Below, piece by piece: positions 1-64,000 of a stretch of DNA of 64,000 nucleotides (its first letter is position 1; each line of letters opens with the position of its first letter). Location of the stretch: contig NZ_CP059856.1 of the NCBI RefSeq assembly GCF_009193325.2, positions 1,984,001 to 2,048,000 of the forward strand, read 5' to 3'. Source of the stretch: Bacteroides zhangwenhongii (GTDB taxonomy: Bacteria > Bacteroidota > Bacteroidia > Bacteroidales > Bacteroidaceae). Below the pieces are notes generated by a model. It did no database searches, was not told the origin of the DNA, and saw only the letters and a program-made list of their open reading frames with translations. The position numbers and the translations under genes are program-made.

Positions 1-66
1 AAAGAGTCATTGGAAAGTGGACGCGCATTAGCTACCCTAAAAAAATTCATTGAATTGAATAGTTAA
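1..66 (+). CDS. trpD: Anthranilate phosphoribosyltransferase, C-terminal end (partial)
   Basis: Only the last 21 codons are present, ending at the TAA at 64-66. The readable tail has the form KESLESGRALATLKKFIELN and then Ser-stop. A tail of the type SGxAxxxLxxF is typical of TrpD proteins, which transfer a phosphoribosyl group to anthranilate. The stronger argument is context: trpC, trpF and trpA follow on the same strand, matching the usual Bacteroides trp order B-E-G-D-C-F-A. The start of the gene lies outside the window, so nothing can be said about its promoter or leader. Confidence 0.75.
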   Translation, partial: KESLESGRALATLKKFIELNS

Positions 67-74
67 ATGTAAAA

Positions 75-147
75 TTAGGCACGGATTACACGGATTACAC
101 AGTTCTTGTTAATCCGAAGCCGTAAAATCCATGTAATCCGTGCCTAA
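75..147. repeat. Inverted repeat with internal tandem 9-mer between trpD and trpC
   Basis: Perfect 16-bp arms at 75-90 and 132-147 read TTAGGCACGGATTACA and its complement. The left arm continues into a tandem CGGATTACA repeat (82-90 and 91-99). The element fills nearly the whole gap between trpD and trpC. RNA read across it could form a long-loop hairpin within the operon. It looks like a dispersed intergenic repeat rather than a gene-specific operator, but that is inference. Confidence 0.6.
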
Positions 148-177
148 ATCATCATAAATATAAAAACCTACGAACTG

Positions 178-960
178 ATGAAAGATATATTATCAGAGAT
201 TATAGCAAACAAACGATTTGAAGTTGACCTGCAAAAGCAGGCTATCTCCATCGAGCAATTACAGGAAGGTATCAGCGAAGCTCCGACCTCTCGTTCTATG
301 AAGCAGGCATTAGCCTCGTCTGCATCGGGTATTATCGCTGAATTCAAGCGCCGGTCTCCGTCCAAAGGATGGATAAAGGAAGAAGCATCCCCGGAAGAGA
401 TTGTTCCCTCCTATGCAGCAGCAGGAGCTTCTGCCCTTTCCATCCTCACCGACGAGAAGTTTTTCGGAGGAAGCCTGAAGGACATCCGCACTGCACGCCC
501 TTTGGTAGAGATCCCCATTCTTAGGAAAGACTTCATCATCGACGCTTACCAACTTTATCAAGCGAGAATAGTCGGTGCAGATGCCATACTTCTTATCGCA
601 GCCGCACTTGAACAGGACAAATGCAATGAGCTTACAGAAAAAGCTCATGAACTGGGTTTGGAGGTCTTATTGGAAATTCACAACACTGAAGAACTATCAT
701 ATATCAATGAGGAAATAGATATGATAGGCGTCAACAACCGTAATTTAGGGACTTTCTTTACGGATGTGGAAAACTCTTTCCGTCTCGCCGAACAACTCCC
801 CCAAGATTCTGTATTGGTATCAGAAAGTGGCATCTCCAATCCTGAAATCGTGAAACGTCTTCGGACAGCCGGATTTCGCGGATTCTTGATCGGCGAGACA
901 TTGATGAAAACGGAACATCCGGGAGAAACCTTACAGAATTTCCTGCAAGCAATGCAATAA
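178..960 (+). CDS. trpC: Indole-3-glycerol phosphate synthase
   Basis: This 260-residue TIM-barrel enzyme converts carboxyphenylamino-deoxyribulose phosphate to indole-3-glycerol phosphate in cytosolic tryptophan synthesis. The family signature EFKRRSPSKG is at about residues 55-64, with the catalytic Lys at 57. LRKDFIID supplies the next conserved barrel strand at about residue 115. VSESGIS and the phosphate-binding GFLIGETLM lie near the C-terminus. The length matches the family. It follows trpD after a 111-bp gap holding an inverted repeat and is 26 bp ahead of trpF, so it is part of one operon. The ATG at 178 gives a normal N-terminus. Confidence 0.97.
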   Translation: MKDILSEIIANKRFEVDLQKQAISIEQLQEGISEAPTSRSMKQALASSASGIIAEFKRRSPSKGWIKEEASPEEIVPSYAAAGASALSILTDEKFFGGSLKDIRTARPLVEIPILRKDFIIDAYQLYQARIVGADAILLIAAALEQDKCNELTEKAHELGLEVLLEIHNTEELSYINEEIDMIGVNNRNLGTFFTDVENSFRLAEQLPQDSVLVSESGISNPEIVKRLRTAGFRGFLIGETLMKTEHPGETLQNFLQAMQ

Positions 961-986
961 CCAATCGCCTAAAAACAGACAACCCT

Positions 987-1610
987 ATGATCAACGGAAA
1001 AATCATCAAAGTTTGCGGGATGTGTGAAGCAGAAAACATACGGGACGTAGAAGCACTCGAAGGTATTGATATGCTGGGATTTATTTTTTATCCCAAATCT
1101 CCGAGATATATCTATGAACTTCCCGCTTACCTTCCTATTCGCGCCAAGCGTGTCGGAGTATTTGTAAATGCAGATAAGCCGACAGTCAGTATGTATGCTG
1201 ACCGTTTCGGACTGGACTATGTCCAACTGCATGGGACGGAATCACCGGAATATTGCCGGTCACTACAAGAGAGGGGACTGAAAATCATCAAAGCATTTTC
1301 GATAGCCCTACCCAAAGACTTGACAAAGGTATATGAATATGAGAAAGCTTGCGATTTTTTCCTGTTCGACACTAAATGCGAACAATATGGCGGTTCGGGG
1401 AATCAATTTGACTGGAATATATTGCATACATACAAAGGACACGTACCTTTTATATTAAGCGGAGGAATCCATTCCTGCAGCGCCCATTCTCTCAAGGGAT
1501 TCAGCCATCCCCTCCTTGCCGGATACGACCTCAATAGTCGTTTTGAAGTGAAACCCGGAAAGAAAGATACAGACCGGATCCGAACATTCCTAAATGAATT
1601 AAAATCATAA
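987..1610 (+). CDS. trpF: Phosphoribosylanthranilate isomerase
   Basis: This 207-residue protein catalyses the Amadori rearrangement of phosphoribosylanthranilate. The N-terminal IIKVCGM carries the catalytic Cys of the TrpF family. LDYVQLHG and the late LSGGIH segment match the usual TIM-barrel phosphate-binding strands, and an aspartate is present in LFDTK. It is a stand-alone protein here, not fused to TrpC as in enterobacteria. The gene sits 26 bp after trpC and 18 bp before trpA, which supports co-transcription. Confidence 0.95.
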   Translation: MINGKIIKVCGMCEAENIRDVEALEGIDMLGFIFYPKSPRYIYELPAYLPIRAKRVGVFVNADKPTVSMYADRFGLDYVQLHGTESPEYCRSLQERGLKIIKAFSIALPKDLTKVYEYEKACDFFLFDTKCEQYGGSGNQFDWNILHTYKGHVPFILSGGIHSCSAHSLKGFSHPLLAGYDLNSRFEVKPGKKDTDRIRTFLNELKS

Positions 1611-1628
1611 TTAAAAAACTCAATAATC

Positions 1629-2399
1629 ATGAATAGAATCAATCAACTTTTCAATAGCGATAAGAAAGACATACTTTCTATCTATTTCTGCGCCGGTGAT
1701 CCTACTTTAGAAGGGACTGCTCACATAATCCGTACTCTCGAAAACAACGGAGTCGACATGATCGAAATCGGAATCCCTTTCAGCGACCCGATGGCGGACG
1801 GCATTGTCATTCAGAATGCCGCTACTCAAGCTTTACGCAACGGTATGTCTTTAAAACTTCTTTTTGAACAACTACGGGATATTCGAAAGGATGTGAAAAT
1901 TCCATTGATATTAATGGGATACTTAAATCCGATCATGCAATTCGGATTTGAGAATTTCTGCCGTAGATGTGTAGAATGTGGTATCGACGGTGTCATTATC
2001 CCTGATCTCCCTTTCCGTGACTATCAGGAACAATACCGAATCATCGCCGAACGATATGGTATCAAGGTGATTATGCTTATTACCCCGGAGACCAGCGAAG
2101 AACGCGTGCGGGAAATCGATGCGCATACGGATGGTTTTATCTATATGGTTTCATCAGCGGCAACCACCGGAGCACAACAGGATTTCAATGAGCAGAAGCG
2201 AGCCTATTTCAAAAAAATAGAGGATATGCACCTCAACAATCCGTTAATGGTAGGGTTCGGAATCTCCAATAAAGCGACTTTTCAAGCTGCTTGCGAACAC
2301 GCCTCCGGAGCAATCATAGGCAGCAGATTCGTTACTTTGCTTGAAGAAGAAAAAGATCCGGAGAAGGCAATACTCAAATTAAAAGCAGGATTGAAATGA
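1629..2399 (+). CDS. trpA: Tryptophan synthase alpha chain
   Basis: This 256-residue alpha subunit cleaves indole-3-glycerol phosphate and channels indole to TrpB. The diagnostic motif MIEIGIPFSDPMADG is at about residues 44-58 and includes the catalytic Glu. A further catalytic Asp lies in GVIIPDLPF. VGFGIS and GAIIGSRFV form the C-terminal phosphate site. The trpB gene is not in the window and presumably lies at the head of the operon, outside it. This is the last trp gene and is followed by a paired hairpin region. Confidence 0.97.
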   Translation: MNRINQLFNSDKKDILSIYFCAGDPTLEGTAHIIRTLENNGVDMIEIGIPFSDPMADGIVIQNAATQALRNGMSLKLLFEQLRDIRKDVKIPLILMGYLNPIMQFGFENFCRRCVECGIDGVIIPDLPFRDYQEQYRIIAERYGIKVIMLITPETSEERVREIDAHTDGFIYMVSSAATTGAQQDFNEQKRAYFKKIEDMHLNNPLMVGFGISNKATFQAACEHASGAIIGSRFVTLLEEEKDPEKAILKLKAGLK

Positions 2400-2470
2400 T
2401 TTATTGATGTGGATCAGCGGTTTATTCTGAGCCGTCAAATCCTCTCTCACGCTTTGCCTACATCTTTTAT

Positions 2471-2525
2471 AAAAAGATGGCGGGAAATCTAAAAAAAGCA
2501 ACCATCTTTTTTATATTTCCCGCCA
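2471..2525 (+). terminator. Two overlapping, mutually exclusive hairpins after trpA
   Basis: AAAAAGATGG (2471-2480) pairs with CCATCTTTTT (2502-2511). TGGCGGGAAAT (2478-2488) pairs with ATTTCCCGCCA (2515-2525). The left arms share TGG, so both stems cannot form fully at once. The first has a U-rich 3' arm and could end the trp transcript. It may be a simple terminator, but the switch-like overlap is visible. Confidence 0.55.
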
Positions 2526-2634
2526 CAACTTATTCATACAAATGAGGAATCCACAAAATTATTCGAAAACTCATCAATCATAAATCACAATTATTTCATA
2601 TCTTTGCCAATGTTTTAACAGTAATTCAACAATT

Positions 2635-3675
2635 ATGAGAGCAGAGACCCCTTCCGTTTTGTTAATTTACACGGGTGGAACGATCGGAATGATAGAAAAT
2701 CCGGAAACTGGTGCTTTAGAAAACTTTAACTTCGATCATCTACTCAAGCATGTACCCGAATTAAAAAGATTCAACTACCGCATCTCTTCCTATCAATTCG
2801 AACCACCTCTCGACTCTTCGGATATGGAACCTGCTTACTGGGCAAAACTGGTAAAGATTATCAATTATAATTACGACTATTTCGATGGTTTTGTCATTCT
2901 TCACGGAACGGACACTATGGCTTACACAGCTTCCGCATTAAGTTTTATGCTCGAAAACCTGAGCAAGCCTGTCATCCTCACAGGTTCACAGCTTCCTATC
3001 GGGACTTTACGGACGGATGGAAAAGAAAACCTTATCACAGCTATTGAAATCGCTGCCGCCAAGAACCCGGACGGAACAGCCATCGTTCCTGAGGTCTGCA
3101 TATTTTTTGAAAATCATTTGATGCGTGGCAACCGTACAACCAAAATCAATGCGGAAAACTTCAACGCATTTCGTTCTTTCAACTACCCACCATTAGCACG
3201 GGTAGGCATCCATATCAAATATGAGCCTAACTTGATTCGCAAACCCGATCCGACAAAACCGTTAAAGCCACATTATTTATTTGATACCAATGTCGTTATT
3301 CTGACGCTCTTTCCCGGCATTCAAGAAAGTATCGTGACCTCCCTCCTTCATGTTCCGGGATTAAAGGCTGTCGTAATGAAGACTTTCGGATCGGGAAACG
3401 CACCGCAAAAAGAATGGTTTATCCGCCAGCTAAAGGAAGCGACGGAACGTGGAATCATCATTGTCAACATTACCCAATGCGCGTCCGGAGCTGTAGAAAT
3501 GGGACGTTATGAAACAGGAATGCATCTTTTGGAAGCCGGTGTTATCAGCGGATATGACAGTACCCCCGAATGCGCCATTACGAAACTGATGTTTCTGCTG
3601 GGACACGGATTATCCAACCAAGACATTCGGTACAAAATGAATTCTTGTCTGATAGGAGAAATCACTAAAGTTTGA
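2635..3675 (+). CDS. ansA: Type I (cytoplasmic) L-asparaginase
   Basis: This 346-residue enzyme hydrolyses L-asparagine to aspartate and ammonia. The first catalytic loop is YTGGTIGM at residues 12-19, with the Thr nucleophile. The second triad motif is HGTDTMAYTAS at about residue 90, followed by the LTGSQLPIGTLRTDGKENL stretch. There is no signal peptide, which together with its length points to the cytosolic type I family. It is monocistronic, about 235 bp from trpA and 157 bp ahead of the next gene. The ATG at 2635 starts just before the conserved core. Confidence 0.93.
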   Translation: MRAETPSVLLIYTGGTIGMIENPETGALENFNFDHLLKHVPELKRFNYRISSYQFEPPLDSSDMEPAYWAKLVKIINYNYDYFDGFVILHGTDTMAYTASALSFMLENLSKPVILTGSQLPIGTLRTDGKENLITAIEIAAAKNPDGTAIVPEVCIFFENHLMRGNRTTKINAENFNAFRSFNYPPLARVGIHIKYEPNLIRKPDPTKPLKPHYLFDTNVVILTLFPGIQESIVTSLLHVPGLKAVVMKTFGSGNAPQKEWFIRQLKEATERGIIIVNITQCASGAVEMGRYETGMHLLEAGVISGYDSTPECAITKLMFLLGHGLSNQDIRYKMNSCLIGEITKV

Positions 3676-3745
3676 AATAGGAGCCTATTATCATACTTAT
3701 TTGATTTTATTTGTTTAAATATAGGTGTTATTCTAAAATAATATC

Positions 3746-3753
3746 TATATTTG
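3746..3753 (+). promoter_or_regulatory. -7 element of the glycan-locus promoter
   Basis: TATATTTG matches the Bacteroides TAnnTTTG -7 consensus. It is about 80 bp ahead of the receiver gene at 3833. A clear -33 TTTG was not found at the expected distance, so the promoter call is moderate. Confidence 0.5.
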
Positions 3754-3832
3754 CACTGCTTGTAAATTTTATGTAACAACAAACTTATCTATAAACCTGA
3801 TAACAAAGCAAGCGATAGAAAGGTCTATTCGT

Positions 3833-4198
3833 ATGAAAAAGAAAATATTACTAGTCGACGATAAAGCGACAATTGGAAAAGTAGCCGGTGTATACTTAGG
3901 AAAAGATTATGATTTTACCTATCGGGAAGATCCTATCAAAGCTATCGAATGGCTGAACGAGGGCAATATACCCGATCTTATCATATCGGATATCCGCATG
4001 CCTCTCATGACAGGAGACGAGTTCTTAAGATACATGAAAAATAATGAATTATTCAAGTCAATCCCTATTGTCATGTTATCCAGTGAGGAAAGCACGACGG
4101 AAAGAATCAGACTATTGGAAGAAGGAGCGGAAGACTACATATTAAAGCCATTCAACCCATTGGAACTCAAAGTCCGAATCAAAAAGATTATTGACTAA
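3833..4198 (+). CDS. Single-domain response regulator (receiver only)
   Basis: This 121-residue CheY-like protein has an intact phosphorylation site. The acidic pair is in LLVDD (residues 9-10), the phospho-acceptor is Asp53 in ISDIRMP, and the conserved Lys is in ILKPFNP near residue 107. It has no output domain, so it must act through protein contacts. It is 14 bp upstream of a sugar-phosphate transferase whose N-terminus resembles a receiver that has lost its Asp. A direct regulatory link between the two proteins is inferred. No histidine kinase is adjacent. Confidence 0.9.
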   Translation: MKKKILLVDDKATIGKVAGVYLGKDYDFTYREDPIKAIEWLNEGNIPDLIISDIRMPLMTGDEFLRYMKNNELFKSIPIVMLSSEESTTERIRLLEEGAEDYILKPFNPLELKVRIKKIID

Positions 4199-4212
4199 TA
4201 CCAGGCTGCTAC

Positions 4213-5379
4213 ATGCAATATTTTATTTATATAGGTAGAGATAGCAAGACGATAGAGTTGTTTTCCAGATTAAATGTAGGGGTATTTTATGCTGTTCCCA
4301 ATTGTAGCAAAGCTATTAAAGCAGTAGACAAAATACGTGAAAAATATGATATAGCTCTATTTTTTGAACAAGTAGACCTCTCCAAAGATATTGCAGATAT
4401 CCGGTATATGCGCAAGAAATATCCGGGACTTTACATGGTACTTGTTATGGATTCGTTGTCTAAAGAAGAAGCGGCACAATATCTGAAAGCCGGAATCAAC
4501 AATACCATTAAATTTGAAATGACTCATGAAGCCTTAACAGACTTATCAACTTTTCTCAAACGCCGCAAGGAACAGAAAATAAAAGATCTCCAGCTCAAGG
4601 CACAAAATATCAAAGCTTTCCGGTTACCTTTATGGAAACGAATCTTTGATATATTATTTTCGGGAATGGCTATATTATGTCTTTCCCCTCTTTTGATATT
4701 TACCGCATTAGCCATTCGCTTGGAAAGTAAAGGAGCAGTCATCTATAAATCCAAACGAGTCGGAAGCAACTATCAGATATTTGATTTTCTCAAATTTCGT
4801 TCCATGTATACTGATGCGGACAAGCATCTGAAAGATTTCAATGCTCTTAACCAATACCAGCAGGAAGAAGAGGAGGAGCCCGATATATGGGGAGAAGACA
4901 TCGATACAGACATGAATGAAGAAGGCGATGAAGAAGAAATTCTTTTAGTATCCGATGATTTCGTTATCTCCGAAGAAGATTATATTCACAAAAAATCCAA
5001 AGAGAAAAGCAATGCTTTTGTTAAACTGGAAAATGATCCGAGAATAACAAAGATAGGACGCTTTATCCGCAAATACAGTATCGACGAGTTACCGCAGCTT
5101 TTTAATATCTTAAAAGGGGATATGTCAATAGTCGGCAATCGACCTCTCCCACTCTATGAAGCCGAATTACTGACTAGCGACGAACATATCGACCGCTTCA
5201 TAGGTCCTGCCGGGCTAACCGGTCTATGGCAGGTAGAGAAAAGAGGTGAAGCAGGCAAACTTTCCGCTGAAGAACGTAAACAATTGGATATCACTTATGC
5301 AAAAACTTTTTCTTTCTGGCTGGATATAAAGATTATTCTAAAGACAGTTACTGCATTTATTCAAAAAGAGAACGTATAA
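4213..5379 (+). CDS. Polyprenyl-phosphate sugar-1-phosphate transferase with N-terminal pseudo-receiver
   Basis: This 388-residue protein has a C-terminal bacterial sugar transferase domain of the PglC/WcaJ type, which puts the first sugar phosphate on undecaprenyl phosphate. Visible marks are the membrane-inserting helix at about 147-168, the KRVG motif, FLKFRSM, RKYSIDELPQL, GDMSIVGNRPLP and GLTGLWQV. Residues 1-120 look like a CheY fold, but the acceptor Asp position reads ALFFEQ, so phosphorylation there is unlikely. A highly acidic insert of about 35 residues at 215-250 interrupts the catalytic domain. It probably begins synthesis of an exopolysaccharide or other surface glycan; the product is unknown. 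Confidence 0.85.
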   Translation: MQYFIYIGRDSKTIELFSRLNVGVFYAVPNCSKAIKAVDKIREKYDIALFFEQVDLSKDIADIRYMRKKYPGLYMVLVMDSLSKEEAAQYLKAGINNTIKFEMTHEALTDLSTFLKRRKEQKIKDLQLKAQNIKAFRLPLWKRIFDILFSGMAILCLSPLLIFTALAIRLESKGAVIYKSKRVGSNYQIFDFLKFRSMYTDADKHLKDFNALNQYQQEEEEEPDIWGEDIDTDMNEEGDEEEILLVSDDFVISEEDYIHKKSKEKSNAFVKLENDPRITKIGRFIRKYSIDELPQLFNILKGDMSIVGNRPLPLYEAELLTSDEHIDRFIGPAGLTGLWQVEKRGEAGKLSAEERKQLDITYAKTFSFWLDIKIILKTVTAFIQKENV

Positions 5380-5392
5380 CTTCCCTTAAGTG

Positions 5393-6340
5393 ATGGACTC
5401 TTATATCTACATAATAGATGATCTGGCATTTTTCCTTACAGGGATTCTGTTTCTATACCTTTTTGTATTATCCACCGCTTCACATTTCAAACATATCACA
5501 TACCCTAAAGCTCAAAAAAAATATCGCTGCGCCATCCTTATTCGTGAAAGCAGTCCCCTTCCCGATTTATATGGAAAAGAATCACCCTACGAATTCATCA
5601 CATACAGCGATCTATATCAAGGTATCAACAGTTTAGACAAAGAACATTACGACTTGGCTCTTATCCTGCCTGATACCGCCCGTACTCTGTCCCCACAACT
5701 GTTGGACAAGATTTATGACGCTTATGATGCCGGAATACAGGCAATCCAGCTACATACACTCGTAGAAGGCTGCAAGGGATTTTGTTTCAAATTTCGAGTG
5801 ATGCGTGATGAAATAAAAAACAGCCTGTACAGGGCAGGCAATACGCAATTCGGGTTATCATCCAATTTGCTTGGAACCAATATGGCTATTGATCTGGCAT
5901 GGTTACAGAAAAACCTGAAAAGTTCCAAAACCAATATCGAACGGAAGTTACTTCGACAGAACATATATATCGACTATCTTCCGGAAGCCATTGTTTACTG
6001 CGAATCCTATCCGACCTGTCCTTATCGGAAGCGCCCCCGAAAAATGATCTCTTATTTGCTCCCCTCTCTATTAGAAGGTAACTGGAGTTTTCTTAATCGG
6101 ATTATGCAGCTATTAATACCCTCTCCGCTGAAATTGTGCATCTTCGTCGGTATCTATGCTTTACTGATGACAGCATATAACTGGACTTCATCATTTGGCT
6201 GGTGGAGCATATTATTCGGTTTATTCATTGTATACAGTCTGGCGATTCCGGATTATCTGGTAGAAGACAAAAAGAAGAAAAAACACTCAATATGGAGAAA
6301 AAAACACTTAAGCAGCGAATTAAAGAAAACTCCGGTTTAA
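5393..6340 (+). CDS. Membrane-anchored glycosyltransferase family 2-like protein, degenerate
   Basis: A 315-residue protein with one N-terminal membrane segment (about 9-27) and two or three C-terminal ones (about 240-290). The middle resembles a GT2 fold ([29 protein letters not shown] and a later [19 protein letters not shown] region). The usual DxD and QxxRW motifs are not evident, so catalysis is uncertain. A GTG lies one codon earlier at 5390; I prefer the ATG at 5393. It is 13 bp after the sugar transferase gene and its 3' end overlaps the acyltransferase gene, so the three are one operon. Confidence in function is low, in the gene high. Confidence 0.7.
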
Positions 6341-6939
6341 AACAGGCCGTTCACCGATTCATCATGCATCCTGTCAAAACGCGTCCTAACTGGTGGATAC
6401 GTATCTTCGGTTACGTATATCTTAAACGAGGTAAAGGCTCCGTGATTTATCGAAGCGTTCGCAAAGATCTCCCTCCCTTCAACCGATTTTCTTTAGGAAG
6501 ATATTCCGTTGTTGAGGATTTTTCCTGCCTCAACAATGCAGTAGGCGACCTGACTATCGGAGATTATACACGAATCGGATTAAGAAATACAATCATTGGT
6601 CCGGCCGCTATCGGCAACCACGTCAACCTTGCTCAGAATGTAACCGTCACAGGACTCAATCATAATTATGAGAATGTGGAAAAGAGAATTGACGAACAGG
6701 GTGTCAGCACACAAGCGGTTCTTATTGAGGATGATGTATGGGTAGGCGCCAATTCAGTCATTCTCCCGGGAGTGACTTTAGGAAAACATTGTGTTGTAGC
6801 TGCCGGAAGTATAGTCACTCATTCCGTCCCTCCCTATTCGATATGTGCCGGTTGCCCCGCAAAAGTTATCAAATCATATGATTTTGAAACAAATGAATGG
6901 AAAAAAGTAGAAAAATCAGCCATCAATAACCATAAATAA
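6292..6939 (+). CDS. Left-handed beta-helix acyltransferase (hexapeptide repeat)
   Basis: A 215-residue protein of the LbH acetyl/acyltransferase family. Hexapeptide-type repeats run from about residue 75 to 195, for example [40 protein letters not shown] and [18 protein letters not shown] carries the likely catalytic His. The ATG at 6292 gives MEKKTLKQ; an in-frame start at 6202 would overlap the previous gene by 139 bp and add a non-conserved leader, so I reject it. The remaining overlap is 49 bp, which suggests translational coupling. It likely O-acylates a sugar of the glycan begun by the upstream transferase. Confidence 0.88.
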
Positions 6940-6974
6940 TGAGAATAGCTACGCAATATACCTTATATAGGGGA

Positions 6975-7110
6975 TTGTGACATATATTGAGATGCACTAT
7001 CTTTGCAGTATCAGAATTGAATTAATTAGTCATAATTTTATTACGTAGCCACATTTAAGTAAAAATGAAATAGGATCCTGCCGAAGTGATTTCGTCGGGA
7101 TTTTGTTTTT
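6975..7110 (+). ncRNA. Candidate sRNA, copy 1 of a two-copy family (promoter, body, terminator)
   Basis: The promoter has a TTG-type -33 at 6975-6977 and TATCTTTG at 6998-7005. A body follows from about 7012, then a stem 7075-7085 with 7091-7101, then T4GT5 to 7110. From 6997 to about 7058 it is nearly identical to 21017-21078, including AGTCATAATT and TTACGTAGCCACATT. The promoter context GGGGATTG is also shared. The predicted RNA is about 100 nt and carries no conserved ORF. Multi-copy intergenic sRNAs (the FopS family) have been reported in Bacteroides; membership is only a possibility. Confidence 0.6.
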
Positions 7111-7236
7111 ATACTGAGCCGAAATATCTACTGCCCCAATATTTTGCCGTTTTATTCGCAAGCAATAAAAAAACGAGCTAATTCTTTTTATAGAATCACT
7201 CGCCACCGCATCAGAAAAGCCAAAAGGCTTTTCCAT
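7030..7236 (-). CDS. Possible small protein, 68 residues, unknown
   Basis: The ORF starts at an ATG at 7236, preceded by GAGGTACT, which could serve as a short-spaced ribosome site. It begins MEKPFGFSDAVASD and is rich in Lys, Ile and Ser. No domain is recognised. It may be expressed from the reverse-strand promoter near 7432-7462. Against it, the ORF runs antisense through the sRNA candidate and its terminator, and its first codons form the AAAAGCC/GGCTTTT hairpin. It could be a chance ORF in a dispersed repeat. Confidence 0.25.
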   Translation of the reverse strand: MEKPFGFSDAVASDSIKRISSFFYCLRIKRQNIGAVDISAQYKNKIPTKSLRQDPISFLLKCGYVIKL

Positions 7237-7274
7237 AGTACCTCATTTTTTCCTGAAAACTAATCTTCTTTTTT

Positions 7275-7399
7275 ACCTCTAAAACGTCTTTACCTATTGT
7301 TATCCTTTTTACCTAACTATAAAAACTTTCCTATTGAATAAAAATTTTAATACCTTAAATCTTTACTTAATCTAATACCTTACATTTTTTCTTTTACCT
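7275..7399 (-). repeat. Array of degenerate AGGTA motifs in a leader
   Basis: On the minus strand AGGT, mostly with A after it, recurs at complements of 7396-7399, 7377-7380, 7352-7355, 7311-7314, 7292-7295 and 7275-7278, with weaker copies near 7329 and 7365. Spacing is 12-23 bp. The array lies downstream of a good promoter and is very AT-rich. Confidence 0.45.
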
Positions 7400-7431
7400 T
7401 ATAAACTAACAGCAATTTCCCAATTGCACTG

Positions 7432-7462
7432 CAAAGGTACGAATAATTTCCGTGTGCGCAAA
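7432..7462 (-). promoter_or_regulatory. Reverse-strand promoter with consensus -33 and -7
   Basis: On the minus strand TTTG (7462-7459) is followed after 19 bp by TACCTTTG (7439-7432), a near-ideal Bacteroides promoter. Transcription would start near 7425 and run left through the AGGTA array and the 68-residue ORF. It lies 30 bp past the stop of the LuxR-type gene, so it defines a separate transcript. Confidence 0.6.
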
Positions 7463-7492
7463 CGGTTTTATATTTTATAACACTTTCCCTTG

Positions 7493-8104
7493 CTATAAAT
7501 CTTTCACATCATTCAGCGTAACCAGCTTATTTACAATAGCATAAATAGTCAAACCTGCCGCACTATGTATTTGCAATTTTTTGCTAATATTTCTCCGATG
7601 CGTGATAACCGTATGAATAGATAAAAACAACTTTTCCGCTATTTCTTTATTTGTCATTCCTTTTACCACACAGATGACGATTTCCTTTTCCCGCTGGCTG
7701 AGCGCATCCTGACTTTCCAATTCTTCTTCCTCAGAAGGTACATTCAGCAAACCGGAGATTTTCTTAGACAATCTCTCCAAATCATCAAATATAGAAATAG
7801 ACTCATCATATTTGCTCAACAAGGAGGCATCTACAAAAGAAGTGACCAATGCTATCACCCGTATCTTCTTACCGGACGTTTCCTCTCGAAACTTACCTAC
7901 ATCGAAATAATCACCGAAAGCCGGATTGACAATCAGCATATCAGGACACTGCGTCCGGACGCAGTCATGCAGAGCCTCGATAGAAAGCAACTCTATAGGT
8001 TGCACTTTCACATTAGGAAGACGCTTCAACGCAGCAGTCAGTCCGCCACGGATGATTACAGAAGTCTCAGCAATTGCAATCCGGATAACTTCATTATTTT
8101 TCAT
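7493..8104 (-). CDS. LuxR/NarL-type regulator with atypical receiver
   Basis: A 203-residue protein with an N-terminal receiver-like domain and a C-terminal LuxR helix-turn-helix (LSQREKEIVICVVKGMTNKEIAEKLFLS, then IHTVITHRRNISKKL). The receiver lacks the usual acidic pair (IAIAETS in place of a DD motif). The acceptor strand reads MLIVNPAFG, with Asn where Asp is expected, so ordinary phosphorylation is unlikely. It overlaps the upstream haemerythrin-domain gene by 11 bp. I infer that it works with that protein, perhaps reading oxygen, NO or iron state through protein contact. No adjacent kinase was found. Confidence 0.85.
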   Translation of the reverse strand: MKNNEVIRIAIAETSVIIRGGLTAALKRLPNVKVQPIELLSIEALHDCVRTQCPDMLIVNPAFGDYFDVGKFREETSGKKIRVIALVTSFVDASLLSKYDESISIFDDLERLSKKISGLLNVPSEEEELESQDALSQREKEIVICVVKGMTNKEIAEKLFLSIHTVITHRRNISKKLQIHSAAGLTIYAIVNKLVTLNDVKDL

Positions 8105-8798
8105 TTTCCATCATCCTCCTTTCCAGGTTCAGAATAGCAGGAACAAAAATATAGTCCTCTACCTTGCAATGAGATTCCAGCCCCTCCTCACAAGCATAAA
8201 TATCAAAAAGCGCCGCATTCAGAAGATTCTCATTGGCTTTGGCCGGACAATATTTAATAATGATATTCTTCAGTTCGGTCAACTTCTCTCCCACCTGGTC
8301 GTGATGTTTGGAGAATGTACTGATCTGGTAGTTTTTCGGGGCATTTCCTGCTATAAGCGCATCTACATACTTAAATACGGTTTTCTCTTCATAATCCATA
8401 TGTTTACGCACTTCACGGGTATATTCATCAAAAAACTTCAGAATAAGGAAAGCAACATCGTCCTGCGAGCAGTCAATGGCTTCAATCAATTTGCGCCGGA
8501 TGGCGGGAAGAGAAAAATCAAGAAAATAGATGTGTGCCTGCCGCAGATAATCAATCAATGCAGGGATGGAAATATCATCTTTGTCTCCATCTAACCGAGA
8601 AAAACCCTCAGCCATAAAATTAACTACAATCAGGAAAGTACGGCAATCTACTCCATTCAGCTCGCAAACCTCCTTTACCGTTTTATCTCCAAACCCTAAC
8701 GAAAGCCCGAAACGGCTCATTACCTGTAACAAGGAATAATTGTCACTGATAAGGTCAATCATCTTATCAGTCGGCTTATATTTTTGTAAATTATCCAT
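8094..8798 (-). CDS. Haemerythrin-domain protein, RIC/ScdA/YtfE-like
   Basis: A 234-residue protein related to the di-iron RIC family, which repairs iron-sulfur clusters after oxidative or nitrosative damage. The N-terminal segment VMSRFGLSLGFGDKTVKEVC resembles the ScdA_N/DUF542 domain, although its typical Cys pair is reduced. The C-terminal four-helix bundle supplies His ligands in QAHIYF, VRKHMDYEE, SKHHDQ and ESHCKVED. It is first in a two-gene operon with the LuxR-type regulator. Function as a sensor partner rather than a repair enzyme is possible. Confidence 0.85.
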   Translation of the reverse strand: MDNLQKYKPTDKMIDLISDNYSLLQVMSRFGLSLGFGDKTVKEVCELNGVDCRTFLIVVNFMAEGFSRLDGDKDDISIPALIDYLRQAHIYFLDFSLPAIRRKLIEAIDCSQDDVAFLILKFFDEYTREVRKHMDYEEKTVFKYVDALIAGNAPKNYQISTFSKHHDQVGEKLTELKNIIIKYCPAKANENLLNAALFDIYACEEGLESHCKVEDYIFVPAILNLERRMMENEK

Positions 8799-8953
8799 CT
8801 TACCTATTTATATTTAGCGAGTGCAAAGAAACGGAATATTTCACGAAATCGCAATCACCATTTATAGGTATTTTGAATCATTACAATATTCTAAATACTA
8901 ATTACATGTTACTATTTTACAATACAAGTCTAGGCGAGCTTATCTTTTTTTCG

Positions 8954-8961
8954 TAATTTTG
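8954..8961 (+). promoter_or_regulatory. -7 element before the AICAR transformylase-type gene
   Basis: TAATTTTG fits the TAnnTTTG consensus and is 43 bp ahead of the ATG at 9005. No strong -33 box is visible. No purine riboswitch was recognised in the leader. Confidence 0.4.
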
Positions 8962-9004
8962 TCGCTATCAATTTGTAATTAGCAACTCATAATTTATAAT
9001 TAAA

Positions 9005-10180
9005 ATGGCAAACGAACTCGAACTGAAATACGGCTGCAACCCTAATCAAAAGCCTGCCCGTATCTTCATGAAAGAAGGCGAACTCCCCATCGAAGTATTG
9101 AATGGACGTCCCGGTTATATCAATCTATTGGATGCATTCAACAGTTGGCAACTTGTAAAAGAACTGAAAGAAGCTACCGGACTGCCGGCTGCCGCGTCTT
9201 TCAAACATGTCAGCCCTGCAGGTGCTGCTGTTGCGGTAGAAATGAGCGACACGCTGAAGAAGATTTATTTTGTCGATGACATGAAACTATCTCCATTGGC
9301 TACAGCATACGCCCGTGCACGTGGAGCAGACCGTATGTCGTCTTACGGAGACTTTATCGCATTGTCCGACACTTGTGACGAAGAAACAGCACGCATCATC
9401 AACCGTGAAGTATCCGACGGAGTCATTGCTCCTGACTACACTCCCGAAGCACTGGAGATTCTAAAGAATAAAAGAAAAGGAACCTATAATGTAATAAAGA
9501 TAGATCCTGCATACCGCCCGGCTCCTATCGAACATAAAGATGTATTCGGAGTAACTTTCGAACAAGGAAGAAACGAATTGAAGATCGATGAAAGTCTTTT
9601 GAAAGAGATGCCTACGCAGAACAAGGAAATCCCGGCTGATGCAAAACGCGACTTAATCATTGCCTTAATCACTTTAAAATATACACAATCCAATTCTGTA
9701 TGTTATGCCAAAGACGGACAGGCAATCGGTATTGGCGCAGGCCAACAGTCACGTATTCACTGTACGCGCCTGGCAGGAAATAAAGCAGATATCTGGTATT
9801 TACGCCAACACCCGAAAGTGATGAACTTGCCGTGGATTGAAAAAATCCGTCGTGCAGACCGTGATAACACGATTGACGTTTACATTTCGGAAGATTATGA
9901 CGACGTACTGGCAGACGGTATCTGGCAACAGTTCTTCACTGAAAAGCCTGAAATACTGACACGCGAAGAAAAACGGGCATGGTTGGATACGATGACAGGC
10001 GTAGCTTTAGGATCGGATGCATTCTTCCCATTCGGAGATAATATAGAACGCGCACACAAGAGTGGCGTCAGCTATATTGCACAACCGGGCGGGTCAGTAC
10101 GTGACGATCATGTGATTGGAACTTGCGACAAATACAATATGGCAATGGCATTTACAGGCATCCGCTTGTTCCACCATTAA
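9005..10180 (+). CDS. Stand-alone AICAR formyltransferase-like protein (PurH C-terminal type)
   Basis: A 391-residue protein matching the AICAR transformylase half of PurH, which formylates AICAR in de novo purine synthesis. The catalytic Lys-His pair is in SFKHVSPAG at about residues 66-74. LKYTQSNSV, GIGAGQQSRIH and the late SDAFFPFGDNIERA and YIAQPGGSVRDD segments are diagnostic. The IMP cyclohydrolase (MGS-like) domain normally at the N-terminus of PurH is absent. A separate cyclohydrolase or a second full PurH must therefore exist elsewhere. The gene is monocistronic and ends at a strong hairpin. Confidence 0.9.
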   Translation: MANELELKYGCNPNQKPARIFMKEGELPIEVLNGRPGYINLLDAFNSWQLVKELKEATGLPAAASFKHVSPAGAAVAVEMSDTLKKIYFVDDMKLSPLATAYARARGADRMSSYGDFIALSDTCDEETARIINREVSDGVIAPDYTPEALEILKNKRKGTYNVIKIDPAYRPAPIEHKDVFGVTFEQGRNELKIDESLLKEMPTQNKEIPADAKRDLIIALITLKYTQSNSVCYAKDGQAIGIGAGQQSRIHCTRLAGNKADIWYLRQHPKVMNLPWIEKIRRADRDNTIDVYISEDYDDVLADGIWQQFFTEKPEILTREEKRAWLDTMTGVALGSDAFFPFGDNIERAHKSGVSYIAQPGGSVRDDHVIGTCDKYNMAMAFTGIRLFHH

Positions 10181-10207
10181 AAAGATCGATCATTTTTTAT
10201 TCCATAT

Positions 10208-10257
10208 ATCCCCATTTATAATGAGAAGGAGACAAATCTTCCATTATAAATGGGGAT
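10208..10257 (+). terminator. 16-bp perfect hairpin between the transformylase and flavodoxin genes
   Basis: Arms 10208-10223 (ATCCCCATTTATAATG) and 10242-10257 are perfectly complementary and GAAG/CTTC can extend the stem. The following T-rich stretch is interrupted by C. The right arm reaches the -33 region of the flavodoxin promoter, so termination and initiation elements touch. Confidence 0.6.
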
Positions 10258-10279
10258 TTCCTATTTCTTTAAGACCCTC

Positions 10280-10287
10280 TATCTTTG
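10280..10287 (+). promoter_or_regulatory. -7 element of the flavodoxin promoter
   Basis: TATCTTTG is followed by GCAGCG and lies 28 bp ahead of the flavodoxin ATG. It is a consensus -7 box. The TTAGGTATT box found at the iron-related promoters is absent here. Confidence 0.6.
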
Positions 10288-10315
10288 CAGCGTTACATTT
10301 AAAAACGAATCAAAG

Positions 10316-10822
10316 ATGAATAAAATTGGTGTATTTTATGGTTCCACAACCGGAACAACAGAAGACCTTGCCCGTCGAATTGCAGAGAAATTAGATGTAC
10401 CATCGGCAGATGTATTTGATGTATCCAAGCTAACAGAGGCATTAGTCAATGAATATGACGTATTGGTGCTCGGCTCTTCCACATGGGGAGCAGGCGAACT
10501 TCAAGACGACTGGTACGATGGAGTAAAAGTTTTAAAGAAGTGTGATTTATCCCACAAATCTGTAGCCCTGTTCGGTTGCGGCGACTCTGACTCGTATAGC
10601 GACACATTCTGTGACGCAATAGGTATTCTTTATGAAGATCTGAAAGATACCCACTGCAAATTCTGTGGAGCAACAGATACTGCAGGCTATACCTTCGATT
10701 CTTCCATTGCCGTCGTAGACGGTAAGTTTGTAGGTCTTCCACTTGACGAAGTCAACGAAGATAGCAAAACAGACGAACGTATCAGCGCATGGGCCGAACA
10801 AGTGAAACAAGAAATTAGCTAA
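10316..10822 (+). CDS. fldA: Flavodoxin
   Basis: A 168-residue short-type FMN electron carrier. The FMN phosphate loop is YGSTTGTTEDLA at about residues 8-19. LGSSTWGAGELQDDW and FGCGDSDSYSDTFCDA supply the two isoalloxazine-binding loops. Flavodoxins replace ferredoxin under iron limitation. An in-frame extension back to 10250 runs through the promoter; MNKIGVFYG at 10316 is the natural start. The DUF2023 gene follows after 33 bp, a pairing that suggests a shared redox role. Confidence 0.95.
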   Translation: MNKIGVFYGSTTGTTEDLARRIAEKLDVPSADVFDVSKLTEALVNEYDVLVLGSSTWGAGELQDDWYDGVKVLKKCDLSHKSVALFGCGDSDSYSDTFCDAIGILYEDLKDTHCKFCGATDTAGYTFDSSIAVVDGKFVGLPLDEVNEDSKTDERISAWAEQVKQEIS

Positions 10823-10855
10823 TTTTACCTTAACATAAAAAGAATACTTTGCATC

Positions 10856-11218
10856 ATGGCAACTGAAAGAATCATCCCCGGCGAAATCCGAATTTTTCTT
10901 AATCATATTTATGAGTTTAAGAAAGGCGTACGCAACATGGTACTTTACACAATGAGTAAAGAGCACGAAGAATTTGCCATCCGCCGATTGAAAAATCAAA
11001 AGATCAGTTATATGATACAGGAAGTAGGTACCAATAAAATTAACCTGTTTTTTGGAAAGGCAGAATGTATGGAAGCCATGCGGCACATCATCATCCGTCC
11101 TTTAAACCAACTGACTGCCGAAGAAGATTTTATTTTAGGAGCTATGCTGGGATATGACCTTTGCCAGCAATGCAAACGATATTGCAGTAAAAAAGAAGGT
11201 ATAAAGATGGCAGTTTAA
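10856..11218 (+). CDS. DUF2023-family protein, flavodoxin partner
   Basis: A 120-residue cytosolic protein recognised as DUF2023 from its EIRIFLNHIYEFKKGVRNMVL start and LFFGKAECMEAMR middle. The C-terminus has a CQQCKRYC cluster of three cysteines that could bind metal or take part in redox chemistry. It follows the flavodoxin gene by 33 bp and is probably co-transcribed. The family has no established biochemical function. A role as a flavodoxin adapter or regulator is only contextual. Confidence 0.8.
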   Translation: MATERIIPGEIRIFLNHIYEFKKGVRNMVLYTMSKEHEEFAIRRLKNQKISYMIQEVGTNKINLFFGKAECMEAMRHIIIRPLNQLTAEEDFILGAMLGYDLCQQCKRYCSKKEGIKMAV

Positions 11219-11238
11219 GCGATAACCTTAGCATAAGT

Positions 11239-11461
11239 TTAGCTTTGTTTGTATGTAGTTTGTCTGAGTTGAATCGTTTCTGAAAAGGTAGTTTCCTGAT
11301 GGTAGATATACTCAAGGAAACTGGTTGTAGAAGAAACGATTCGCTCAATTACAAACAAAATCGGTGACACTATGAAATAATAAAGACAACTCTACACACT
11401 AACAACAGACAAAGGTGTATATCAGTAAAAATTATCATACTGAAATACACCTTTGTCTGTT
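11239..11461 (+). ncRNA. Highly structured region, candidate sRNA or long 3' UTR ending in a terminator
   Basis: TAGCTTTG (11239-11246) could be a -7 element. Nested complementary blocks follow: TTTGTTTGTA 11244-11253 with 11350-11359, GAATCGTTTCT 11271-11281 with 11332-11342, and AGTTTCCT 11290-11297 with 11315-11322. A 17-bp perfect stem 11404-11420 with 11445-11461, extended inside by TCAGTA/TACTGA (11422-11427, 11438-11443), then has a T-rich tail. The last stem is a confident terminator for the flavodoxin operon; an independent RNA is a guess. Confidence 0.5.
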
Positions 11462-11506
11462 TTATTTCATCTACTACTATATTTTTTTACTCTTTAGATT
11501 AAAATT

Positions 11507-11584
11507 ACCTACATATACTGAATTTAAGAAACAACTATGCCTAATATTAGGTATTGCCACATTTTTTAACCTCATCTAACTTTG
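11507..11584 (+). promoter_or_regulatory. Promoter of the iron/cytochrome cluster with TTAGGTATT box
   Basis: TTAGGTATT (11547-11555) is followed by exactly 21 bp and TAACTTTG (11577-11584). ACCTACATATA (11507-11517) lies 40 bp further upstream. The 12-bp palindrome CCTAATATTAGG (11540-11551) overlaps the box. The same arrangement precedes hmuY; the box and spacing recur before the ABC transporter. Confidence 0.7.
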
Positions 11585-11607
11585 CAGCCGATAAAATTAT
11601 TAAAAAG

Positions 11608-12948
11608 ATGAGAAAAATAACAGCAATCGTTATTCTTAGTCTCCTACCTTCTCTTACAATTCGAGCACAGGAGACAAAAGAAATTTCCAAAAGTAGTAAT
11701 TCTTCTTCTACAGAAGAATATACAAAATTCCGTTTTGGAGGATACGGTGAAATGGTCGCTAATTTTAAAGATTATGGCATCAACCGTTTCTATGGAGGAA
11801 ACGATGGTAATCCAAAGAAAAACAGGAATACCATTTCAATTCCCCGTTTCGTTTTAGCTTTTGATTATAAGTTCAATTCCAAATGGATACTCGGTGCAGA
11901 GATTGAGTTTGAATCTGGTGGAACAGGTACAGCTTTCGAATTAGAAAACACCGAAAACGGTGAATACGAAACAGAAGTTGAAAAAGGAGGTGAAGTAGCT
12001 ATCGAACAATTTCACATCACACGTTTAATTCACCGCTCCCTCAATGTACGTGCCGGACATATTATTGTTCCGGTAGGATTGACTAACGCACACCATGAAC
12101 CGATCAATTTCTTCGGAACTTCACGCCCGGAAGGTGAAACAAGCCTTTTGCCTTCTACCTGGCATGAAAATGGTCTGGAAATCTTTGGTTCTTTCGGAAA
12201 AGGGTATGCAAGCTTCGATTATCAAGCTATGGTGGTAGCAGGCCTGAATCCTAATGGATTCGATCGTAACACATGGGTAGGTAGTGGCAAACAGGGAATC
12301 TTTGAGGAAGACAACTTCACTTCTCCCGCGTATGTATTTCGTTTAGACTATAAAGGAGTTCCCAATTTACGTGTAGGTGCATCATTTTATTATTGTGCAG
12401 ATGCAGGAGCCAACTCTGATAAAGAACAGACTTATGCAAGCTATGGAAAAATTCCGATAAGAATCTTCACCGCAGATGCACAGTATCGCAATAAATATGT
12501 AACGGCACGCGGTAATATCTTATATGGAAATTTGGGAAATTCATTAGGAGTAAGTCAGGCAAATGTCAAATTATCCAATAAATCGCCTTACAGCCGTCTG
12601 GCTCCGGTAGCGAAGAATGCCGTAAGTTATGCAGCAGAAGCCGGTATTAATATCCGCTCGGTCTTCGGAGGCAATAAAAAGATTCCGGTAATCTATCCAT
12701 TTGCCCGCTATGAATACTACAACCCACAAGAGAAAGGGGAAAAAGGGCAAACGATGGAAAAACGTTGCCAAGTAAGTATGTGGACAGCGGGATTAAATTG
12801 GTACGCTTTGCCAAACTTAGTGATAAAAGCAGACTATGCAACCCGCCAGATTGGTACAAATAAAGTTTTTGGCGTATCAAAGTCATACAACAGTGAAAAC
12901 GAATTTTCTATTGGAATTGCCTATATAGGATGGTTTATTAAGAAATAA
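11608..12948 (+). CDS. Outer membrane porin-like beta-barrel protein
   Basis: A 446-residue exported protein. The signal peptide MRKITAIVILSLLPSLTIRA ends at A-Q. The rest is rich in alternating aromatic/hydrophobic strands, starts FRFGGYGEMVANF and ends in a barrel-type C-terminus, as in porin and phosphate-selective-porin-like families. The ATG at 11608 is chosen because it begins the signal peptide; the longer ORF from 11554 starts inside the promoter. It is first in a cluster with imelysin, di-haem oxidoreductase and a cytochrome, so it may pass iron or an iron complex. Substrate is not known. Confidence 0.8.
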   Translation: MRKITAIVILSLLPSLTIRAQETKEISKSSNSSSTEEYTKFRFGGYGEMVANFKDYGINRFYGGNDGNPKKNRNTISIPRFVLAFDYKFNSKWILGAEIEFESGGTGTAFELENTENGEYETEVEKGGEVAIEQFHITRLIHRSLNVRAGHIIVPVGLTNAHHEPINFFGTSRPEGETSLLPSTWHENGLEIFGSFGKGYASFDYQAMVVAGLNPNGFDRNTWVGSGKQGIFEEDNFTSPAYVFRLDYKGVPNLRVGASFYYCADAGANSDKEQTYASYGKIPIRIFTADAQYRNKYVTARGNILYGNLGNSLGVSQANVKLSNKSPYSRLAPVAKNAVSYAAEAGINIRSVFGGNKKIPVIYPFARYEYYNPQEKGEKGQTMEKRCQVSMWTAGLNWYALPNLVIKADYATRQIGTNKVFGVSKSYNSENEFSIGIAYIGWFIKK

Positions 12949-12974
12949 CAAATAATCAATTATTTAATTTTTAT

Positions 12975-14129
12975 ATGATGAAAACAAAATTCTTTTATGT
13001 CGCAGCCCTAATATTGGGATTAGCATTCACAACAACTTCTTGCAGCAGTGATGATGACAACCCAACAGTAGATCCTGCTAATATTGATTACACTCCTGAA
13101 AATGCATCAAGCTGGCATAACTACATGAGAAATGTAGCAGCACTTCTAAAAACAGATGCAACCAATCTCTACAACGCATGGAATTCAAGCTATAAAGGAG
13201 GTGAAAGCTATGCTTCCCTGTTCAAGGCTCATAGTGCCTCTCCTTACGCAAGCGCCTTGAGCTGTGTGGAAGAAATCGTGGATAAATGCGCGGAAATTGC
13301 CAATGAAGTCGGTACAGCCAAAATTGGTGACCCATACAACTTGTATAAAGCCGGAAATACTGAAGAAGCATTATATGCTGTGGAATCCTGGTACAGCTGG
13401 CATTCTCGTGATGACTATACCAATAACATTTATTCCATCCGGAATGCATATTACGGTTCTTTAGACGGTAATATAAATGCTAATTCTTTATCTACTGTTA
13501 TCGCCGGTGCTAATTCATCATTAGATACCAAGATAAAGAATGCTATCCAAAAAGCGGCAAAAGCCATTCAGGATATTCCGCAACCTTTCCGTAATCATAT
13601 TCCCAGTAACGAAACGGTAGCAGCTATGGATGCTTGTGCAGATCTGGAAAGTATACTGAAGAATGACTTAAAATCCTATATTGCAAATAATAGCAACAAT
13701 ATCAATACGGACGCAGTACTTAATCCTGTAGTAACACAATATGTAGATGCAGTAGTAGTGCCTACCTACAAAAGTTTGAAAGAAAAAAATGACGCTCTCT
13801 ACAATGCAGTAATAGCCCTTGCAGACAATCCGTCAAATAGTGCTTTTGAAACAGCTTGTGATGCTTGGATCACAGCTCGTGAACCATGGGAAAAGAGCGA
13901 AGCTTTCTTATTCGGTCCGGTAGACGAAATGGGACTTGATCCTAACATGGACAGCTGGCCTTTGGATCAGAATGCTATTGTACAAATACTGAATTCTCAA
14001 AGTTGGAGTGATCTCGAATGGAGTGAAGGTGATGATGAAGCTGCTGTCGAATCGGCACAAAATGTACGCGGTTTCCACACATTGGAATTCCTTCTCTACA
14101 AAAACGGTGAACCACGTAAAGTACAATAA
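12975..14129 (+). CDS. Imelysin-family lipoprotein
   Basis: A 384-residue lipoprotein with lipobox TTTSCSS near residue 23. It has the imelysin (M75, EfeO-like) signature GFHTLEFLLY near the C-terminus, the GxHxxE motif proposed to bind iron. AREPWEKSEAFLFGPVDEMGLD matches the conserved second half of the fold. The family is iron-regulated in several bacteria and has no proven peptidase activity. It sits 26 bp after the porin and ahead of the di-haem oxidoreductase, an association known for imelysins. It is probably surface or periplasmic and iron-binding. A second ATG at 12978 is possible. Confidence 0.88.
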   Translation: MMKTKFFYVAALILGLAFTTTSCSSDDDNPTVDPANIDYTPENASSWHNYMRNVAALLKTDATNLYNAWNSSYKGGESYASLFKAHSASPYASALSCVEEIVDKCAEIANEVGTAKIGDPYNLYKAGNTEEALYAVESWYSWHSRDDYTNNIYSIRNAYYGSLDGNINANSLSTVIAGANSSLDTKIKNAIQKAAKAIQDIPQPFRNHIPSNETVAAMDACADLESILKNDLKSYIANNSNNINTDAVLNPVVTQYVDAVVVPTYKSLKEKNDALYNAVIALADNPSNSAFETACDAWITAREPWEKSEAFLFGPVDEMGLDPNMDSWPLDQNAIVQILNSQSWSDLEWSEGDDEAAVESAQNVRGFHTLEFLLYKNGEPRKVQ

Positions 14130-14134
14130 AGCTT

Positions 14135-14196
14135 TATCTTAGCTAAGATATTATTGAGAAGTAAAGGTTGGAATTCAATGATCCACCTTTACTTCT
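14135..14196 (+). terminator. Palindrome plus hairpin between imelysin and oxidoreductase genes
   Basis: TATCTTAGCTAAGATA (14135-14150) is a perfect 16-bp palindrome. It is followed by a 12-bp stem AGAAGTAAAGGT (14157-14168) with 14185-14196 and a short T run. This could partially terminate the transcript and set the ratio of upstream to downstream products. Confidence 0.5.
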
Positions 14197-14239
14197 TTGG
14201 TATGTTTAAAACATATTATTGAAACAAAGTCAATAAACA

Positions 14240-15670
14240 ATGAATCACTTTCTAAAATATTCATTCTCTTTCTTTTGCCTGTTGGCATGCTCTGCCTGTG
14301 ATGATGACGGAATTGACATATTGGATATCGAGATTCCGGAGGGCTATGCTCTATCAGCCGGAACATCAACTATTTTCTTGAATTCGTCTGTTGCTTATGA
14401 CACACCTGCAGATTGGATAACAGGAGCATACGATGTACGTTTCACCCGAGGTGACAGGCTATATGACGATGTACGTACAAGTAACAACGGTCATGGCGGC
14501 GGACTTGGCCCCGTTTATGCCGGTTATTCGTGCGGCAGTTGCCACCGGAATGCGGGACGTACTAAACCCTCTTTATGGACAGAGGGTGGATCGGGCAGCT
14601 ATGGATTCTCTTCCATGCTAGTCTACATATCCCGTAAAAACGGAGCTTTCTTTCAAGATTATGGACGTGTGCTTCATGACCAGGCAATCTATGGAGTACA
14701 ACCGGAAGGCAAACTGTCTGTGGAATACACTTACGAGACATTTTCCTTCCCTGATGGAGAAGCCTACACGCTTTGCAAACCCAATTATACTATATCTGAA
14801 TGGTATGCCGAAGAAATCAAACCGGAAGATTTGTTTTGTACCGTACGTATTCCATTACGCCATGTAGGCATGGGGCAAATGATGGCACTAGATCCTGTTG
14901 AAATTGAAGCACTTGCAGCAAAAAGTAATTATCCCGAATATGGAATCAGCGGACGATGTAATTACATCACCGAACGCGGAGTGAGAAGTCTGGGATTGTC
15001 CGGCAACAAAGCTCAACATGCCGATTTAACTGTAGAATTGGGATTCTCCAGTGATATGGGCGTTACCAACAGCCGCTATCCGGAAGAAATCTGTGAAGGA
15101 CAAATACAAGTAAACCAAGGTAGCATGATGGGGCTTTCTTACGACCAACTGGATGTCAGCACAGAAGAGATGGAAAACGTAGATCTCTATATGCAAAGTC
15201 TTGGTGTTCCCGCCCGGCGTAATGTAAACGACCCGCAAGTAATCAAAGGGGAACAGAACTTCTATAAAGCCAAATGTCATCTCTGTCATGTGACCACTTT
15301 ACACACTAAAACACGTGGTAGTGTTTTATTAAATAATACTCAACTCCCGTGGTTAGGCGGTCAAACGATTCACCCTTATTCTGATTATCTATTACATGAT
15401 ATGGGTTCTGAAATTATGGGAGTCGGACTGAACGACAACTATGTAAGCGGGCTGGCACGTGGAAACGAATGGCGTACTACCCCTCTTTGGGGAATCGGCT
15501 TACAAGAAAAGGTCAACGGACATACTTATTTCTTGCATGACGGACGTGCCCGCAATCTGACAGAAGCCATCATGTGGCATGGCGGAGAAGGAGAAGCATC
15601 AAAGAACTTATTTAAGAATATGAGTAAGGAAGACCGGGATGCGCTGATTGCATTTTTAAATTCACTTTAA
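14240..15670 (+). CDS. Di-haem oxidoreductase (DHOR/DUF1111) lipoprotein
   Basis: A 476-residue lipoprotein (lipobox LACSAC) with two haem c sites, CGSCH at about residue 98 and CHLCH at about 345. MauG-like spacing and motifs such as LPWLGGQTIHPYSDYLLHDMG and LWGIGL identify the DHOR family, formerly called thiol oxidoreductase. Such proteins commonly neighbour imelysins. It needs haem c attachment, which the CcsB-CcsA fusion later in the cluster could provide. The substrate is not established; iron redox is one suggestion. Confidence 0.9.
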   Translation: MNHFLKYSFSFFCLLACSACDDDGIDILDIEIPEGYALSAGTSTIFLNSSVAYDTPADWITGAYDVRFTRGDRLYDDVRTSNNGHGGGLGPVYAGYSCGSCHRNAGRTKPSLWTEGGSGSYGFSSMLVYISRKNGAFFQDYGRVLHDQAIYGVQPEGKLSVEYTYETFSFPDGEAYTLCKPNYTISEWYAEEIKPEDLFCTVRIPLRHVGMGQMMALDPVEIEALAAKSNYPEYGISGRCNYITERGVRSLGLSGNKAQHADLTVELGFSSDMGVTNSRYPEEICEGQIQVNQGSMMGLSYDQLDVSTEEMENVDLYMQSLGVPARRNVNDPQVIKGEQNFYKAKCHLCHVTTLHTKTRGSVLLNNTQLPWLGGQTIHPYSDYLLHDMGSEIMGVGLNDNYVSGLARGNEWRTTPLWGIGLQEKVNGHTYFLHDGRARNLTEAIMWHGGEGEASKNLFKNMSKEDRDALIAFLNSL

Positions 15671-15697
15671 ACTAAAAGTAGTATATATAAAGTAATT

Positions 15698-16912
15698 ATG
15701 AAGAGATTTATAATCATTGCCATGCTGACTGCCATAATGCCTTTGGCCGCTATGGCACAACATGAAGAAGATACAGAAAATGGTGTAGTATCATTAGCTG
15801 GAAGAGAAGGATTCACTATCGAAACCAAGAAAGGAGATTTTGTATTCAAACCTTATCTGCTCGTACAGACCAGTGCAAACTTCAATTGGTACGACGATGA
15901 AGGACTGGATAAAGCATACAATCAAGATAACATAGCCAACTCCGGATTTTCAGTTCCTTACGCCGTACTCGGATTCACCGGAAAGGCTTTCGATAAAGTA
16001 TCTTTCAACCTTTCCATAAATGCGGCAGCCAGCGGAGGCGCATTACTTCAACAAGCCTGGTTTGATGTTCAACTGAAAAAGCAGTTTGCCATCCGGGTCG
16101 GTAAATTCAAAACTCCGTTTTCACATGCCTACCTGACAACACTGGGAGAAACATTGTTACCTAGTTTGCCAGTATCACTGACTGCTCCCGTTATCCTCCC
16201 CTATTCTTTGAATGCGGTAACACCCAATATTGGCACCGGATTCGATTTAGGTGTAGAGATTCACGGTTTGGTAGCTGATAAATTCGGGTATGAAATCGGT
16301 TTATTCAACGGTACGGGTGCAGCGGTAAATACAGCAACAAAAACATTTAGTGATGACTGGCACATTCCGTCTTTACTGTACGCCGGACGTTTCACCTATA
16401 TGCCTAAAGGAGTGATGCCCGCTACACAGGGAAATCCGAACAGGCTGAATGAAGACAAAATTATGTTTGGTATTTCTACCTCTATCAATGTAGAAAGTGA
16501 AAATGAAAGTACCAATGATTATCGTGCCGGATTGGAGTTTGCAATGCTAAAGAACAAACTTTACCTGGGTGCTGAAGTCTATTATATGAATGTTGGCTTC
16601 ACAAAAAGACAAAAGATTTCCGAGTCATATAATTACTTGGGCGGCTATGTACAAGGTGGTTACTTCGTTGCCCCCCGTCTGCAAGCAGCTGCACGCTATG
16701 ATTTCTTCAACCGTAACGGAATGGACACCAATGGTTTTCTAAATATGCCAGCCGTGGGTATGAACTATTTTTTCAAGAACTGTAATCTGAAGTTACAAGC
16801 GATGTACCAGTATATTGCCCGTAAAGGTCATGATACCCAACTTGATCGGGATAACGACGATTTAGGTTTGGCAGTACATTCGGCCAGTATTCTACTTCAG
16901 TATACATTCTAA
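15698..16912 (+). CDS. Porin, OprO/OprP-like
   Basis: A 404-residue outer membrane barrel. The signal peptide MKRFIIIAMLTAIMPLAAMA ends before QHEED. FVFKPYLLVQTSANFNW, the RVGKFKTPFS motif and the final Phe-terminated LLQYTF strand match phosphate-selective-porin-like families. It lies between two cytochrome genes (27 bp after DHOR, 23 bp before the cytochrome c lipoprotein). I infer that it serves the same transport process. Substrate is unknown. Confidence 0.85.
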   Translation: MKRFIIIAMLTAIMPLAAMAQHEEDTENGVVSLAGREGFTIETKKGDFVFKPYLLVQTSANFNWYDDEGLDKAYNQDNIANSGFSVPYAVLGFTGKAFDKVSFNLSINAAASGGALLQQAWFDVQLKKQFAIRVGKFKTPFSHAYLTTLGETLLPSLPVSLTAPVILPYSLNAVTPNIGTGFDLGVEIHGLVADKFGYEIGLFNGTGAAVNTATKTFSDDWHIPSLLYAGRFTYMPKGVMPATQGNPNRLNEDKIMFGISTSINVESENESTNDYRAGLEFAMLKNKLYLGAEVYYMNVGFTKRQKISESYNYLGGYVQGGYFVAPRLQAAARYDFFNRNGMDTNGFLNMPAVGMNYFFKNCNLKLQAMYQYIARKGHDTQLDRDNDDLGLAVHSASILLQYTF

Positions 16913-16935
16913 ATAGCACAAGAAAGGATTTGTTT

Positions 16936-17649
16936 ATGAAAAAATACATTCTTTTCGGGGGTTGTCTACTGTTATTGGCATACATCACATCATGCGATGA
17001 CGGACGTATTTACGAAAAGACAGAGACCCTATCAGAAGAAGGACGCACGCTGAAGATGAGCGGTAAGATCAATGGTATCAGTAAATGGCCCGATGGTTAT
17101 AGTGTTGTAGTGGCAGGCTTCAGTGATGAGAGCGAGTATGCCGTTGTCACCAAAACAATTCCGGCGGTCGAAGATGATGAGATCCAGGTTACGATGACAG
17201 GAGTCAGTGATAAAGTAACCACTATTGAATTGTGCGTTATTAATAAATTGAGAAAACGAGTTATCAGTTTTCAGTCAATGGACGACCTTACAGCAGTTGA
17301 CGACACCATCCTTATGGATGTGGGAACTGTAAATGTAGGTATGTACCATGGCATTCAAGAAAAAGTATTTAATACGACATGCGCACACTGTCATGGTGGA
17401 GGTAGTTCGGCAGCAGCCAACCTGTATCTGACAGAAGGCAAAAGTTACGAGGCACTGGTCAACCGCCCGTCGAAGAAAGTAGATGGCATGTTACTCGTCA
17501 AGCCGGGCAGTGCGCAAGAAAGCGTATTGCACACATTATTGAACACCACTATTAGTTCAACCTGGGGATACGATCACTCAAAAGAAATAGTATCATCCCC
17601 GATTTTGACCCTTATTGACGACTGGATCAATAACGGTGCGCAAGAATAA
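16936..17649 (+). CDS. Mono-haem cytochrome c-type lipoprotein
   Basis: A 237-residue lipoprotein (lipobox AYITSC). The N-terminal half is a beta-rich domain of unknown type. The C-terminal half has a single CAHCH haem c motif at about residue 149, followed by GGGSSAAANLYL as in planctomycete-type cytochrome domains. AGAAAGGA at 16921-16928 supports the ATG at 16936 over a TTG at 16930. It is probably an electron-transfer partner of the di-haem oxidoreductase. Confidence 0.82.
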   Translation: MKKYILFGGCLLLLAYITSCDDGRIYEKTETLSEEGRTLKMSGKINGISKWPDGYSVVVAGFSDESEYAVVTKTIPAVEDDEIQVTMTGVSDKVTTIELCVINKLRKRVISFQSMDDLTAVDDTILMDVGTVNVGMYHGIQEKVFNTTCAHCHGGGSSAAANLYLTEGKSYEALVNRPSKKVDGMLLVKPGSAQESVLHTLLNTTISSTWGYDHSKEIVSSPILTLIDDWINNGAQE

Positions 17650-17670
17650 ATAGTTATTTACCCAACTGAT

Positions 17671-18825
17671 ATGAACAACAAAAAACAACAGAATATTAAG
17701 TCTGAAAAGACGCTAACAGAGATTTTTAAATATAATGCAGGAGGAGAAGCTTCAGAGTATCATATTATCATTCATTCTACTAAACCGGAAGATACATACG
17801 AAGAACAGCTGAATGCAGTATTAAACACCTACGACTATTTACTTACCCAAGAATTGAAAGGAGCAGTTGCCATCCTCAAACGTTATTTCCTTAGTGACGC
17901 TGCCAATCAGGCAGATACACTACTGGCATTGACAACCGAAGGTTCGGACTGCGCACTTTCCATTGTGGAACAGCCCCCGCTGGACGGAACAAAAATTGCC
18001 TTATGGGTTTACCTGTTGACAGATGTACAGACACAAGTCTTACATAACGGGCTTTTTGAGGTGAAACACAGTGCCTATCGCCACTTCTGGGGCGGTAGTG
18101 CATTCAATCGTGCCGCCAATTCGGAATACCAGACCCGTCTATTATTGAACGACTATGTGATGCAACTCATGGAACAAAGTTGTAAACTGGCAGACAATTG
18201 TATCCGCACATGGTTTTTCGTGCAAAATGTAGATGTGAATTATGCCGGAGTAGTGAAAGCACGTAATGAAGTTTTCGTCACCCAAAACCTGACAGAAAAA
18301 ACACATTATATTTCCAGCACAGGCATCGACGGCCGGCATGCCGACCCGAAAGTACTAGTACAAATGGATACTTACGCCGTAGCAGGACTGCAACCGGAAC
18401 AGATTCATTTCCTCTATGCTCCTACCCATCTGAACCCAACTTATGAATATGGAGTAAGCTTTGAACGTGGCACGTATGTAGATTATGGAGACCGCCGACA
18501 GGTATTTATTTCAGGAACGGCAAGTATCAACAACAAAGGCGAAGTGGTATATCCCGGCAACATCCGCAAACAGACAGAACGAATGTGGGAGAATGTGGAA
18601 ACCCTGCTGAAAGAAGCGGACTGCACGTTTGAAGATTTGGGACAAATAATTGTATATCTGCGTGACATAGCCGACTATACAGTTGTTAAAGCAATGTATG
18701 ACAAACGTTTCCCACATACTCCCAAAGTATTTGTTCATGCTCCGGTATGCCGTCCCGGATGGTTGATTGAGATGGAATGTATGGGAGTGAAAGAATGTAA
18801 GAACAAGGAATACGCTCCATTTTAA
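17671..18825 (+). CDS. Rid-family (YjgF/RidA-like) two-domain protein
   Basis: A 384-residue cytosolic protein. The C-terminal third is Rid-like (RQVFISGTASINNKGEVVYP, then QIIVYLRDIADYTVVKAMYDKRFP and FVHAPVCRPGWLIEME). The N-terminal part resembles the long, chorismatase-like Rid group. It has no signal peptide, so it is out of place among exported cytochrome and porin proteins. A short gap on either side indicates co-transcription. A role in handling reactive imines, or in cofactor supply, is only inference. Confidence 0.75.
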   Translation: MNNKKQQNIKSEKTLTEIFKYNAGGEASEYHIIIHSTKPEDTYEEQLNAVLNTYDYLLTQELKGAVAILKRYFLSDAANQADTLLALTTEGSDCALSIVEQPPLDGTKIALWVYLLTDVQTQVLHNGLFEVKHSAYRHFWGGSAFNRAANSEYQTRLLLNDYVMQLMEQSCKLADNCIRTWFFVQNVDVNYAGVVKARNEVFVTQNLTEKTHYISSTGIDGRHADPKVLVQMDTYAVAGLQPEQIHFLYAPTHLNPTYEYGVSFERGTYVDYGDRRQVFISGTASINNKGEVVYPGNIRKQTERMWENVETLLKEADCTFEDLGQIIVYLRDIADYTVVKAMYDKRFPHTPKVFVHAPVCRPGWLIEMECMGVKECKNKEYAPF

Positions 18826-18845
18826 TATCATAAAAGATTATACAG

Positions 18846-20945
18846 TTGAAAAGGTTACTTATTATCTTATATATCTGTCTGGTGGGACTACTCGCTGTGA
18901 CTACTTTCGTAGAACAAGCGTATGGGACAGATTTTGTAGAAAGAAATATATATCATACATGCTGTTTTTGTTGTTTGTGGGGAATAATTGCCACCATTGC
19001 ACTTGTTGCTCTCATCCGACGCGCTTTATGGCGACGGTTCCCCATATTGTTGTTTCATGGCTCCCTCCTCGTTATCTTGGTGGGGGCCATGATTACGTTT
19101 ATCGGAAGCAAAAAAGGATACGTACACTTGCTTCCGGGGGCAACGATAGACAGTTTCCAGGAATCGGAAAGCGGCAGAAAAGCTGATCTGCCATTCACAA
19201 TACAACTAGATAGTTTCCGTATAGCATACTATCCCGGAACAGAAGCACCGGCAGACTACATCAGCTATATCACCTACTCTCTTCCCGGACAGAAAAATGT
19301 TCTATTACACGAACAGATTTCAATGAATCGTATATTTACATCACAAGGTTTCCGTTTCTATCAGTCATCTTTCGATGATGACGGAAAAGGGAGCTGGCTG
19401 ACTGTCAATTATGATCCATGGGGAACAGGAGTGACTTATGCGGGATATATCCTGCTCGGTCTCTCCATGATTTGGCTACTATTTTCCCGCAGTAGTGATT
19501 TCCGACGCCTGCTAAACCACCCGCTACTTAAAAAAGGAGGTGTATTTATACTGTTTATTTTCTGCCTTGCAGGTAACATGCAAGCACAAAAAAAACTCCT
19601 TCCTGCATTGAAACGAACACAAGCGGACAGTTTAGCACAGGAACAGGTTATTTATCACGACCGGGTAGTACCTTTCAACACATTAGCCCGTGATTTCATT
19701 CAGAAACTGACAGGAGAAGCTTCATATAAAGGATTGACACCTGAACAAGTGATAGGTGGCTGGTTACTTTATCCGGAAGTGTGGAGAAATGAGCCATTGA
19801 TATACATCAAAAATACAGAATTACAGCATTTATTAAACTTACAAACACCTTATGCTCGATTAACTGATTTATTTGACGGTTCTGTTTATCGTCTCCGTGA
19901 ACATTGGCAACGTGAACAAGGACAACAAAGCAAACTCGCCAAAGCAATCCAGGAAACAGATGAAAAAGTAGGCCTGATCCTGATGTTGGAAAAAGGAACA
20001 TTCATCCATCCATTACCCACTGATGGCAGCGTGCAACCTCTCTCCGAACTGGAAGTGAAAGCAGAATTACTCTACAACCGGATTCCGTTCAGCAAGATTC
20101 TTTTTATGATAAATCTGTCATTGGGAGTGTTGTCTTTCCTACTTCTACTTCATAACAGCCTGCAAAGAAATACCCTCTCGCCCAAAGCCAAAACGATTTC
20201 CCGCATGGCAGGAACTTTCTTTTCTGTTGCACTCTATCTTGCTTTCATATTCCATTTAGCAGGATATTGCCTGCGCTGGTACATTGGCGGTCGTATTCCA
20301 CTTAGCAACGGTTACGAAACCATGCAGTTTATGGCTCTTTGTATTCTTTTGATAGCTTGTCTGCTCCATCGAAGATTCTCATTTATACTTCCATTCGGAT
20401 TCCTCCTCTCCGGCTTTGCTTTGTTGGTCTCCTATCTGGGACAAATGAATCCCCAGATAACCCCATTAATGCCGGTGCTCGTCTCTCCATGGCTAAGTAT
20501 TCATGTTTCATTGATTATGATGTCTTATGCCCTATTGGCATTCATCATGCTAAACGGAATACTGGCATTATGCCTCCGGAAAAAAGAATCGGAAAACAAT
20601 GTCTCCGGAAACGACGCTATACAAGACAACCGGATAGAACAGTTGACGCTAGTCAGCCGCTTGCTGCTCTACCCTGCCACCTTCTTTTTAGGAGCAGGCA
20701 TCTTTCTGGGAGCAGTTTGGGCAAACGTTTCCTGGGGACGATACTGGGCGTGGGACCCGAAAGAAGTATGGGCACTGATTACTTTTCTGGTATATGGAGT
20801 AGCCTTCCATTCACAAAGTCTGCGCATTTTCCGCAAGCCCCTATTCTTCCATATCTATATGATTCTTGCTTTCCTGACCGTCTTAATGACCTATTTCGGG
20901 GTGAATTATGTTCTTGGAGGGATGCATAGTTATGCAAACGCCTGA
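18846..20945 (+). CDS. Cytochrome c synthase, CcsB-CcsA (ResB-ResC) fusion
   Basis: A 699-residue membrane protein for System II cytochrome c maturation, carrying haem across the membrane and attaching it to CxxCH. The N-terminal part is ResB/CcsB-like with paired membrane segments and a periplasmic domain. The C-terminal part is CcsA with the WWD-type motif VSWGRYWAWDPKEVW at about residue 630. Conserved His residues lie in adjacent helices (SIHVSLIMMSYAL, VAFHSQSLRIF). It starts with a TTG at 18846 and no better ATG is near. Its position directly serves the DHOR and cytochrome c proteins. Confidence 0.92.
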   Translation: MKRLLIILYICLVGLLAVTTFVEQAYGTDFVERNIYHTCCFCCLWGIIATIALVALIRRALWRRFPILLFHGSLLVILVGAMITFIGSKKGYVHLLPGATIDSFQESESGRKADLPFTIQLDSFRIAYYPGTEAPADYISYITYSLPGQKNVLLHEQISMNRIFTSQGFRFYQSSFDDDGKGSWLTVNYDPWGTGVTYAGYILLGLSMIWLLFSRSSDFRRLLNHPLLKKGGVFILFIFCLAGNMQAQKKLLPALKRTQADSLAQEQVIYHDRVVPFNTLARDFIQKLTGEASYKGLTPEQVIGGWLLYPEVWRNEPLIYIKNTELQHLLNLQTPYARLTDLFDGSVYRLREHWQREQGQQSKLAKAIQETDEKVGLILMLEKGTFIHPLPTDGSVQPLSELEVKAELLYNRIPFSKILFMINLSLGVLSFLLLLHNSLQRNTLSPKAKTISRMAGTFFSVALYLAFIFHLAGYCLRWYIGGRIPLSNGYETMQFMALCILLIACLLHRRFSFILPFGFLLSGFALLVSYLGQMNPQITPLMPVLVSPWLSIHVSLIMMSYALLAFIMLNGILALCLRKKESENNVSGNDAIQDNRIEQLTLVSRLLLYPATFFLGAGIFLGAVWANVSWGRYWAWDPKEVWALITFLVYGVAFHSQSLRIFRKPLFFHIYMILAFLTVLMTYFGVNYVLGGMHSYANA

Positions 20946-20994
20946 ACCACTATATATAGCTAGTAATTGATAGAAGAATACCCAATTTAGGGGA

Positions 20995-21122
20995 TTGCGG
21001 GAAAAGCGGAAAGCCCCTATCTTTGCAGTATCAGAATTAAATTAATTAGTCATAATTATATTACGTAGCCACATTAAAAATACATAGAAATCGGCCGAAG
21101 TGATTCACCCGCATTTCTTTTA
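20995..21122 (+). ncRNA. Candidate sRNA, copy 2 of a two-copy family
   Basis: Promoter with TTGC at 20995-20998 and TATCTTTG at 21018-21025, in the same GGGGATTG context as copy 1. The body from about 21032 nearly repeats copy 1 to 21078, then shares CCGAAGTGATT in the terminator loop. The stem is GAAATCGG (21087-21094) against 21109-21117 with one bulge, then a T-rich tail. Sequence between promoter boxes differs between copies, while boxes and RNA body are conserved. Confidence 0.6.
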
Positions 21123-21202
21123 TTTGGTTGTTAAGTTGAAAAAACCATATAATGTATTCATTTTGGAATATGAATAGATGACATATTCTAAAAGAGGCAA
21201 GG

Positions 21203-21234
21203 ACGTCCGGCTTGTGAAAGCCGGACGTTTTTTT
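21203..21234 (+). terminator. Strong intrinsic terminator
   Basis: ACGTCCGGCTT (21203-21213), loop GTGA and AAGCCGGACGT (21218-21228) form a perfect 11-bp GC-rich stem, followed by seven T. It ends plus-strand transcription, either read-through of the sRNA candidate or a further RNA from the 21122-21200 interval, which also holds GAATATG/CATATTC. Confidence 0.8.
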
Positions 21235-21263
21235 ATATCAGTAAGAGAATAAAGTGAGAGAGC

Positions 21264-21872
21264 TCATGCATTCATGAGCTCTTTCCAACCAGCCGTTTCA
21301 AAAGCGATATACTCCGCTATAAACTTCTCCATCTCTTCTTTCTTCACAGGATGCAACACCAGCTCTTCAAGCAGGGCAAACAACCATACCGTATTCAGGT
21401 GAATAAAGAAGTTAGTTATTGCTATATTGATATGCGGATATTTCTGCTTCATCCCTTGAAAAAAAACAGAAATCGTACGCGTCATCAAATCTGTATATTC
21501 AGAACGGAAGTTCTCCAAAACAGAACCTTGTGCCTGAAAAAGCAGCAACCGCAAACGGTCACGATGTTCAGAGACCAATCTGATATATTCCCGTACAGAC
21601 ATTTTCTGATAATCCGAATCCATAAAGACGTCTATCGTCATCTGATCTGCATCGTGATTATAAATCATAGCATACAGATCATTCAATACCGGTTTCAGAA
21701 TCGTACGGAATATCTCATCCTTATTGGTGAAATAATGATAGATATTACTCACCGTCACCCCTGCCCTCGAAGCTATTTCACGCATAGAGGCATCCTTGTA
21801 TCCCTTTTCCAGAAACACTTCTTCGGCTGCCTTCAAGATTCCCTCTTGTATATCTCCTTTCAAAAATTGCAT
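21264..21872 (-). CDS. TetR/AcrR-family repressor
   Basis: A 202-residue regulator with an N-terminal TetR DNA-binding domain (ILKAAEEVFLEKGYKDASMREIASRAGVTVSNIYHYFTNKDE, shown by its fold and spacing). The C-terminal ligand domain is not recognised. It is the last gene of the operon with the two ABC transporter genes, 14 bp after the second. It probably responds to the substrate of that transporter or to a related compound. Autoregulation is likely but no palindrome was assigned to it. Confidence 0.88.
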   Translation of the reverse strand: MQFLKGDIQEGILKAAEEVFLEKGYKDASMREIASRAGVTVSNIYHYFTNKDEIFRTILKPVLNDLYAMIYNHDADQMTIDVFMDSDYQKMSVREYIRLVSEHRDRLRLLLFQAQGSVLENFRSEYTDLMTRTISVFFQGMKQKYPHINIAITNFFIHLNTVWLFALLEELVLHPVKKEEMEKFIAEYIAFETAGWKELMNA

Positions 21873-21886
21873 AGTATCGTTGCTAT

Positions 21887-23626
21887 TTATCCATTCATAT
21901 TTGTAACCTGTCTGTTCACCATCCGGGCAAATATACCATTTTTCTTTTTCAATTCCTCCGGTGTTCCCATTTCAGCAACACTTCCATTCTCCAATACTAC
22001 AATTTTGTCGGCATTGGCAACGGTTCGCATACGGTGCGCAATAATCAGCACCGTTTTGTTACGTACCAATTCAGATATACCTGCCTGTATCTTGGTTTCA
22101 TTCTCAACATCAAGCGAAGCCGTAGCCTCATCCAACAGAACGATCGGAGCATCCTTCAACAAAGCGCGGGCAATGGAAATACGCTGACGCTCACCGCCGG
22201 ATAATGTTTCTCCATTCTCACCGATAATCGTCTGGTATCCCTGCGGCATTTTAGTGACAAACTCATCACATTGTGCCAAGCGGGCAACTCTCCGGACTTC
22301 CTCATCCGTAGCATCCCGTTTGCCAATACGGATATTATCCATAATGGAAGCATTGAAAAGAACTACATCCTGAAAGACAACGGAATAGTTTTTCAACAAA
22401 GTTTCAGGATCAATCCGACTGATATCCTGCCCGCCGAGGGTAATCTTTCCCGACTGGATATCCCAGAAACGTGCCGCCAACCTGGCCGCCGTACTCTTGC
22501 CACTACCCGAAGGACCAACCAAAGCCGTTTTTTCACCTTGCCGGGCAATAAAAGACAAGTTATTCAGAATTTGTTTTCCCTGCTCATAAGCAAAGTCTAC
22601 CTGTCTGAATTCGATATCATAACCTTGAGGAGTGAATTCGGTAGTCCCGTTTTGTACCGGCAATGCTTCCATCTCATTCATTCTATTGATACGCACATCC
22701 AAATAGAACAAAGCGGCAATATTATTCATCACCTCACTGACCGGAGCATACACACGCGACCCGATAACCATAAATATAAGATAGGTAAACAAATCAACCG
22801 TACCCGAAGCCAAGAGATTGGCACCAACGATAATAACGCTTGCCAGTCCGAGTTTCAATACACTTTGGGAACCGTTTACCAACATGCCGAGCACCAGTTC
22901 ATTACGAGTCAATACCTTTTCATAGGTATCAATGCTCGCATCCAGTTTTTCCAGATAGTCTCTCTCCTGATTGTAGGATTTTATCTCCTGAATGGTATCG
23001 AGTCCTTCCTGGATATGCTCGGTCACCATCCGTTTGTTCAGATAATTACTTTCATTGCTTTTCTGTATTTCCTTCTTCGAGAAAAGAAGAATTGCGGCGG
23101 CAAGCGGCACTACCCAGAACAAAGCAATCGTCAACTGCCAGTTATAAAATGCCATGCCGACGGTAATAAACAGGATGCTGATAATGGAAGCAAACAACTG
23201 GGGAACCGCATGCGAGAAAGTATGCTCGAGATCAGTGCAGTCATCCATAATCGTGGCGGTGAGGTCGGAAAGATTCTTTTCGCCAAAGAAAGCCAGAGGC
23301 AACTTGCGAAGTTTTTCCGCCAATGAGATACGCCGGTTTGCACTCTCATCATAAACGGTGGTATAGGTACTACGATATTGCAATACCGCAAATATATACA
23401 TGACTATCATAAAGACAATACCGAGTATGCTATAATAGAGAATACCATGCGTCACCGAAGCCGAAGGCTGAAACACAGGACGAAGATATTCCTCAAGAAA
23501 GAGAAAAACAAATACCGCCGGCAACATCAATACAATATCGAGCAGTGTAGTGAAAAACACACCTTTACAGAAATCTTTCGCTCCTTTAGTTGAAAGGGCA
23601 AAACGTCTTTTTATTACTTCAATCAT
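21887..23626 (-). CDS. ABC transporter, fused permease/ATPase (subunit 2)
   Basis: A 579-residue half transporter with six membrane helices followed by a nucleotide-binding domain. Walker A is GPSGSGKST, the signature is LSGGERQR and Walker B is IVLLDEATASLD, all canonical. It overlaps the first subunit gene by 8 bp, and a heterodimer is likely. This class (type IV exporter fold) includes drug and lipid exporters, but also IrtAB/YbtPQ-type siderophore importers. The iron-type promoter box upstream makes the latter worth testing. No direct substrate evidence is seen. Confidence 0.88.
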   Translation of the reverse strand: MIEVIKRRFALSTKGAKDFCKGVFFTTLLDIVLMLPAVFVFLFLEEYLRPVFQPSASVTHGILYYSILGIVFMIVMYIFAVLQYRSTYTTVYDESANRRISLAEKLRKLPLAFFGEKNLSDLTATIMDDCTDLEHTFSHAVPQLFASIISILFITVGMAFYNWQLTIALFWVVPLAAAILLFSKKEIQKSNESNYLNKRMVTEHIQEGLDTIQEIKSYNQERDYLEKLDASIDTYEKVLTRNELVLGMLVNGSQSVLKLGLASVIIVGANLLASGTVDLFTYLIFMVIGSRVYAPVSEVMNNIAALFYLDVRINRMNEMEALPVQNGTTEFTPQGYDIEFRQVDFAYEQGKQILNNLSFIARQGEKTALVGPSGSGKSTAARLAARFWDIQSGKITLGGQDISRIDPETLLKNYSVVFQDVVLFNASIMDNIRIGKRDATDEEVRRVARLAQCDEFVTKMPQGYQTIIGENGETLSGGERQRISIARALLKDAPIVLLDEATASLDVENETKIQAGISELVRNKTVLIIAHRMRTVANADKIVVLENGSVAEMGTPEELKKKNGIFARMVNRQVTNMNG

Positions 23627-25391
23627 TAGAAACCTCCTTTCCTATTGTCCAGCGAACGGATTGCTGGTATTCATTCCACATACGATAATAGATGCCTTGT
23701 TTTCCAAGCAGGTTGGCATGTGTACCTTGTTCCGCAATCTTCCCCTTGTCAATGACGAGGATATTGTCGGCATCAGTGATGCTTGAAAGACGATGAGCAA
23801 TCATCAATACGGTTTTTCCTTTTGTCAGTTCTTTCAAGGCTTGCTGGATGAGATGCTCATTTTCGGGGTCGGCAAAAGCAGTCGCCTCATCCAGTACAAT
23901 GATGGGAGCATTTTTCAGGATTGCACGTGCCAATACGATCCGTTGCTGTTCCCCGCCGGAGAGATATGTTCCCTCCGTACCAATCTTCGTATTCAGTCCG
24001 AGCGGAAGTTTATTGATAATTTCCCGGCATTGTGCCATATCTACTGCCCGTTCCACTTCCTCCATTGTCGCGTCGGGATTACCATATTTGATATTTTCGA
24101 GCAGAGAAGTCTTGAACAGCTTTGTATTCTGGAACACGAAAGAAATATATTTCATCAGTTCTTCGGGAGCGATTTCTCTTACATTGATGCCACCTATTAA
24201 AACTTTCCCTTCCGTTGCCTCCCAGAAACGGGGAACTAGACGGGCAATCGTTGTTTTCCCTCCGCCCGAAGCTCCGACAAGAGCTACTGTGTTTCCTTGC
24301 GGAATAGTGAAACTAACATCATCCACCGCCTTTTGATTAGCTCCCGGATAGCTGAAGGAAACTTTTTCGAACTGAATACTGAATTCCTTTACCGGTTGTG
24401 GATGCTCTACAACAGTCAGGTGCTCATAAGCAACCAGATTCTCAAGACGTCCGATAGCTTCACTCGCCTGCCCCAAAGCCTGATTGAGATACATACTCTT
24501 CATGATACTTTGGGAGAATACAGGAGTAATGAGAACAAACAGGAAGAAATTAAGTAATACCGATGCATAATTACCTGAATAACCGATCAGCAAAATAGCC
24601 AACGGAGCAAGGAAAAACACAAAACCATTGATTATTACGGTATAGAGCGACATCGGCTTCTCCCACATTCGTGTATAGCCGAATACCATTTTATTATAAT
24701 TCATGATACAGCGATGAAAGTTCTTGAAAGAGTAAATAGTCTGCTGGAAAACCTTCACTACGGGAATTCCTCTCACATACTCTACAGCTTCGGTATTCAT
24801 TTCCTCCAGAGAGGTCATGTAGCTTTTCATAAACTGCCGTCCCTCCGCATTCATCATAAACCCCATAACCAGCATGGCAATAATTACAGGGACGATACAT
24901 GCCAGACCAAGTATCCAATCGAACACAAAAATCAGTATGGCAGCTACCAACGGCACTAGAAAAGTAGCCGCAAGATCAGGCAACTGATGTGCCAGAAAAC
25001 TATGGGTAACCCCTGCATTGTCATCTATAATCTTGCGAATACGTCCGCTCGTATTAATGTCAAAGAAGCCGAGAGGCATACGCACTATCTGGCGCATGGC
25101 TTCTTTGCGCAAATTCGATTCAACCCGAAAAGCTGCAAGATGCGAAGACATCAATGCGGCAAAATAAAGGACGATGCTCGCCACGGCCATGCCTGCCGCC
25201 CACCAGGCATACGTCACCACATTACCGGAAGAGGTTATCTCTCCGTGTTCAAGCAGTTCTCTCACAATCAGCCAAATAAGGATATAAGGCAACATGCCCG
25301 CCAGGGCACTTAGGGCAGACAGCAGCATTGCCGCAGGCAAAAGCACTTTCCGTTTACCCATGTAGTTCTGAAGTTTTTTCAATGTACTCAT
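23619..25391 (-). CDS. ABC transporter, fused permease/ATPase (subunit 1)
   Basis: A 590-residue half transporter with an N-terminal membrane domain and C-terminal ATPase. Walker A is GASGGGKTT, the signature LSGGEQQR and Walker B IIVLDEATAFADPE. The D-loop region differs slightly from that of subunit 2 (AFADPE against ASLDVE), as often in asymmetric heterodimers. It is first in the operon. About 210 bp upstream lies a promoter with the TTAGGTATT box, and an intrinsic terminator interrupts the leader, so expression probably needs read-through or antitermination. Confidence 0.88.
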   Translation of the reverse strand: MSTLKKLQNYMGKRKVLLPAAMLLSALSALAGMLPYILIWLIVRELLEHGEITSSGNVVTYAWWAAGMAVASIVLYFAALMSSHLAAFRVESNLRKEAMRQIVRMPLGFFDINTSGRIRKIIDDNAGVTHSFLAHQLPDLAATFLVPLVAAILIFVFDWILGLACIVPVIIAMLVMGFMMNAEGRQFMKSYMTSLEEMNTEAVEYVRGIPVVKVFQQTIYSFKNFHRCIMNYNKMVFGYTRMWEKPMSLYTVIINGFVFFLAPLAILLIGYSGNYASVLLNFFLFVLITPVFSQSIMKSMYLNQALGQASEAIGRLENLVAYEHLTVVEHPQPVKEFSIQFEKVSFSYPGANQKAVDDVSFTIPQGNTVALVGASGGGKTTIARLVPRFWEATEGKVLIGGINVREIAPEELMKYISFVFQNTKLFKTSLLENIKYGNPDATMEEVERAVDMAQCREIINKLPLGLNTKIGTEGTYLSGGEQQRIVLARAILKNAPIIVLDEATAFADPENEHLIQQALKELTKGKTVLMIAHRLSSITDADNILVIDKGKIAEQGTHANLLGKQGIYYRMWNEYQQSVRWTIGKEVSND

Positions 25392-25475
25392 AACGTACGT
25401 TCAATCTATATTAAGTTCGACAATCATTTAACTTATCGCTTGTTTTCAAAAAAAGAACAATATTCGAAATCGTTC

Positions 25476-25600
25476 AAAAAAAAAGAGAGCTTATATTTCT
25501 ATAAGCTCTCTTCATCCCATTCAATCCGGTGCATGTGCACCTTTGATATATGATTAATCTCGACTCGTCTCTCACTGATTCGCATAAGTTTTCAATTATT
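25476..25600 (-). ncRNA. Terminated leader / candidate iron-responsive sRNA upstream of the ABC operon
   Basis: Transcription from the promoter at 25606-25643 should start near 25599 on the minus strand. About 90 nt later AGAGAGCTTAT (25511-25501, minus strand) pairs with 25494-25484 around ATAGAA-type loop sequence, and eight T follow (25483-25476). A smaller GGTGCA/TGCACC hairpin lies before it. The predicted RNA is about 120 nt. It could be an attenuator for the ABC operon or a free sRNA. The hairpin could also terminate hexosaminidase transcription. Confidence 0.55.
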
Positions 25601-25605
25601 TTCTG

Positions 25606-25643
25606 CAAAGGTACGGCTCGCCGGCAAGACGGACAATACCTAA
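25606..25643 (-). promoter_or_regulatory. Promoter with TTAGGTATT box before the ABC operon
   Basis: On the minus strand TTAGGTATT (25643-25635), 21 bp, then TACCTTTG (25613-25606). Box, spacing and -7 element match the promoters of the iron/cytochrome cluster and hmuY. The ACCTACATATA upstream element is absent here. Confidence 0.7.
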
Positions 25644-25704
25644 AAATAATGAAATTTGCTATTCAAGCTATAACGAATAAGTAATGATTGAAACAACAGA
25701 ATAG

Positions 25705-28011
25705 TTATTCATGTTTCAGCCACGTATTTGGCAATACTTCTTTTTCACCTTTTTCATTCACCAGTTCCATCTGCAATACGCCTCCGTTACAATCGAAGTA
25801 ACGCACCTCTATCGGATGAAGCCCGGCTTTCAAAGCCTTCTGCACAATAATCTCTACCGGCGAATGTGCTCCATCATTATCTCCCAACAATTCACCGTCA
25901 AGCATTAATGTGCTACCGTCGTCCGAGAGAAGGGCAAATGTATAGATACCATCGGCAGGAACTTCCAGATAGCCGGTCAATACCAGACCGATATTTCCTT
26001 TCACCTCTTCGGGAATGGATACCGATTCCACCACATACTCCCCTTTGACAGGAGCTGCATCCATATCCGCACAAAGATTACCACGGAAATCGTGCCATAC
26101 TGCTTTCAAGCCGGGCTGCAAAGCAGCCGGAGCAGTCACCGCCTCCGCATAAGGAGCCTTTACATACTTGGTACGCACCACATCCGAAGGAGAACCATCC
26201 GGACGGAAAGTGCGGAAAGCGAAATCCGTAGTCTTCCCAACTTCCAAAGCACCGTTATAAAGAGCTGATTCTTTGGTAGGCATACTGCCGTCCGTCGTAT
26301 ACCGTATTTCAGTACCGGGTAACGGGCAAGTCAATTCCACAGTTGTTTCATCAATAAATGCATTCACTTTATAGAATCCCTGCAAGTCAGGCACCCTATA
26401 ATTTACCCTCATCACATCCATCCGCTTAAATTGCGGAACAAGCTGACGATAGAATTCTTCGAGACCCGGTTTAGCTGTCGGCTCCGCCCAAGCTATTTCA
26501 CTCAACGCTATCATACGGGGAACAATCAAATATTCAATGCGCTTCATTGTCGGAATCCATTCAGCCCAGAGATTCGCCTGCACACCCCAGATATATTTCT
26601 TCTGTTCCGGCGATAACCGCTCGTCTGCACACGGATCATACGCAAGTATTTTCTTTACTGAATTCTGATCCTGCGCATAATCGAAATAGAAATATTCATT
26701 CGGACAAGCAATCACTTTCTGCTTTTGTGCAGTTGCTGTAGGCAATGCATCTTTCGCCCAACTTCTCCACCAGGTAATGGCAGCATCGGAAGATAATCCG
26801 TCGGATACCACTTCATCCCAGCCTATGAGTTTCTTTCCATTGGCAAGGAAGAATTTCTCCATGTCACGTACAAACCATGCCTGAAGTTCTTCTACCGAAC
26901 CCAGTTTCTCCGTACGAATCCGTTTCTGACAAAGAGGACATTTCTTCCAGTTGGCTTTTTCCACTTCATCACCACCCATGTGCACATATTCATAAGGGAA
27001 AAGTTCAAAAACTTCTTTGAACACATTCTGACAGAACTCCAGCGTTGTATCTTTGCCCGGACAGATAGGAGAAGAGAAAGTTTCCCCCCACCCGATTAAT
27101 CCGTCGCACGCCAATTCCGGATATTGACCGATAGCTGCCAGGAAATGTCCCGGCATATCAATCTCGGGAATGACATCAATGCCTCTTTGCGTAGCATAGG
27201 CTACTATTTCTTTTATATCATCATGAGTGTAATAACCTCCATACAGCGTATCTCCTTCCACAATGCGTATCTTATCTTCCGGAATCAGGAAATCGGTATT
27301 ATCTTCTTCTTTCGCACGTGCCATACAGGTACGATCCTGCGTATTGAATTTACGCCAGGCCCCTTTTTCTGTAAGCAACGGGTACTTCTCGATCTCTATA
27401 CGCCAACCCTGATCGTCGGACAGATGCCAGTGGAACTTATTAAGTTTATACAAAGACATCAGATCTAATACATGCTTCACTTCTTTTTTATTCCAGAAAT
27501 GGCGGGAAGCATCCAACATAAATCCACGCCATTCAAACCGTGGCGCATCTTCTATTTGCACGACAGGGATAGAATAATTCTGTTTCTCTCCCTGCACTTC
27601 TATCGTTGCAGGAAGCAACTGGCGAATAGTAGTAATAGCAGAAATAATACCCGAATAGTCAGTTGCCTCTACCCGAATATACTCCGGCGTAGACTCAAGT
27701 TTATAAGAGCCGGGCTTTCCAACAGTATCCTTCAACTGAAAATACATATCTACCTGACTCTTATCGGTAGTGACTTCAACAGAAGACGATACGACATTCC
27801 GAAGAATTTCCTGCAGGTATCCGGTAGCCGGAAACAACGACTGATCGGAAACTCCGATCTTCATGCCATCTTTTAAAACAAACGAGCCCGACTGCTCGGT
27901 CAGACTAACGGGGGTAGGCAGGATTGCAGTTTCTTGCTTGACGGTAGACGTACAAGAAGAAAAGACACAAGCTGACACAATGAGTAAAGAGCTACTTAAT
28001 TTTTTGAACAT
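25705..28011 (-). CDS. Beta-N-acetylhexosaminidase, GH20 lipoprotein
   Basis: A 768-residue surface or periplasmic lipoprotein (lipobox VFSSC). A GH20b domain is followed by the catalytic barrel with FHWHLSDDQGWRIEI and the Asp-Glu pair in YVHMGGDEVEKANW. A CHB_HEX_C-like domain (TEIRYTTDGSMPTKES) follows, then a C-terminal PA14-like region (GYLEVPADGIYTFALLSDDGS). It removes terminal GlcNAc or GalNAc from glycans such as mucin or host N-glycans. It is monocistronic, with no SusC/SusD pair nearby. Confidence 0.93.
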   Translation of the reverse strand: MFKKLSSSLLIVSACVFSSCTSTVKQETAILPTPVSLTEQSGSFVLKDGMKIGVSDQSLFPATGYLQEILRNVVSSSVEVTTDKSQVDMYFQLKDTVGKPGSYKLESTPEYIRVEATDYSGIISAITTIRQLLPATIEVQGEKQNYSIPVVQIEDAPRFEWRGFMLDASRHFWNKKEVKHVLDLMSLYKLNKFHWHLSDDQGWRIEIEKYPLLTEKGAWRKFNTQDRTCMARAKEEDNTDFLIPEDKIRIVEGDTLYGGYYTHDDIKEIVAYATQRGIDVIPEIDMPGHFLAAIGQYPELACDGLIGWGETFSSPICPGKDTTLEFCQNVFKEVFELFPYEYVHMGGDEVEKANWKKCPLCQKRIRTEKLGSVEELQAWFVRDMEKFFLANGKKLIGWDEVVSDGLSSDAAITWWRSWAKDALPTATAQKQKVIACPNEYFYFDYAQDQNSVKKILAYDPCADERLSPEQKKYIWGVQANLWAEWIPTMKRIEYLIVPRMIALSEIAWAEPTAKPGLEEFYRQLVPQFKRMDVMRVNYRVPDLQGFYKVNAFIDETTVELTCPLPGTEIRYTTDGSMPTKESALYNGALEVGKTTDFAFRTFRPDGSPSDVVRTKYVKAPYAEAVTAPAALQPGLKAVWHDFRGNLCADMDAAPVKGEYVVESVSIPEEVKGNIGLVLTGYLEVPADGIYTFALLSDDGSTLMLDGELLGDNDGAHSPVEIIVQKALKAGLHPIEVRYFDCNGGVLQMELVNEKGEKEVLPNTWLKHE

Positions 28012-28145
28012 GCGGTTAACTATTTAATAAATGATTTGTCCTGTTTTTAATTGACCATCTATATATAATACAACTAAAACGCATAAACTACTAAAAGGCG
28101 GAAAAAGTTTTTCGCGACTTCATGTCACAAACTCCTATTAATGTT

Positions 28146-28153
28146 TATCTTTG
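28146..28153 (+). promoter_or_regulatory. -7 element before the CDF gene
   Basis: TATCTTTG in front of GCTCCCC is a consensus -7 box 41 bp ahead of the start codon. It is divergent from the hexosaminidase gene. Confidence 0.5.
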
Positions 28154-28194
28154 CTCCCCAATCCATTACAAAACAATTATAAAGGGTCACTTCA

Positions 28195-29109
28195 ATGTCA
28201 AGAGAGAAAATACTAATCAAAACCTCATGGATCAGCACAATCGGCAATGCAATCCTGTCCGTATCCAAAATCATAATCGGTTTATTTGCCGGTAGTTTAG
28301 CGGTAGTCGGCGACGGTATCGACTCGGCAACCGACGTCCTCATCTCTATCGTTATGATTTTTACGGCAAGAGTGATGAATCGTCCGCCTTCAAAGAAATA
28401 TGTGTTCGGTTATGAGAAAGCGGAAGGGATCGCGACTAAAATCTTGTCACTTGTGATATTCTATGCTGGTATGCAGATGTTGGTATCATCCATCCAAAAC
28501 ATCTTTTGCGATGAAATGAAAGAGATACCGTCAGCCATCGCTATCTATGTGACTATATTCTCTATTATCGGTAAGCTACTATTAGCTTCATATCAATACA
28601 AGCAAGGAAAGAAAATAGACAGCTCCATGCTGACGGCAAATGCGATTAATATGCGTAATGATGTCATTATTTCGGCAGGAGTTTTATTAGGATTACTGTT
28701 TACTTTCCTACTTAAGTTACCCATACTCGACTCAATAACAGGATTGATAATCAGTCTCTTTATCATCAAATCTTCCATCGGTATTTTCATGGACTCAAAT
28801 GTAGAGCTTATGGATGGTGTAAAAGATGTCAATGTATACAATAAGATATTCGAAGCCGTCGAGAAAGTGCCGGGCGCAAGCAATCCGCATCGGGTCAGAT
28901 CACGAATGATAGGAAACCGGTATATCATCACTCTCGACATTGAAGTGAATCCTCATATAACCATCACACAGGCACACGAAATTGCCGGAGCCGTAGAAAA
29001 AAGCATAGAAGACTCCATAGACAATGTATATGATATTTTAGTACACGTAGAGCCTGCCGGAGAATGTCAGACAGATGAGAAATTCGGAGTGAACAAGGGT
29101 ATGGTCTGA
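28195..29109 (+). CDS. Cation diffusion facilitator, possibly Mn-type
   Basis: A 304-residue inner membrane antiporter with six helices and a C-terminal cytoplasmic domain (VEKVPGASNPHRVRSRMIGN, DIEVNPHITITQAHEIA). The first half-site in helix 2 is DSATD, the usual DxxxD. The second, in helix 5, reads NMRND instead of the HxxxD typical of Zn/Fe exporters. In this family loss of that His is associated with Mn selectivity, so Mn export is a reasonable inference. It is monocistronic and divergent from the hexosaminidase gene. Confidence 0.9.
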   Translation: MSREKILIKTSWISTIGNAILSVSKIIIGLFAGSLAVVGDGIDSATDVLISIVMIFTARVMNRPPSKKYVFGYEKAEGIATKILSLVIFYAGMQMLVSSIQNIFCDEMKEIPSAIAIYVTIFSIIGKLLLASYQYKQGKKIDSSMLTANAINMRNDVIISAGVLLGLLFTFLLKLPILDSITGLIISLFIIKSSIGIFMDSNVELMDGVKDVNVYNKIFEAVEKVPGASNPHRVRSRMIGNRYIITLDIEVNPHITITQAHEIAGAVEKSIEDSIDNVYDILVHVEPAGECQTDEKFGVNKGMV

Positions 29110-29129
29110 TTGGTATATAGATATATTAT

Positions 29130-29765
29130 TTATAGAAATTTATTCAATTCTTCTACCAACAAGTAAACAGTAGTAGAAGATTCCTGTTGTGCCGGATTAT
29201 TGCCATCAAATTGTTTCATGATAGTTTTAGCATGATTTATGGCTTGCTCTTGTTTAGAAAACAAAGCATTGAACATTTTAGAACTTACACCCGATTTTTT
29301 TGTATAGGAAAATCCCAGTAAAGTGCTCAACATTTTTTCATATCTGGAACGATGTAAAGCTCCTTGATATAAATTGAAATGAAGTAAAAACCAAAACTCA
29401 AAAGCTTGGTTGCTATAAGCCACTTCAAAACCATTCTGTTGTGCCAAGAGAATCGCAGAGTTGAAATCATTTTCAGGAAAGTCATCTTTGTCAAAAACCA
29501 CCCAATTCTGGTTATATATCCGTCCTTTTCGCTTTTCCTGTTCTTTTATATTGATAGCCTTCTGCACTAATGTTAATGTTCCCATACCCTGCCCTACAGC
29601 TTTCACATTGGCTGAAGTCAAACGAAAAGCGTTAAAATAATCCGGTTCTGTATTCACTCCTTCACAAATAATCAGAAATGTTTGTTTCACTTCACGCACA
29701 CCACTGATACGAGTTATCTTTCTTTCGACACGCGGATTTATATTTTTCCCTTTTGTAGCCGCCAT
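29130..29765 (-). CDS. rloB: RloB-like protein (AbiLii type), Toprim-like
   Basis: A 211-residue protein of the RloB family. FLIICEGVNTEPDYF near residue 30 and VVFDKDDFP near residue 90 give the acidic residues of a Toprim-like nuclease fold. NQAFEFWFLLHF and LGFSYTKKSG match the later family segments. It begins 3 bp after the AAA ATPase gene, so they form one unit. RloA/RloB-type pairs resemble the lactococcal AbiL abortive infection proteins. A phage-defence role is inferred from family and context. Confidence 0.82.
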   Translation of the reverse strand: MAATKGKNINPRVERKITRISGVREVKQTFLIICEGVNTEPDYFNAFRLTSANVKAVGQGMGTLTLVQKAINIKEQEKRKGRIYNQNWVVFDKDDFPENDFNSAILLAQQNGFEVAYSNQAFEFWFLLHFNLYQGALHRSRYEKMLSTLLGFSYTKKSGVSSKMFNALFSKQEQAINHAKTIMKQFDGNNPAQQESSTTVYLLVEELNKFL

Positions 29766-29768
29766 AAG

Positions 29769-30989
29769 TTAATTTTCTTGGATATTGAACAAACGGGTTA
29801 AATCTCCAACAATTGGAATTGCTCCATACTTTCCAGATAAATAATCTTTTTCAAACGAAGCGTCATTACGTATTTTATACTCTGCCAATGAATAAAGCTC
29901 AGTTGCTCCATAGCGGTCTTTCTGTGTGAACCAGATCTGGTCTCGTCGGAAGATATTAGCACTCAATAAATTGGTATCATGAGTAGTGAAAATCAATTGA
30001 GCATTTTTCGGATTTGTTTCTTTTGAATTAAACAAGGCAATAATTCTACACGTAAGAAGTGGATGCATTTTAGAATCAAATTCATCTATAATCAGACGCT
30101 TTCCATTATCCAAGGCATCAATGATAGGATACGCTAAAGAAAAATACTTTATTGTGCCTTCCGATTCATTTTTTCTGAATGGAAAAGTAACAGTCTTCAC
30201 TTCATACCCTTTCTCATCGTACTGTGTATGCGTACTAACGATAGTATTATCTATTTTCTCAATGTTTTCAATGCCTAAATCAGCATAACGGGAAAACTCT
30301 ACAACTCTTTGCTTTATTTTAATATCATCCAATTGGATGGTTGCAGTATTCCATATCTTTTCATCATTAGAGCCTGAAATAATAGTGGTATCATTCAGCC
30401 ATTTCATTATCTCCACCGCTATCGGATCATTAAATTGAGCTGCAACAGATAGTAACAATGCGTTCGCCCTCACCATTCGTTTACCCGCAAGCTCTTTACC
30501 AACGACAAATTTGGTATGAATATCAAAATTATCTTTTTCCCGATAGAATAATTCCACTTCCTTAGCTCTCTTTTTATTAGCCTTTTGATAGAGCCACTCC
30601 GAATGTACCAATGAATTATCAGCCTCAAAACCATAACGATATTGATTGTCCTCATCACAGAATATGGCTTCAAAATAACTTGGTTCATTCACAGTGAGCG
30701 AATTCAACCGGAAACTTTCTATATTAACCCGTTCTCCCGCTTGAATATCCTTCGATGAGTTTATCACATACCATTTAAAGAATTCAAACGCCTTAATAAA
30801 ATTGGATTTCCCGGATGCATTAGCACCATAAACAACCGCACTCTTCATTAAGGATAATCCGACATTTCCTACACTAAAGATTATATCTTCAGCCGGAACC
30901 TGTATTTCTTTCAAAGCCGATGCAACCAATGACAATGTAGATTGTTCTTTGAAGGATAAAAAGTTTCCTATTTTAAATTGAATAACCAT
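29769..30989 (-). CDS. rloA: RloA-like AAA ATPase (AbiLi / OLD-like)
   Basis: A 406-residue ATPase of the AAA_15/AAA_21 type, a group related to SMC and OLD. It begins with IGNFLSFKEQSTLSL, followed by Walker A GANASGKSN at about residue 55. Late in the protein is Walker B LIIDEFDSKMHP, and FTTHDTNLL supplies the switch His. It is first in a two-gene unit with rloB. Such ATPase/RloB pairs act as abortive-infection modules in some bacteria. Here there is no restriction-modification gene beside them, so the pair is self-standing. Confidence 0.85.
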   Translation of the reverse strand: MVIQFKIGNFLSFKEQSTLSLVASALKEIQVPAEDIIFSVGNVGLSLMKSAVVYGANASGKSNFIKAFEFFKWYVINSSKDIQAGERVNIESFRLNSLTVNEPSYFEAIFCDEDNQYRYGFEADNSLVHSEWLYQKANKKRAKEVELFYREKDNFDIHTKFVVGKELAGKRMVRANALLLSVAAQFNDPIAVEIMKWLNDTTIISGSNDEKIWNTATIQLDDIKIKQRVVEFSRYADLGIENIEKIDNTIVSTHTQYDEKGYEVKTVTFPFRKNESEGTIKYFSLAYPIIDALDNGKRLIIDEFDSKMHPLLTCRIIALFNSKETNPKNAQLIFTTHDTNLLSANIFRRDQIWFTQKDRYGATELYSLAEYKIRNDASFEKDYLSGKYGAIPIVGDLTRLFNIQEN

Positions 30990-31119
30990 ACTTTAATATG
31001 CATATTTGAGAATTTATCACAAATATATCATTTATTATTCAAAATAGAAACACTTAACAGATGAATTACATTATTTTATGATAAGTTGAATAGGAATCGA
31101 TTATCAGCCCCATGACTCT

Positions 31120-31163
31120 ATCAGATAAAATACAAAATCCTGCACGTTTCTCGTACAGGATTT
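31120..31163 (-). terminator. Terminator of the fimbrial operon
   Basis: On the minus strand AAATCCTGTACG (31163-31152) pairs with 31146-31135 as 12 bp with one G-U, followed by a T-rich stretch. It lies 25 bp past the last fimbrillin stop codon. Confidence 0.75.
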
Positions 31164-31187
31164 CGCATTACATATTTAGCCTGGTGT

Positions 31188-32192
31188 TTATGAATTAGCA
31201 TCTACTTCTCCATTATCCGGCAGCACGGCTGAATTCCAATCATTAATACTCGTATCAGTAACTTTCGCCTCCGTCTTATTCACAGTAACCGTATATATGT
31301 ACTGTGTACCCTCTTTCGTCTCAAACTTCGTCTTACTTTCATCTGTATATAATTGAGTGGTATAAGTGGTACCTTCATTCTTATTATCATAATGCAAATC
31401 AAACTTCAATCCACCTTGTACACTCTCTCCCGGACAAAGGATATATACAAATTCCACATATTCTATTACGCCATCCTTTTTAACCTCTTTTCCGCTAACT
31501 CTAGGATTTGCAGTATACAGAAATGCTAATTTATCTACTGTACCATCCGGAGTAACAGTTCCGTCCTTAGGATTGAAAATCACCTTAGAATGCAGATTAT
31601 TTGCTGAACTGGAAAAAGTCAGATCGTACCACGATGCAAATGGAACAGTCGTAAAGCCTTTACCCGCTTTCAGACGGATAACCAATTTACTCATTTTATG
31701 TGCAAATTGAAATTTCAGTTCAGGGCTTTCTTTTGTACCTTTTGCTGTGGCATACAGGAAATCAATTCGATCTTGCCCCCTTACTCCTACAGGTGAGTAA
31801 TTAGTCTTTTGCTGTTTGATAATATTGCCTTCAATCGTCTTATAATTTGTTAGCTTGCTATACTCTACATAAGGATAATATGCTGAAAATTCACCATCAG
31901 CGGCTCCATAATAAATAGTAGAAAATGAACTGTTAGGTTCAAAATTATTAGTTCCCTCTATTAGATTGTATCGGTAAGCTGTATACGTAAGTTTACCGCT
32001 AGTTCCATAGATACCTATCACATCACCGGTCTGCCATTCACTATCATCCGTCACACGTGTTTTTAGTCCGTCAATTCCGGCTGATACTTCAGCAGCCACT
32101 TGCTCGTTATCAGCAATACTCTCAATCTCAGTGTTATCACACCCAGCAAATGCTATTAACAAAGAGACCGCTAAAAAATAGTTCTTTTTCAT
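31188..32192 (-). CDS. Fimbrillin-family lipoprotein
   Basis: A 334-residue lipoprotein (lipobox IAFAGC). The two-domain fimbrillin pattern is visible: SEWQTGDVIGIYG near residue 55, YYPYV, DFLYATAKG, and FAHKMSKLVIRLKAG near residue 165. The C-terminal TINDWNS form is the usual ending (here SINDWNSAVLPDNGEV). Such proteins are structural or tip subunits of Bacteroidales type V pili, exported as lipoproteins and processed on the surface. It is the last gene of the four-gene operon. Confidence 0.88.
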   Translation of the reverse strand: MKKNYFLAVSLLIAFAGCDNTEIESIADNEQVAAEVSAGIDGLKTRVTDDSEWQTGDVIGIYGTSGKLTYTAYRYNLIEGTNNFEPNSSFSTIYYGAADGEFSAYYPYVEYSKLTNYKTIEGNIIKQQKTNYSPVGVRGQDRIDFLYATAKGTKESPELKFQFAHKMSKLVIRLKAGKGFTTVPFASWYDLTFSSSANNLHSKVIFNPKDGTVTPDGTVDKLAFLYTANPRVSGKEVKKDGVIEYVEFVYILCPGESVQGGLKFDLHYDNKNEGTTYTTQLYTDESKTKFETKEGTQYIYTVTVNKTEAKVTDTSINDWNSAVLPDNGEVDANS

Positions 32193-32234
32193 AACTGTAT
32201 TTTATTAAATGTATATTGATTATTTCCATTTCAA

Positions 32235-33173
32235 TTATTGTGCATCAACCTCACCACCATTCACCTTAGTCCAATCATTAATGGTAGCTCCGATAATTTC
32301 CGCTCTCGTACGGTGCAGTTTCACTTCATACATGTACTTGCTGCCTGCATCCAATGTCTTATCCATTGTCCAGGTGAAAGGTTCGTCATTTCCATTATTC
32401 AAATCAAAAGTCAGCACACGTGACTTAGCTGCATCGGGTAATAGAATAGCCTCGCTCAAAGTGCCGGACTCGGTTGTAAGCAATGTGACATCCGACTTAT
32501 CCGCTCCGCACGCAAGCGTACCGTTAGAAAGATTGAAAGTCGCTTTTATAGGTTGATCGCCAACTGTGATACTAAGATTTTTCAGGTCAGCCGTATTCAA
32601 TCCGTCGCCCGGACTTATTACCAATACTAACTTAGAAAGCTTATGAACAAATTTGAATCCTACTTTCGGATTCTCCTTTGTGCATCCTTCCACCTTGCCG
32701 GCATACATGAAGTCGATAGCTTCCTGACTACTTTGAACAGTCACATTCAACGGATAAGTATAATCCGTCAGCGGAGAGATAAAAGGATAATATGCATAAA
32801 AATCCACCGCACCGACAACGGGGAAATAGATAATATTCGTATTATCCCCTTCCGTCTCTGCTCCATCGGGTTTAAAATTGCCGTCTCCTCCCGTAGTCAC
32901 ATAGCATTTATTATCCGCTCCACCACAAATATTCTCCTGCGTCAACCCCGCACCGTTACCGGAATACACCATAAAAACGCCGATTTTATCATTATATCCC
33001 CAGTCCGTATCTATGGCACGACTTGCCGAAGCTCCTTTCGTTCCAATCTCCCCCTGCACAGTCAATGCCGTGCGTCCGTCGGGCACAGGCGAAGATTGCG
33101 GCTCATTATCGTTGCTACAAGCTCCCAACGAGGCAGCCAGTGCGACATACAGTACAAATTTCTTATTCTTCAT
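32235..33173 (-). CDS. Fimbrillin-family lipoprotein
   Basis: A 312-residue lipoprotein (lipobox SLGACS). It shares the pattern of its neighbour: TDWGYNDKIGVFM, YYPFI, DFMYAGKVEG and FVHKLSKLVLVISPG, ending ATINDWTKVNGGEVD. Sequence between these anchors is quite different from the next gene, so the two are probably different pilus subunits, not recent duplicates. It is third in the operon, after the FimB/Mfa2-like gene. Confidence 0.88.
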   Translation of the reverse strand: MKNKKFVLYVALAASLGACSNDNEPQSSPVPDGRTALTVQGEIGTKGASASRAIDTDWGYNDKIGVFMVYSGNGAGLTQENICGGADNKCYVTTGGDGNFKPDGAETEGDNTNIIYFPVVGAVDFYAYYPFISPLTDYTYPLNVTVQSSQEAIDFMYAGKVEGCTKENPKVGFKFVHKLSKLVLVISPGDGLNTADLKNLSITVGDQPIKATFNLSNGTLACGADKSDVTLLTTESGTLSEAILLPDAAKSRVLTFDLNNGNDEPFTWTMDKTLDAGSKYMYEVKLHRTRAEIIGATINDWTKVNGGEVDAQ

Positions 33174-33217
33174 TCCGTTTCAGTATATTATTGTTATCAA
33201 ATTCCGCCATAATGCGA

Positions 33218-34105
33218 TTAATGAATATCCACTTGTCCGCCGTCCACTGGACTCCAGTTACTAATTTCCCCTGAGAAGTCCGTCTGAGAAGGCAAATCAA
33301 AGTTCGCTCCCAATACCAACGGAGTCATCGAACCGTCGTCAAAATGCTCATGCAATATTTCGGTAAGATCAGTTTCTATTGTCTGTACGGTTCCGTTGTT
33401 CAATGTCACAGCTACGGTAAGTTCTTGCTCATCTTCCGGAAGAATACCAAACAAACGGATCGTTGCGGTCAGTGTAGGAGTCCCGTCGCTTGCTTCGGTT
33501 TTCATAAAAACAGGAGAAAGAAATGTGTCCGATATAGAGACCAAAGCTCCGGTTCTGAGATTTATACCGGAAGCAATGCCGCTTAAAGTAGCATTCACTG
33601 CGGTAATGTGTTTATGGTCGCCCTCTTTTAGTTTCAGCACCAATGTCAGTTGGCGAATGCGTTGCCGCATCTTGACCGTAACAGAGAGTGTGTCGTCTTT
33701 CGCCATATCCAATGCTTGCACCGCAGAGAATAGATAACCGGGAAGAGCCTCTATGCCGTTTCCACCCGCAGCAGTTACCGTAGCTATATCACCGGAAACT
33801 GTAATGGATTCGGGTACATTATATACCAGCAACTCGTAAGATTCCGGTTCAAGCAAGGCATGATAAAGGTTGGTATTTCCTTTCACGGATTGCTCGTCAC
33901 TCATTCCTGAACGACCGGAAACACGAAGCAGATAGGATACAGGCTGCACAGACTCAGAGGAGCGGTCACTCCAATCTGTCGTCACCAGCAATGCTCCTTG
34001 TGTCGGGTGAGGAGTGCGATATACATCATCCTTGACACAGGAGGACATCAGAAGAACAGCACCGCAAATGAGGGCGGCACATGAAGTTATTTTAATAGTT
34101 TCCAT
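33218..34105 (-). CDS. FimB/Mfa2-like fimbrial anchor lipoprotein
   Basis: A 295-residue lipoprotein (lipobox LMSSC). Features include the early VTTDWSDRS and the Mfa2-type middle KMRQRIRQLTLVLKLKEG, and it ends SNWSPVDGGQVDIH. Members of this family anchor the pilus to the outer membrane and limit its length. Its start overlaps the end of the DUF3575 gene by 19 bp, which suggests translational coupling. It is second in the operon. Confidence 0.82.
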   Translation of the reverse strand: METIKITSCAALICGAVLLMSSCVKDDVYRTPHPTQGALLVTTDWSDRSSESVQPVSYLLRVSGRSGMSDEQSVKGNTNLYHALLEPESYELLVYNVPESITVSGDIATVTAAGGNGIEALPGYLFSAVQALDMAKDDTLSVTVKMRQRIRQLTLVLKLKEGDHKHITAVNATLSGIASGINLRTGALVSISDTFLSPVFMKTEASDGTPTLTATIRLFGILPEDEQELTVAVTLNNGTVQTIETDLTEILHEHFDDGSMTPLVLGANFDLPSQTDFSGEISNWSPVDGGQVDIH

Positions 34106-35148
34106 ATCAGTGTGATTCCTAATTGGTTAATACCCCAATAATTTTTTGTCTTACAATCTTTGCGTACACGAACCTTATTGATAAGCGTGTATTCGTCATA
34201 ATCGGCGTAAGTATAACCTACTCCGGCATGAAAGTCGAGCGAAAGATTACTGTTCAGGTCTAGCTGATACCCGCCTGTAAATCCCCCACCCAGATAGTCA
34301 CCCTGACGACCGGTATTACCAAGTTTGTAGTGAAACTCGCCCGTATGATACATCGCCCCGAGAAAGCCACGACTTTTCCCGCCCAGATAGTAACGTATTT
34401 CAGGAGAAACCTTCCAAAGAGCGTAGCGACGGTTTTTATCATCCCAACTCCATGAAGTCCAACTGCCGTTGACTAAAACACCCAAGTGGCGGTTTACACG
34501 CCATTCTACACCTAGGTCGGGAGTCAGCGTAGCCCAACGAAGCAGGTTAGCGCGCAAAGCAAGGCGATAAGACGGATGTGTTTCAGATGAAGCCAGAAGT
34601 TTCTCCGAAGAAACGCCGACAGATGTTGTTTCCGGACAAGTCCCCTGTTCAGAATTTTCCGAAATATCCTCCATTTCCTTTTCCTTTATTACAGGTATTA
34701 CAGAGTCCTCTTTTACATTTGCTGCCGCCTCATCTTTGGGTAGACGAAGACGAACGATGACCACATGGCGCAAATCCCCATAAGTTTCAGCATGGTTACG
34801 AGTGATGAAGCAGTTTTCGTTGATTCCTTTGCACAGGATAAGTTCCGATTTCACACGATTACTGCGAATTTTAGCTAGTTTCAGATTCTCTGCAACCGTA
34901 GGTTCCGAAGCACAATAACCATCTACCAGCAAAGGAGCTTCACCACTCAAAATAGCGGCTTTGTGGTTTTCTACAAGAGATAACAGATGATCCAATTGCG
35001 TGCCGTTCCCTTTCCAAGGAATATAAAACATATCCTTATGAGAAACAAAACGAAAGACATAAAGAGTGTCGGGTGTCTGTGCCATAGAAACGGCAGGTAG
35101 CAAGAGCGGCAGGAACAAAAGCAGAAGATAAAATTTGTGTATCTGCAT
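34087..35148 (-). CDS. DUF3575 outer membrane protein with OmpA-like N-terminal segment
   Basis: A 353-residue exported protein (signal MQIHKFYLLLLFLPLLLPAVSMA). Residues 25-130 contain an OmpA-like segment (LLVDGYCASEPTVAENLKLAKIRSNRVKSELI, read as a fold). The C-terminal part is a DUF3575 beta-barrel with LRANLLRWATLTPDLGVEWR and closing LIWKLLK. This family commonly begins fimbrial operons of Bacteroides. It is the first gene, 41 bp from the left site of an invertible promoter segment. Confidence 0.85.
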   Translation of the reverse strand: MQIHKFYLLLLFLPLLLPAVSMAQTPDTLYVFRFVSHKDMFYIPWKGNGTQLDHLLSLVENHKAAILSGEAPLLVDGYCASEPTVAENLKLAKIRSNRVKSELILCKGINENCFITRNHAETYGDLRHVVIVRLRLPKDEAAANVKEDSVIPVIKEKEMEDISENSEQGTCPETTSVGVSSEKLLASSETHPSYRLALRANLLRWATLTPDLGVEWRVNRHLGVLVNGSWTSWSWDDKNRRYALWKVSPEIRYYLGGKSRGFLGAMYHTGEFHYKLGNTGRQGDYLGGGFTGGYQLDLNSNLSLDFHAGVGYTYADYDEYTLINKVRVRKDCKTKNYWGINQLGITLIWKLLK

Positions 35149-35189
35149 TGTCGTTGAGTTTTTAATGAATATTCAGTCCTTTTCATTTT

Positions 35190-35495
35190 CCGTTACTTTG
35201 TAGGTAACGGAAAAAAACTTATTCAGCGTTCTTACAAAGACATTCTATTAAAAAGCACTTCAATAAATAATAAAAGTCTAGTACCTCCGCTTAATTAGAA
35301 TTATGGTAGAGGGAAAAGTGTTTTGCATATTTTAGCAATCTGATGGCTATAAATGTAAAAAATAGGGTGTTTTATGCGTATAACCTCCTATTTAGTATGC
35401 TTTATTAGAAAATAAACCCATTTTTATTTGCATATTTTAATTAATACCAATACTTTTGTTGCGCATCTCACTTTCCGTTACCTACAAAGTAACGG
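35190..35495. promoter_or_regulatory. Invertible promoter segment with 24-bp inverted repeats
   Basis: Sites 35190-35213 and 35472-35495 are perfect inverted copies. Each is itself a recombination-site-like dyad: TCCGTTAC, 7-bp spacer TTTGTAG, GTAACGG. The spacer is asymmetric and inverted between the copies, as required for inversion. Inside, TTTG (35427-35430), 20 bp, TACTTTTG (35451-35458) forms a strong promoter directed to the right, away from the fimbrial operon. Flipping would place it about 45-50 bp from the DUF3575 start codon, pointing into the operon. Confidence 0.85.
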
Positions 35496-35537
35496 GTGCA
35501 TAATCAACTCATAAACAAACAAATACAAATCCAATCA

Positions 35538-36551
35538 TTATCTTATCCCGTTCCTAAGACCGTCTTTTACGCAAGCAATTACCATTCTATTTGCCTTGTC
35601 CAATTCTTCCGTTTCAAAAGGTTTAAGATAAGTTTCCGTCACTTTTATGGAAGAATGTCCTAAGGCATTGCTAATGATACCAATCGGGCACTTTTTGCGA
35701 TAGGCAAGAGTAGCCCAAGTATGCCGGGGCGTATAAGAGGACAGTTTGCACTTTACCCCAATAACGTAAGCCAAGTGATCCAGTCGCCGGTTGAAATCGC
35801 GAAGAACACACAGGTATCGGTCATATTCCTCACGACTACCGATACCACCCGCTTTTCCTCCATCCAAAATAGAAAGAAGATAAGGAGAAGCAGGATTAGT
35901 ATCAGAACAGGTTCGAATCAGAGACTCCGCCTCTTTCGGTACAGTCACCGTTAGACGACGCCCCGTCTTTTGACGGCAATAACTGACTACCCCGTCTTTA
36001 TAATCACATTTGCGCAAACGGGCAAGGTCGGCAAAAGGTATTCCACGAAGCAGAAACAGCAAGGAGAACCAGCAACGGGCTTCTTGCAAATTATCTTGTA
36101 CCAACGAAGACGAAACAGAAGTGCCAACCGCCACGCTACCTAAGTCCGGCAACGGGAAAGATAAAATCTTCGCCATATCGGCGGGTGAAAGCGCACGTTT
36201 CACGTCGGCACAAGTACCTGTATAGACACTGTCAAAAAGACCGGCCGTATAATCTACTTCACCGTCTTTCAAAAGCCGATGATATACCGCACGCAGCATC
36301 CGCATATAGGTGGAGATAGTGTTCATCTTCAACAACTTGCCTCTCAGATACTCCTCAAATTCCCGCAAGACGCTTACGGTAAATACGTTACGTACTGCCA
36401 TTAAGATTTTTCTCCCTTTACGCTTATTCCAATAAGCGGTAAAAGTGTGGAGAGTACTACGGTAGACATGAGCGGAGCCAAAACGATGTTCATCTTCCAG
36501 AGTCTGCACCAAAGAGAGCATAAATTCAGTCAAATTTTTCTTTTCTTTCAT
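35538..36551 (-). CDS. Tyrosine-type site-specific recombinase (probable DNA invertase)
   Basis: A 337-residue recombinase with an N-terminal SAM-like core-binding domain (HVYRSTLHTFTAYW, LREFEEYLRGKLL). The catalytic domain contains Arg in LFLLRGIPFADLARLR, the H-x-x-R motif as YTPRHTWATLAY, a later LGHSSIKVTETYL with the third His, and the nucleophile Tyr in ETYLKPF. It is 40 bp from the right inverted repeat. I infer it inverts the promoter segment between itself and the fimbrial operon, as related Bacteroides invertases do. Confidence 0.92.
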   Translation of the reverse strand: MKEKKNLTEFMLSLVQTLEDEHRFGSAHVYRSTLHTFTAYWNKRKGRKILMAVRNVFTVSVLREFEEYLRGKLLKMNTISTYMRMLRAVYHRLLKDGEVDYTAGLFDSVYTGTCADVKRALSPADMAKILSFPLPDLGSVAVGTSVSSSLVQDNLQEARCWFSLLFLLRGIPFADLARLRKCDYKDGVVSYCRQKTGRRLTVTVPKEAESLIRTCSDTNPASPYLLSILDGGKAGGIGSREEYDRYLCVLRDFNRRLDHLAYVIGVKCKLSSYTPRHTWATLAYRKKCPIGIISNALGHSSIKVTETYLKPFETEELDKANRMVIACVKDGLRNGIR

Positions 36552-36581
36552 TACGGAGATAATTATAATTAATTATTAATA

Positions 36582-37063
36582 GCCTTCACCTTTTTGCTGT
36601 AACTCGTTATTCATAGGCATTAGCGGGTGAAGGGCGGTATCTTCACCTGCAACACACCTCCGGTTCATTAGCAGCAAACTTCCTTTTTTATAGACACTAA
36701 ACTTCTTTTCTATTATAGATAAACTTCTCTTCTTACGAATATAAAATTCTTTTTCACTAATCACAATCTATAAACGCAAGTTGCGTTTATAAAAACAAAG
36801 CTTGCATTTATAAAAACAAAGGCTTCGTTTTTATAATCAAAGCCTTCGTTTATAGTTTATCTATAACCAAAAAGAAATTAGTTCTTATAGAAAGGAAGTT
36901 TAGATCCTATAGAAAAGAAGTTCATCTACAATATCCGGTCGCCATCAGACCAATTATCGGTATACATAGATAGCTTAAAAAGAGGAAAGCGGGTGAAATA
37001 TATGCCCTTCACCCGCTAACGCCTATGAATAGGGTATTATAGCGAAAAGGTGAAGGGCGGTAT
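36582..37063. repeat. MITE-like element with large imperfect inverted repeats
   Basis: The right end 37004-37031 matches the complement of 36608-36635 at 27 of 28 bases, and 37041-37056 matches the complement of 36583-36598 at 15 of 16. Each end also contains its own CCTTCACC/GGTGAAGG hairpin. Inside are more symmetric blocks, including TATAAACGCAA/TTGCGTTTATA around 36769-36793 and AACTTCTTTTCTAT with a matching block near 36915. No transposase is present. It fills most of the gap between recombinase and TonB receptor genes. Confidence 0.55.
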
Positions 37064-37129
37064 AAAAAGACCAAATCTGTCGGAAGAGAAGCTATCGGGT
37101 AGCGTTGTATAACTTACCGAACAGCCGAA

Positions 37130-39451
37130 TTAATAACTGATTTTCACTCCGGCAAAGAAGCTTCTCGGCAAGGACGGACCGTAGATATATCCGGAATCGC
37201 GGTCGGCTCCTTTATCAAAGTCATTCTGATAGGCATTGAAAATATTCTGCACTCCGGCGTTCACTTGCAAATTCACTGACTTGTAGAGTTTAAAGTCGTA
37301 TGCAGCCTTCAGGCTTATGTCAAAGAAGTCCTTCGTATTCACCGTTATCGGATTTTCAAGGAATCCCGGAACTGGTTCGTGAGGAACCAGCATCGAACCG
37401 GTATATGTACCGGAAAGAGCGATAGACAATGGTTTTACCGGAGTATAGGTTGCTGTAAAATAACCGTAAGTATTCGGCGTACGCATCATTTTCTTCACAG
37501 CCGGAGCGTCCGGATTCCACACGTGCGGTTCGTTGTAATGACTCTGCTGCAAAGTGACTCCCGCCTGAACCTGGAATTTAGTCAGATATGCCATCTTTCC
37601 TTCCAATGTCAGTCCCATCACGCGGGCTCCCGGTGCATTGTATCGTGTACGTGTCAGGATTCCATTCACGACCTCTCCGTCGGTAAGGGCAAATACATCT
37701 GATAACTTTGTATAAAATCCTTCTACCAGGAAGTTAACTTGAAACGCACCAAAACGATGATAAATATCTGCCGAGGCACTCAAGCTCTGTGACCTTTCTT
37801 CTTTCAAATTATCAGCCAGCTCGACCATCGCTACATTACCGCCTACATTCTCCACATGCAAGTCTTCATCGAAAGCCTGTGGGGCACGGAAACCGGATGA
37901 GTAACTGAAACGAAGATTGATGTTTTCCGTCGGATTATAACGCAGATTGGCACGCGGACTGAATATCACATGGTCAATCAGGTTATGTTTAGCCAAACGA
38001 CCGCCAATCAGAAATCCCCAATGTTCATTCTTCCATTCATTCTGGAGGAAGGCGCTACCGATATTCACTTTCTGGTCTACCGTACGATTATATCCCCACA
38101 TATTATCTTCCAATTTGTCCTGATTGAACTCTATTCCGGCAGTCAGGTCGGACGGCATGAAGATACATTTTCCGAAACTATAGACATATTGCGATCCTGC
38201 CATCCAGTTCAAGTCGGTGGTGTTTCCGTAAGCATTCAAGTCTTGACCGCCACCATAATAGCTGTCACGATTGATATGCTGCGCTGATGCAAACACATTG
38301 AAACGATGTTTCTCGTTAGGAGAGAAATAATCAAATTTCAGTCCTCCGCCATTGATAGAGTGCTCGGTCTGCTCCGCCACATTCGCTTCGTGAGGCGGAC
38401 GGTTCAACAGGTCTCCTCCCCTACGGAACTCTTCCATGTGGTGATATTCAAAAGTCAGTTTCGAATAAGTCGTTGTTTTCAAAAATGAACGGAACCCGAC
38501 TGTCTGCCCGTGCAACTTGGGTATTTCGGAATATCCGTCACCATCATGGTCATACGCAGAACGATGGCGGTTCTGCCCGAAGATATACAAACCGGCACGC
38601 TGATCGTCCGTCACAAGTGACGCATTCAATGCTGTACTGTTATCGAAAGCATCGCCATCACCAATTCCTGTTATGGTATGCGACAACATACCGGAATTGC
38701 GTATCGGTTCTTTGGTAATGATATTGATTGTTCCGGCAATAGCAGACGAACCGAACAAAGCAGATCCGCCTCCACGCATCACTTCCACACGTTCGATCAT
38801 GCTGGCAGGAATCTGCTCGATGCCATACACACCGGACAGTGCACTAAAGATGGGACGGGAATCGAGCAGGATTTGCGTATAAGGACCATCCAGTCCATTG
38901 ATACGTACTTGCTGGAAGCCGCAATTCTGACAATTAGACTCTACACGGACACCCGGCTGAAAACTCAATCCTTGCGCCAAAGTCGTGGAATTGGTATTCT
39001 CAAAGATTTTCAGATCCACCACATTCACCAGCGTCGGAGCCAGGCGACGGGTAGTCTCATTACGATTGGCAGATACTACTACACCATCCAAAGCAACCGC
39101 ATCTTCTTCTATCTCGAAATCTTCTTCCAATGTGCGCCCTTTCTTCAGCGTCACATTCCGTCTGACGGTTTTATACCCCACCGAACTAACTTCGAGCACA
39201 AAATTGCCTTCGGGAAGATTTTTCAAGAAATAATGCCCGGTAGCATCGGTTACCGTTCCGATAGTAGTACCTTTCAAGGCGACTGTTATATAGGGTAAGT
39301 GTTCCTTAGTGTTTTTATCAAGAATATGGCCAATGATATTGGCGTCCGATTTACGTAATTCAGGATGATTAGGATATTCATGAGCTTGTCCTTCAAGGGC
39401 AGGCAACAATGCGCAGCACAGGCAGACAAGCGAAAAGATGTATTTCTTCAT
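37130..39451 (-). CDS. TonB-dependent receptor, metal-type candidate
   Basis: A 773-residue outer membrane receptor. The signal peptide is followed by a carboxypeptidase-regulatory-like domain (IIGHILDKNTKEHLPYITVAL) and a plug with NCQNCGFQQVRINGLDG, GVYGIEQIPASMIERVEVMRGGGSALFGSSAIAGTINI. The barrel ends in FFAGVKISY. The CxxC in the plug is unusual and could touch a metal. It lies 84 bp after a His-rich membrane protein gene. Together these suggest uptake of a transition metal or metal complex. No SusD partner is present, which argues against glycan import. Confidence 0.88.
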   Translation of the reverse strand: MKKYIFSLVCLCCALLPALEGQAHEYPNHPELRKSDANIIGHILDKNTKEHLPYITVALKGTTIGTVTDATGHYFLKNLPEGNFVLEVSSVGYKTVRRNVTLKKGRTLEEDFEIEEDAVALDGVVVSANRNETTRRLAPTLVNVVDLKIFENTNSTTLAQGLSFQPGVRVESNCQNCGFQQVRINGLDGPYTQILLDSRPIFSALSGVYGIEQIPASMIERVEVMRGGGSALFGSSAIAGTINIITKEPIRNSGMLSHTITGIGDGDAFDNSTALNASLVTDDQRAGLYIFGQNRHRSAYDHDGDGYSEIPKLHGQTVGFRSFLKTTTYSKLTFEYHHMEEFRRGGDLLNRPPHEANVAEQTEHSINGGGLKFDYFSPNEKHRFNVFASAQHINRDSYYGGGQDLNAYGNTTDLNWMAGSQYVYSFGKCIFMPSDLTAGIEFNQDKLEDNMWGYNRTVDQKVNIGSAFLQNEWKNEHWGFLIGGRLAKHNLIDHVIFSPRANLRYNPTENINLRFSYSSGFRAPQAFDEDLHVENVGGNVAMVELADNLKEERSQSLSASADIYHRFGAFQVNFLVEGFYTKLSDVFALTDGEVVNGILTRTRYNAPGARVMGLTLEGKMAYLTKFQVQAGVTLQQSHYNEPHVWNPDAPAVKKMMRTPNTYGYFTATYTPVKPLSIALSGTYTGSMLVPHEPVPGFLENPITVNTKDFFDISLKAAYDFKLYKSVNLQVNAGVQNIFNAYQNDFDKGADRDSGYIYGPSLPRSFFAGVKISY

Positions 39452-39483
39452 TTTCCGTTTGTTATTTGTTTTCGTTTAATACT

Positions 39484-39497
39484 TGTATGTACATACA
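39484..39497. promoter_or_regulatory. 14-bp perfect palindrome between His-rich protein and TonB receptor genes
   Basis: TGTATGTACATACA is a perfect palindrome in the 84-bp gap. It could be a regulator site for the receptor gene, or a small RNA hairpin. No -7 box was identified between it and the receptor start. Confidence 0.35.
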
Positions 39498-39535
39498 GAT
39501 AATTCCCTGCCTCAAACGAGACATGGTATCATCAT

Positions 39536-39892
39536 TTAAATGGCGAAAAGACAAATAGCAGGCGGAGCACGCAGTGCTGTCACTCCATGATAAGGAGCAT
39601 GAAAATGTGTATGCGGCAAGCGTCCGAGCAGCAAACACAATAGAAAAGAAACGAAAAGGGGAAGAGCAAAAACAACAGTCGCACTATCCGCTATCAGATG
39701 AGACAGGATATGGATGTGCAACAATTCGACTGTTGAATGTTGATGCGCCGTCCCTTGCTTAAACGGGTGCGAATGGACAATTGTCACGCCATTAACCACA
39801 TGAATGTGGGTAAAGAATGTAATACTTGCCAAATACGATATAAAAAGTATCGGCAAGAAATAGCGTGTTATATTTAAAACCAATCGTTTCAC
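39536..39892 (-). CDS. His-rich small membrane protein
   Basis: A 118-residue protein with two membrane segments (about 10-30 and 65-90). The loop between them holds HIHVVNGVTIVHSHPF and HQHSTVELLHIHILSH, with about ten His, and another HTHFHAPYH follows the second segment. Such loops often bind Zn, Cu or Ni. It is in the same direction as the TonB receptor gene and probably shares its transcript. No family name is assigned. A metal chaperone or sensor role is inferred. Confidence 0.6.
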   Translation of the reverse strand: MKRLVLNITRYFLPILFISYLASITFFTHIHVVNGVTIVHSHPFKQGTAHQHSTVELLHIHILSHLIADSATVVFALPLFVSFLLCLLLGRLPHTHFHAPYHGVTALRAPPAICLFAI

Positions 39893-39913
39893 CTCATTTT
39901 CACTTTAGGACGG

Positions 39914-39921
39914 CAAAGATA
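39914..39921 (-). promoter_or_regulatory. -7 element for the His-rich/TonB receptor operon
   Basis: TATCTTTG on the minus strand, followed by GCCGTCC, 22 bp upstream of the start codon. A TTG about 17 bp further upstream may act as -33. It lacks the TTAGGTATT box. Confidence 0.5.
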
Positions 39922-39962
39922 CAAACTATTTATTTCACAATCAATGATTAGACAAAATACTG

Positions 39963-41561
39963 TTAATATACCACCGAAGCTATGATTTGTATAAACAGAA
40001 TCAAAAATACCATAGCAATCGGATAAACAGTCGCGTAAGCTACGCTAGGTATGTTGCTGTCCACCATTGAATCGGCAGCAGCAAGTCCCGGAGTACTCGT
40101 CATGCCTCCCGTTATCGTTCCCAGCAAATCGAGCAGACTGATTTTAAATACCAGACGTCCGACAATGGCGGCAACAAGCATCGGCACCAATGTGATGGCT
40201 GCACCTACGCCAAACATCAGCAATCCGCTTTCCTGGAAAGTGGCTACCAAATTCTTACCGGCAGAAGTTCCTACTTCGGCAAGAAAAAGAAGCAGACCTA
40301 ACTGGCGCAGCAATTGATTGGCTGGTCCGGACATAGACCAGATGATGGGGCCCGTCTTACCAATCGCACTCAACACAAGGGCTACCATCAACACTCCACC
40401 GGTCAGTCCCGGAGAGAATGACAGACTGTCAGAGAAAGATATATTTATTTTGCCGAACAGCACTCCCAGTACAATACCCATCGCAATGGGGAAGAAATCC
40501 GTATCAGACAGTTTCTTCGCATTGTTACCCAGCAGACGGGCTACTCCTTTAAGTCCTTCTTTTTCACCGACAACCATCAATTTATCGCCAAACTTCAAAG
40601 CGAGATCGGGAGATGGAGACAAATCAATACCGCTTCGACGGACACGGGTCACTGTACATCCAAAATTTTTCTGTAAGTTCAAATCACCCAACTGCTTATT
40701 TATCATGTCCTTTTTGGTCAATAGTAAAGATTCTATTTCCTGCGTTTTATCCAAAGGCAACTCACCTTCTTCACGCTTGCCAATCAACACGGCAAGCTGG
40801 TCCAACGACTCTTCGCTACCTACGGCTTGTATATAATCTCCTTCACGCAGCACCGTATGGGCCGTAGGGATGGATATTTCATCATCATGTTTCAGACGTG
40901 AAATGACAGCGCCCGTCATGGCACGCGCATTTATCTGCATCAGAGTACGATTGAACACATGAGAATTGGTAACCCGATAAATGCAAGTAATCAGCTCCGG
41001 AAATTGTCCACGACGTTCTATCTCCAAGCGGCGGGCTTCTTTATCCAAATCTACCCGCATAATCTTAGGCAGCAGTTTGACAAACAGAATCACGCCGATC
41101 ACTCCAAACGGATATGCGATACCGTAAGCGATGGACGCCAAAGGAGAATGGGTACTGTCAATAGCAACCGCCAGACCCGGAGTACTGGTCAGCGCACCGG
41201 CAATCAGACCGACAACGCTCGGTGTATCAATATCGAATGCGTACTTCAACCCGACTGCAGTCAAGCAGGCAGAACAAATAATAAGCATAGTAATAAGAAT
41301 GAGCGTCTTTCCTTTACTACGGAAAGAATCGAAGAATCCGGGCCCCGCTTGAATACCGATGGTGAATATGAAGAGCACCAAACCAAAGTTTCCTAATTCT
41401 TTAGGAATAATAACACCATAATGCCCGAAAAGAAGGGCAATGAAAATAACTGCCGACACATCAAGAGATAATCCTCTGATCTTTATTCTTCCCAGCATAA
41501 ACCCCAACGCGACTATCAGGAAAAGGGAGAAATAAGAGGAATGCAATAAGTCAGTAAACAT
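39963..41561 (-). CDS. AspT/YidE-family transporter with two TrkA_C domains
   Basis: A 532-residue inner membrane protein of the aspartate:alanine-exchanger-like family. Two membrane halves carry duplicated LTSTPGLAVAIDSTHS and MTSTPGLAAADSMVDS signatures. Between them are two TrkA_C (RCK_C) domains (TVLREGDYIQAVGSEESL, LKFGDKLMVVGEKEGL). The protein probably exchanges or exports an amino acid or other carboxylate, with ligand control through the TrkA_C domains. The substrate is not determined by the sequence. It is divergent from hmuY, 218 bp away. Confidence 0.88.
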   Translation of the reverse strand: MFTDLLHSSYFSLFLIVALGFMLGRIKIRGLSLDVSAVIFIALLFGHYGVIIPKELGNFGLVLFIFTIGIQAGPGFFDSFRSKGKTLILITMLIICSACLTAVGLKYAFDIDTPSVVGLIAGALTSTPGLAVAIDSTHSPLASIAYGIAYPFGVIGVILFVKLLPKIMRVDLDKEARRLEIERRGQFPELITCIYRVTNSHVFNRTLMQINARAMTGAVISRLKHDDEISIPTAHTVLREGDYIQAVGSEESLDQLAVLIGKREEGELPLDKTQEIESLLLTKKDMINKQLGDLNLQKNFGCTVTRVRRSGIDLSPSPDLALKFGDKLMVVGEKEGLKGVARLLGNNAKKLSDTDFFPIAMGIVLGVLFGKINISFSDSLSFSPGLTGGVLMVALVLSAIGKTGPIIWSMSGPANQLLRQLGLLLFLAEVGTSAGKNLVATFQESGLLMFGVGAAITLVPMLVAAIVGRLVFKISLLDLLGTITGGMTSTPGLAAADSMVDSNIPSVAYATVYPIAMVFLILFIQIIASVVY

Positions 41562-41658
41562 AAAAATAAAGGTTAGTTAGTTAAGGGCGCGAAGGTACGG
41601 ATTTTATTTAAGCCATACAATATTCCTTCTCAGAAGAAGCGACTTCCTCACTTTTAAT

Positions 41659-41735
41659 ACCTACATATAACTAAAGCTTGGTTATTTTTCATTTCTTTTA
41701 GGTATTTTCCATCCTTATAGTTCCCTGTAACTTTG
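41659..41735 (+). promoter_or_regulatory. hmu promoter with TTAGGTATT box
   Basis: ACCTACATATA (41659-41669), then TTAGGTATT (41698-41706), 21 bp, then TAACTTTG (41728-41735). The arrangement nearly copies that of the iron/cytochrome cluster at 11507-11584, including the spacing from box to -7 element. Confidence 0.7.
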
Positions 41736-41779
41736 CAACCGAAAATTAAACAATCATTATCTATCAAAATTAACAGAGT

Positions 41780-42376
41780 ATGAAAATCTTGAACTTTTGG
41801 ACGGTTGCCTTTATGGCACTGTCACTCTCAACAACATTGACGTCTTGCAGCGATGACGACGAAAAGAAAGAAGAAACAGAGATGAAAACATTGACCGTTG
41901 ACGCTACTGCTTATAATCAATGGGTATATGTAAATCTTAAAGACGGCAAAACCCAAACCGTAACTATGGAAGGAAGTGATGACGAATCTGCAGTTACCAT
42001 TGACTGGCAGATTGCCATACATCGCTATACGGAAGTAAAAACCAATGGAGGCTCTGTTGTAAAAACAGATATGACGGATATGAGCAAGTTGACTACAATT
42101 CCGACAGGCGGATATGTCGCAGATGAAAGTGAACAGAACATACTCGTCAAATTCGCTATGCCGCCAACAGCTGATTGCTACGTGAAAAGCCACTGTAATA
42201 CTGCAATGGTATGGACCGAAGGTTCGGCTATGGCCGGAACATTGGCAACAACCAACAATGTGTTCGTTCTAAAATGTAAAGACGGGACATATGCAAAACT
42301 CCAGTTCACCGATTTTGCAAATGCGGACAATGTAAAAGGGCACGTCACGTTTAATTACGAGTATCCTGTTAAATAA
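41780..42376 (+). CDS. hmuY: HmuY-family haem-binding lipoprotein
   Basis: A 198-residue lipoprotein (lipobox LTSC). NQWVYVNLKDGKTQTV and DWQIAIHRY match the HmuY beta-sandwich family, which captures haem at the surface and passes it to the TonB receptor. Candidate axial ligands are His in AIHRYTE and SHCNTAM, or nearby Met residues; Bacteroides relatives often use Met, so this is not settled. It starts the hmuYRSTUV operon, and the hmuR start is only 6 bp past its stop codon. Confidence 0.88.
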   Translation: MKILNFWTVAFMALSLSTTLTSCSDDDEKKEETEMKTLTVDATAYNQWVYVNLKDGKTQTVTMEGSDDESAVTIDWQIAIHRYTEVKTNGGSVVKTDMTDMSKLTTIPTGGYVADESEQNILVKFAMPPTADCYVKSHCNTAMVWTEGSAMAGTLATTNNVFVLKCKDGTYAKLQFTDFANADNVKGHVTFNYEYPVK

Positions 42377-42382
42377 CCAATC

Positions 42383-44644
42383 ATGAAAAGAATCTTTATG
42401 ATGTTATTGGGTGTCCTGTCCACGTTGTATACGACAGCGGAGACGGGGCGCCTCTACGAAAACAATGAGGACGATAACGCTATTACGCGGCGTTTCAAAG
42501 GAGTTGTATTAGATGAAAACGGCACTCCCCTGCCCGGAGCGTCCATCGTTGTAATAGGCACGACAATCGGTGCCGGCACTAATACACAAGGCGAGTTTAC
42601 ATTAAGTTTAAGAGATAAAGGGTTTCCTATCTTGCGGGCCAGTTTCATCGGTTATACTCCTGTGGAATACAAGATTCAAGACAATGAACACAATAACATT
42701 GTCATACGCCTGAAACCGACCCAAAGCTCATTGGAAGAGGTCGTCGTTACAGGTACACGGACAGAAAAGCCGCTCAAAGATGTCCCGGTACTGACCAGAG
42801 TGATCGGGCAAAAGGAAATCCAAGCTTTAAATCCTATGGATATAGAGACCCTTTTACAGTATGAGCTACCCGGCATACAATTCAATTACAATTCCATGAG
42901 TAAATTGCCGGAAATCACTTATCAAGGAATGAGTGGCGAATACTTATTATTCTTGGTTGACGGTGAACGTATAAGTGGTGAAGGCTCGGATCATAACCCC
43001 GATTTCAGTCGTTTCAATATAGATGATATTGAACGCATTGAAGTCGTCAAAGGAGCTCAATCCACTCTCTATGCTTCAAATGCTTTGGGTGCTGTGATCA
43101 ATATCATCACGAAAAGCGCCAACAGACCTTTTACAGGAAATGTAAACGCACGTTATGGCAATAACAGTGGACAAAAATACACTGTTTCAGGTGGAACCAA
43201 ACAAAATCGTTTTTCTTCTTTCACTACCATATCCCACAGAAGAAGAGATACATACACAATTTCTGATGACAAAGAAACAGAAAGAACAGTCATCAATCCG
43301 GACGGTTCAATCACCATCGATAAAAGTGCTAACAGCAGTACCATTCGGGGATATCAGATCTGGGATGCCTCTCAGAAGTTCGGTTATGCTTTTACCGACC
43401 AGTTTAGTGCGGAAATAAAAGGAACATATTATCGGAATAAACGCGATAATGCTACGGCTAATGCAAAAACCAATGATATATTTTCAAACTACTCGGTAAA
43501 TGGTAAATTAAAATATTTGTTTAATGTCAATCATAGGTTGGATCTTTCCTACATCTTCGATAGTTATAGAAAGGATATAGACTATTTTGTAGCAGGATAT
43601 ACCAAAAAGAACTACGATAACTTCGTGCAAACAGCGCGTTTGAACTATACCGGAAATTTCAACGACCAACATACATTTACAGCAGGACTGGAAGCCAATC
43701 TTGAATATTTAAAACATTATATGTTCAAAGACAGTACCAATTATAACCAGCAATCATACGTGTTCTATGTGCAGGAAGACTGGAAAATCTCCGAGAAGTT
43801 CAATCTGATAGCGGGCATACGGACTGATTACCATTCCAAATACCACTTCCGTATGACTCCTAAACTATCGGTAATGTATCGGCCGGTAGAACTGTTAACC
43901 CTGCGTGCCGGCTATGCACAAGGCTACCGGACACCGACTTTAAAAGAACTGTATGAAGAATATGACATGGGAGGTCTGGGGATGTTTACCATTCATGGAG
44001 ATGAGGATCTGAAAGCAGAGAACAGCCAGCAGTTTTCCCTGTCTGCCGAAATTAACAAAGACATCTTTTATGCCTCCATATCCGGCTATTACAATAAATT
44101 CAAGAATAAAATCACATTAGCTTATCTTGATAATATTGAAGACGGGAAAAGTATGCCGGACATGAAATACATGAATTCCGACAATGCTGAAAGTATAAGT
44201 ATGGAAGCTATTGCACGGGTAAAAATGGATTGCGGACTGATGTTGCAAGGTTCTTACGCATACGTCCATGAAAAAGAAGAATATAAAGGATACAATTTAT
44301 CCATGACACGGCCTCATAGTTTAACATTCAATGCATCCTTTAACCGTAAATTCGGTAAAGTCAATACTTCCGTTTCACTGAACGGGCAGTGGAGTTCCAA
44401 ATTACACACATACTCCTATTATTCCGTTGACAATACCATAACTGAATATAATTACTCTCCACGTACTATTTGCACCTTGAACACTAGTGCAAGTTTTCCT
44501 CACGGTATCTCTGTGGGACTGGGTATAGACAATTTATTCAATTACAAAGATAAATCTGCCGATTATGGAATCCAGTTACCACAGCAAGGTATCGGCTTCA
44601 TCGGAACTGTTTCAATCAACCTTGCCGATTTGTTCAGACTATAA
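42383..44644 (+). CDS. hmuR: TonB-dependent haem receptor
   Basis: A 753-residue outer membrane receptor. It has a signal peptide, a carboxypeptidase-regulatory-like domain (FKGVVLDENGTPLPGASIVV), a plug with LFLVDGERISGEG and IERIEVVKGAQSTLYASNALGAVINIIT, and a barrel ending in LADLFRL. The YAQGYRTPTLKELYEEYDM stretch resembles the conserved FRAPxLKELY and nearby NPDL box of haem receptors, with a modified NPDL. It receives haem from HmuY and imports it with TonB energy. It is followed after 38 bp by hmuS. Confidence 0.92.
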   Translation: MKRIFMMLLGVLSTLYTTAETGRLYENNEDDNAITRRFKGVVLDENGTPLPGASIVVIGTTIGAGTNTQGEFTLSLRDKGFPILRASFIGYTPVEYKIQDNEHNNIVIRLKPTQSSLEEVVVTGTRTEKPLKDVPVLTRVIGQKEIQALNPMDIETLLQYELPGIQFNYNSMSKLPEITYQGMSGEYLLFLVDGERISGEGSDHNPDFSRFNIDDIERIEVVKGAQSTLYASNALGAVINIITKSANRPFTGNVNARYGNNSGQKYTVSGGTKQNRFSSFTTISHRRRDTYTISDDKETERTVINPDGSITIDKSANSSTIRGYQIWDASQKFGYAFTDQFSAEIKGTYYRNKRDNATANAKTNDIFSNYSVNGKLKYLFNVNHRLDLSYIFDSYRKDIDYFVAGYTKKNYDNFVQTARLNYTGNFNDQHTFTAGLEANLEYLKHYMFKDSTNYNQQSYVFYVQEDWKISEKFNLIAGIRTDYHSKYHFRMTPKLSVMYRPVELLTLRAGYAQGYRTPTLKELYEEYDMGGLGMFTIHGDEDLKAENSQQFSLSAEINKDIFYASISGYYNKFKNKITLAYLDNIEDGKSMPDMKYMNSDNAESISMEAIARVKMDCGLMLQGSYAYVHEKEEYKGYNLSMTRPHSLTFNASFNRKFGKVNTSVSLNGQWSSKLHTYSYYSVDNTITEYNYSPRTICTLNTSASFPHGISVGLGIDNLFNYKDKSADYGIQLPQQGIGFIGTVSINLADLFRL

Positions 44645-44682
44645 CAAGAGTCAAACTACATACAAAGCTAAAAATAAGAGAA

Positions 44683-47600
44683 ATGAAAAAGAAAAGTAAA
44701 ATCATCTTAGGTGTATGCATCGTCGCTGCAGCTCTGATAGGGATGTCCGTATGGAATACCTGGTTCAGTCCTACAAAGATTGCTTTCATCAACTTCCAGA
44801 CCATACAGCAGGGAAGTATATCGAAAGCCAACGACAATTCATCCATCAAACTCAGTGAAGTATCGCTCGACAACCTCGACCGTCTGATCGGTTACGACAT
44901 GGTATTCATCAACGGAATGGGTCTGCGTATCGTCGAGGAACAACGTCAACAGATACAACAGGCTGCCGACAAAGGTATTCCTGTATATACTTCCATGGCT
45001 ACCAACCCGGCCAACAACATTTGTAATCTGGACAGCGTACAACAGAATCTGATACGAGGTTATCTGACCAACGGAGGAAAAACCAACTACCGGAATATGC
45101 TGAATTATATCCGTAAAGCTATTGACGGTAAAATCTCTTCCATACCGGAAGTGGAAGACCCGGCAGAAAGACCCAGCGACATGCTCTATCACGCCGGACT
45201 CACCAACCCGGATGATGAACTGGAGTTCCTCACCGTGGCAGATTATGAGAAATTCATGAAGGACAACCGTCTTTATAAAGAAGGAGCACGTAAAATCATG
45301 ATAACGGGACAAATGGCTGATGCCACCGGACTTATTGAGGCTCTTGAAAAAGAAGGTTACAATGTTTATCCGGTTCAGTCAATGACGAAATTCATGTCAT
45401 TTATTGACGAAGTGCAGCCAGACGCAATCATCAACATGGCACACGGACGCATGGGAGACAAAATGGTGGATTATCTGAAAGCTAAGAATATCCTCTTGTT
45501 TGCTCCGCTCACCATCAACAGCCTGGTAGACGAATGGGAGAAAGATCCGATGGGAATGGCAGGAGGATTTATGTCACAAAGTATCGTGACTCCGGAAATC
45601 GACGGTGCCATCCGTCCTTTCGCTCTCTTTGCACAATATGAGGATGAAGAAGGGTTGCGCCATTCGTATGCAGTACCCGAACGCTTGAAGACTTTCGTAT
45701 CCACAATCAACAATTATTTGAATCTGAATACTAAGCCGAACAGCGAGAAGAAGGTAGCTATCTACTATTATAAAGGTCCGGGGCAAAATGCATTGACCGC
45801 TGCCGGTATGGAGGTGGTTCCTTCCCTATACAATCTTTTGGTCCGCATGAAACAGGAAGGATACAACATATCCGGTCTGCCTGCAAATGCTGAAGAACTG
45901 GGTAAAATGATACAGGCTCAAGGCGCTGTGTTCAACTCTTACGCAGAGGGAGCCTTTAATGACTTTATGCAAAAAGGACATCCCGAACTTATCACCAAAG
46001 ATCAATATGAAAGTTGGGTGAAAGAGTCACTCCGACCTGAAAAATATCAGGAAGTGGTGGATGCTTTCGGCGAATTCCCCGGCAACTATATGGCGACTAA
46101 CGACGGTAAATTGGGTATTGCTCGTCTGCAATTCGGGAATGTAGTCTTAATGCCACAAAATGCTGCCGGAAGCGGAGACAACTCCTTCCAAGTGATTCAT
46201 GGCACTAATATGGCTCCTCCTCATACTTATATTGCTTCCTATCTATGGATGCAACATGGTTTCAAGGCTGACGCACTGATCCATTTCGGTACACACGGAA
46301 GTCTTGAATTTACTCCCAGAAAACAAGTAGCATTGTGCAGCAACGACTGGCCGGATCGCCTGGTTGGAGCAGTTCCGCACTTCTATATCTACTCTATTGG
46401 CAATGTTGGTGAAGGAATGATGGCTAAACGCCGTTCGTATGCCACCATACAGTCGTACCTCACTCCTCCTTTCCTTGAAAGCAGTGTGCGTGGTATTTAT
46501 CGGGAGCTGATGGAAAAAATCAAGATTTACAATAACTCTCACAAAGAGAATAAAGATCAGGAATCATTAGCTGTCAAAACGCTGACTGTGAAAATGGGAA
46601 TTCACCGTGATTTAGGTTTGGACAGCATTGCCAACAAACCATATACGGAAGATGAAATCGCCCGTGTAGAAAACTTCGCAGAAGAACTGGCTACCGAGAA
46701 AATCACCGGACAACTCTACACAATGGGAGTTCCTTATGAAGCGGAACGGATCACTTCTTCCGTCTATGCAATGGCTACAGAACCTATCGCATACAGTCTG
46801 CTGGCTCTTGACAAGCAACGTGGTAAAGCGACAGACGCCGTTAGCAAGCACCGCAGCCTCTTTACACAACAGTACTTGACTCCTGCTCGCCATCTGGTAG
46901 AAAAGCTGATCGCTAATCCTGCGCTGGCCACAGATGAACTGATTTGTCGTACAGCCGGTATCACCGCACAGGAACTAGCCAAGGCTCGTCAAATAGAGGC
47001 AGACCGCAATGCTCCGAAAGGTATGATGGCAATGATGATGGCTATGGGAAAAGCCCGGAAAGAATACAGTAAAGAAGAAATCGAACTGGCACTTGCCATC
47101 GCTGAAGTAGAGCGTACAATCAAGAATGTAGGCAACTACAAGAACGCACTTCTGACAAGTCCCGAAGAAGAGTTAAGCAGTCTGATGAATGCATTGAAAG
47201 GTGGATACACCGCTCCTACTCCCGGAGGTGATCCGATTGCTAATCCGAATGCTTTACCAACCGGACGTAATATGTATGCTATCAATGCCGAAGCAACTCC
47301 TACAGAATCCGCTTGGGAAAAAGGTATCGCTTTAGCCAAACAAACGATTGATACTTACAAGCAACGTCACAATGATTCAATCCCACGTAAAGTGAGTTAT
47401 ACTCTCTGGTCTTCCGAATTTATAGAAACCGGTGGGGCTACTATTGCTCAAGTACTGTATATGTTAGGTGTAGAACCTGTCCGTGACGCATTCGGTCGTG
47501 TCAGTGATCTAAAACTGATTCCTTCAGCCGAACTGGGACGTCCACGTATCGACGTAGTAGTCCAGACTTCCGGACAACTCCGTGATATCGCCGCTTCCCG

Positions 47601-48765
47601 CCTCTTCCTGATTAACCGTGCAGTAGAAATGGCTGCGGCAGCGAAAGACGACAAGTTTGAAAATCAGGTAGCCGCCAGTGTGGTAGAAGCTGAAAGAGTG
47701 TTGACCGAAAAAGGTGTCAGCCCGAAAGATGCACGCGAAATGGCTTCCTTCCGGGTGTTCGGAGGCGCTAATGGCATGTATGGTACAGGAATTCAGGGAA
47801 TGGTGGAATCCGGTGACCGCTGGGAAAGTGAATCGGAAATCGCAGATACTTACCTCAACAATATGGGAGCCTTCTACGGTGACGAAAAACACTGGGAAGT
47901 CTTTCAGAAATTTGCCTTTGAAGCAGCATTGAACAGTACAGATGTTGTCGTTCAGCCCCGTCAAAGTAACACTTGGGGAGCATTGAGCCTCGACCACGTA
48001 TATGAATTTATGGGAGGTATGAATCTTGCCGTACGCAATGTTACCGGTAAAGACCCGGACGCTTATCTTAGCGACTACCGGAACCGCAACAACATGAAAA
48101 TGCAGGAACTTAAAGAAGCAGTCGGTGTAGAAAGCCGTACAACAATTCTGAATCCTACCTATATCAAAGAGAAAATGAAAGGCGGTTCTTCTGCTGCAAG
48201 CGAGGTTGCCCAGACTGTAACGAATACGTATGGCTGGAATGTGATGAAACCTACTGCTATCGACAAGGAACTTTGGGATAACATATATGATGTATATGTC
48301 AAAGACGAATACAAACTGAATGTAAAAGACTTCTTTGAAAAACAAAATCCCGCAGCTTTACAGGAAGTGACTGCCGTGATGATGGAAACTGCCCGCAAAG
48401 GATATTGGAAAGCTTCTCCGGAACAACTCTCCAATATTGCCAAGCTGCATACAGACCTTGTCAGACAGTTCGGTCCTTCGGGTAGCGGATTTACCGGAGA
48501 CAATGCCAAATTACAGCAGTTCATCGCCTCTCAAGTAGATGCGCAAACCGCAGCCAACTACAACAAAGAACTGAAACAAATGAAACAAGCCACCCTGGAC
48601 GGAGAAGCGACCAAAGGAGGCATGGTATTGAAGAAACAATCGAGCGATGCCGTACAAGGGGCACAGGAAGAGCAAAACTCTTTGAATGGAGGCCTTATCG
48701 CAGGTATTGTTCTGGTAGCATTTGTTGTCATGCTGCTAATACTTAAAAAGAAACGGAAAAAGTAA
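44683..48765 (+). CDS. hmuS: HmuS, CobN-like large subunit (haem dechelatase family)
   Basis: A 1360-residue CobN/BchH-type chelatase protein. It has an N-terminal membrane anchor (about 7-26) and a C-terminal helix (GGLIAGIVLVAFVVMLLI) before KKKRKK, so it is held in the membrane with its bulk probably in the periplasm. HGTHGSLEFTPRKQ-like sequence appears as HFGTHGSLEFTPRKQVAL, a hallmark of the family. The ChlI/ChlD partners needed for metal insertion are absent, and the hmu context indicates haem work. HmuS has been reported to remove iron from haem in anaerobic Bacteroides; reaction details are from that literature, not from this sequence. Confidence 0.92.
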   Translation: MKKKSKIILGVCIVAAALIGMSVWNTWFSPTKIAFINFQTIQQGSISKANDNSSIKLSEVSLDNLDRLIGYDMVFINGMGLRIVEEQRQQIQQAADKGIPVYTSMATNPANNICNLDSVQQNLIRGYLTNGGKTNYRNMLNYIRKAIDGKISSIPEVEDPAERPSDMLYHAGLTNPDDELEFLTVADYEKFMKDNRLYKEGARKIMITGQMADATGLIEALEKEGYNVYPVQSMTKFMSFIDEVQPDAIINMAHGRMGDKMVDYLKAKNILLFAPLTINSLVDEWEKDPMGMAGGFMSQSIVTPEIDGAIRPFALFAQYEDEEGLRHSYAVPERLKTFVSTINNYLNLNTKPNSEKKVAIYYYKGPGQNALTAAGMEVVPSLYNLLVRMKQEGYNISGLPANAEELGKMIQAQGAVFNSYAEGAFNDFMQKGHPELITKDQYESWVKESLRPEKYQEVVDAFGEFPGNYMATNDGKLGIARLQFGNVVLMPQNAAGSGDNSFQVIHGTNMAPPHTYIASYLWMQHGFKADALIHFGTHGSLEFTPRKQVALCSNDWPDRLVGAVPHFYIYSIGNVGEGMMAKRRSYATIQSYLTPPFLESSVRGIYRELMEKIKIYNNSHKENKDQESLAVKTLTVKMGIHRDLGLDSIANKPYTEDEIARVENFAEELATEKITGQLYTMGVPYEAERITSSVYAMATEPIAYSLLALDKQRGKATDAVSKHRSLFTQQYLTPARHLVEKLIANPALATDELICRTAGITAQELAKARQIEADRNAPKGMMAMMMAMGKARKEYSKEEIELALAIAEVERTIKNVGNYKNALLTSPEEELSSLMNALKGGYTAPTPGGDPIANPNALPTGRNMYAINAEATPTESAWEKGIALAKQTIDTYKQRHNDSIPRKVSYTLWSSEFIETGGATIAQVLYMLGVEPVRDAFGRVSDLKLIPSAELGRPRIDVVVQTSGQLRDIAASRLFLINRAVEMAAAAKDDKFENQVAASVVEAERVLTEKGVSPKDAREMASFRVFGGANGMYGTGIQGMVESGDRWESESEIADTYLNNMGAFYGDEKHWEVFQKFAFEAALNSTDVVVQPRQSNTWGALSLDHVYEFMGGMNLAVRNVTGKDPDAYLSDYRNRNNMKMQELKEAVGVESRTTILNPTYIKEKMKGGSSAASEVAQTVTNTYGWNVMKPTAIDKELWDNIYDVYVKDEYKLNVKDFFEKQNPAALQEVTAVMMETARKGYWKASPEQLSNIAKLHTDLVRQFGPSGSGFTGDNAKLQQFIASQVDAQTAANYNKELKQMKQATLDGEATKGGMVLKKQSSDAVQGAQEEQNSLNGGLIAGIVLVAFVVMLLILKKKRKK

Positions 48766-48771
48766 TGTAAT

Positions 48772-49485
48772 ATGGAGTTAATCATTCACATATTAATGCT
48801 GTTTATCGTGATTAACTGCAGTTTCAAACTCAGTTTCTGGAAACTTTGGCAAACCGTAATATACAGCCTGATTGCCGGTCTTTTTGTGGCCGGCACCTGG
48901 CAGTATGCTATTCTCCAGTCAAAAACACAGATTGCCGATTATCTGCAGAACACGGAAGCATTGCAAAACATGGCTATTATCATAACGCTTGAGTCAGCAC
49001 TCTGCTTCGGCTATTGCGTGGCTTTCCTGCGCGGACTTTATGGTAAGAAGAATTTATGGTGGGCGGAATTACTTCGCTGGTATCCCAGCTTGTTGCTCTT
49101 CCCCGTATTATTCTACTATCTCACAGAAGCTATCTTCCGGTTACCTGGCGTAGACTTTTCAGTGACAGCCTGGTCACTTGCAGGGATAGTGGTTATCGCC
49201 ATCCCATTGTTAAGCCGGCTGATGAAGTATCTTGTACCCGAAGACGATCTCCGGTTGGAAGTTCATTTCCTTGTCAGCTTATTCATCTGTATCCTCGGAC
49301 TACTGACCACTGTCAATGGGAAAACGACCTATGCTGCCACCGAAGAGGCGCTCAACTGGAAAGCTATTATCTTGTCCATCGGTCTGTTCGTTGTCCTGTT
49401 TCTTATCGGATTCGCCTGGAACAAGCTGAAATGGCCTTTATTACAACGTAGAGAATTAAAAAAAAGAAGTAAAATCAATCAATAA
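48772..49485 (+). CDS. hmuT: HmuT, integral membrane protein
   Basis: A 237-residue protein with about six membrane segments and a basic C-terminus (RRELKKRSKIN). No enzymatic motif is recognised. Its position 6 bp after hmuS and 10 bp before the TolQ-like gene matches hmuT of P. gingivalis-type operons. It may form part of the energised complex around HmuS. Role is contextual. Confidence 0.75.
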   Translation: MELIIHILMLFIVINCSFKLSFWKLWQTVIYSLIAGLFVAGTWQYAILQSKTQIADYLQNTEALQNMAIIITLESALCFGYCVAFLRGLYGKKNLWWAELLRWYPSLLLFPVLFYYLTEAIFRLPGVDFSVTAWSLAGIVVIAIPLLSRLMKYLVPEDDLRLEVHFLVSLFICILGLLTTVNGKTTYAATEEALNWKAIILSIGLFVVLFLIGFAWNKLKWPLLQRRELKKRSKINQ

Positions 49486-49495
49486 AAAAATATAT

Positions 49496-50104
49496 ATGGA
49501 ACTCATTTCTAAATTATTATTTTGGGTAGCAAACAGTTTACTTATACCCGATATCATTATTTTGCTGTGCCTGTTCGTTCGCTCACTTATTTTGATCGGA
49601 GGCACCTACAACATGTACATGACCAAACGTAAAAATGACAAAGCACTGGACCAACTCATTAAAGATGCACGGATAGACGATCTGAAAGCAGCTTTACCCG
49701 ACAAAGACAATTCACTATATATGGGTTATCTCCGCGATCTGCTCTACCATCCGGCCAGTGCAGATTACTCAGACTTCCTGATAACAAAATTCGAGAATGA
49801 AGCAGAGAAAGATGTGTCTCTTTCTAAAATGTTGGCTAAGATAGGTCCGGTTCTCGGATTGATAGGAACATTGATTTCCATGAGTCCGGCACTTGTTGGA
49901 CTTTCTACAGGAGACATCTCCGGAATGGCATATAATATGCAGGTAGTATTTGCAACGACTGTTGTGGGTCTGGTTATTAGTGCTGTAGGATTGATATCCA
50001 TGCAGTTCAAGCAACGTTGGTATGCCAAAGATGTCAACAACCTCGATTATGTATCAAGAGTATTAAACGAAACAACCGGAGAACCCAATAATGAAAAGAA
50101 ATAG
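49496..50104 (+). CDS. hmuU: HmuU, MotA/TolQ/ExbB-type proton channel
   Basis: A 202-residue protein with an N-terminal membrane segment and two later helices. The MotA/TolQ/ExbB signature is LAKIGPVLGLIGTLISMSPALVGLSTGD, then MQVVFATTVVGLVISAVGL (read as one region). These channels pair with ExbD/TolR-like partners to couple proton flow to outer membrane or periplasmic work. It overlaps hmuV by 14 bp. It could drive HmuS or the receptor. Confidence 0.9.
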   Translation: MELISKLLFWVANSLLIPDIIILLCLFVRSLILIGGTYNMYMTKRKNDKALDQLIKDARIDDLKAALPDKDNSLYMGYLRDLLYHPASADYSDFLITKFENEAEKDVSLSKMLAKIGPVLGLIGTLISMSPALVGLSTGDISGMAYNMQVVFATTVVGLVISAVGLISMQFKQRWYAKDVNNLDYVSRVLNETTGEPNNEKK

Positions 50105-50429
50105 AAGAGTCAGCAAATTCCTCAAAGAAGAGGACACCGACCCGCTAAGTGTAGTAGTAAACCTGTTCGACGTGGCGATGGTATTTGCCGTGGCATTGAT
50201 GGTGGCCATGGTGATGCACATGAATATGACGGAAGTTTTCGGACAGGAAGATTTCACCATCGTGAAGAACCCTGGTAAGGAAAATATGGAAATCATCTCC
50301 AAGGAAGGAAAGAAAATCAATACTTACAAGCCTTCCGGTCAGAAAGAGGAGGATTCAGGAAAAAGAGGAAGAAAAGTGGGGATAGCCTACGAACTGGATA
50401 ACGGTGAGATTATTTATGTTCCGGAATAA
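50091..50429 (+). CDS. hmuV: HmuV, DUF2149 protein (ExbD/TolR-like partner)
   Basis: A 112-residue protein with one membrane helix at about residues 19-40 (NLFDVAMVFAVALMVAMVM, in which Asp22 could be the proton-carrying residue). A charged periplasmic tail follows. It belongs to DUF2149, which accompanies CobN-like proteins and TolQ-like channels. It is last in the operon and overlaps hmuU by 14 bp. Confidence 0.82.
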   Translation: MKRNRRVSKFLKEEDTDPLSVVVNLFDVAMVFAVALMVAMVMHMNMTEVFGQEDFTIVKNPGKENMEIISKEGKKINTYKPSGQKEEDSGKRGRKVGIAYELDNGEIIYVPE

Positions 50430-50436
50430 AAAAACA

Positions 50437-50467
50437 AGCCATCGAAATGAGTAACTCATTCCGATGG
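50437..50467 (-). terminator. Hairpin ending eda transcription
   Basis: GCCATCG (50437-50443) and CGATGGC (50461-50467), with AATGAGT/ACTCATT inside, form a stem interrupted by one A-C mismatch. On the minus strand it is followed by a run of T (50436-50428). It thus serves convergent transcription from the aldolase gene. Confidence 0.6.
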
Positions 50468-50499
50468 CCTATCCCCTTTAAACACCTTTAAACAAAATG

Positions 50500-50584
50500 A
50501 AAATATGCCTCATATACTAACTAAACTAACTAACCCTCGAGGCATATTTTAAAAGAGGCCGTCGCATCAACCTCTTTTTATTAT
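50500..50584 (+). terminator. Tandem hairpins after hmuV
   Basis: AAAATATGCCTC (50500-50511) and GAGGCATATTTT (50539-50550) form a 12-bp stem. It is followed at once by AAAAGAGG (50551-50558) with CCTCTTTT (50571-50578) and a T-rich tail. The second stem is a standard terminator for the hmu operon. Confidence 0.7.
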
Positions 50585-50607
50585 AGATAAGCTCTCGCTC
50601 TCTAATC

Positions 50608-51276
50608 TTATTTACGAGCTTCGGCGATATAACCGAGAGCTTCTTCACATTTGGCAGTTACATAAGCCCAGTCTTCCGCTGCCACCTTATCTTTCGGGAA
50701 CAGTTTAGAGCCCATACCTACACAGAACACACCGGCTTTGATCCATGCAGTCAGGTTTTCCTTAGTAGGTTCTACCCCACCTGTTACCATCAGCTTAGAC
50801 CATGGCATCGGAGCCATCAAGCCTTTTACAAAGTTAGTTCCATAAACATCACCCGGGAATACTTTGCAAAGATCGCAACCTACTTCCTGTGCAAAACCAA
50901 CTTCCGATACAGAACCGCATCCCGGAGTGTAAGCAACCGAACGACGGTTACATACCTTAGCTATTTCAGGGTTGAACAACGGACCTACTACGAAGTTAGC
51001 ACCCAGCTGCAAGTACATAGCAGCAGTAGCCGGATCAACGATAGAACCGATACCAATTGCCATTTCAGGACATTCTTTTGCTGCGAACTTAACGATTTCA
51101 GCAAATACTTCCTGTGCAAAGTCACCACGGTTAGTGAATTCGAAAGCACGAACACCACCGTCATAACAAGCCTTTACTACTTTTTTTGCAACTTCCACAT
51201 CTTTGTGGTAGAATACAGGAACCATTCCTGTAGAGCCGATCTTATTTAATACGGCTATTTTATCGAATTTTGCCAT
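50608..51276 (-). CDS. eda: KDPG/KHG aldolase
   Basis: A 222-residue class I aldolase that cleaves 2-keto-3-deoxy-6-phosphogluconate to pyruvate and glyceraldehyde 3-phosphate. The catalytic Glu is in FEFTNRG near residue 45 and the Schiff-base Lys in CKVFPGD near residue 137. [13 protein letters not shown] and [13 protein letters not shown] complete the barrel. It follows kdgK by 70 bp on the same strand and completes the pathway from uronates to central metabolism. Confidence 0.95.
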
Positions 51277-51346
51277 TTTAATTTTCTTATTTTAAATGAA
51301 TTGATTTTTCAAACTCTCAACTCTCCATTCTCAACTCTCAACTTAT

Positions 51347-52372
51347 TTATCTCTGTACGCGACCGCTTGCGTCACCACCAGCCAATGCTTCTACTTCTTC
51401 TACAGAAACAAGGTTGAAGTCACCATTGATAGTATGTTTCAAAGCAGATGCAGCAACTGCAAATTCAAGGGCAGCACCCTGATTAGGTTTAGTCATCAAA
51501 CCATGAATAATACCACCGGAGAAAGAGTCACCACCACCTACACGGTCGATGATCGGATCGATATCATAACGTTTTGAAGTATAGAATTCTTCACCGTTGT
51601 AGATCATAGCTTTCCAGCCGTTGTGAGTAGCAGAGAAAGATTCGCGCAAAGTAGAAACTACATATTTGAATCCGAATTCTTTCATCATTTGCTGGAAGAT
51701 ACCTTTGTAACCTTCAGCATCTGTGTGACCAGCTTCAACGTCAGCATCCGGTTTGAAGCCCAGACAAAGTTCTGCATCTTCTTCGTTACCGATACATACG
51801 TCTACAAACTGCATCAACGGTTTCATGATAGACTGTGCTTTTTCTTTAGTCCACAGTTTCTTACGGAAATTCAAGTCAACAGAAACAGTTACACCGTGAC
51901 GTTTTGCAGCTTCACAAGCCAGACGAGTCAACTCGGCAGCCTTGTCAGAAATAGCCGGAGTGATACCAGACCAGTGGAACCAGTCAGCACCTTCCATGAT
52001 TGCATCAAAGTCGAAATCAGCAGCGTCAGCTTCAGCAATAGCAGAGTGAGCACGGTCATAAATAACCTTGCTAGGACGCATAGAAGCACCTGTTTCCAAG
52101 TAGTAGATACCTACACGGTCGCCACCACGAGCAATAAAGTCTGTCTTTACGCCATATTTACGCAATGCGTTAACAGCAGACTGTCCAATTTCGTGTTTCG
52201 GTAATTTGGTTACGAAATAAGCGTCATGTCCGTAGTTGGCACAGCTTACTGCAACGTTAGCTTCACCACCACCATATACTACATCAAAAGAATCAGATTG
52301 AACAAAACGAGTATTACCCGGAGTTGATAATCTAAGCATGATTTCGCCTAATGTAACGACTTTCTTTCCCAT
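51347..52372 (-). CDS. kdgK: 2-Keto-3-deoxygluconate kinase (PfkB family)
   Basis: A 341-residue sugar kinase that phosphorylates KDG to KDPG. The N-terminal GGGEANVAVSCA and the C-terminal catalytic motif DRVGGGDSFSGGIIHGL define the PfkB family, with Asp as base. The substrate is assigned from the neighbouring KDPG aldolase and altronate dehydratase genes. It is transcribed from a promoter at 52515-52544 that overlaps a LacI-type palindrome. Confidence 0.92.
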   Translation of the reverse strand: MGKKVVTLGEIMLRLSTPGNTRFVQSDSFDVVYGGGEANVAVSCANYGHDAYFVTKLPKHEIGQSAVNALRKYGVKTDFIARGGDRVGIYYLETGASMRPSKVIYDRAHSAIAEADAADFDFDAIMEGADWFHWSGITPAISDKAAELTRLACEAAKRHGVTVSVDLNFRKKLWTKEKAQSIMKPLMQFVDVCIGNEEDAELCLGFKPDADVEAGHTDAEGYKGIFQQMMKEFGFKYVVSTLRESFSATHNGWKAMIYNGEEFYTSKRYDIDPIIDRVGGGDSFSGGIIHGLMTKPNQGAALEFAVAASALKHTINGDFNLVSVEEVEALAGGDASGRVQR

Positions 52373-52504
52373 AATCTTATGTTTTAAATTCTAAGTTATT
52401 AATATTATGAACTTTCAATTTATCATTTTACGCCTATTTCTAGGAGTAACACACTGATTATTTGCCTGTTAATCTATTATAAGGTCAACATCACATATCT
52501 TTCG

Positions 52505-52516
52505 TGTGCGGGCACA
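52505..52516. promoter_or_regulatory. LacI-type operator 1
   Basis: TGTGCGGGCACA is a dyad with arms TGTGC/GCACA. It overlaps the start region of the kdgK promoter, whose minus-strand -7 TATCTTTG is at 52522-52515 and TTTG -33 near 52544-52541. Binding here would block kdgK-eda. Confidence 0.65.
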
Positions 52517-52552
52517 AAGATACAACAATTTTCGTAATTACAAAAATTGTTA

Positions 52553-52560
52553 TATATTTG
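52553..52560 (+). promoter_or_regulatory. -7 element for the LacI regulator/altronate operon
   Basis: TATATTTG fits the consensus and is 27 bp ahead of operator 2. A clear -33 is not evident. It implies an untranslated leader of about 80 nt for the regulator mRNA. Confidence 0.4.
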
Positions 52561-52586
52561 TATCGAAAATATTAAGATTATTATTG

Positions 52587-52598
52587 TGTGCGAGCACA
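52587..52598. promoter_or_regulatory. LacI-type operator 2
   Basis: TGTGCGAGCACA repeats operator 1 with one changed central base. It lies in the region transcribed toward the LacI-family gene, so it would give autorepression. The centres of the two operators are 82 bp apart, which allows looping. Confidence 0.65.
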
Positions 52599-52642
52599 AA
52601 TACCTATATAAATTGAGGTTAATACCTATATAAATTAAGGTT
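52599..52642 (+). repeat. Tandem 22-bp direct repeat in the regulator leader
   Basis: Two adjacent 22-bp units (52599-52620 and 52621-52642) start AATACCTATATAAATT and differ at one base. Each holds ACCT and AGGT half sites. The second AAGG falls 8 bp before the ATG and may be the ribosome site. Confidence 0.7.
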
Positions 52643-52647
52643 ATCGT

Positions 52648-53712
52648 ATGAATAAATTGCCCGAAAGGATCAGAATCAAAGACATCGCCCGTTTGGCAGA
52701 TGTATCGGTGGGAACAGTAGACCGTGTCATTCACGGGCGTAGCGGAGTGTCGGAAGCAAGCAAAAAACGTGTAGAAGAAATCTTGAAGCAGCTTGATTAC
52801 CAACCCAATATGTATGCCAGCGCTCTTGCGTCCAATAAAAAATATACGTTTATCTGTCTTTTGCCGGAGCATTTGGAAGGTGACTATTGGACAGCCGTAG
52901 AGCTGGGTATCCATGAAGCCATTGCTACTTATTCGGATTTTAATACCTCGGTAAAAATCAACTATTACGATCCATACGACTATCATTCTTTTGTCAACGC
53001 CAGCGAAGCGATCCTGGCACTTCAACCGGACGGGGTCATGATGGCTCCCACTGCCCCTCAGTACACCAAAGGGTTCACCGACCGGTTGCAGGCGTCAGAT
53101 ATACCTTATATATATATAGACTCAAATATCAAGAATGTTCCTCCCCTCGCCTTCTTCGGTCAGAACTCACGTCAAAGCGGATATTTTGCCGCACGGATGA
53201 TGATGTTGCTGGCACGCGTTGAGAAAGAAATCGTTATTTTCCGCAAAATACATGAAGGAATTGTGGGTTCCAACCAACAAGAGAACAGAGAAATCGGTTT
53301 TAGACAGTACATGGAAGAACATCATCCGTCTTGTAATATATTGGAGCTCGACTTGCACGCCGAACGCAATGACGAAGACAATGAAATGCTGGATGAATTT
53401 TTCCGTTCCCACCCGACTATTAAGAACGGAATCACCTTCAATTCCAAAGTCTACATCATCGGCGAATACCTGCAAAGTCACGGAAAGAAAGATTTCAACC
53501 TGATAGGCTATGACCTTTTGGAGCGGAATGTCGCCTGTCTGAAAGAAGGAAGTGTTTTTTTCCTTATCGCCCAACAACCGGAGCTGCAAGGCGCCAATGG
53601 AATTAAAGCCCTTTGCGATCACCTTATTTTCAAAAAAGAAGTGACCTGCATTAATTATATGCCCATTGACCTGCTGACGGTAGAAACAATAGATTATTAT
53701 CATAACAAATAA
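52648..53712 (+). CDS. LacI-family regulator of uronate catabolism
   Basis: A 354-residue regulator. The N-terminal helix-turn-helix with IKDIARLADVSVGTVDRVIHGRSGVSEASKKRV is a LacI domain, and hinge and periplasmic-binding-like sensor domain follow. VGTVDRVIHGR differs from the common VSTVSRVLN but keeps the fold. It is divergent from kdgK-eda and 29 bp ahead of uxaA. Its effector is probably a pathway intermediate such as KDG. Two near-identical palindromes in the divergent region are candidate targets. Confidence 0.92.
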   Translation: MNKLPERIRIKDIARLADVSVGTVDRVIHGRSGVSEASKKRVEEILKQLDYQPNMYASALASNKKYTFICLLPEHLEGDYWTAVELGIHEAIATYSDFNTSVKINYYDPYDYHSFVNASEAILALQPDGVMMAPTAPQYTKGFTDRLQASDIPYIYIDSNIKNVPPLAFFGQNSRQSGYFAARMMMLLARVEKEIVIFRKIHEGIVGSNQQENREIGFRQYMEEHHPSCNILELDLHAERNDEDNEMLDEFFRSHPTIKNGITFNSKVYIIGEYLQSHGKKDFNLIGYDLLERNVACLKEGSVFFLIAQQPELQGANGIKALCDHLIFKKEVTCINYMPIDLLTVETIDYYHNK

Positions 53713-53740
53713 AAGAGATACAACTTTACAAGTACATTAC

Positions 53741-55231
53741 ATGGAAACAAAGTATTTAAAAATCAATCCTGCCGACAACGTTGCCGTTGCCATTGTTAAC
53801 CTCCCGGCAGGAGAGCATCTTTCTGTAGATGGCATTGAGATTACATTGAACGAAGACATTCCCGCCGGACACAAATTCGCATTGAAGAATTTCGTTGAAG
53901 GTGAAAATGTAATCAAGTACGGTTATCCTATCGGCCATGCCTTAATGGCTAAGCAGCAAGGAGACTGGATGAACGAAACGAACATCAAGACCAATCTTGC
54001 CGGATTGCTGGACTACACATACAACCCGATTCAGGTTTCTTTGGATATCGCACACAAAGATCTTACTTTCAAAGGTTACCGTCGCAAAAATGGTGACGTA
54101 GGTATAAGAAATGAGATTTGGATCATTCCGACCGTAGGTTGTGTAAATGGCATTATAGGTCAATTGGCTGAAGGATTACGTCGTGAGACTGAAGGCAAAG
54201 GCGTGGACGCTATTGTCGCTTTCCCACACAATTACGGTTGTTCGCAACTTGGCGACGACCATGAGAATACAAAGAAGATTCTTCGTGACATGGTACTCCA
54301 TCCCAATGCAGGTGCTGTGCTGGTAGTAGGTTTGGGATGCGAGAATAATCAGCCGGATGTATTCCGTGAGTTTTTAGGTGAATATAATGAAGACCGTGTC
54401 AAATTCATGATTACTCAAAAGGTAGGTGATGAATATGAAGAAGGAATGGAAATCCTGCGTGATCTGTACGCTAAAGCTTCTAAAGATGAACGTACTGATG
54501 TGCCTTTGTCCGAACTTCGTGTCGGATTGAAATGCGGTGGTTCCGATGGTTTCTCCGGCATTACTGCCAACCCACTATTGGGTATGTTCTCCGATTTTCT
54601 GATTGCACAGGGAGGTACAAGCGTATTGACAGAGGTTCCGGAAATGTTCGGTGCGGAAACAATTTTGATGAACCGCTGTGAAAACAAAGATTTGTTTGAA
54701 CAGACAGTACATCTGATTAATGACTTCAAAGAATACTTCCTGTCACACGGAGAACCTGTCGGTGAAAATCCTTCTCCGGGTAACAAAGCTGGTGGTATCT
54801 CCACTCTGGAAGAAAAGGCATTGGGATGTACACAAAAATGCGGAAAGAGTTATGTATCCGGTGTGCTGCCTTATGGCGAACGATTACAGAAAAAAGGACT
54901 CAACCTGCTTTCTGCTCCGGGCAATGACTTGGTTGCGGCTACTACTCTTGCAGCAAGTGGATGTCATATGGTGCTTTTCACCACCGGACGCGGTACTCCT
55001 TTCGGTACTTTCGTTCCGACTATGAAGATTTCGACCAATTCTACTTTAGCCAAAAACAAACCGGGATGGATTGACTTTAATGCCGGTGTGATTGTAGAAA
55101 ACGAACCAATGGAAAAGACTTGCGAACGCTTCATTGATTATGTTATCAAAGTAGCAAGCGGTGAGTTTGTTAATAACGAAAAGAAAGGTTATCGCGAGAT
55201 TGCAATCTTCAAAACAGGTGTAACTTTGTAA
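53741..55231 (+). CDS. uxaA: Altronate dehydratase (UxaA family)
   Basis: A 496-residue enzyme that dehydrates D-altronate to 2-keto-3-deoxygluconate. An N-terminal SAF domain (INPADNVAVAIVNLPAGEHL) is followed by the catalytic GD/UxaA domain with NYGCSQLGDD, GLGCENNQ, CGGSDGFSGITANP and GRGTPFG. Conserved cysteines suggest iron or an Fe-S centre. It feeds KdgK and Eda across the divergent promoter. It is co-transcribed with the LacI gene and ends at a hairpin. Confidence 0.93.
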   Translation: METKYLKINPADNVAVAIVNLPAGEHLSVDGIEITLNEDIPAGHKFALKNFVEGENVIKYGYPIGHALMAKQQGDWMNETNIKTNLAGLLDYTYNPIQVSLDIAHKDLTFKGYRRKNGDVGIRNEIWIIPTVGCVNGIIGQLAEGLRRETEGKGVDAIVAFPHNYGCSQLGDDHENTKKILRDMVLHPNAGAVLVVGLGCENNQPDVFREFLGEYNEDRVKFMITQKVGDEYEEGMEILRDLYAKASKDERTDVPLSELRVGLKCGGSDGFSGITANPLLGMFSDFLIAQGGTSVLTEVPEMFGAETILMNRCENKDLFEQTVHLINDFKEYFLSHGEPVGENPSPGNKAGGISTLEEKALGCTQKCGKSYVSGVLPYGERLQKKGLNLLSAPGNDLVAATTLAASGCHMVLFTTGRGTPFGTFVPTMKISTNSTLAKNKPGWIDFNAGVIVENEPMEKTCERFIDYVIKVASGEFVNNEKKGYREIAIFKTGVTL

Positions 55232-55291
55232 ACAGTCCTTAGCCAATACAACAATTTATACCGAAGACAAAGATACATAGATAAAAATAAT

Positions 55292-55344
55292 AGAGTTGCT
55301 ACCCTCTACTCAACGATAAGTTGAACAGGCTAGCAACTCTTTTT
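55292..55344 (+). terminator. Terminator after altronate dehydratase
   Basis: AGAGTTGCTA (55292-55301) pairs with TAGCAACTCT (55331-55340) around a 29-nt loop, which can itself pair in part (AAC/GTT). A T run follows to 55344. Confidence 0.65.
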
Positions 55345-55464
55345 ATATCCTCTCATATCAAAGCCTCATCCTATCACTCAATCACTTATGATCGAAATAT
55401 TCCGGCAGAAAGTTTGTTAATCTTAAATCTTTTCCTTTACTTTGCACTACAAAGTTCTTTTTAT

Positions 55465-56064
55465 ATGAATAAAGATAAAGCATTAGAATCAGTTTTTGAG
55501 ATAAAAGAATTGATGGAAAAGTCCTCAAAATTTATCTCTGTCAGCGGCCTCGCTGCAATCCTTGCAGGTATTTACGCATTGGCTGGTGCGTATATCGCGA
55601 CACAAGTTATCACATCGGATATGTATCTATCCGACACTCTGAAATTAATGGCAATAATAGCCATGTCCGTATTGGCAGCGGCAGCCGTCACAGCCGGTAT
55701 CCTATCCTATTGCAAATCCCAAAAGACGGGACAGAAATTCTTTAGCCGACTTACTTATCGGGCATTGTGGAACTTTTCTCTTCCAATGCTGACCGGAGGT
55801 GTTGTATGTATTTCTATCCTAATGCACGAATATTACGACATTCTGGCAACCATTATGCTTTTATTCTATGGACTGGCATTGGTCAATGTATCCAAGTTCA
55901 CCTATTCCAGCGTAGTATGGTTAGGATATGCTTTCATTTGTCTGGGCGTCGTAGATTGTTTTTGGGAAGGTCATTCACTACTGTTCTGGACCATCGGTTT
56001 CGGCGGTTTCCATATTCTTTATGGCATATTGTTCTATTTACACTACGAAAGAAAGAGATCATAA
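55465..56064 (+). CDS. Small multi-pass membrane protein
   Basis: A 199-residue protein with a charged N-terminus and about six membrane helices. No family is recognised with confidence. The longer ORF from 55321 begins within the uxaA terminator, so MNKDKALESVFE at 55465 is taken as the start. Its stop codon TAA is immediately followed by the ATG of the next gene. It may be a target or sensor for the small regulator and CreD that follow. Confidence 0.75.
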   Translation: MNKDKALESVFEIKELMEKSSKFISVSGLAAILAGIYALAGAYIATQVITSDMYLSDTLKLMAIIAMSVLAAAAVTAGILSYCKSQKTGQKFFSRLTYRALWNFSLPMLTGGVVCISILMHEYYDILATIMLLFYGLALVNVSKFTYSSVVWLGYAFICLGVVDCFWEGHSLLFWTIGFGGFHILYGILFYLHYERKRS

Positions 56065-56361
56065 ATGATAGAAGCATTCCAATATATTAATAAAGCATTC
56101 GAAAGCAAGGTCCGGCTCGGTATCATGGCTATTCTGATGGTAAATGAGGAAGCCGACTTCAATTTTCTGAAAGAGCAGCTCTCTCTGACAGACGGCAATC
56201 TTGCCAGCCATACCCGTGCCCTGGAAGAACTGGGATATATCGTATGCAACAAAAGTTTTGTCGGACGAAAGCCACGAACTGTTTTTCAAGCAACCCCGCA
56301 AGGCAGAGAAGCTTTCAAATCTCATATTGAAGCCTTAGAGAAATTTCTAAAATCAAAATAA
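56065..56361 (+). CDS. Small winged-helix regulator
   Basis: A 98-residue one-domain DNA-binding protein of the HTH_34/MarR-like type. SKVRLGIMAILMVNEEADFNFLKEQLSLTDGNLASHTRALEELGYI contains the helix-turn-helix; GRKPRTVFQATPQGREAF forms the wing. It has no ligand domain. It is directly adjacent to the membrane protein gene (0 bp) and 26 bp before creD. It most likely controls this operon. Confidence 0.88.
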   Translation: MIEAFQYINKAFESKVRLGIMAILMVNEEADFNFLKEQLSLTDGNLASHTRALEELGYIVCNKSFVGRKPRTVFQATPQGREAFKSHIEALEKFLKSK

Positions 56362-56387
56362 ATAATTCATCAAAACACTACTGGCTT

Positions 56388-57740
56388 ATGGACGGTTTCA
56401 ATGAAAATTCAAATGAGCAACAGGCGCAGCAACCTATGGGATGTCTCCACCGTTTCTCCAAAACAATCAAGGTTGTCATCATCGGGTTATTAATTCTTCT
56501 CTTGATGATACCGATGTTCATGATTGAAAATCTTATTTCCGAACGGGGACGAACCCAGGAAGAAGCTATTGACGAGGTAAGTGAAAAATGGAGTCTGGCA
56601 CAGACCATCACGGGCCCCTACCTAAATCTCCAGTATCCGGTCGTCATTGAAAATAACGGCGAGAAGAAGGTTTCTACCAAAGACCTGATACTTTTTCCCG
56701 ATGAGCTTATGGTCAGCGGGAAACTAAAGACTGAAATTCTGAAAAGAAGTATCTACGAGGTCAATGTATATCAATCGGAACTGACATTGAAAGGATCATT
56801 CAGTTCGGAAGAATTGAAAAAGAGCAGAATAGATATGGAACAGTTGCAGTTTGACAGGGCGGCTATTTGCCTGAACCTGACCGATATGCGGGGTATCAGC
56901 GAACAAATCAGCATCACTTTGGGAGATTCTGTTTATATATTCGAACCGGGTATGGACAACAGAGGAATAGATAACACCGGAGTTCATGCGATCGCAAACT
57001 TATCGGAGTTGAAACAGAATAAAAAACTACCTTATGAAATAAAAATCAAACTGAAAGGTTCGCAGTCACTCAACTTTATTCCATTGGGCAAAACAACCCG
57101 TGTAGATCTGAAAGCCAACTGGAATACACCTAGCTTTACCGGTAACTATCTGCCCAATAACCGCAACATTACAGAGAAAGAATTCTCTGCACAATGGCAG
57201 GTTTTAAATTTGAACCGGAATTACTCACAGGTGATGGTTGATTACAATAACTCGAACATCAAGGACATTGAGAACTCCAGTTTCGGCGTTAACTTCAAAA
57301 TCCCGGTGGAACAGTACCAACAGTCCATGCGTTCTGCAAAATATGCAATCCTGATTATCTTACTGACTTTCGGAGTGATTTTCTTCACCGAAATTATGAA
57401 TAAGACCCGTATTCATGCCTTGCAGTATTTATTGGTAGGACTGGCACTCTGTCTATTCTACAGTTTGCTCCTCTCCTTCTCCGAACACATCGGATTCAAC
57501 CCTGCCTATTTATTATCTTCGGCACTGACCATTGCACTGGTAGGCGGATATATGTTCGGAATCACCAAAAAAAAGAAACCGTCATTAATCATGTCCGGAT
57601 TGTTGGGTATACTCTATATTTATATATTTGTCCTTATCCAACTAGAGACTTTCGCATTATTGGCAGGCAGCTTAGGACTGTTTATTATACTGGCAATAGT
57701 GATGTATTTCTCAAAGAAAATAGACTGGTTCAATGAATAA
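56388..57740 (+). CDS. creD: CreD-family inner membrane protein
   Basis: A 450-residue protein of the CreD family. It has an N-terminal membrane helix (VVIIGLLILLLMIPMFMI), a large periplasmic beta-rich domain and about five or six C-terminal helices. IGFNPAYLLSSALTIALVGGY is typical. CreD overproduction affects colicin and beta-lactam responses in other bacteria, and its molecular role is unclear. Here it belongs to an operon with a winged-helix regulator, not with CreBC. Confidence 0.88.
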   Translation: MDGFNENSNEQQAQQPMGCLHRFSKTIKVVIIGLLILLLMIPMFMIENLISERGRTQEEAIDEVSEKWSLAQTITGPYLNLQYPVVIENNGEKKVSTKDLILFPDELMVSGKLKTEILKRSIYEVNVYQSELTLKGSFSSEELKKSRIDMEQLQFDRAAICLNLTDMRGISEQISITLGDSVYIFEPGMDNRGIDNTGVHAIANLSELKQNKKLPYEIKIKLKGSQSLNFIPLGKTTRVDLKANWNTPSFTGNYLPNNRNITEKEFSAQWQVLNLNRNYSQVMVDYNNSNIKDIENSSFGVNFKIPVEQYQQSMRSAKYAILIILLTFGVIFFTEIMNKTRIHALQYLLVGLALCLFYSLLLSFSEHIGFNPAYLLSSALTIALVGGYMFGITKKKKPSLIMSGLLGILYIYIFVLIQLETFALLAGSLGLFIILAIVMYFSKKIDWFNE

Positions 57741-57762
57741 CCTGCTTTTCTTCTGAAACACT

Positions 57763-57930
57763 TGACAAACGGCTTTTTATTTCGTATCTTTGAGAAAACA
57801 AAATCTATAAATGGTATGAATATAATAAGAAAAATAGATACATAAAAAGCTTTTAAACTGATCTAATTTAGGATTAGCGAAGATATATCACAGGGCAATG
57901 ATTTAGCGATCATTGCCCTGTTTTGTTTAT
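57763..57930 (+). ncRNA. Candidate sRNA after creD with promoter and terminator
   Basis: A TTG near 57763 and TATCTTTG (57785-57792) form a promoter. CAGGGCAATGAT (57891-57902), loop TTAGCG and ATCATTGCCCTG (57909-57920), with TTTTGTTTAT, form a textbook terminator. The RNA would be about 130 nt. It contains only a nine-codon ORF (57816-57845), so a non-coding role is more likely. Confidence 0.6.
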
Positions 57931-58192
57931 ATTTATACACATTTCTTTTTCTGTGATCTCTAAAAACGCTCAAAATAGTTTTTAATAAACTCTGATACCG
58001 TTTATAATAAACTATCCAAAAGTTTATTATAAACCAAAATTGCGTTTATTAAGAATGTCTTCTTCGAATGTAAAAATAGAGAAACTCACTTTCACCCAAT
58101 AAAAGGATATAATAAACCGTTCATTCATACAGTAACATAAACGAACAAAATTCTTTATTCCATCCGAATGATTAAATATCCAACACTACACG
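57931..58192. other. AT-rich gap with a long hairpin
   Basis: The gap between the sRNA candidate and the GNAT gene holds GTTTATAATAAACT (58003-58016 approximately), a 7-nt spacer and AGTTTATTATAAAC, a 14-bp perfect hairpin, and related AATAAAC motifs around it. No ORF or consensus promoter is evident. Confidence 0.5.
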
Positions 58193-58636
58193 CTAAAAAG
58201 TTTTCTTCAGATAAATCATATCCACCAGTTGCTCGCCATCCTCATAGATCGGATGGTCATAGTTGTCAGTAAAGAAATTCTTTATCCGATGAGAAAACGT
58301 GAAACCACAGTGTTCATAGAAAGATCTGGAAGAAGGTACATCGCCTGTACCCACTAACATTTCAGAACACTTTCCCTGATAATATTCAAATAAAAATTCG
58401 ATTAAACGTTTTCCGTACCCCTGCCGTTGAAAGAAAGGAACGGTAGCAATATTCTTGATTTCATAAATACCTTCCCCCTCACGAGTCACTACACAAAGAG
58501 CTTTCAATCCGTTATCATAAAGAACGAACATATCGCCGCGCTCCAAATACCGGTCAATCATACTTTCCTGCTCATCAGCCAAGAGTAATAATTCGATGAA
58601 TTCTTTTTTATCCGAAGTTACTAGCTTTACTCCCAT
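58193..58636 (-). CDS. GNAT-family N-acetyltransferase
   Basis: A 147-residue acetyl-CoA-dependent transferase. The acetyl-CoA loop is FFQRQGYGKRLIEFLFE (motif A, QxxGxG/A form) at about residues 90-106. SRSFYEHCGF is the usual motif B. Substrate is unknown. It lies 47 bp downstream of the HxlR-type regulator on the same strand and may be co-transcribed. Confidence 0.9.
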   Translation of the reverse strand: MGVKLVTSDKKEFIELLLLADEQESMIDRYLERGDMFVLYDNGLKALCVVTREGEGIYEIKNIATVPFFQRQGYGKRLIEFLFEYYQGKCSEMLVGTGDVPSSRSFYEHCGFTFSHRIKNFFTDNYDHPIYEDGEQLVDMIYLKKTF

Positions 58637-58683
58637 CTTTTTAATTATTGAATTCTACCTGATTTATTTCTGCCATTGCCAAT

Positions 58684-59043
58684 TCATTCATGTTGCTGAT
58701 TTATTCGCCTATGTTCCAAAACGGTATCCATATTCTCCAATGCCCATCCTACCAGTCCTTCAATATGAGGAATCAAAGTGCCACCCGTATCTGTCAGGCA
58801 ATACTCCACACGGGGAGGTACTTCGGCATACACTTTCCGCTCCACCAATCCGTCTGATTCTAAAGTACGTAACGTAACGGTCAACATTCTTTGAGAAACA
58901 TCTTCTATCGTTTTATGAATATCACTAAAACGCATCGTGCCATTGGCATTCAACGTAATAAGCACCAGCATCGACCACTTGTCTCCCAAGCGGCTTAGCA
59001 CATCTCTTATCGGACAATTTCCTGTCGGATGAAAGTTTTTCAT
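58684..59043 (-). CDS. HxlR-family regulator
   Basis: A 119-residue winged-helix protein. GNCPIRDVLSRLGDKWSMLVLITL carries the conserved N-terminal Cys (about residue 9), often a redox or electrophile sensor in this family. ISQRMLTVTLRTLE-type sequence (here VSQRMLTVTLRTLESDGLVER) is the recognition region. It is divergent from a DJ-1/PfpI-type gene. An 18-bp dyad in the divergent region is a candidate operator. Confidence 0.92.
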   Translation of the reverse strand: MKNFHPTGNCPIRDVLSRLGDKWSMLVLITLNANGTMRFSDIHKTIEDVSQRMLTVTLRTLESDGLVERKVYAEVPPRVEYCLTDTGGTLIPHIEGLVGWALENMDTVLEHRRINQQHE

Positions 59044-59079
59044 TCTTTAACGTTTTGTATTTTATTGAAATTCAGCAAT

Positions 59080-59097
59080 AGTTACCTTTATGTAACT
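59080..59097. promoter_or_regulatory. Candidate HxlR operator
   Basis: AGTTAC, six bases, GTAACT form an 18-bp dyad in the 166-bp divergent region. It is 37 bp from the regulator start and 55 bp upstream of the DJ-1 gene -7 box. Confidence 0.5.
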
Positions 59098-59151
59098 TCC
59101 TTATTTTCAAGTACGTTCTTGCATTTCTCAAACAAGAAAGATACATTTGCA

Positions 59152-59159
59152 TCACAAAA
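59152..59159 (+). promoter_or_regulatory. -7 element for the DJ-1-type gene
   Basis: TACATTTG fits TAnnTTTG and lies 50 bp ahead of the start codon. Confidence 0.45.
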
Positions 59160-59209
59160 GTAATAAACTTACTAATAATAACTATTGTTTCATTTAAATA
59201 ATTATGATT

Positions 59210-59737
59210 ATGGCAAAGAAAGTTGCAGTTTTAGCAGTGAATCCGGTAAATGGTTGTGGACTATTCCAATATTTGGAAGCATTTTTCGAAAATGGCATTT
59301 CATATAAAGTATTTGCCGTATCGGATACGAAGGATATTAAAACAAATTCGGGAATCAGCCTGACAGTAGATGACGTGATCGCCAATTTGAAGGGACACGA
59401 AGATGAATTCGACGCACTCGTTTTCTCATGTGGCGATGCAGTGCCTGTATTTCAGCAGAATGCTGATAAGCCCTACAATGTAGATTTAATGCAAGTCATT
59501 AAAACTTTCGGAGATAAGGGAAAAATGATGATCGGACATTGTGCCGGCGCAATGATGTTTGACTTTACAGGAATTACCAAAGACAAGAAAGTAGCAGTTC
59601 ACCCATTAGCCAAACCAGCCATTCAAAACGGAACAGCTACTGATGAGAAATCAGAGATAGATGGTAACTTTTTCACTGCTCAAGATGAAAATACCATTTG
59701 GACAATGATGCCGCAAGTTATCGAAGCATTAAAATAG
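59210..59737 (+). CDS. DJ-1/PfpI-family protein
   Basis: A 175-residue class I glutamine amidotransferase-like protein. IGHCAGAMMFD at about residues 121-131 contains the nucleophile Cys in the nucleophile elbow. DALVFSCGDAVP supplies the conserved small-residue strand. Members deglycate or respond to reactive aldehydes and oxidants, or act as chaperones. The ATG at 59210 (MAKKVAVLAV) is preferred to that at 59204. Divergence from an HxlR regulator fits an electrophile-inducible gene. Confidence 0.9.
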   Translation: MAKKVAVLAVNPVNGCGLFQYLEAFFENGISYKVFAVSDTKDIKTNSGISLTVDDVIANLKGHEDEFDALVFSCGDAVPVFQQNADKPYNVDLMQVIKTFGDKGKMMIGHCAGAMMFDFTGITKDKKVAVHPLAKPAIQNGTATDEKSEIDGNFFTAQDENTIWTMMPQVIEALK

Positions 59738-59860
59738 ACATTAATCAAGTCCCGTATCACTTAAAGCAAGTTTAACATAAAAAAGAGCCAGAGAATTCAT
59801 ATAATATAAGTATTCCGGCAAATTAAATCATGGAAATAGTTTTTCAATCCGTTTTTTCAT

Positions 59861-59868
59861 TACCTTTG
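59861..59868 (+). promoter_or_regulatory. -7 element for the hybrid kinase gene
   Basis: TACCTTTG, followed by TAACTG, 49 bp ahead of the start codon at 59918. A T-rich -33 region (TTTTTC near 59840) precedes it. No TTAGGTATT box. Confidence 0.5.
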
Positions 59869-59917
59869 TAACTGTAAAGGAAACAACCAATTAAAATATC
59901 ACGGACAAACATTTCCC

Positions 59918-62900
59918 ATGAATATAAAAAAATGCTTATGGCTCTTTTTTTTATGTTTCTTATCTGCGCCATCCATCCAAGCACAAAGAAACTATATAGA
60001 TATTCCGAATTATATTCTATGTATTAACTCTTATGCCGAATCAACGCCATGGAGTACCCGAATGATTTCGACTATATCAGAATACGTACAAAAAGACCCC
60101 CAACTGGCTTTATATGCCGAACACATGAACACATTCATGATTGACAATGATTCCATTCTGAAGGAATTCAAAAATATGCTGTCTCAGAAGTATACGCAAC
60201 CACATCCTCGCTTATTGGTATTGTTAGGAAGTCCTGCATTCACATTACGAGACGAATACAGAAAATTATGGGGCGATATACCCATAATCCTCTGTTCTGA
60301 GGAGGCATTTCAAGGTCCTCACGAAGCTTATCTACAAAAACAAGCAATCAAATCGGAAGACCGTACTCCGATCGCTCAGTTTGCAGAACCGTACAATATG
60401 GTTTTCCTATATTCAAACCTCTATCTCCGTGAAAATGTACAACTAATCAATCACATTAAATCCAATATTAAAAAGTTTATATTTATCGGTGATGAGCGAG
60501 AAATCAATTTAAGTGCAAGCTTAGATATTCAAAACGAGTTAAAAACGAAATATCCGAAGATAGAATATCAGTTTCTAACACCGCAAAAGATGACTACCAA
60601 TCAATTGCTAGACTCATTGTATCGTGTTGACCCGCAAACAACAGGCATTTTATTTGCATCTTGGTTTTACAAAACAACTTTTGCCGGAAACACTTCGCTA
60701 ATGTCTAATGACCACAAGCTTATCGTAACAACTCCTGCCCCAATCTTTACTCTTAACATGACAGACATTACCGAAGAAAACGGCGGTATGATAGGAGGCT
60801 ACACATACAACCAAAAAAGATACAGTCAAGAATTAGTCCGCACTATCTCCGACATACTTCAAGGTAAGCAAGCCCGAGACTTACCTTTCTATATGCCGTC
60901 GGACGGTGCACCGATCATCAATTATACCACATTATTCCGCAAAGGGCTCTCCCCTTCCATGTGTCCCGCGGATACACTTTTCCTACACAAACCGCTTTCG
61001 TTTTGGGAACTAAACAAATACTTCATTATAGGTTCTTTATCTTTTATTTTTCTGCTTGCACTATTTTTCTTTTACCGCATTCACAACTTGAATATCATAA
61101 AAAAAATGCAACAGAAAGAAATAGACGCCATGACGAATTACAAAAATCTGGTGAACAATATGCCAATTCTCTATATGCAGGAAGAATTAATCACCGATGA
61201 GAAAGGTATGCCCGTGGAGTTGATTTATCGAAAAGTAAATGCCCAATTCGAGAAATACTTCCTATACAAAGAAGACGTAATAGGTAAAAAGGCAAGTGAG
61301 ATTTTTCCGGAATCCATGCCGGAGTTCCTGCACTTTATAAAGAAGGCACTTGATGAGAACAAGGCAATAACATTCCCCTATTATTTCAAAAAAATCAATA
61401 CATTCTATGATGTAATACTCAAAGGAACACAGCACAGCAATATTATTGATGTATTCTGTCTGGACAGCACAGAACTGCACAAGGCACAACAAAAATTAAG
61501 TACAATCAACAACAAGCTTTCCATGTCACTCGAAGTGGCTAATATCGTGCCATGGAAATGGGATTTACAAAGCCACACTATTTTATGCGATATAAACAAA
61601 CCGATAGAGCTTAGCGCGTCCGGGAAAGATGTAGCTGAAGAACAATTGGCAGTACCCGACAATCAATATTTCGCCAAAATATTCAAAGAAGACCGTACAC
61701 GGGTAGAGCAGGCTTACAAAGATTTGATAGAAGGCCGTTCGGACAAAGTAAAAGAAGAATATCGTATCGTCAACCCTCACAAAGGCCTTCACAGAATAGA
61801 TTGGGTAGAAGCTCAGGCGGCAGTTGAGACTAGAGATGAGAATGGCACTCCATTGACCTTAGTAGGTTCTTCATTAGTCATCACCGAACGAAAAAAAATG
61901 GAACAGGAATTGGTTAATGCAAAAAACCGTGCCGAAGAATCAAATCGTCTGAAGTCCGCTTTTCTGGCAAACATGAGTCATGAGATACGTACTCCACTCA
62001 ATGCTATTGTCGGCTTTTCCGGCATATTGGCTTCTACCGAGGAGGAAGAGGAAAAACAAGAATACGTAAGTATCATTGAGAATAATAACACCCTGTTATT
62101 ACAACTTATAAGTGATATTTTGGACTTATCGAAAATAGAAGCCGGGACATTGGACTTTAATTATTCCAATGTAGAGATTAACGATTTAATGAGTGATTTA
62201 GAAAACAGCTGCCAACTGAAACTAAAATCGGACAAGGTAAAACTGGAGTTCATCGCTCCCGAACAACCTTGCTGCGCACATATAGAGAAAAACAGATTAT
62301 CCCAATTGATTATCAATCTTGTAACAAATGCAATCAAATTCACAACTGAAGGCAGCATCCGATTCGGGTACAAACGTCAAAACAATGAATTGTATTTTTA
62401 TGTCGCTGATACGGGTTGCGGCATTCCCAAAGATAAACAGGACAGTATTTTCGGTCGCTTTGTCAAACTGAATTCATTCGCTCAAGGCACAGGGTTGGGG
62501 CTTTCCATTTGCCGGACTCTTGTAGACAATATGGGCGGTAAAATCGGTGTAGAATCAGAGGAAGGAAAAGGTTCTACATTCTGGTTTACATTACCTTATA
62601 AAGAAGCAAGCAACATAATAGAAAAAGCTCCCAAAAAAGAAATCCAGACCATTGCGATAGAAAAAGACAAACTGATTATCCTAGTGGCCGAAGATAACGA
62701 AAGCAATTATAAACTGTTTGAGTCTATTTTGAAATACGATTACCACTTGATACACGCATGGGATGGACAAGAGGCTGTAAACCTATTCAAGGAGTACAAT
62801 CCGCAAATCGTATTGATGGATATCAATATGCCGGTCATGGATGGATATGAAGCAACGAAAGAGATCCGCAAATATTCGGCCAAAGTACCTATCATCGCCA

Positions 62901-63040
62901 TTACTGCCTTTGCTTTTGCCTCAGATGAACAGAGGGTAATGGAAAGCGGCTTTGACGGTTATATGCCTAAACCCATCAATGCCAACTTATTGAAGGCGCA
63001 GCTAAAAGACATCATGCAGAAACGCATTATCTTACTGTAA
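59918..63040 (+). CDS. Hybrid sensor histidine kinase with periplasmic binding-protein-like sensor
   Basis: A 1040-residue sensor. After a signal peptide, residues about 25-350 look like an ABC substrate-binding protein fold. A membrane helix at about 367-387 follows ([19 protein letters not shown]). PAS-like domains lie between about 410 and 665. HisKA has [16 protein letters not shown] with the His near 688. The ATPase domain has [16 protein letters not shown] and [10 protein letters not shown]-terminal receiver has AEDNESN and Asp in [12 protein letters not shown] at about 968, with Lys in MPKPIN. There is no output domain, so a phosphorelay to a separate regulator is required. Ligand unknown. 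Confidence 0.92.
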
Positions 63041-63049
63041 GGTAAACTT

Positions 63050-63850
63050 CTAATAATTCAGCCACATCCTGAAAGAAGCCATCTTATCCTTACTGACAAT
63101 AATTTTATCTTTGAAGGGAGGCAATACGTGTACGATTGCTTTCCCTAAAAAATAGGATTCAATGCGTTGAATTGCATCAATACAGACAAGAGTCTGACGA
63201 TTCGTACGAAAAAAAAGGTCGGGATCCAATTGCTCGCACAATCTATCCAAAGCCAAATCAATAAGATACTCCCGGTTCTTGTGCGTCACCGCAAAGGTAT
63301 ACTTATTCTCCGAATAAAAATAAGCAATGTCACTAACCTGCAAAGTCAGAAGTTTCTCTCCACTGGAAATCAGAAACCGCGTACGATACTTTTTATGCGC
63401 CGACGATAAAGACTCCTGTGCAACAGAAAGCTGCTGCAAAACTTCCATCATCCGGCTTTCCGAATTGAAATCATGAATATTTTTCTTAGTCAGTCCCTCA
63501 AAACGCCGGATAGCCTGCAACAGGCGTTCTTCATGAATTGGTTTTAGAAGATAATCAATGCTGTTGACCGTAAAAGCACGTACGGCATATTCATCATAGG
63601 CAGTAGTAAACACAATCATGCTTTCCGGATGGGCTTGTTCAATAAAGAGAAACGAATTGCCATCCGTCAACTGAATATCCAGAAAAAGAATGTCCGGATG
63701 GGGATGCTGGGCAAACCACTCTACCGCTTCCTCTATATTACCCGGAAGTAACAGTACGTCCCAATCAGGGCGCAGAGACAATAAAGTGTCGCGAAGCAGA
63801 CGGGCAGCCGGAATTTCATCCTCTATTATAGCAGCTTTAATCTTATTCAT
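63050..63850 (-). CDS. LytTR-type response regulator
   Basis: A 266-residue regulator. Its receiver has IEDEIPAARLL and the acceptor Asp in ILFLDIQLTDGN at about residue 57, with Lys in YLLKPIHEERL. The C-terminal LytTR domain shows YRTRFLISSGEKLLTLQVSDIAYFYSENKYTF and FFRTNRQTLVCIDAI (fold read from these). It overlaps its cognate LytS-type kinase gene by 8 bp and is convergent with the hybrid kinase. Target genes are not evident in the window. Confidence 0.93.
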   Translation of the reverse strand: MNKIKAAIIEDEIPAARLLRDTLLSLRPDWDVLLLPGNIEEAVEWFAQHPHPDILFLDIQLTDGNSFLFIEQAHPESMIVFTTAYDEYAVRAFTVNSIDYLLKPIHEERLLQAIRRFEGLTKKNIHDFNSESRMMEVLQQLSVAQESLSSAHKKYRTRFLISSGEKLLTLQVSDIAYFYSENKYTFAVTHKNREYLIDLALDRLCEQLDPDLFFRTNRQTLVCIDAIQRIESYFLGKAIVHVLPPFKDKIIVSKDKMASFRMWLNY

Positions 63851-64000
63851 AGAGCAAAGGTATTTTTACAGTAAACTCTTGCGAATCATTTTCTATCACA
63901 ATATCACGACTGCACAACAATTTGTACCGGGCAGAAAGATTTTTCAATCCCGTACCGAAAGCTGTTGCACTTTTTTTCGCCTGTATCCGGTTTCTAACAA
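63843..64000 (-). CDS. LytS-type sensor histidine kinase, C-terminal end (partial)
   Basis: The last 51 codons are visible at the window edge. AFGTGLKNLSARYKLL is the typical G-x-GLxNLxxRY end of the ATPase domain in LytS/YehU-type kinases, and the frame ends EFTVKIPLLYE-stop (stop at 63843-63845). The gene overlaps the LytTR regulator start by 8 bp, so the two form a kinase-regulator pair. The sensor part lies outside the window. Confidence 0.8.
   Translation of the reverse strand, partial: VRNRIQAKKSATAFGTGLKNLSARYKLLCSRDIVIENDSQEFTVKIPLLYE

Follow-up and report, generated by a model that had tools for sequence, protein, structure and literature searches.

Introduction

In the genome of Bacteroides zhangwenhongii, a pair of inverted repeats at 35190–35495 of a 64,000-nt stretch of DNA (the whole stretch that was analysed, hereafter the window) lies between a predicted fimbria operon and a tyrosine recombinase gene, which raises the question of whether the interval is a promoter switch and in which state the assembly has caught it. 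An earlier note on this DNA had read it as an invertible fimbrial promoter in the OFF orientation. Our analysis supports this as the best reading, the evidence for inversion coming from comparison within the class and the promoter being a predicted one. Very probably, 35190–35495 is a phase-variation switch whose promoter is flipped by the adjacent recombinase and now points away from the predicted fimbria operon. The analysis maps one fimbrial switch of a human gut species at base resolution. It also yields a rule for the whole class (recombinase, short gap, dyad, promoter at a fixed distance) that predicts phase-variable surface operons as well as the state caught by the assembly.

Repeats, predicted promoter and neighbouring genes

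The inverted-repeat search showed that the two 24-nt arms are 100% complementary with 258 nt between them, and that this pair is the sole inverted repeat of at least 12 nt in 34800–36200 (Table 1). Each dyad has a 7+7+7 architecture, in which a CCGTTAC arm and a GTAACGG arm enclose an asymmetric 7-nt spacer (CTACAAA read outward), and the spacers of both dyads of the fimbrial element are identical. The perfect 24-bp repeats with asymmetric-spacer dyads described in the earlier note were thus borne out, and so was the tyrosine recombinase beside them, by the Pfam matches of the adjacent ORF. This ORF is intact and contains RHTWAT, LGH and ETYLK, which we take to be the catalytic motifs of the recombinase; its stop codon is 42 nt from the right dyad, within the distance of about 65 nt that holds for the class.

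Bacteroides promoters have the consensus TTTG/TAnnTTTG. Scored against it, the motif TTTG-N20-TACTTTTG reached 10/10, and only 0.8% of letter-shuffled segments reached a score of at least 9 in the end zones, so that the strong promoter claimed for the segment holds as a predicted motif. The start of its -7 box is 24 nt from the dyad, at the upper end of the class range of 21–24 nt. The claim that this promoter now points toward the recombinase gene, antisense to it, was right in its geometry, and the same geometry was found in 64/64 of the dyad-defined elements surveyed below that have the recombinase outside the segment.

On the far side of the segment, gene order and Pfam matches indicate a surface-structure operon that reads away from it. 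The gene order DUF3575-FimB-fimbrillin proposed beyond the left repeat was confirmed, but the proposed list was short by one gene, the second fimbrillin-like ORF. At 29130–30989 (minus strand), an AAA_21 ATPase and RloB-like pair matches the AbiLi/AbiLii defence models. The stretch 29116–31127 is cleanly missing in Bacteroides finegoldii TSDC17.2-1.1 (L244, 5840/5842), and is a presence/absence difference directly adjoining the fimbria operon.

Table 1. Features of the fimbrial element and its surroundings, in window positions
Feature	Position	Strand	Remarks
Second fimbrillin-like protein	31188..32192	-	PF13149
Fimbrillin-like protein	32235..33173	-	PF13149
Mfa2/FimB family anchor protein	33218..34105	-	PF08842
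DUF3575 protein, first gene of predicted target operon	34087..35148	-	PF12099; start codon 41 nt from left dyad
Left (target-side) inverted repeat	35190..35213	+	dyad CCGTTAC-TTTGTAG-GTAACGG at 35190-35210
Segment predicted to invert	35211..35474	.	264 nt dyad to dyad; inversion inferred from relatives
Predicted promoter	35427..35458	+	TTTG 35427-35430, 20 nt, TACTTTTG 35451-35458; faces recombinase gene (OFF)
Right (recombinase-side) inverted repeat	35472..35495	-	dyad CCGTTAC-CTACAAA-GTAACGG (+ strand) at 35475-35495
Tyrosine recombinase, predicted invertase	35538..36551	-	337 aa; PF13102 + PF00589; transcribed toward segment
MITE-like nested palindromic repeat	36583..37056	.	upstream of recombinase gene; context, outside switch

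Elements of the same class in Bacteroides genomes

There are 6 copies of the exact dyad in the B. zhangwenhongii genome, vs 0 for the reversed control, and the dyads of this genome form four elements, all adjoining their own recombinase gene. L005 and L006, both with the spacer CTAAGAA, are next to UpxY-like capsule genes, and L007, with the spacer CTATAAA, is located before an S-layer-like protein (weak DUF4988 match) that presumably resembles the B. thetaiotaomicron S-layer protein. Across the four elements the recombinase stop codon is 9–43 nt from the nearer dyad, and the predicted promoter faces the recombinase gene in 4/4.

Among the matches listed, exact dyads were found in 35/80 Bacteroides genomes, and the reversed control gave mostly 0, with a maximum of 1 per genome. 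A dyad-defined set was assembled from the matches listed and a paired-dyad scan of named genomes (16 stretches). The 81 dyad hits were reduced to 67 non-duplicate elements: 5 hits had no recombinase next to them, 8 were duplicates and 1 lacked a partner. The recombinase is outside the segment in 64/67, and in all 64 of these it is transcribed toward the segment, at a distance of at most 64 nt in 62. A second set, which avoids choosing by dyad, was defined by recombinase similarity and comprised 110 loci among the matches listed. The results showed that a GTTAC-N7-GTAAC inverted pair lies on the 3′ side of the recombinase gene in 90 of the 110 (87 non-redundant), that the promoter score is at least 9 in 83/87, compared with 0.8% of shuffles, and that the -7 box is 21–24 nt from the dyad in 82/83. 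Among the 20/110 loci without the pair, 15 were re-examined: 7 have the recombinase inside the segment and 8 have no pair in the stretch examined. In L094, L096, L110, L209, L211, L218 and L226, a segment of about 1.3–1.4 kb encloses the recombinase gene, and 7/7 score OFF.

The merged set of 126 elements was sorted by similarity of the targets to exemplars, some with a weak or no Pfam match, into 48 S-layer-like, 37 fimbrial, 19 capsule and 9 other elements and 13 without type. By the promoter rule, 110 are OFF, 6 ON and 7 weak, and 3 have the recombinase inside the segment; these calls follow a motif rule, and the counts contain near-copies, which are not independent. In this class, OFF seems to be the prevailing state. 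When 122 recombinases were placed on a quick tree, target type tracked the branching, with 13 changes for five labels vs a shuffled mean of 63.6. The recombinase of the fimbrial element belongs to a starred group of ten, every one with a fimbrial target, and its sister is that of L140 (62% identity), a locus with the same operon order and the spacer CTGCAAA at each site. Long branches, those of this pair among them, drew a warning from the tree program.

Comparative evidence for inversion

We aligned the segments in the recombinase frame and kept pairs at E ≤1e-5 and ≥60 nt, which gave 1552 scored pairs. Same-state segments were parallel in 1396/1396 pairs and opposite-state segments inverted in 156/156, for example L087/L210 (96.2% over 262 bp), L217/L179 of one and the same genome (95.0% over 261 bp) and L092/L114 (91.6% over 251 bp). 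This is direct evidence, at the level of sequence comparison, that segments of this class invert. The fimbrial pair L108/L235, with promoters scoring 8.5 each and outside the 1552, is inverted to each other as well (82.5% over 285 bp). The fimbrial element of B. zhangwenhongii was found in one orientation only, the assembled one, and the segment in both orientations among its class relatives. Neither a flipped nor a second copy of the element turned up: viral contigs gave 0, genome contigs searched with the recombinase gave none, and plasmids gave one record (L244), in which the element is absent; the solved-structure search gave no match.

The spacer identity of paired sites is in part a product of how the pairs were chosen, as dyad pairs were allowed ≤1 spacer mismatch and recombinase-defined pairs were picked by the lowest mismatch. 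When partners near these elements were sought by their arms only (≤3 arm mismatches), the spacers were identical in 108/110 and had one mismatch in 2/110. The paired sites of L087 (3963; CTATGAA/CTACGAA), which scores ON, and of L205 (CTACGAA/CTACAAA) differ by one nucleotide, and both elements are possibly blocked switches.

Natural deletion in B. finegoldii TSDC17.2-1.1

The record L244, labelled plasmid 16, has the same chromosomal neighbourhood as the fimbrial element (97.7% over 3424 bp and 98.2% over 8006 bp), and because of this we took it to be chromosomal DNA from the same species. Missing from it is the interval of about 35199–36559, which runs from the interior of the left spacer to a point shortly ahead of the recombinase start, so that the segment and the recombinase are gone; the record retains CCGTTACTT. 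Its DUF3575 frame ends at residue 215, and the annotation of its fimbrillin region shows three short proteins. The metagenomic clusters P0036 and P0046 (214 aa; 71 and 122 members) may represent the same truncation; the full-length cluster P0001 has 545 members. The loss of the switch together with the decay of the operon fits a switch that serves as the operon promoter, as one case in which either event may have come first. The MITE-like repeat is likewise found in L244.

Proposed mechanism and alternative explanations

In the mechanism that we propose, the adjacent tyrosine recombinase would bind the CCGTTAC arms of both dyads, and strand exchange inside the identical 7-nt spacers would flip the segment. 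Once flipped, the promoter would sit 24 nt inside the left dyad and drive DUF3575, whose start codon is 41 nt past that dyad. As now oriented, it would send transcripts into the recombinase gene from its 3′ end, in the antisense direction. Nothing resembling a terminator was found on the way from the OFF promoter to this gene, and antisense transcription is therefore expected.

Since the recombinase-facing geometry is universal, an antisense lock could explain the excess of OFF elements: the antisense promoter would starve the cell of invertase, and the ON state would lift this brake and be short-lived. A self-holding OFF state of this kind, if true, would explain 110 OFF vs 6 ON together with the fixed recombinase orientation. 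We consider it unlikely. The cost of surface structures could be selected against, or the recombinase could be directional, and either fits the OFF excess at least as well as antisense repression of the recombinase. As the cause of this excess the antisense lock was rejected on the elements that enclose their recombinase: in these the promoter points away from the start of the gene, yet all seven are OFF. No fewer than five of the seven look like near-copies, so that the independent cases are few. Among the papers searched, none joins Bacteroides, antisense, invertible promoter and recombinase.

The intactness of the recombinase bears on another explanation, that the element is a fossil in which the MITE-like repeat silences the recombinase, so that the strain could leave OFF only through a recombinase paralogue acting in trans. 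The palindromic repeat, with dozens of partial copies in the genome (46 matches), begins some 30 nt ahead of the recombinase start, and a scan of the 520 nt upstream of the recombinase gave no strong promoter match, the best scoring only 8.5 at a distance of 192 nt, which together make expression of the recombinase uncertain; in addition, the conspecific record L244 is without the switch altogether. However, the recombinase genes of relatives, including those without the MITE-like repeat, likewise have no strong upstream matches, so that the promoter motif rule is no proof of silencing. The ORF has kept its motifs, and both arms and spacers at 35190–35495 are perfect, compared with a decayed recombinase-side outer arm in 39/64 dyad-defined elements. 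Inversion despite a broken adjacent recombinase is reported in the available part of PMC13114119, and the fossil explanation seems distinctly improbable to us. Still more so, to an extreme degree, is the explanation that the dyads are regulator binding sites or RNA hairpins that do not recombine, because relatives carry the segment inverted, which makes it unlikely for the class already. A message would carry each dyad close to its 5′ end, and the outer CC is kept in 66/87 target-side outer half-sites (69 and 74/87 in two others) vs 18/87 recombinase-side outer ones. This asymmetry is what an RNA leader hairpin under selection would produce, and the longer stem is on the target side in 62 elements vs 4 (21 ties), but the covariation test went against it: no covariation was found between the promoter-proximal arm and the target-side arm, and the distal arm pairs more often (188 vs 113 for the proximal), so this candidate was rejected.

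The 7-nt spacer might act as an address that prevents recombination between the switches of one genome. Spacers vary among loci, with 51 changes on the recombinase tree (122 rows), and the two sites of one element nearly always match. Within genomes, however, S-layer paralogues share spacers in 7/50 pairs (shuffled mean 8.9, P 0.33), fimbrial paralogues share 2 vs 2.0 when shuffled, and CTAAGAA is found in 18/19 capsule elements; the within-genome permutation test rejected the spacer as a locus address, and we hold this role to be very improbable. L191 and L194 of one genome (G115) have nearly identical recombinases but differ in their element spacers; the spacer is therefore not set by the recombinase.

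Comparison with known systems

The E. coli fim switch combines an invertible promoter, tyrosine recombination and fimbriae, with paired FimB/FimE recombinase genes. The proposed promoter switch of B. zhangwenhongii resembles it in the first three respects, by analogy only, and differs in its single recombinase gene, its unrelated fimbriae and its other repeats: one recombinase ORF was found, with the DUF3575 gene and a TonB-receptor-like ORF as neighbours. The Mpi-type capsule switches of B. fragilis use a serine invertase, whereas a tyrosine recombinase adjoins 35190–35495. Closer in kind is the Tsr-controlled outer surface protein locus of B. fragilis (Weinacht 2004), recounted in the available part of PMC12632263 as phase-variable and matching a fimbrial protein; as described there, it shares with our element a tyrosine recombinase, inversion (predicted in our case) and a fimbria-like phase-variable locus.

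According to PMC11892184, in the part available, gut invertons occur near fimbrillin genes and FimB/Mfa2 genes, fimbrillin family genes are enriched beside Bacteroidota inverton groups, and the invertases linked to inverton groups are mostly 'non-regulatable', that is, outside the control of the promoter, which agrees with the geometry of the recombinase at 35538–36551. Unlike our analysis, its main text gives no base-level site or antisense treatment ('antisense' and 'gttac' occur 0 times).

Promoter inversion was called established in Bacteroides by the earlier note, and this agrees with the site class published in PMC12118408. The available part of that paper describes invertible promoters of B. 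thetaiotaomicron and B. xylanisolvens with GTTAC-GTAAC repeats beside tyrosine-type invertases, and the consensus CCGTTACCTABVRAGTAAC before S-layer and OmpA-family loci. The arms are the same as those of the fimbrial element, and the segment of about 280 bp likewise lies beside an integrase. The possible novelty of the site sequence did not hold, as the 20-bp repeat GTTACTTTGTAGGTAACGGA of B. xylanisolvens is contained in both arms at 35190–35495; in the parts of the paper covered, no named target is tied to the copy with this same spacer. The site class is thus already published, and the fimbrial element adds one member to it, which differs from the capsule, S-layer and OmpA-family targets described there in facing a DUF3575-Mfa2-fimbrillin operon.
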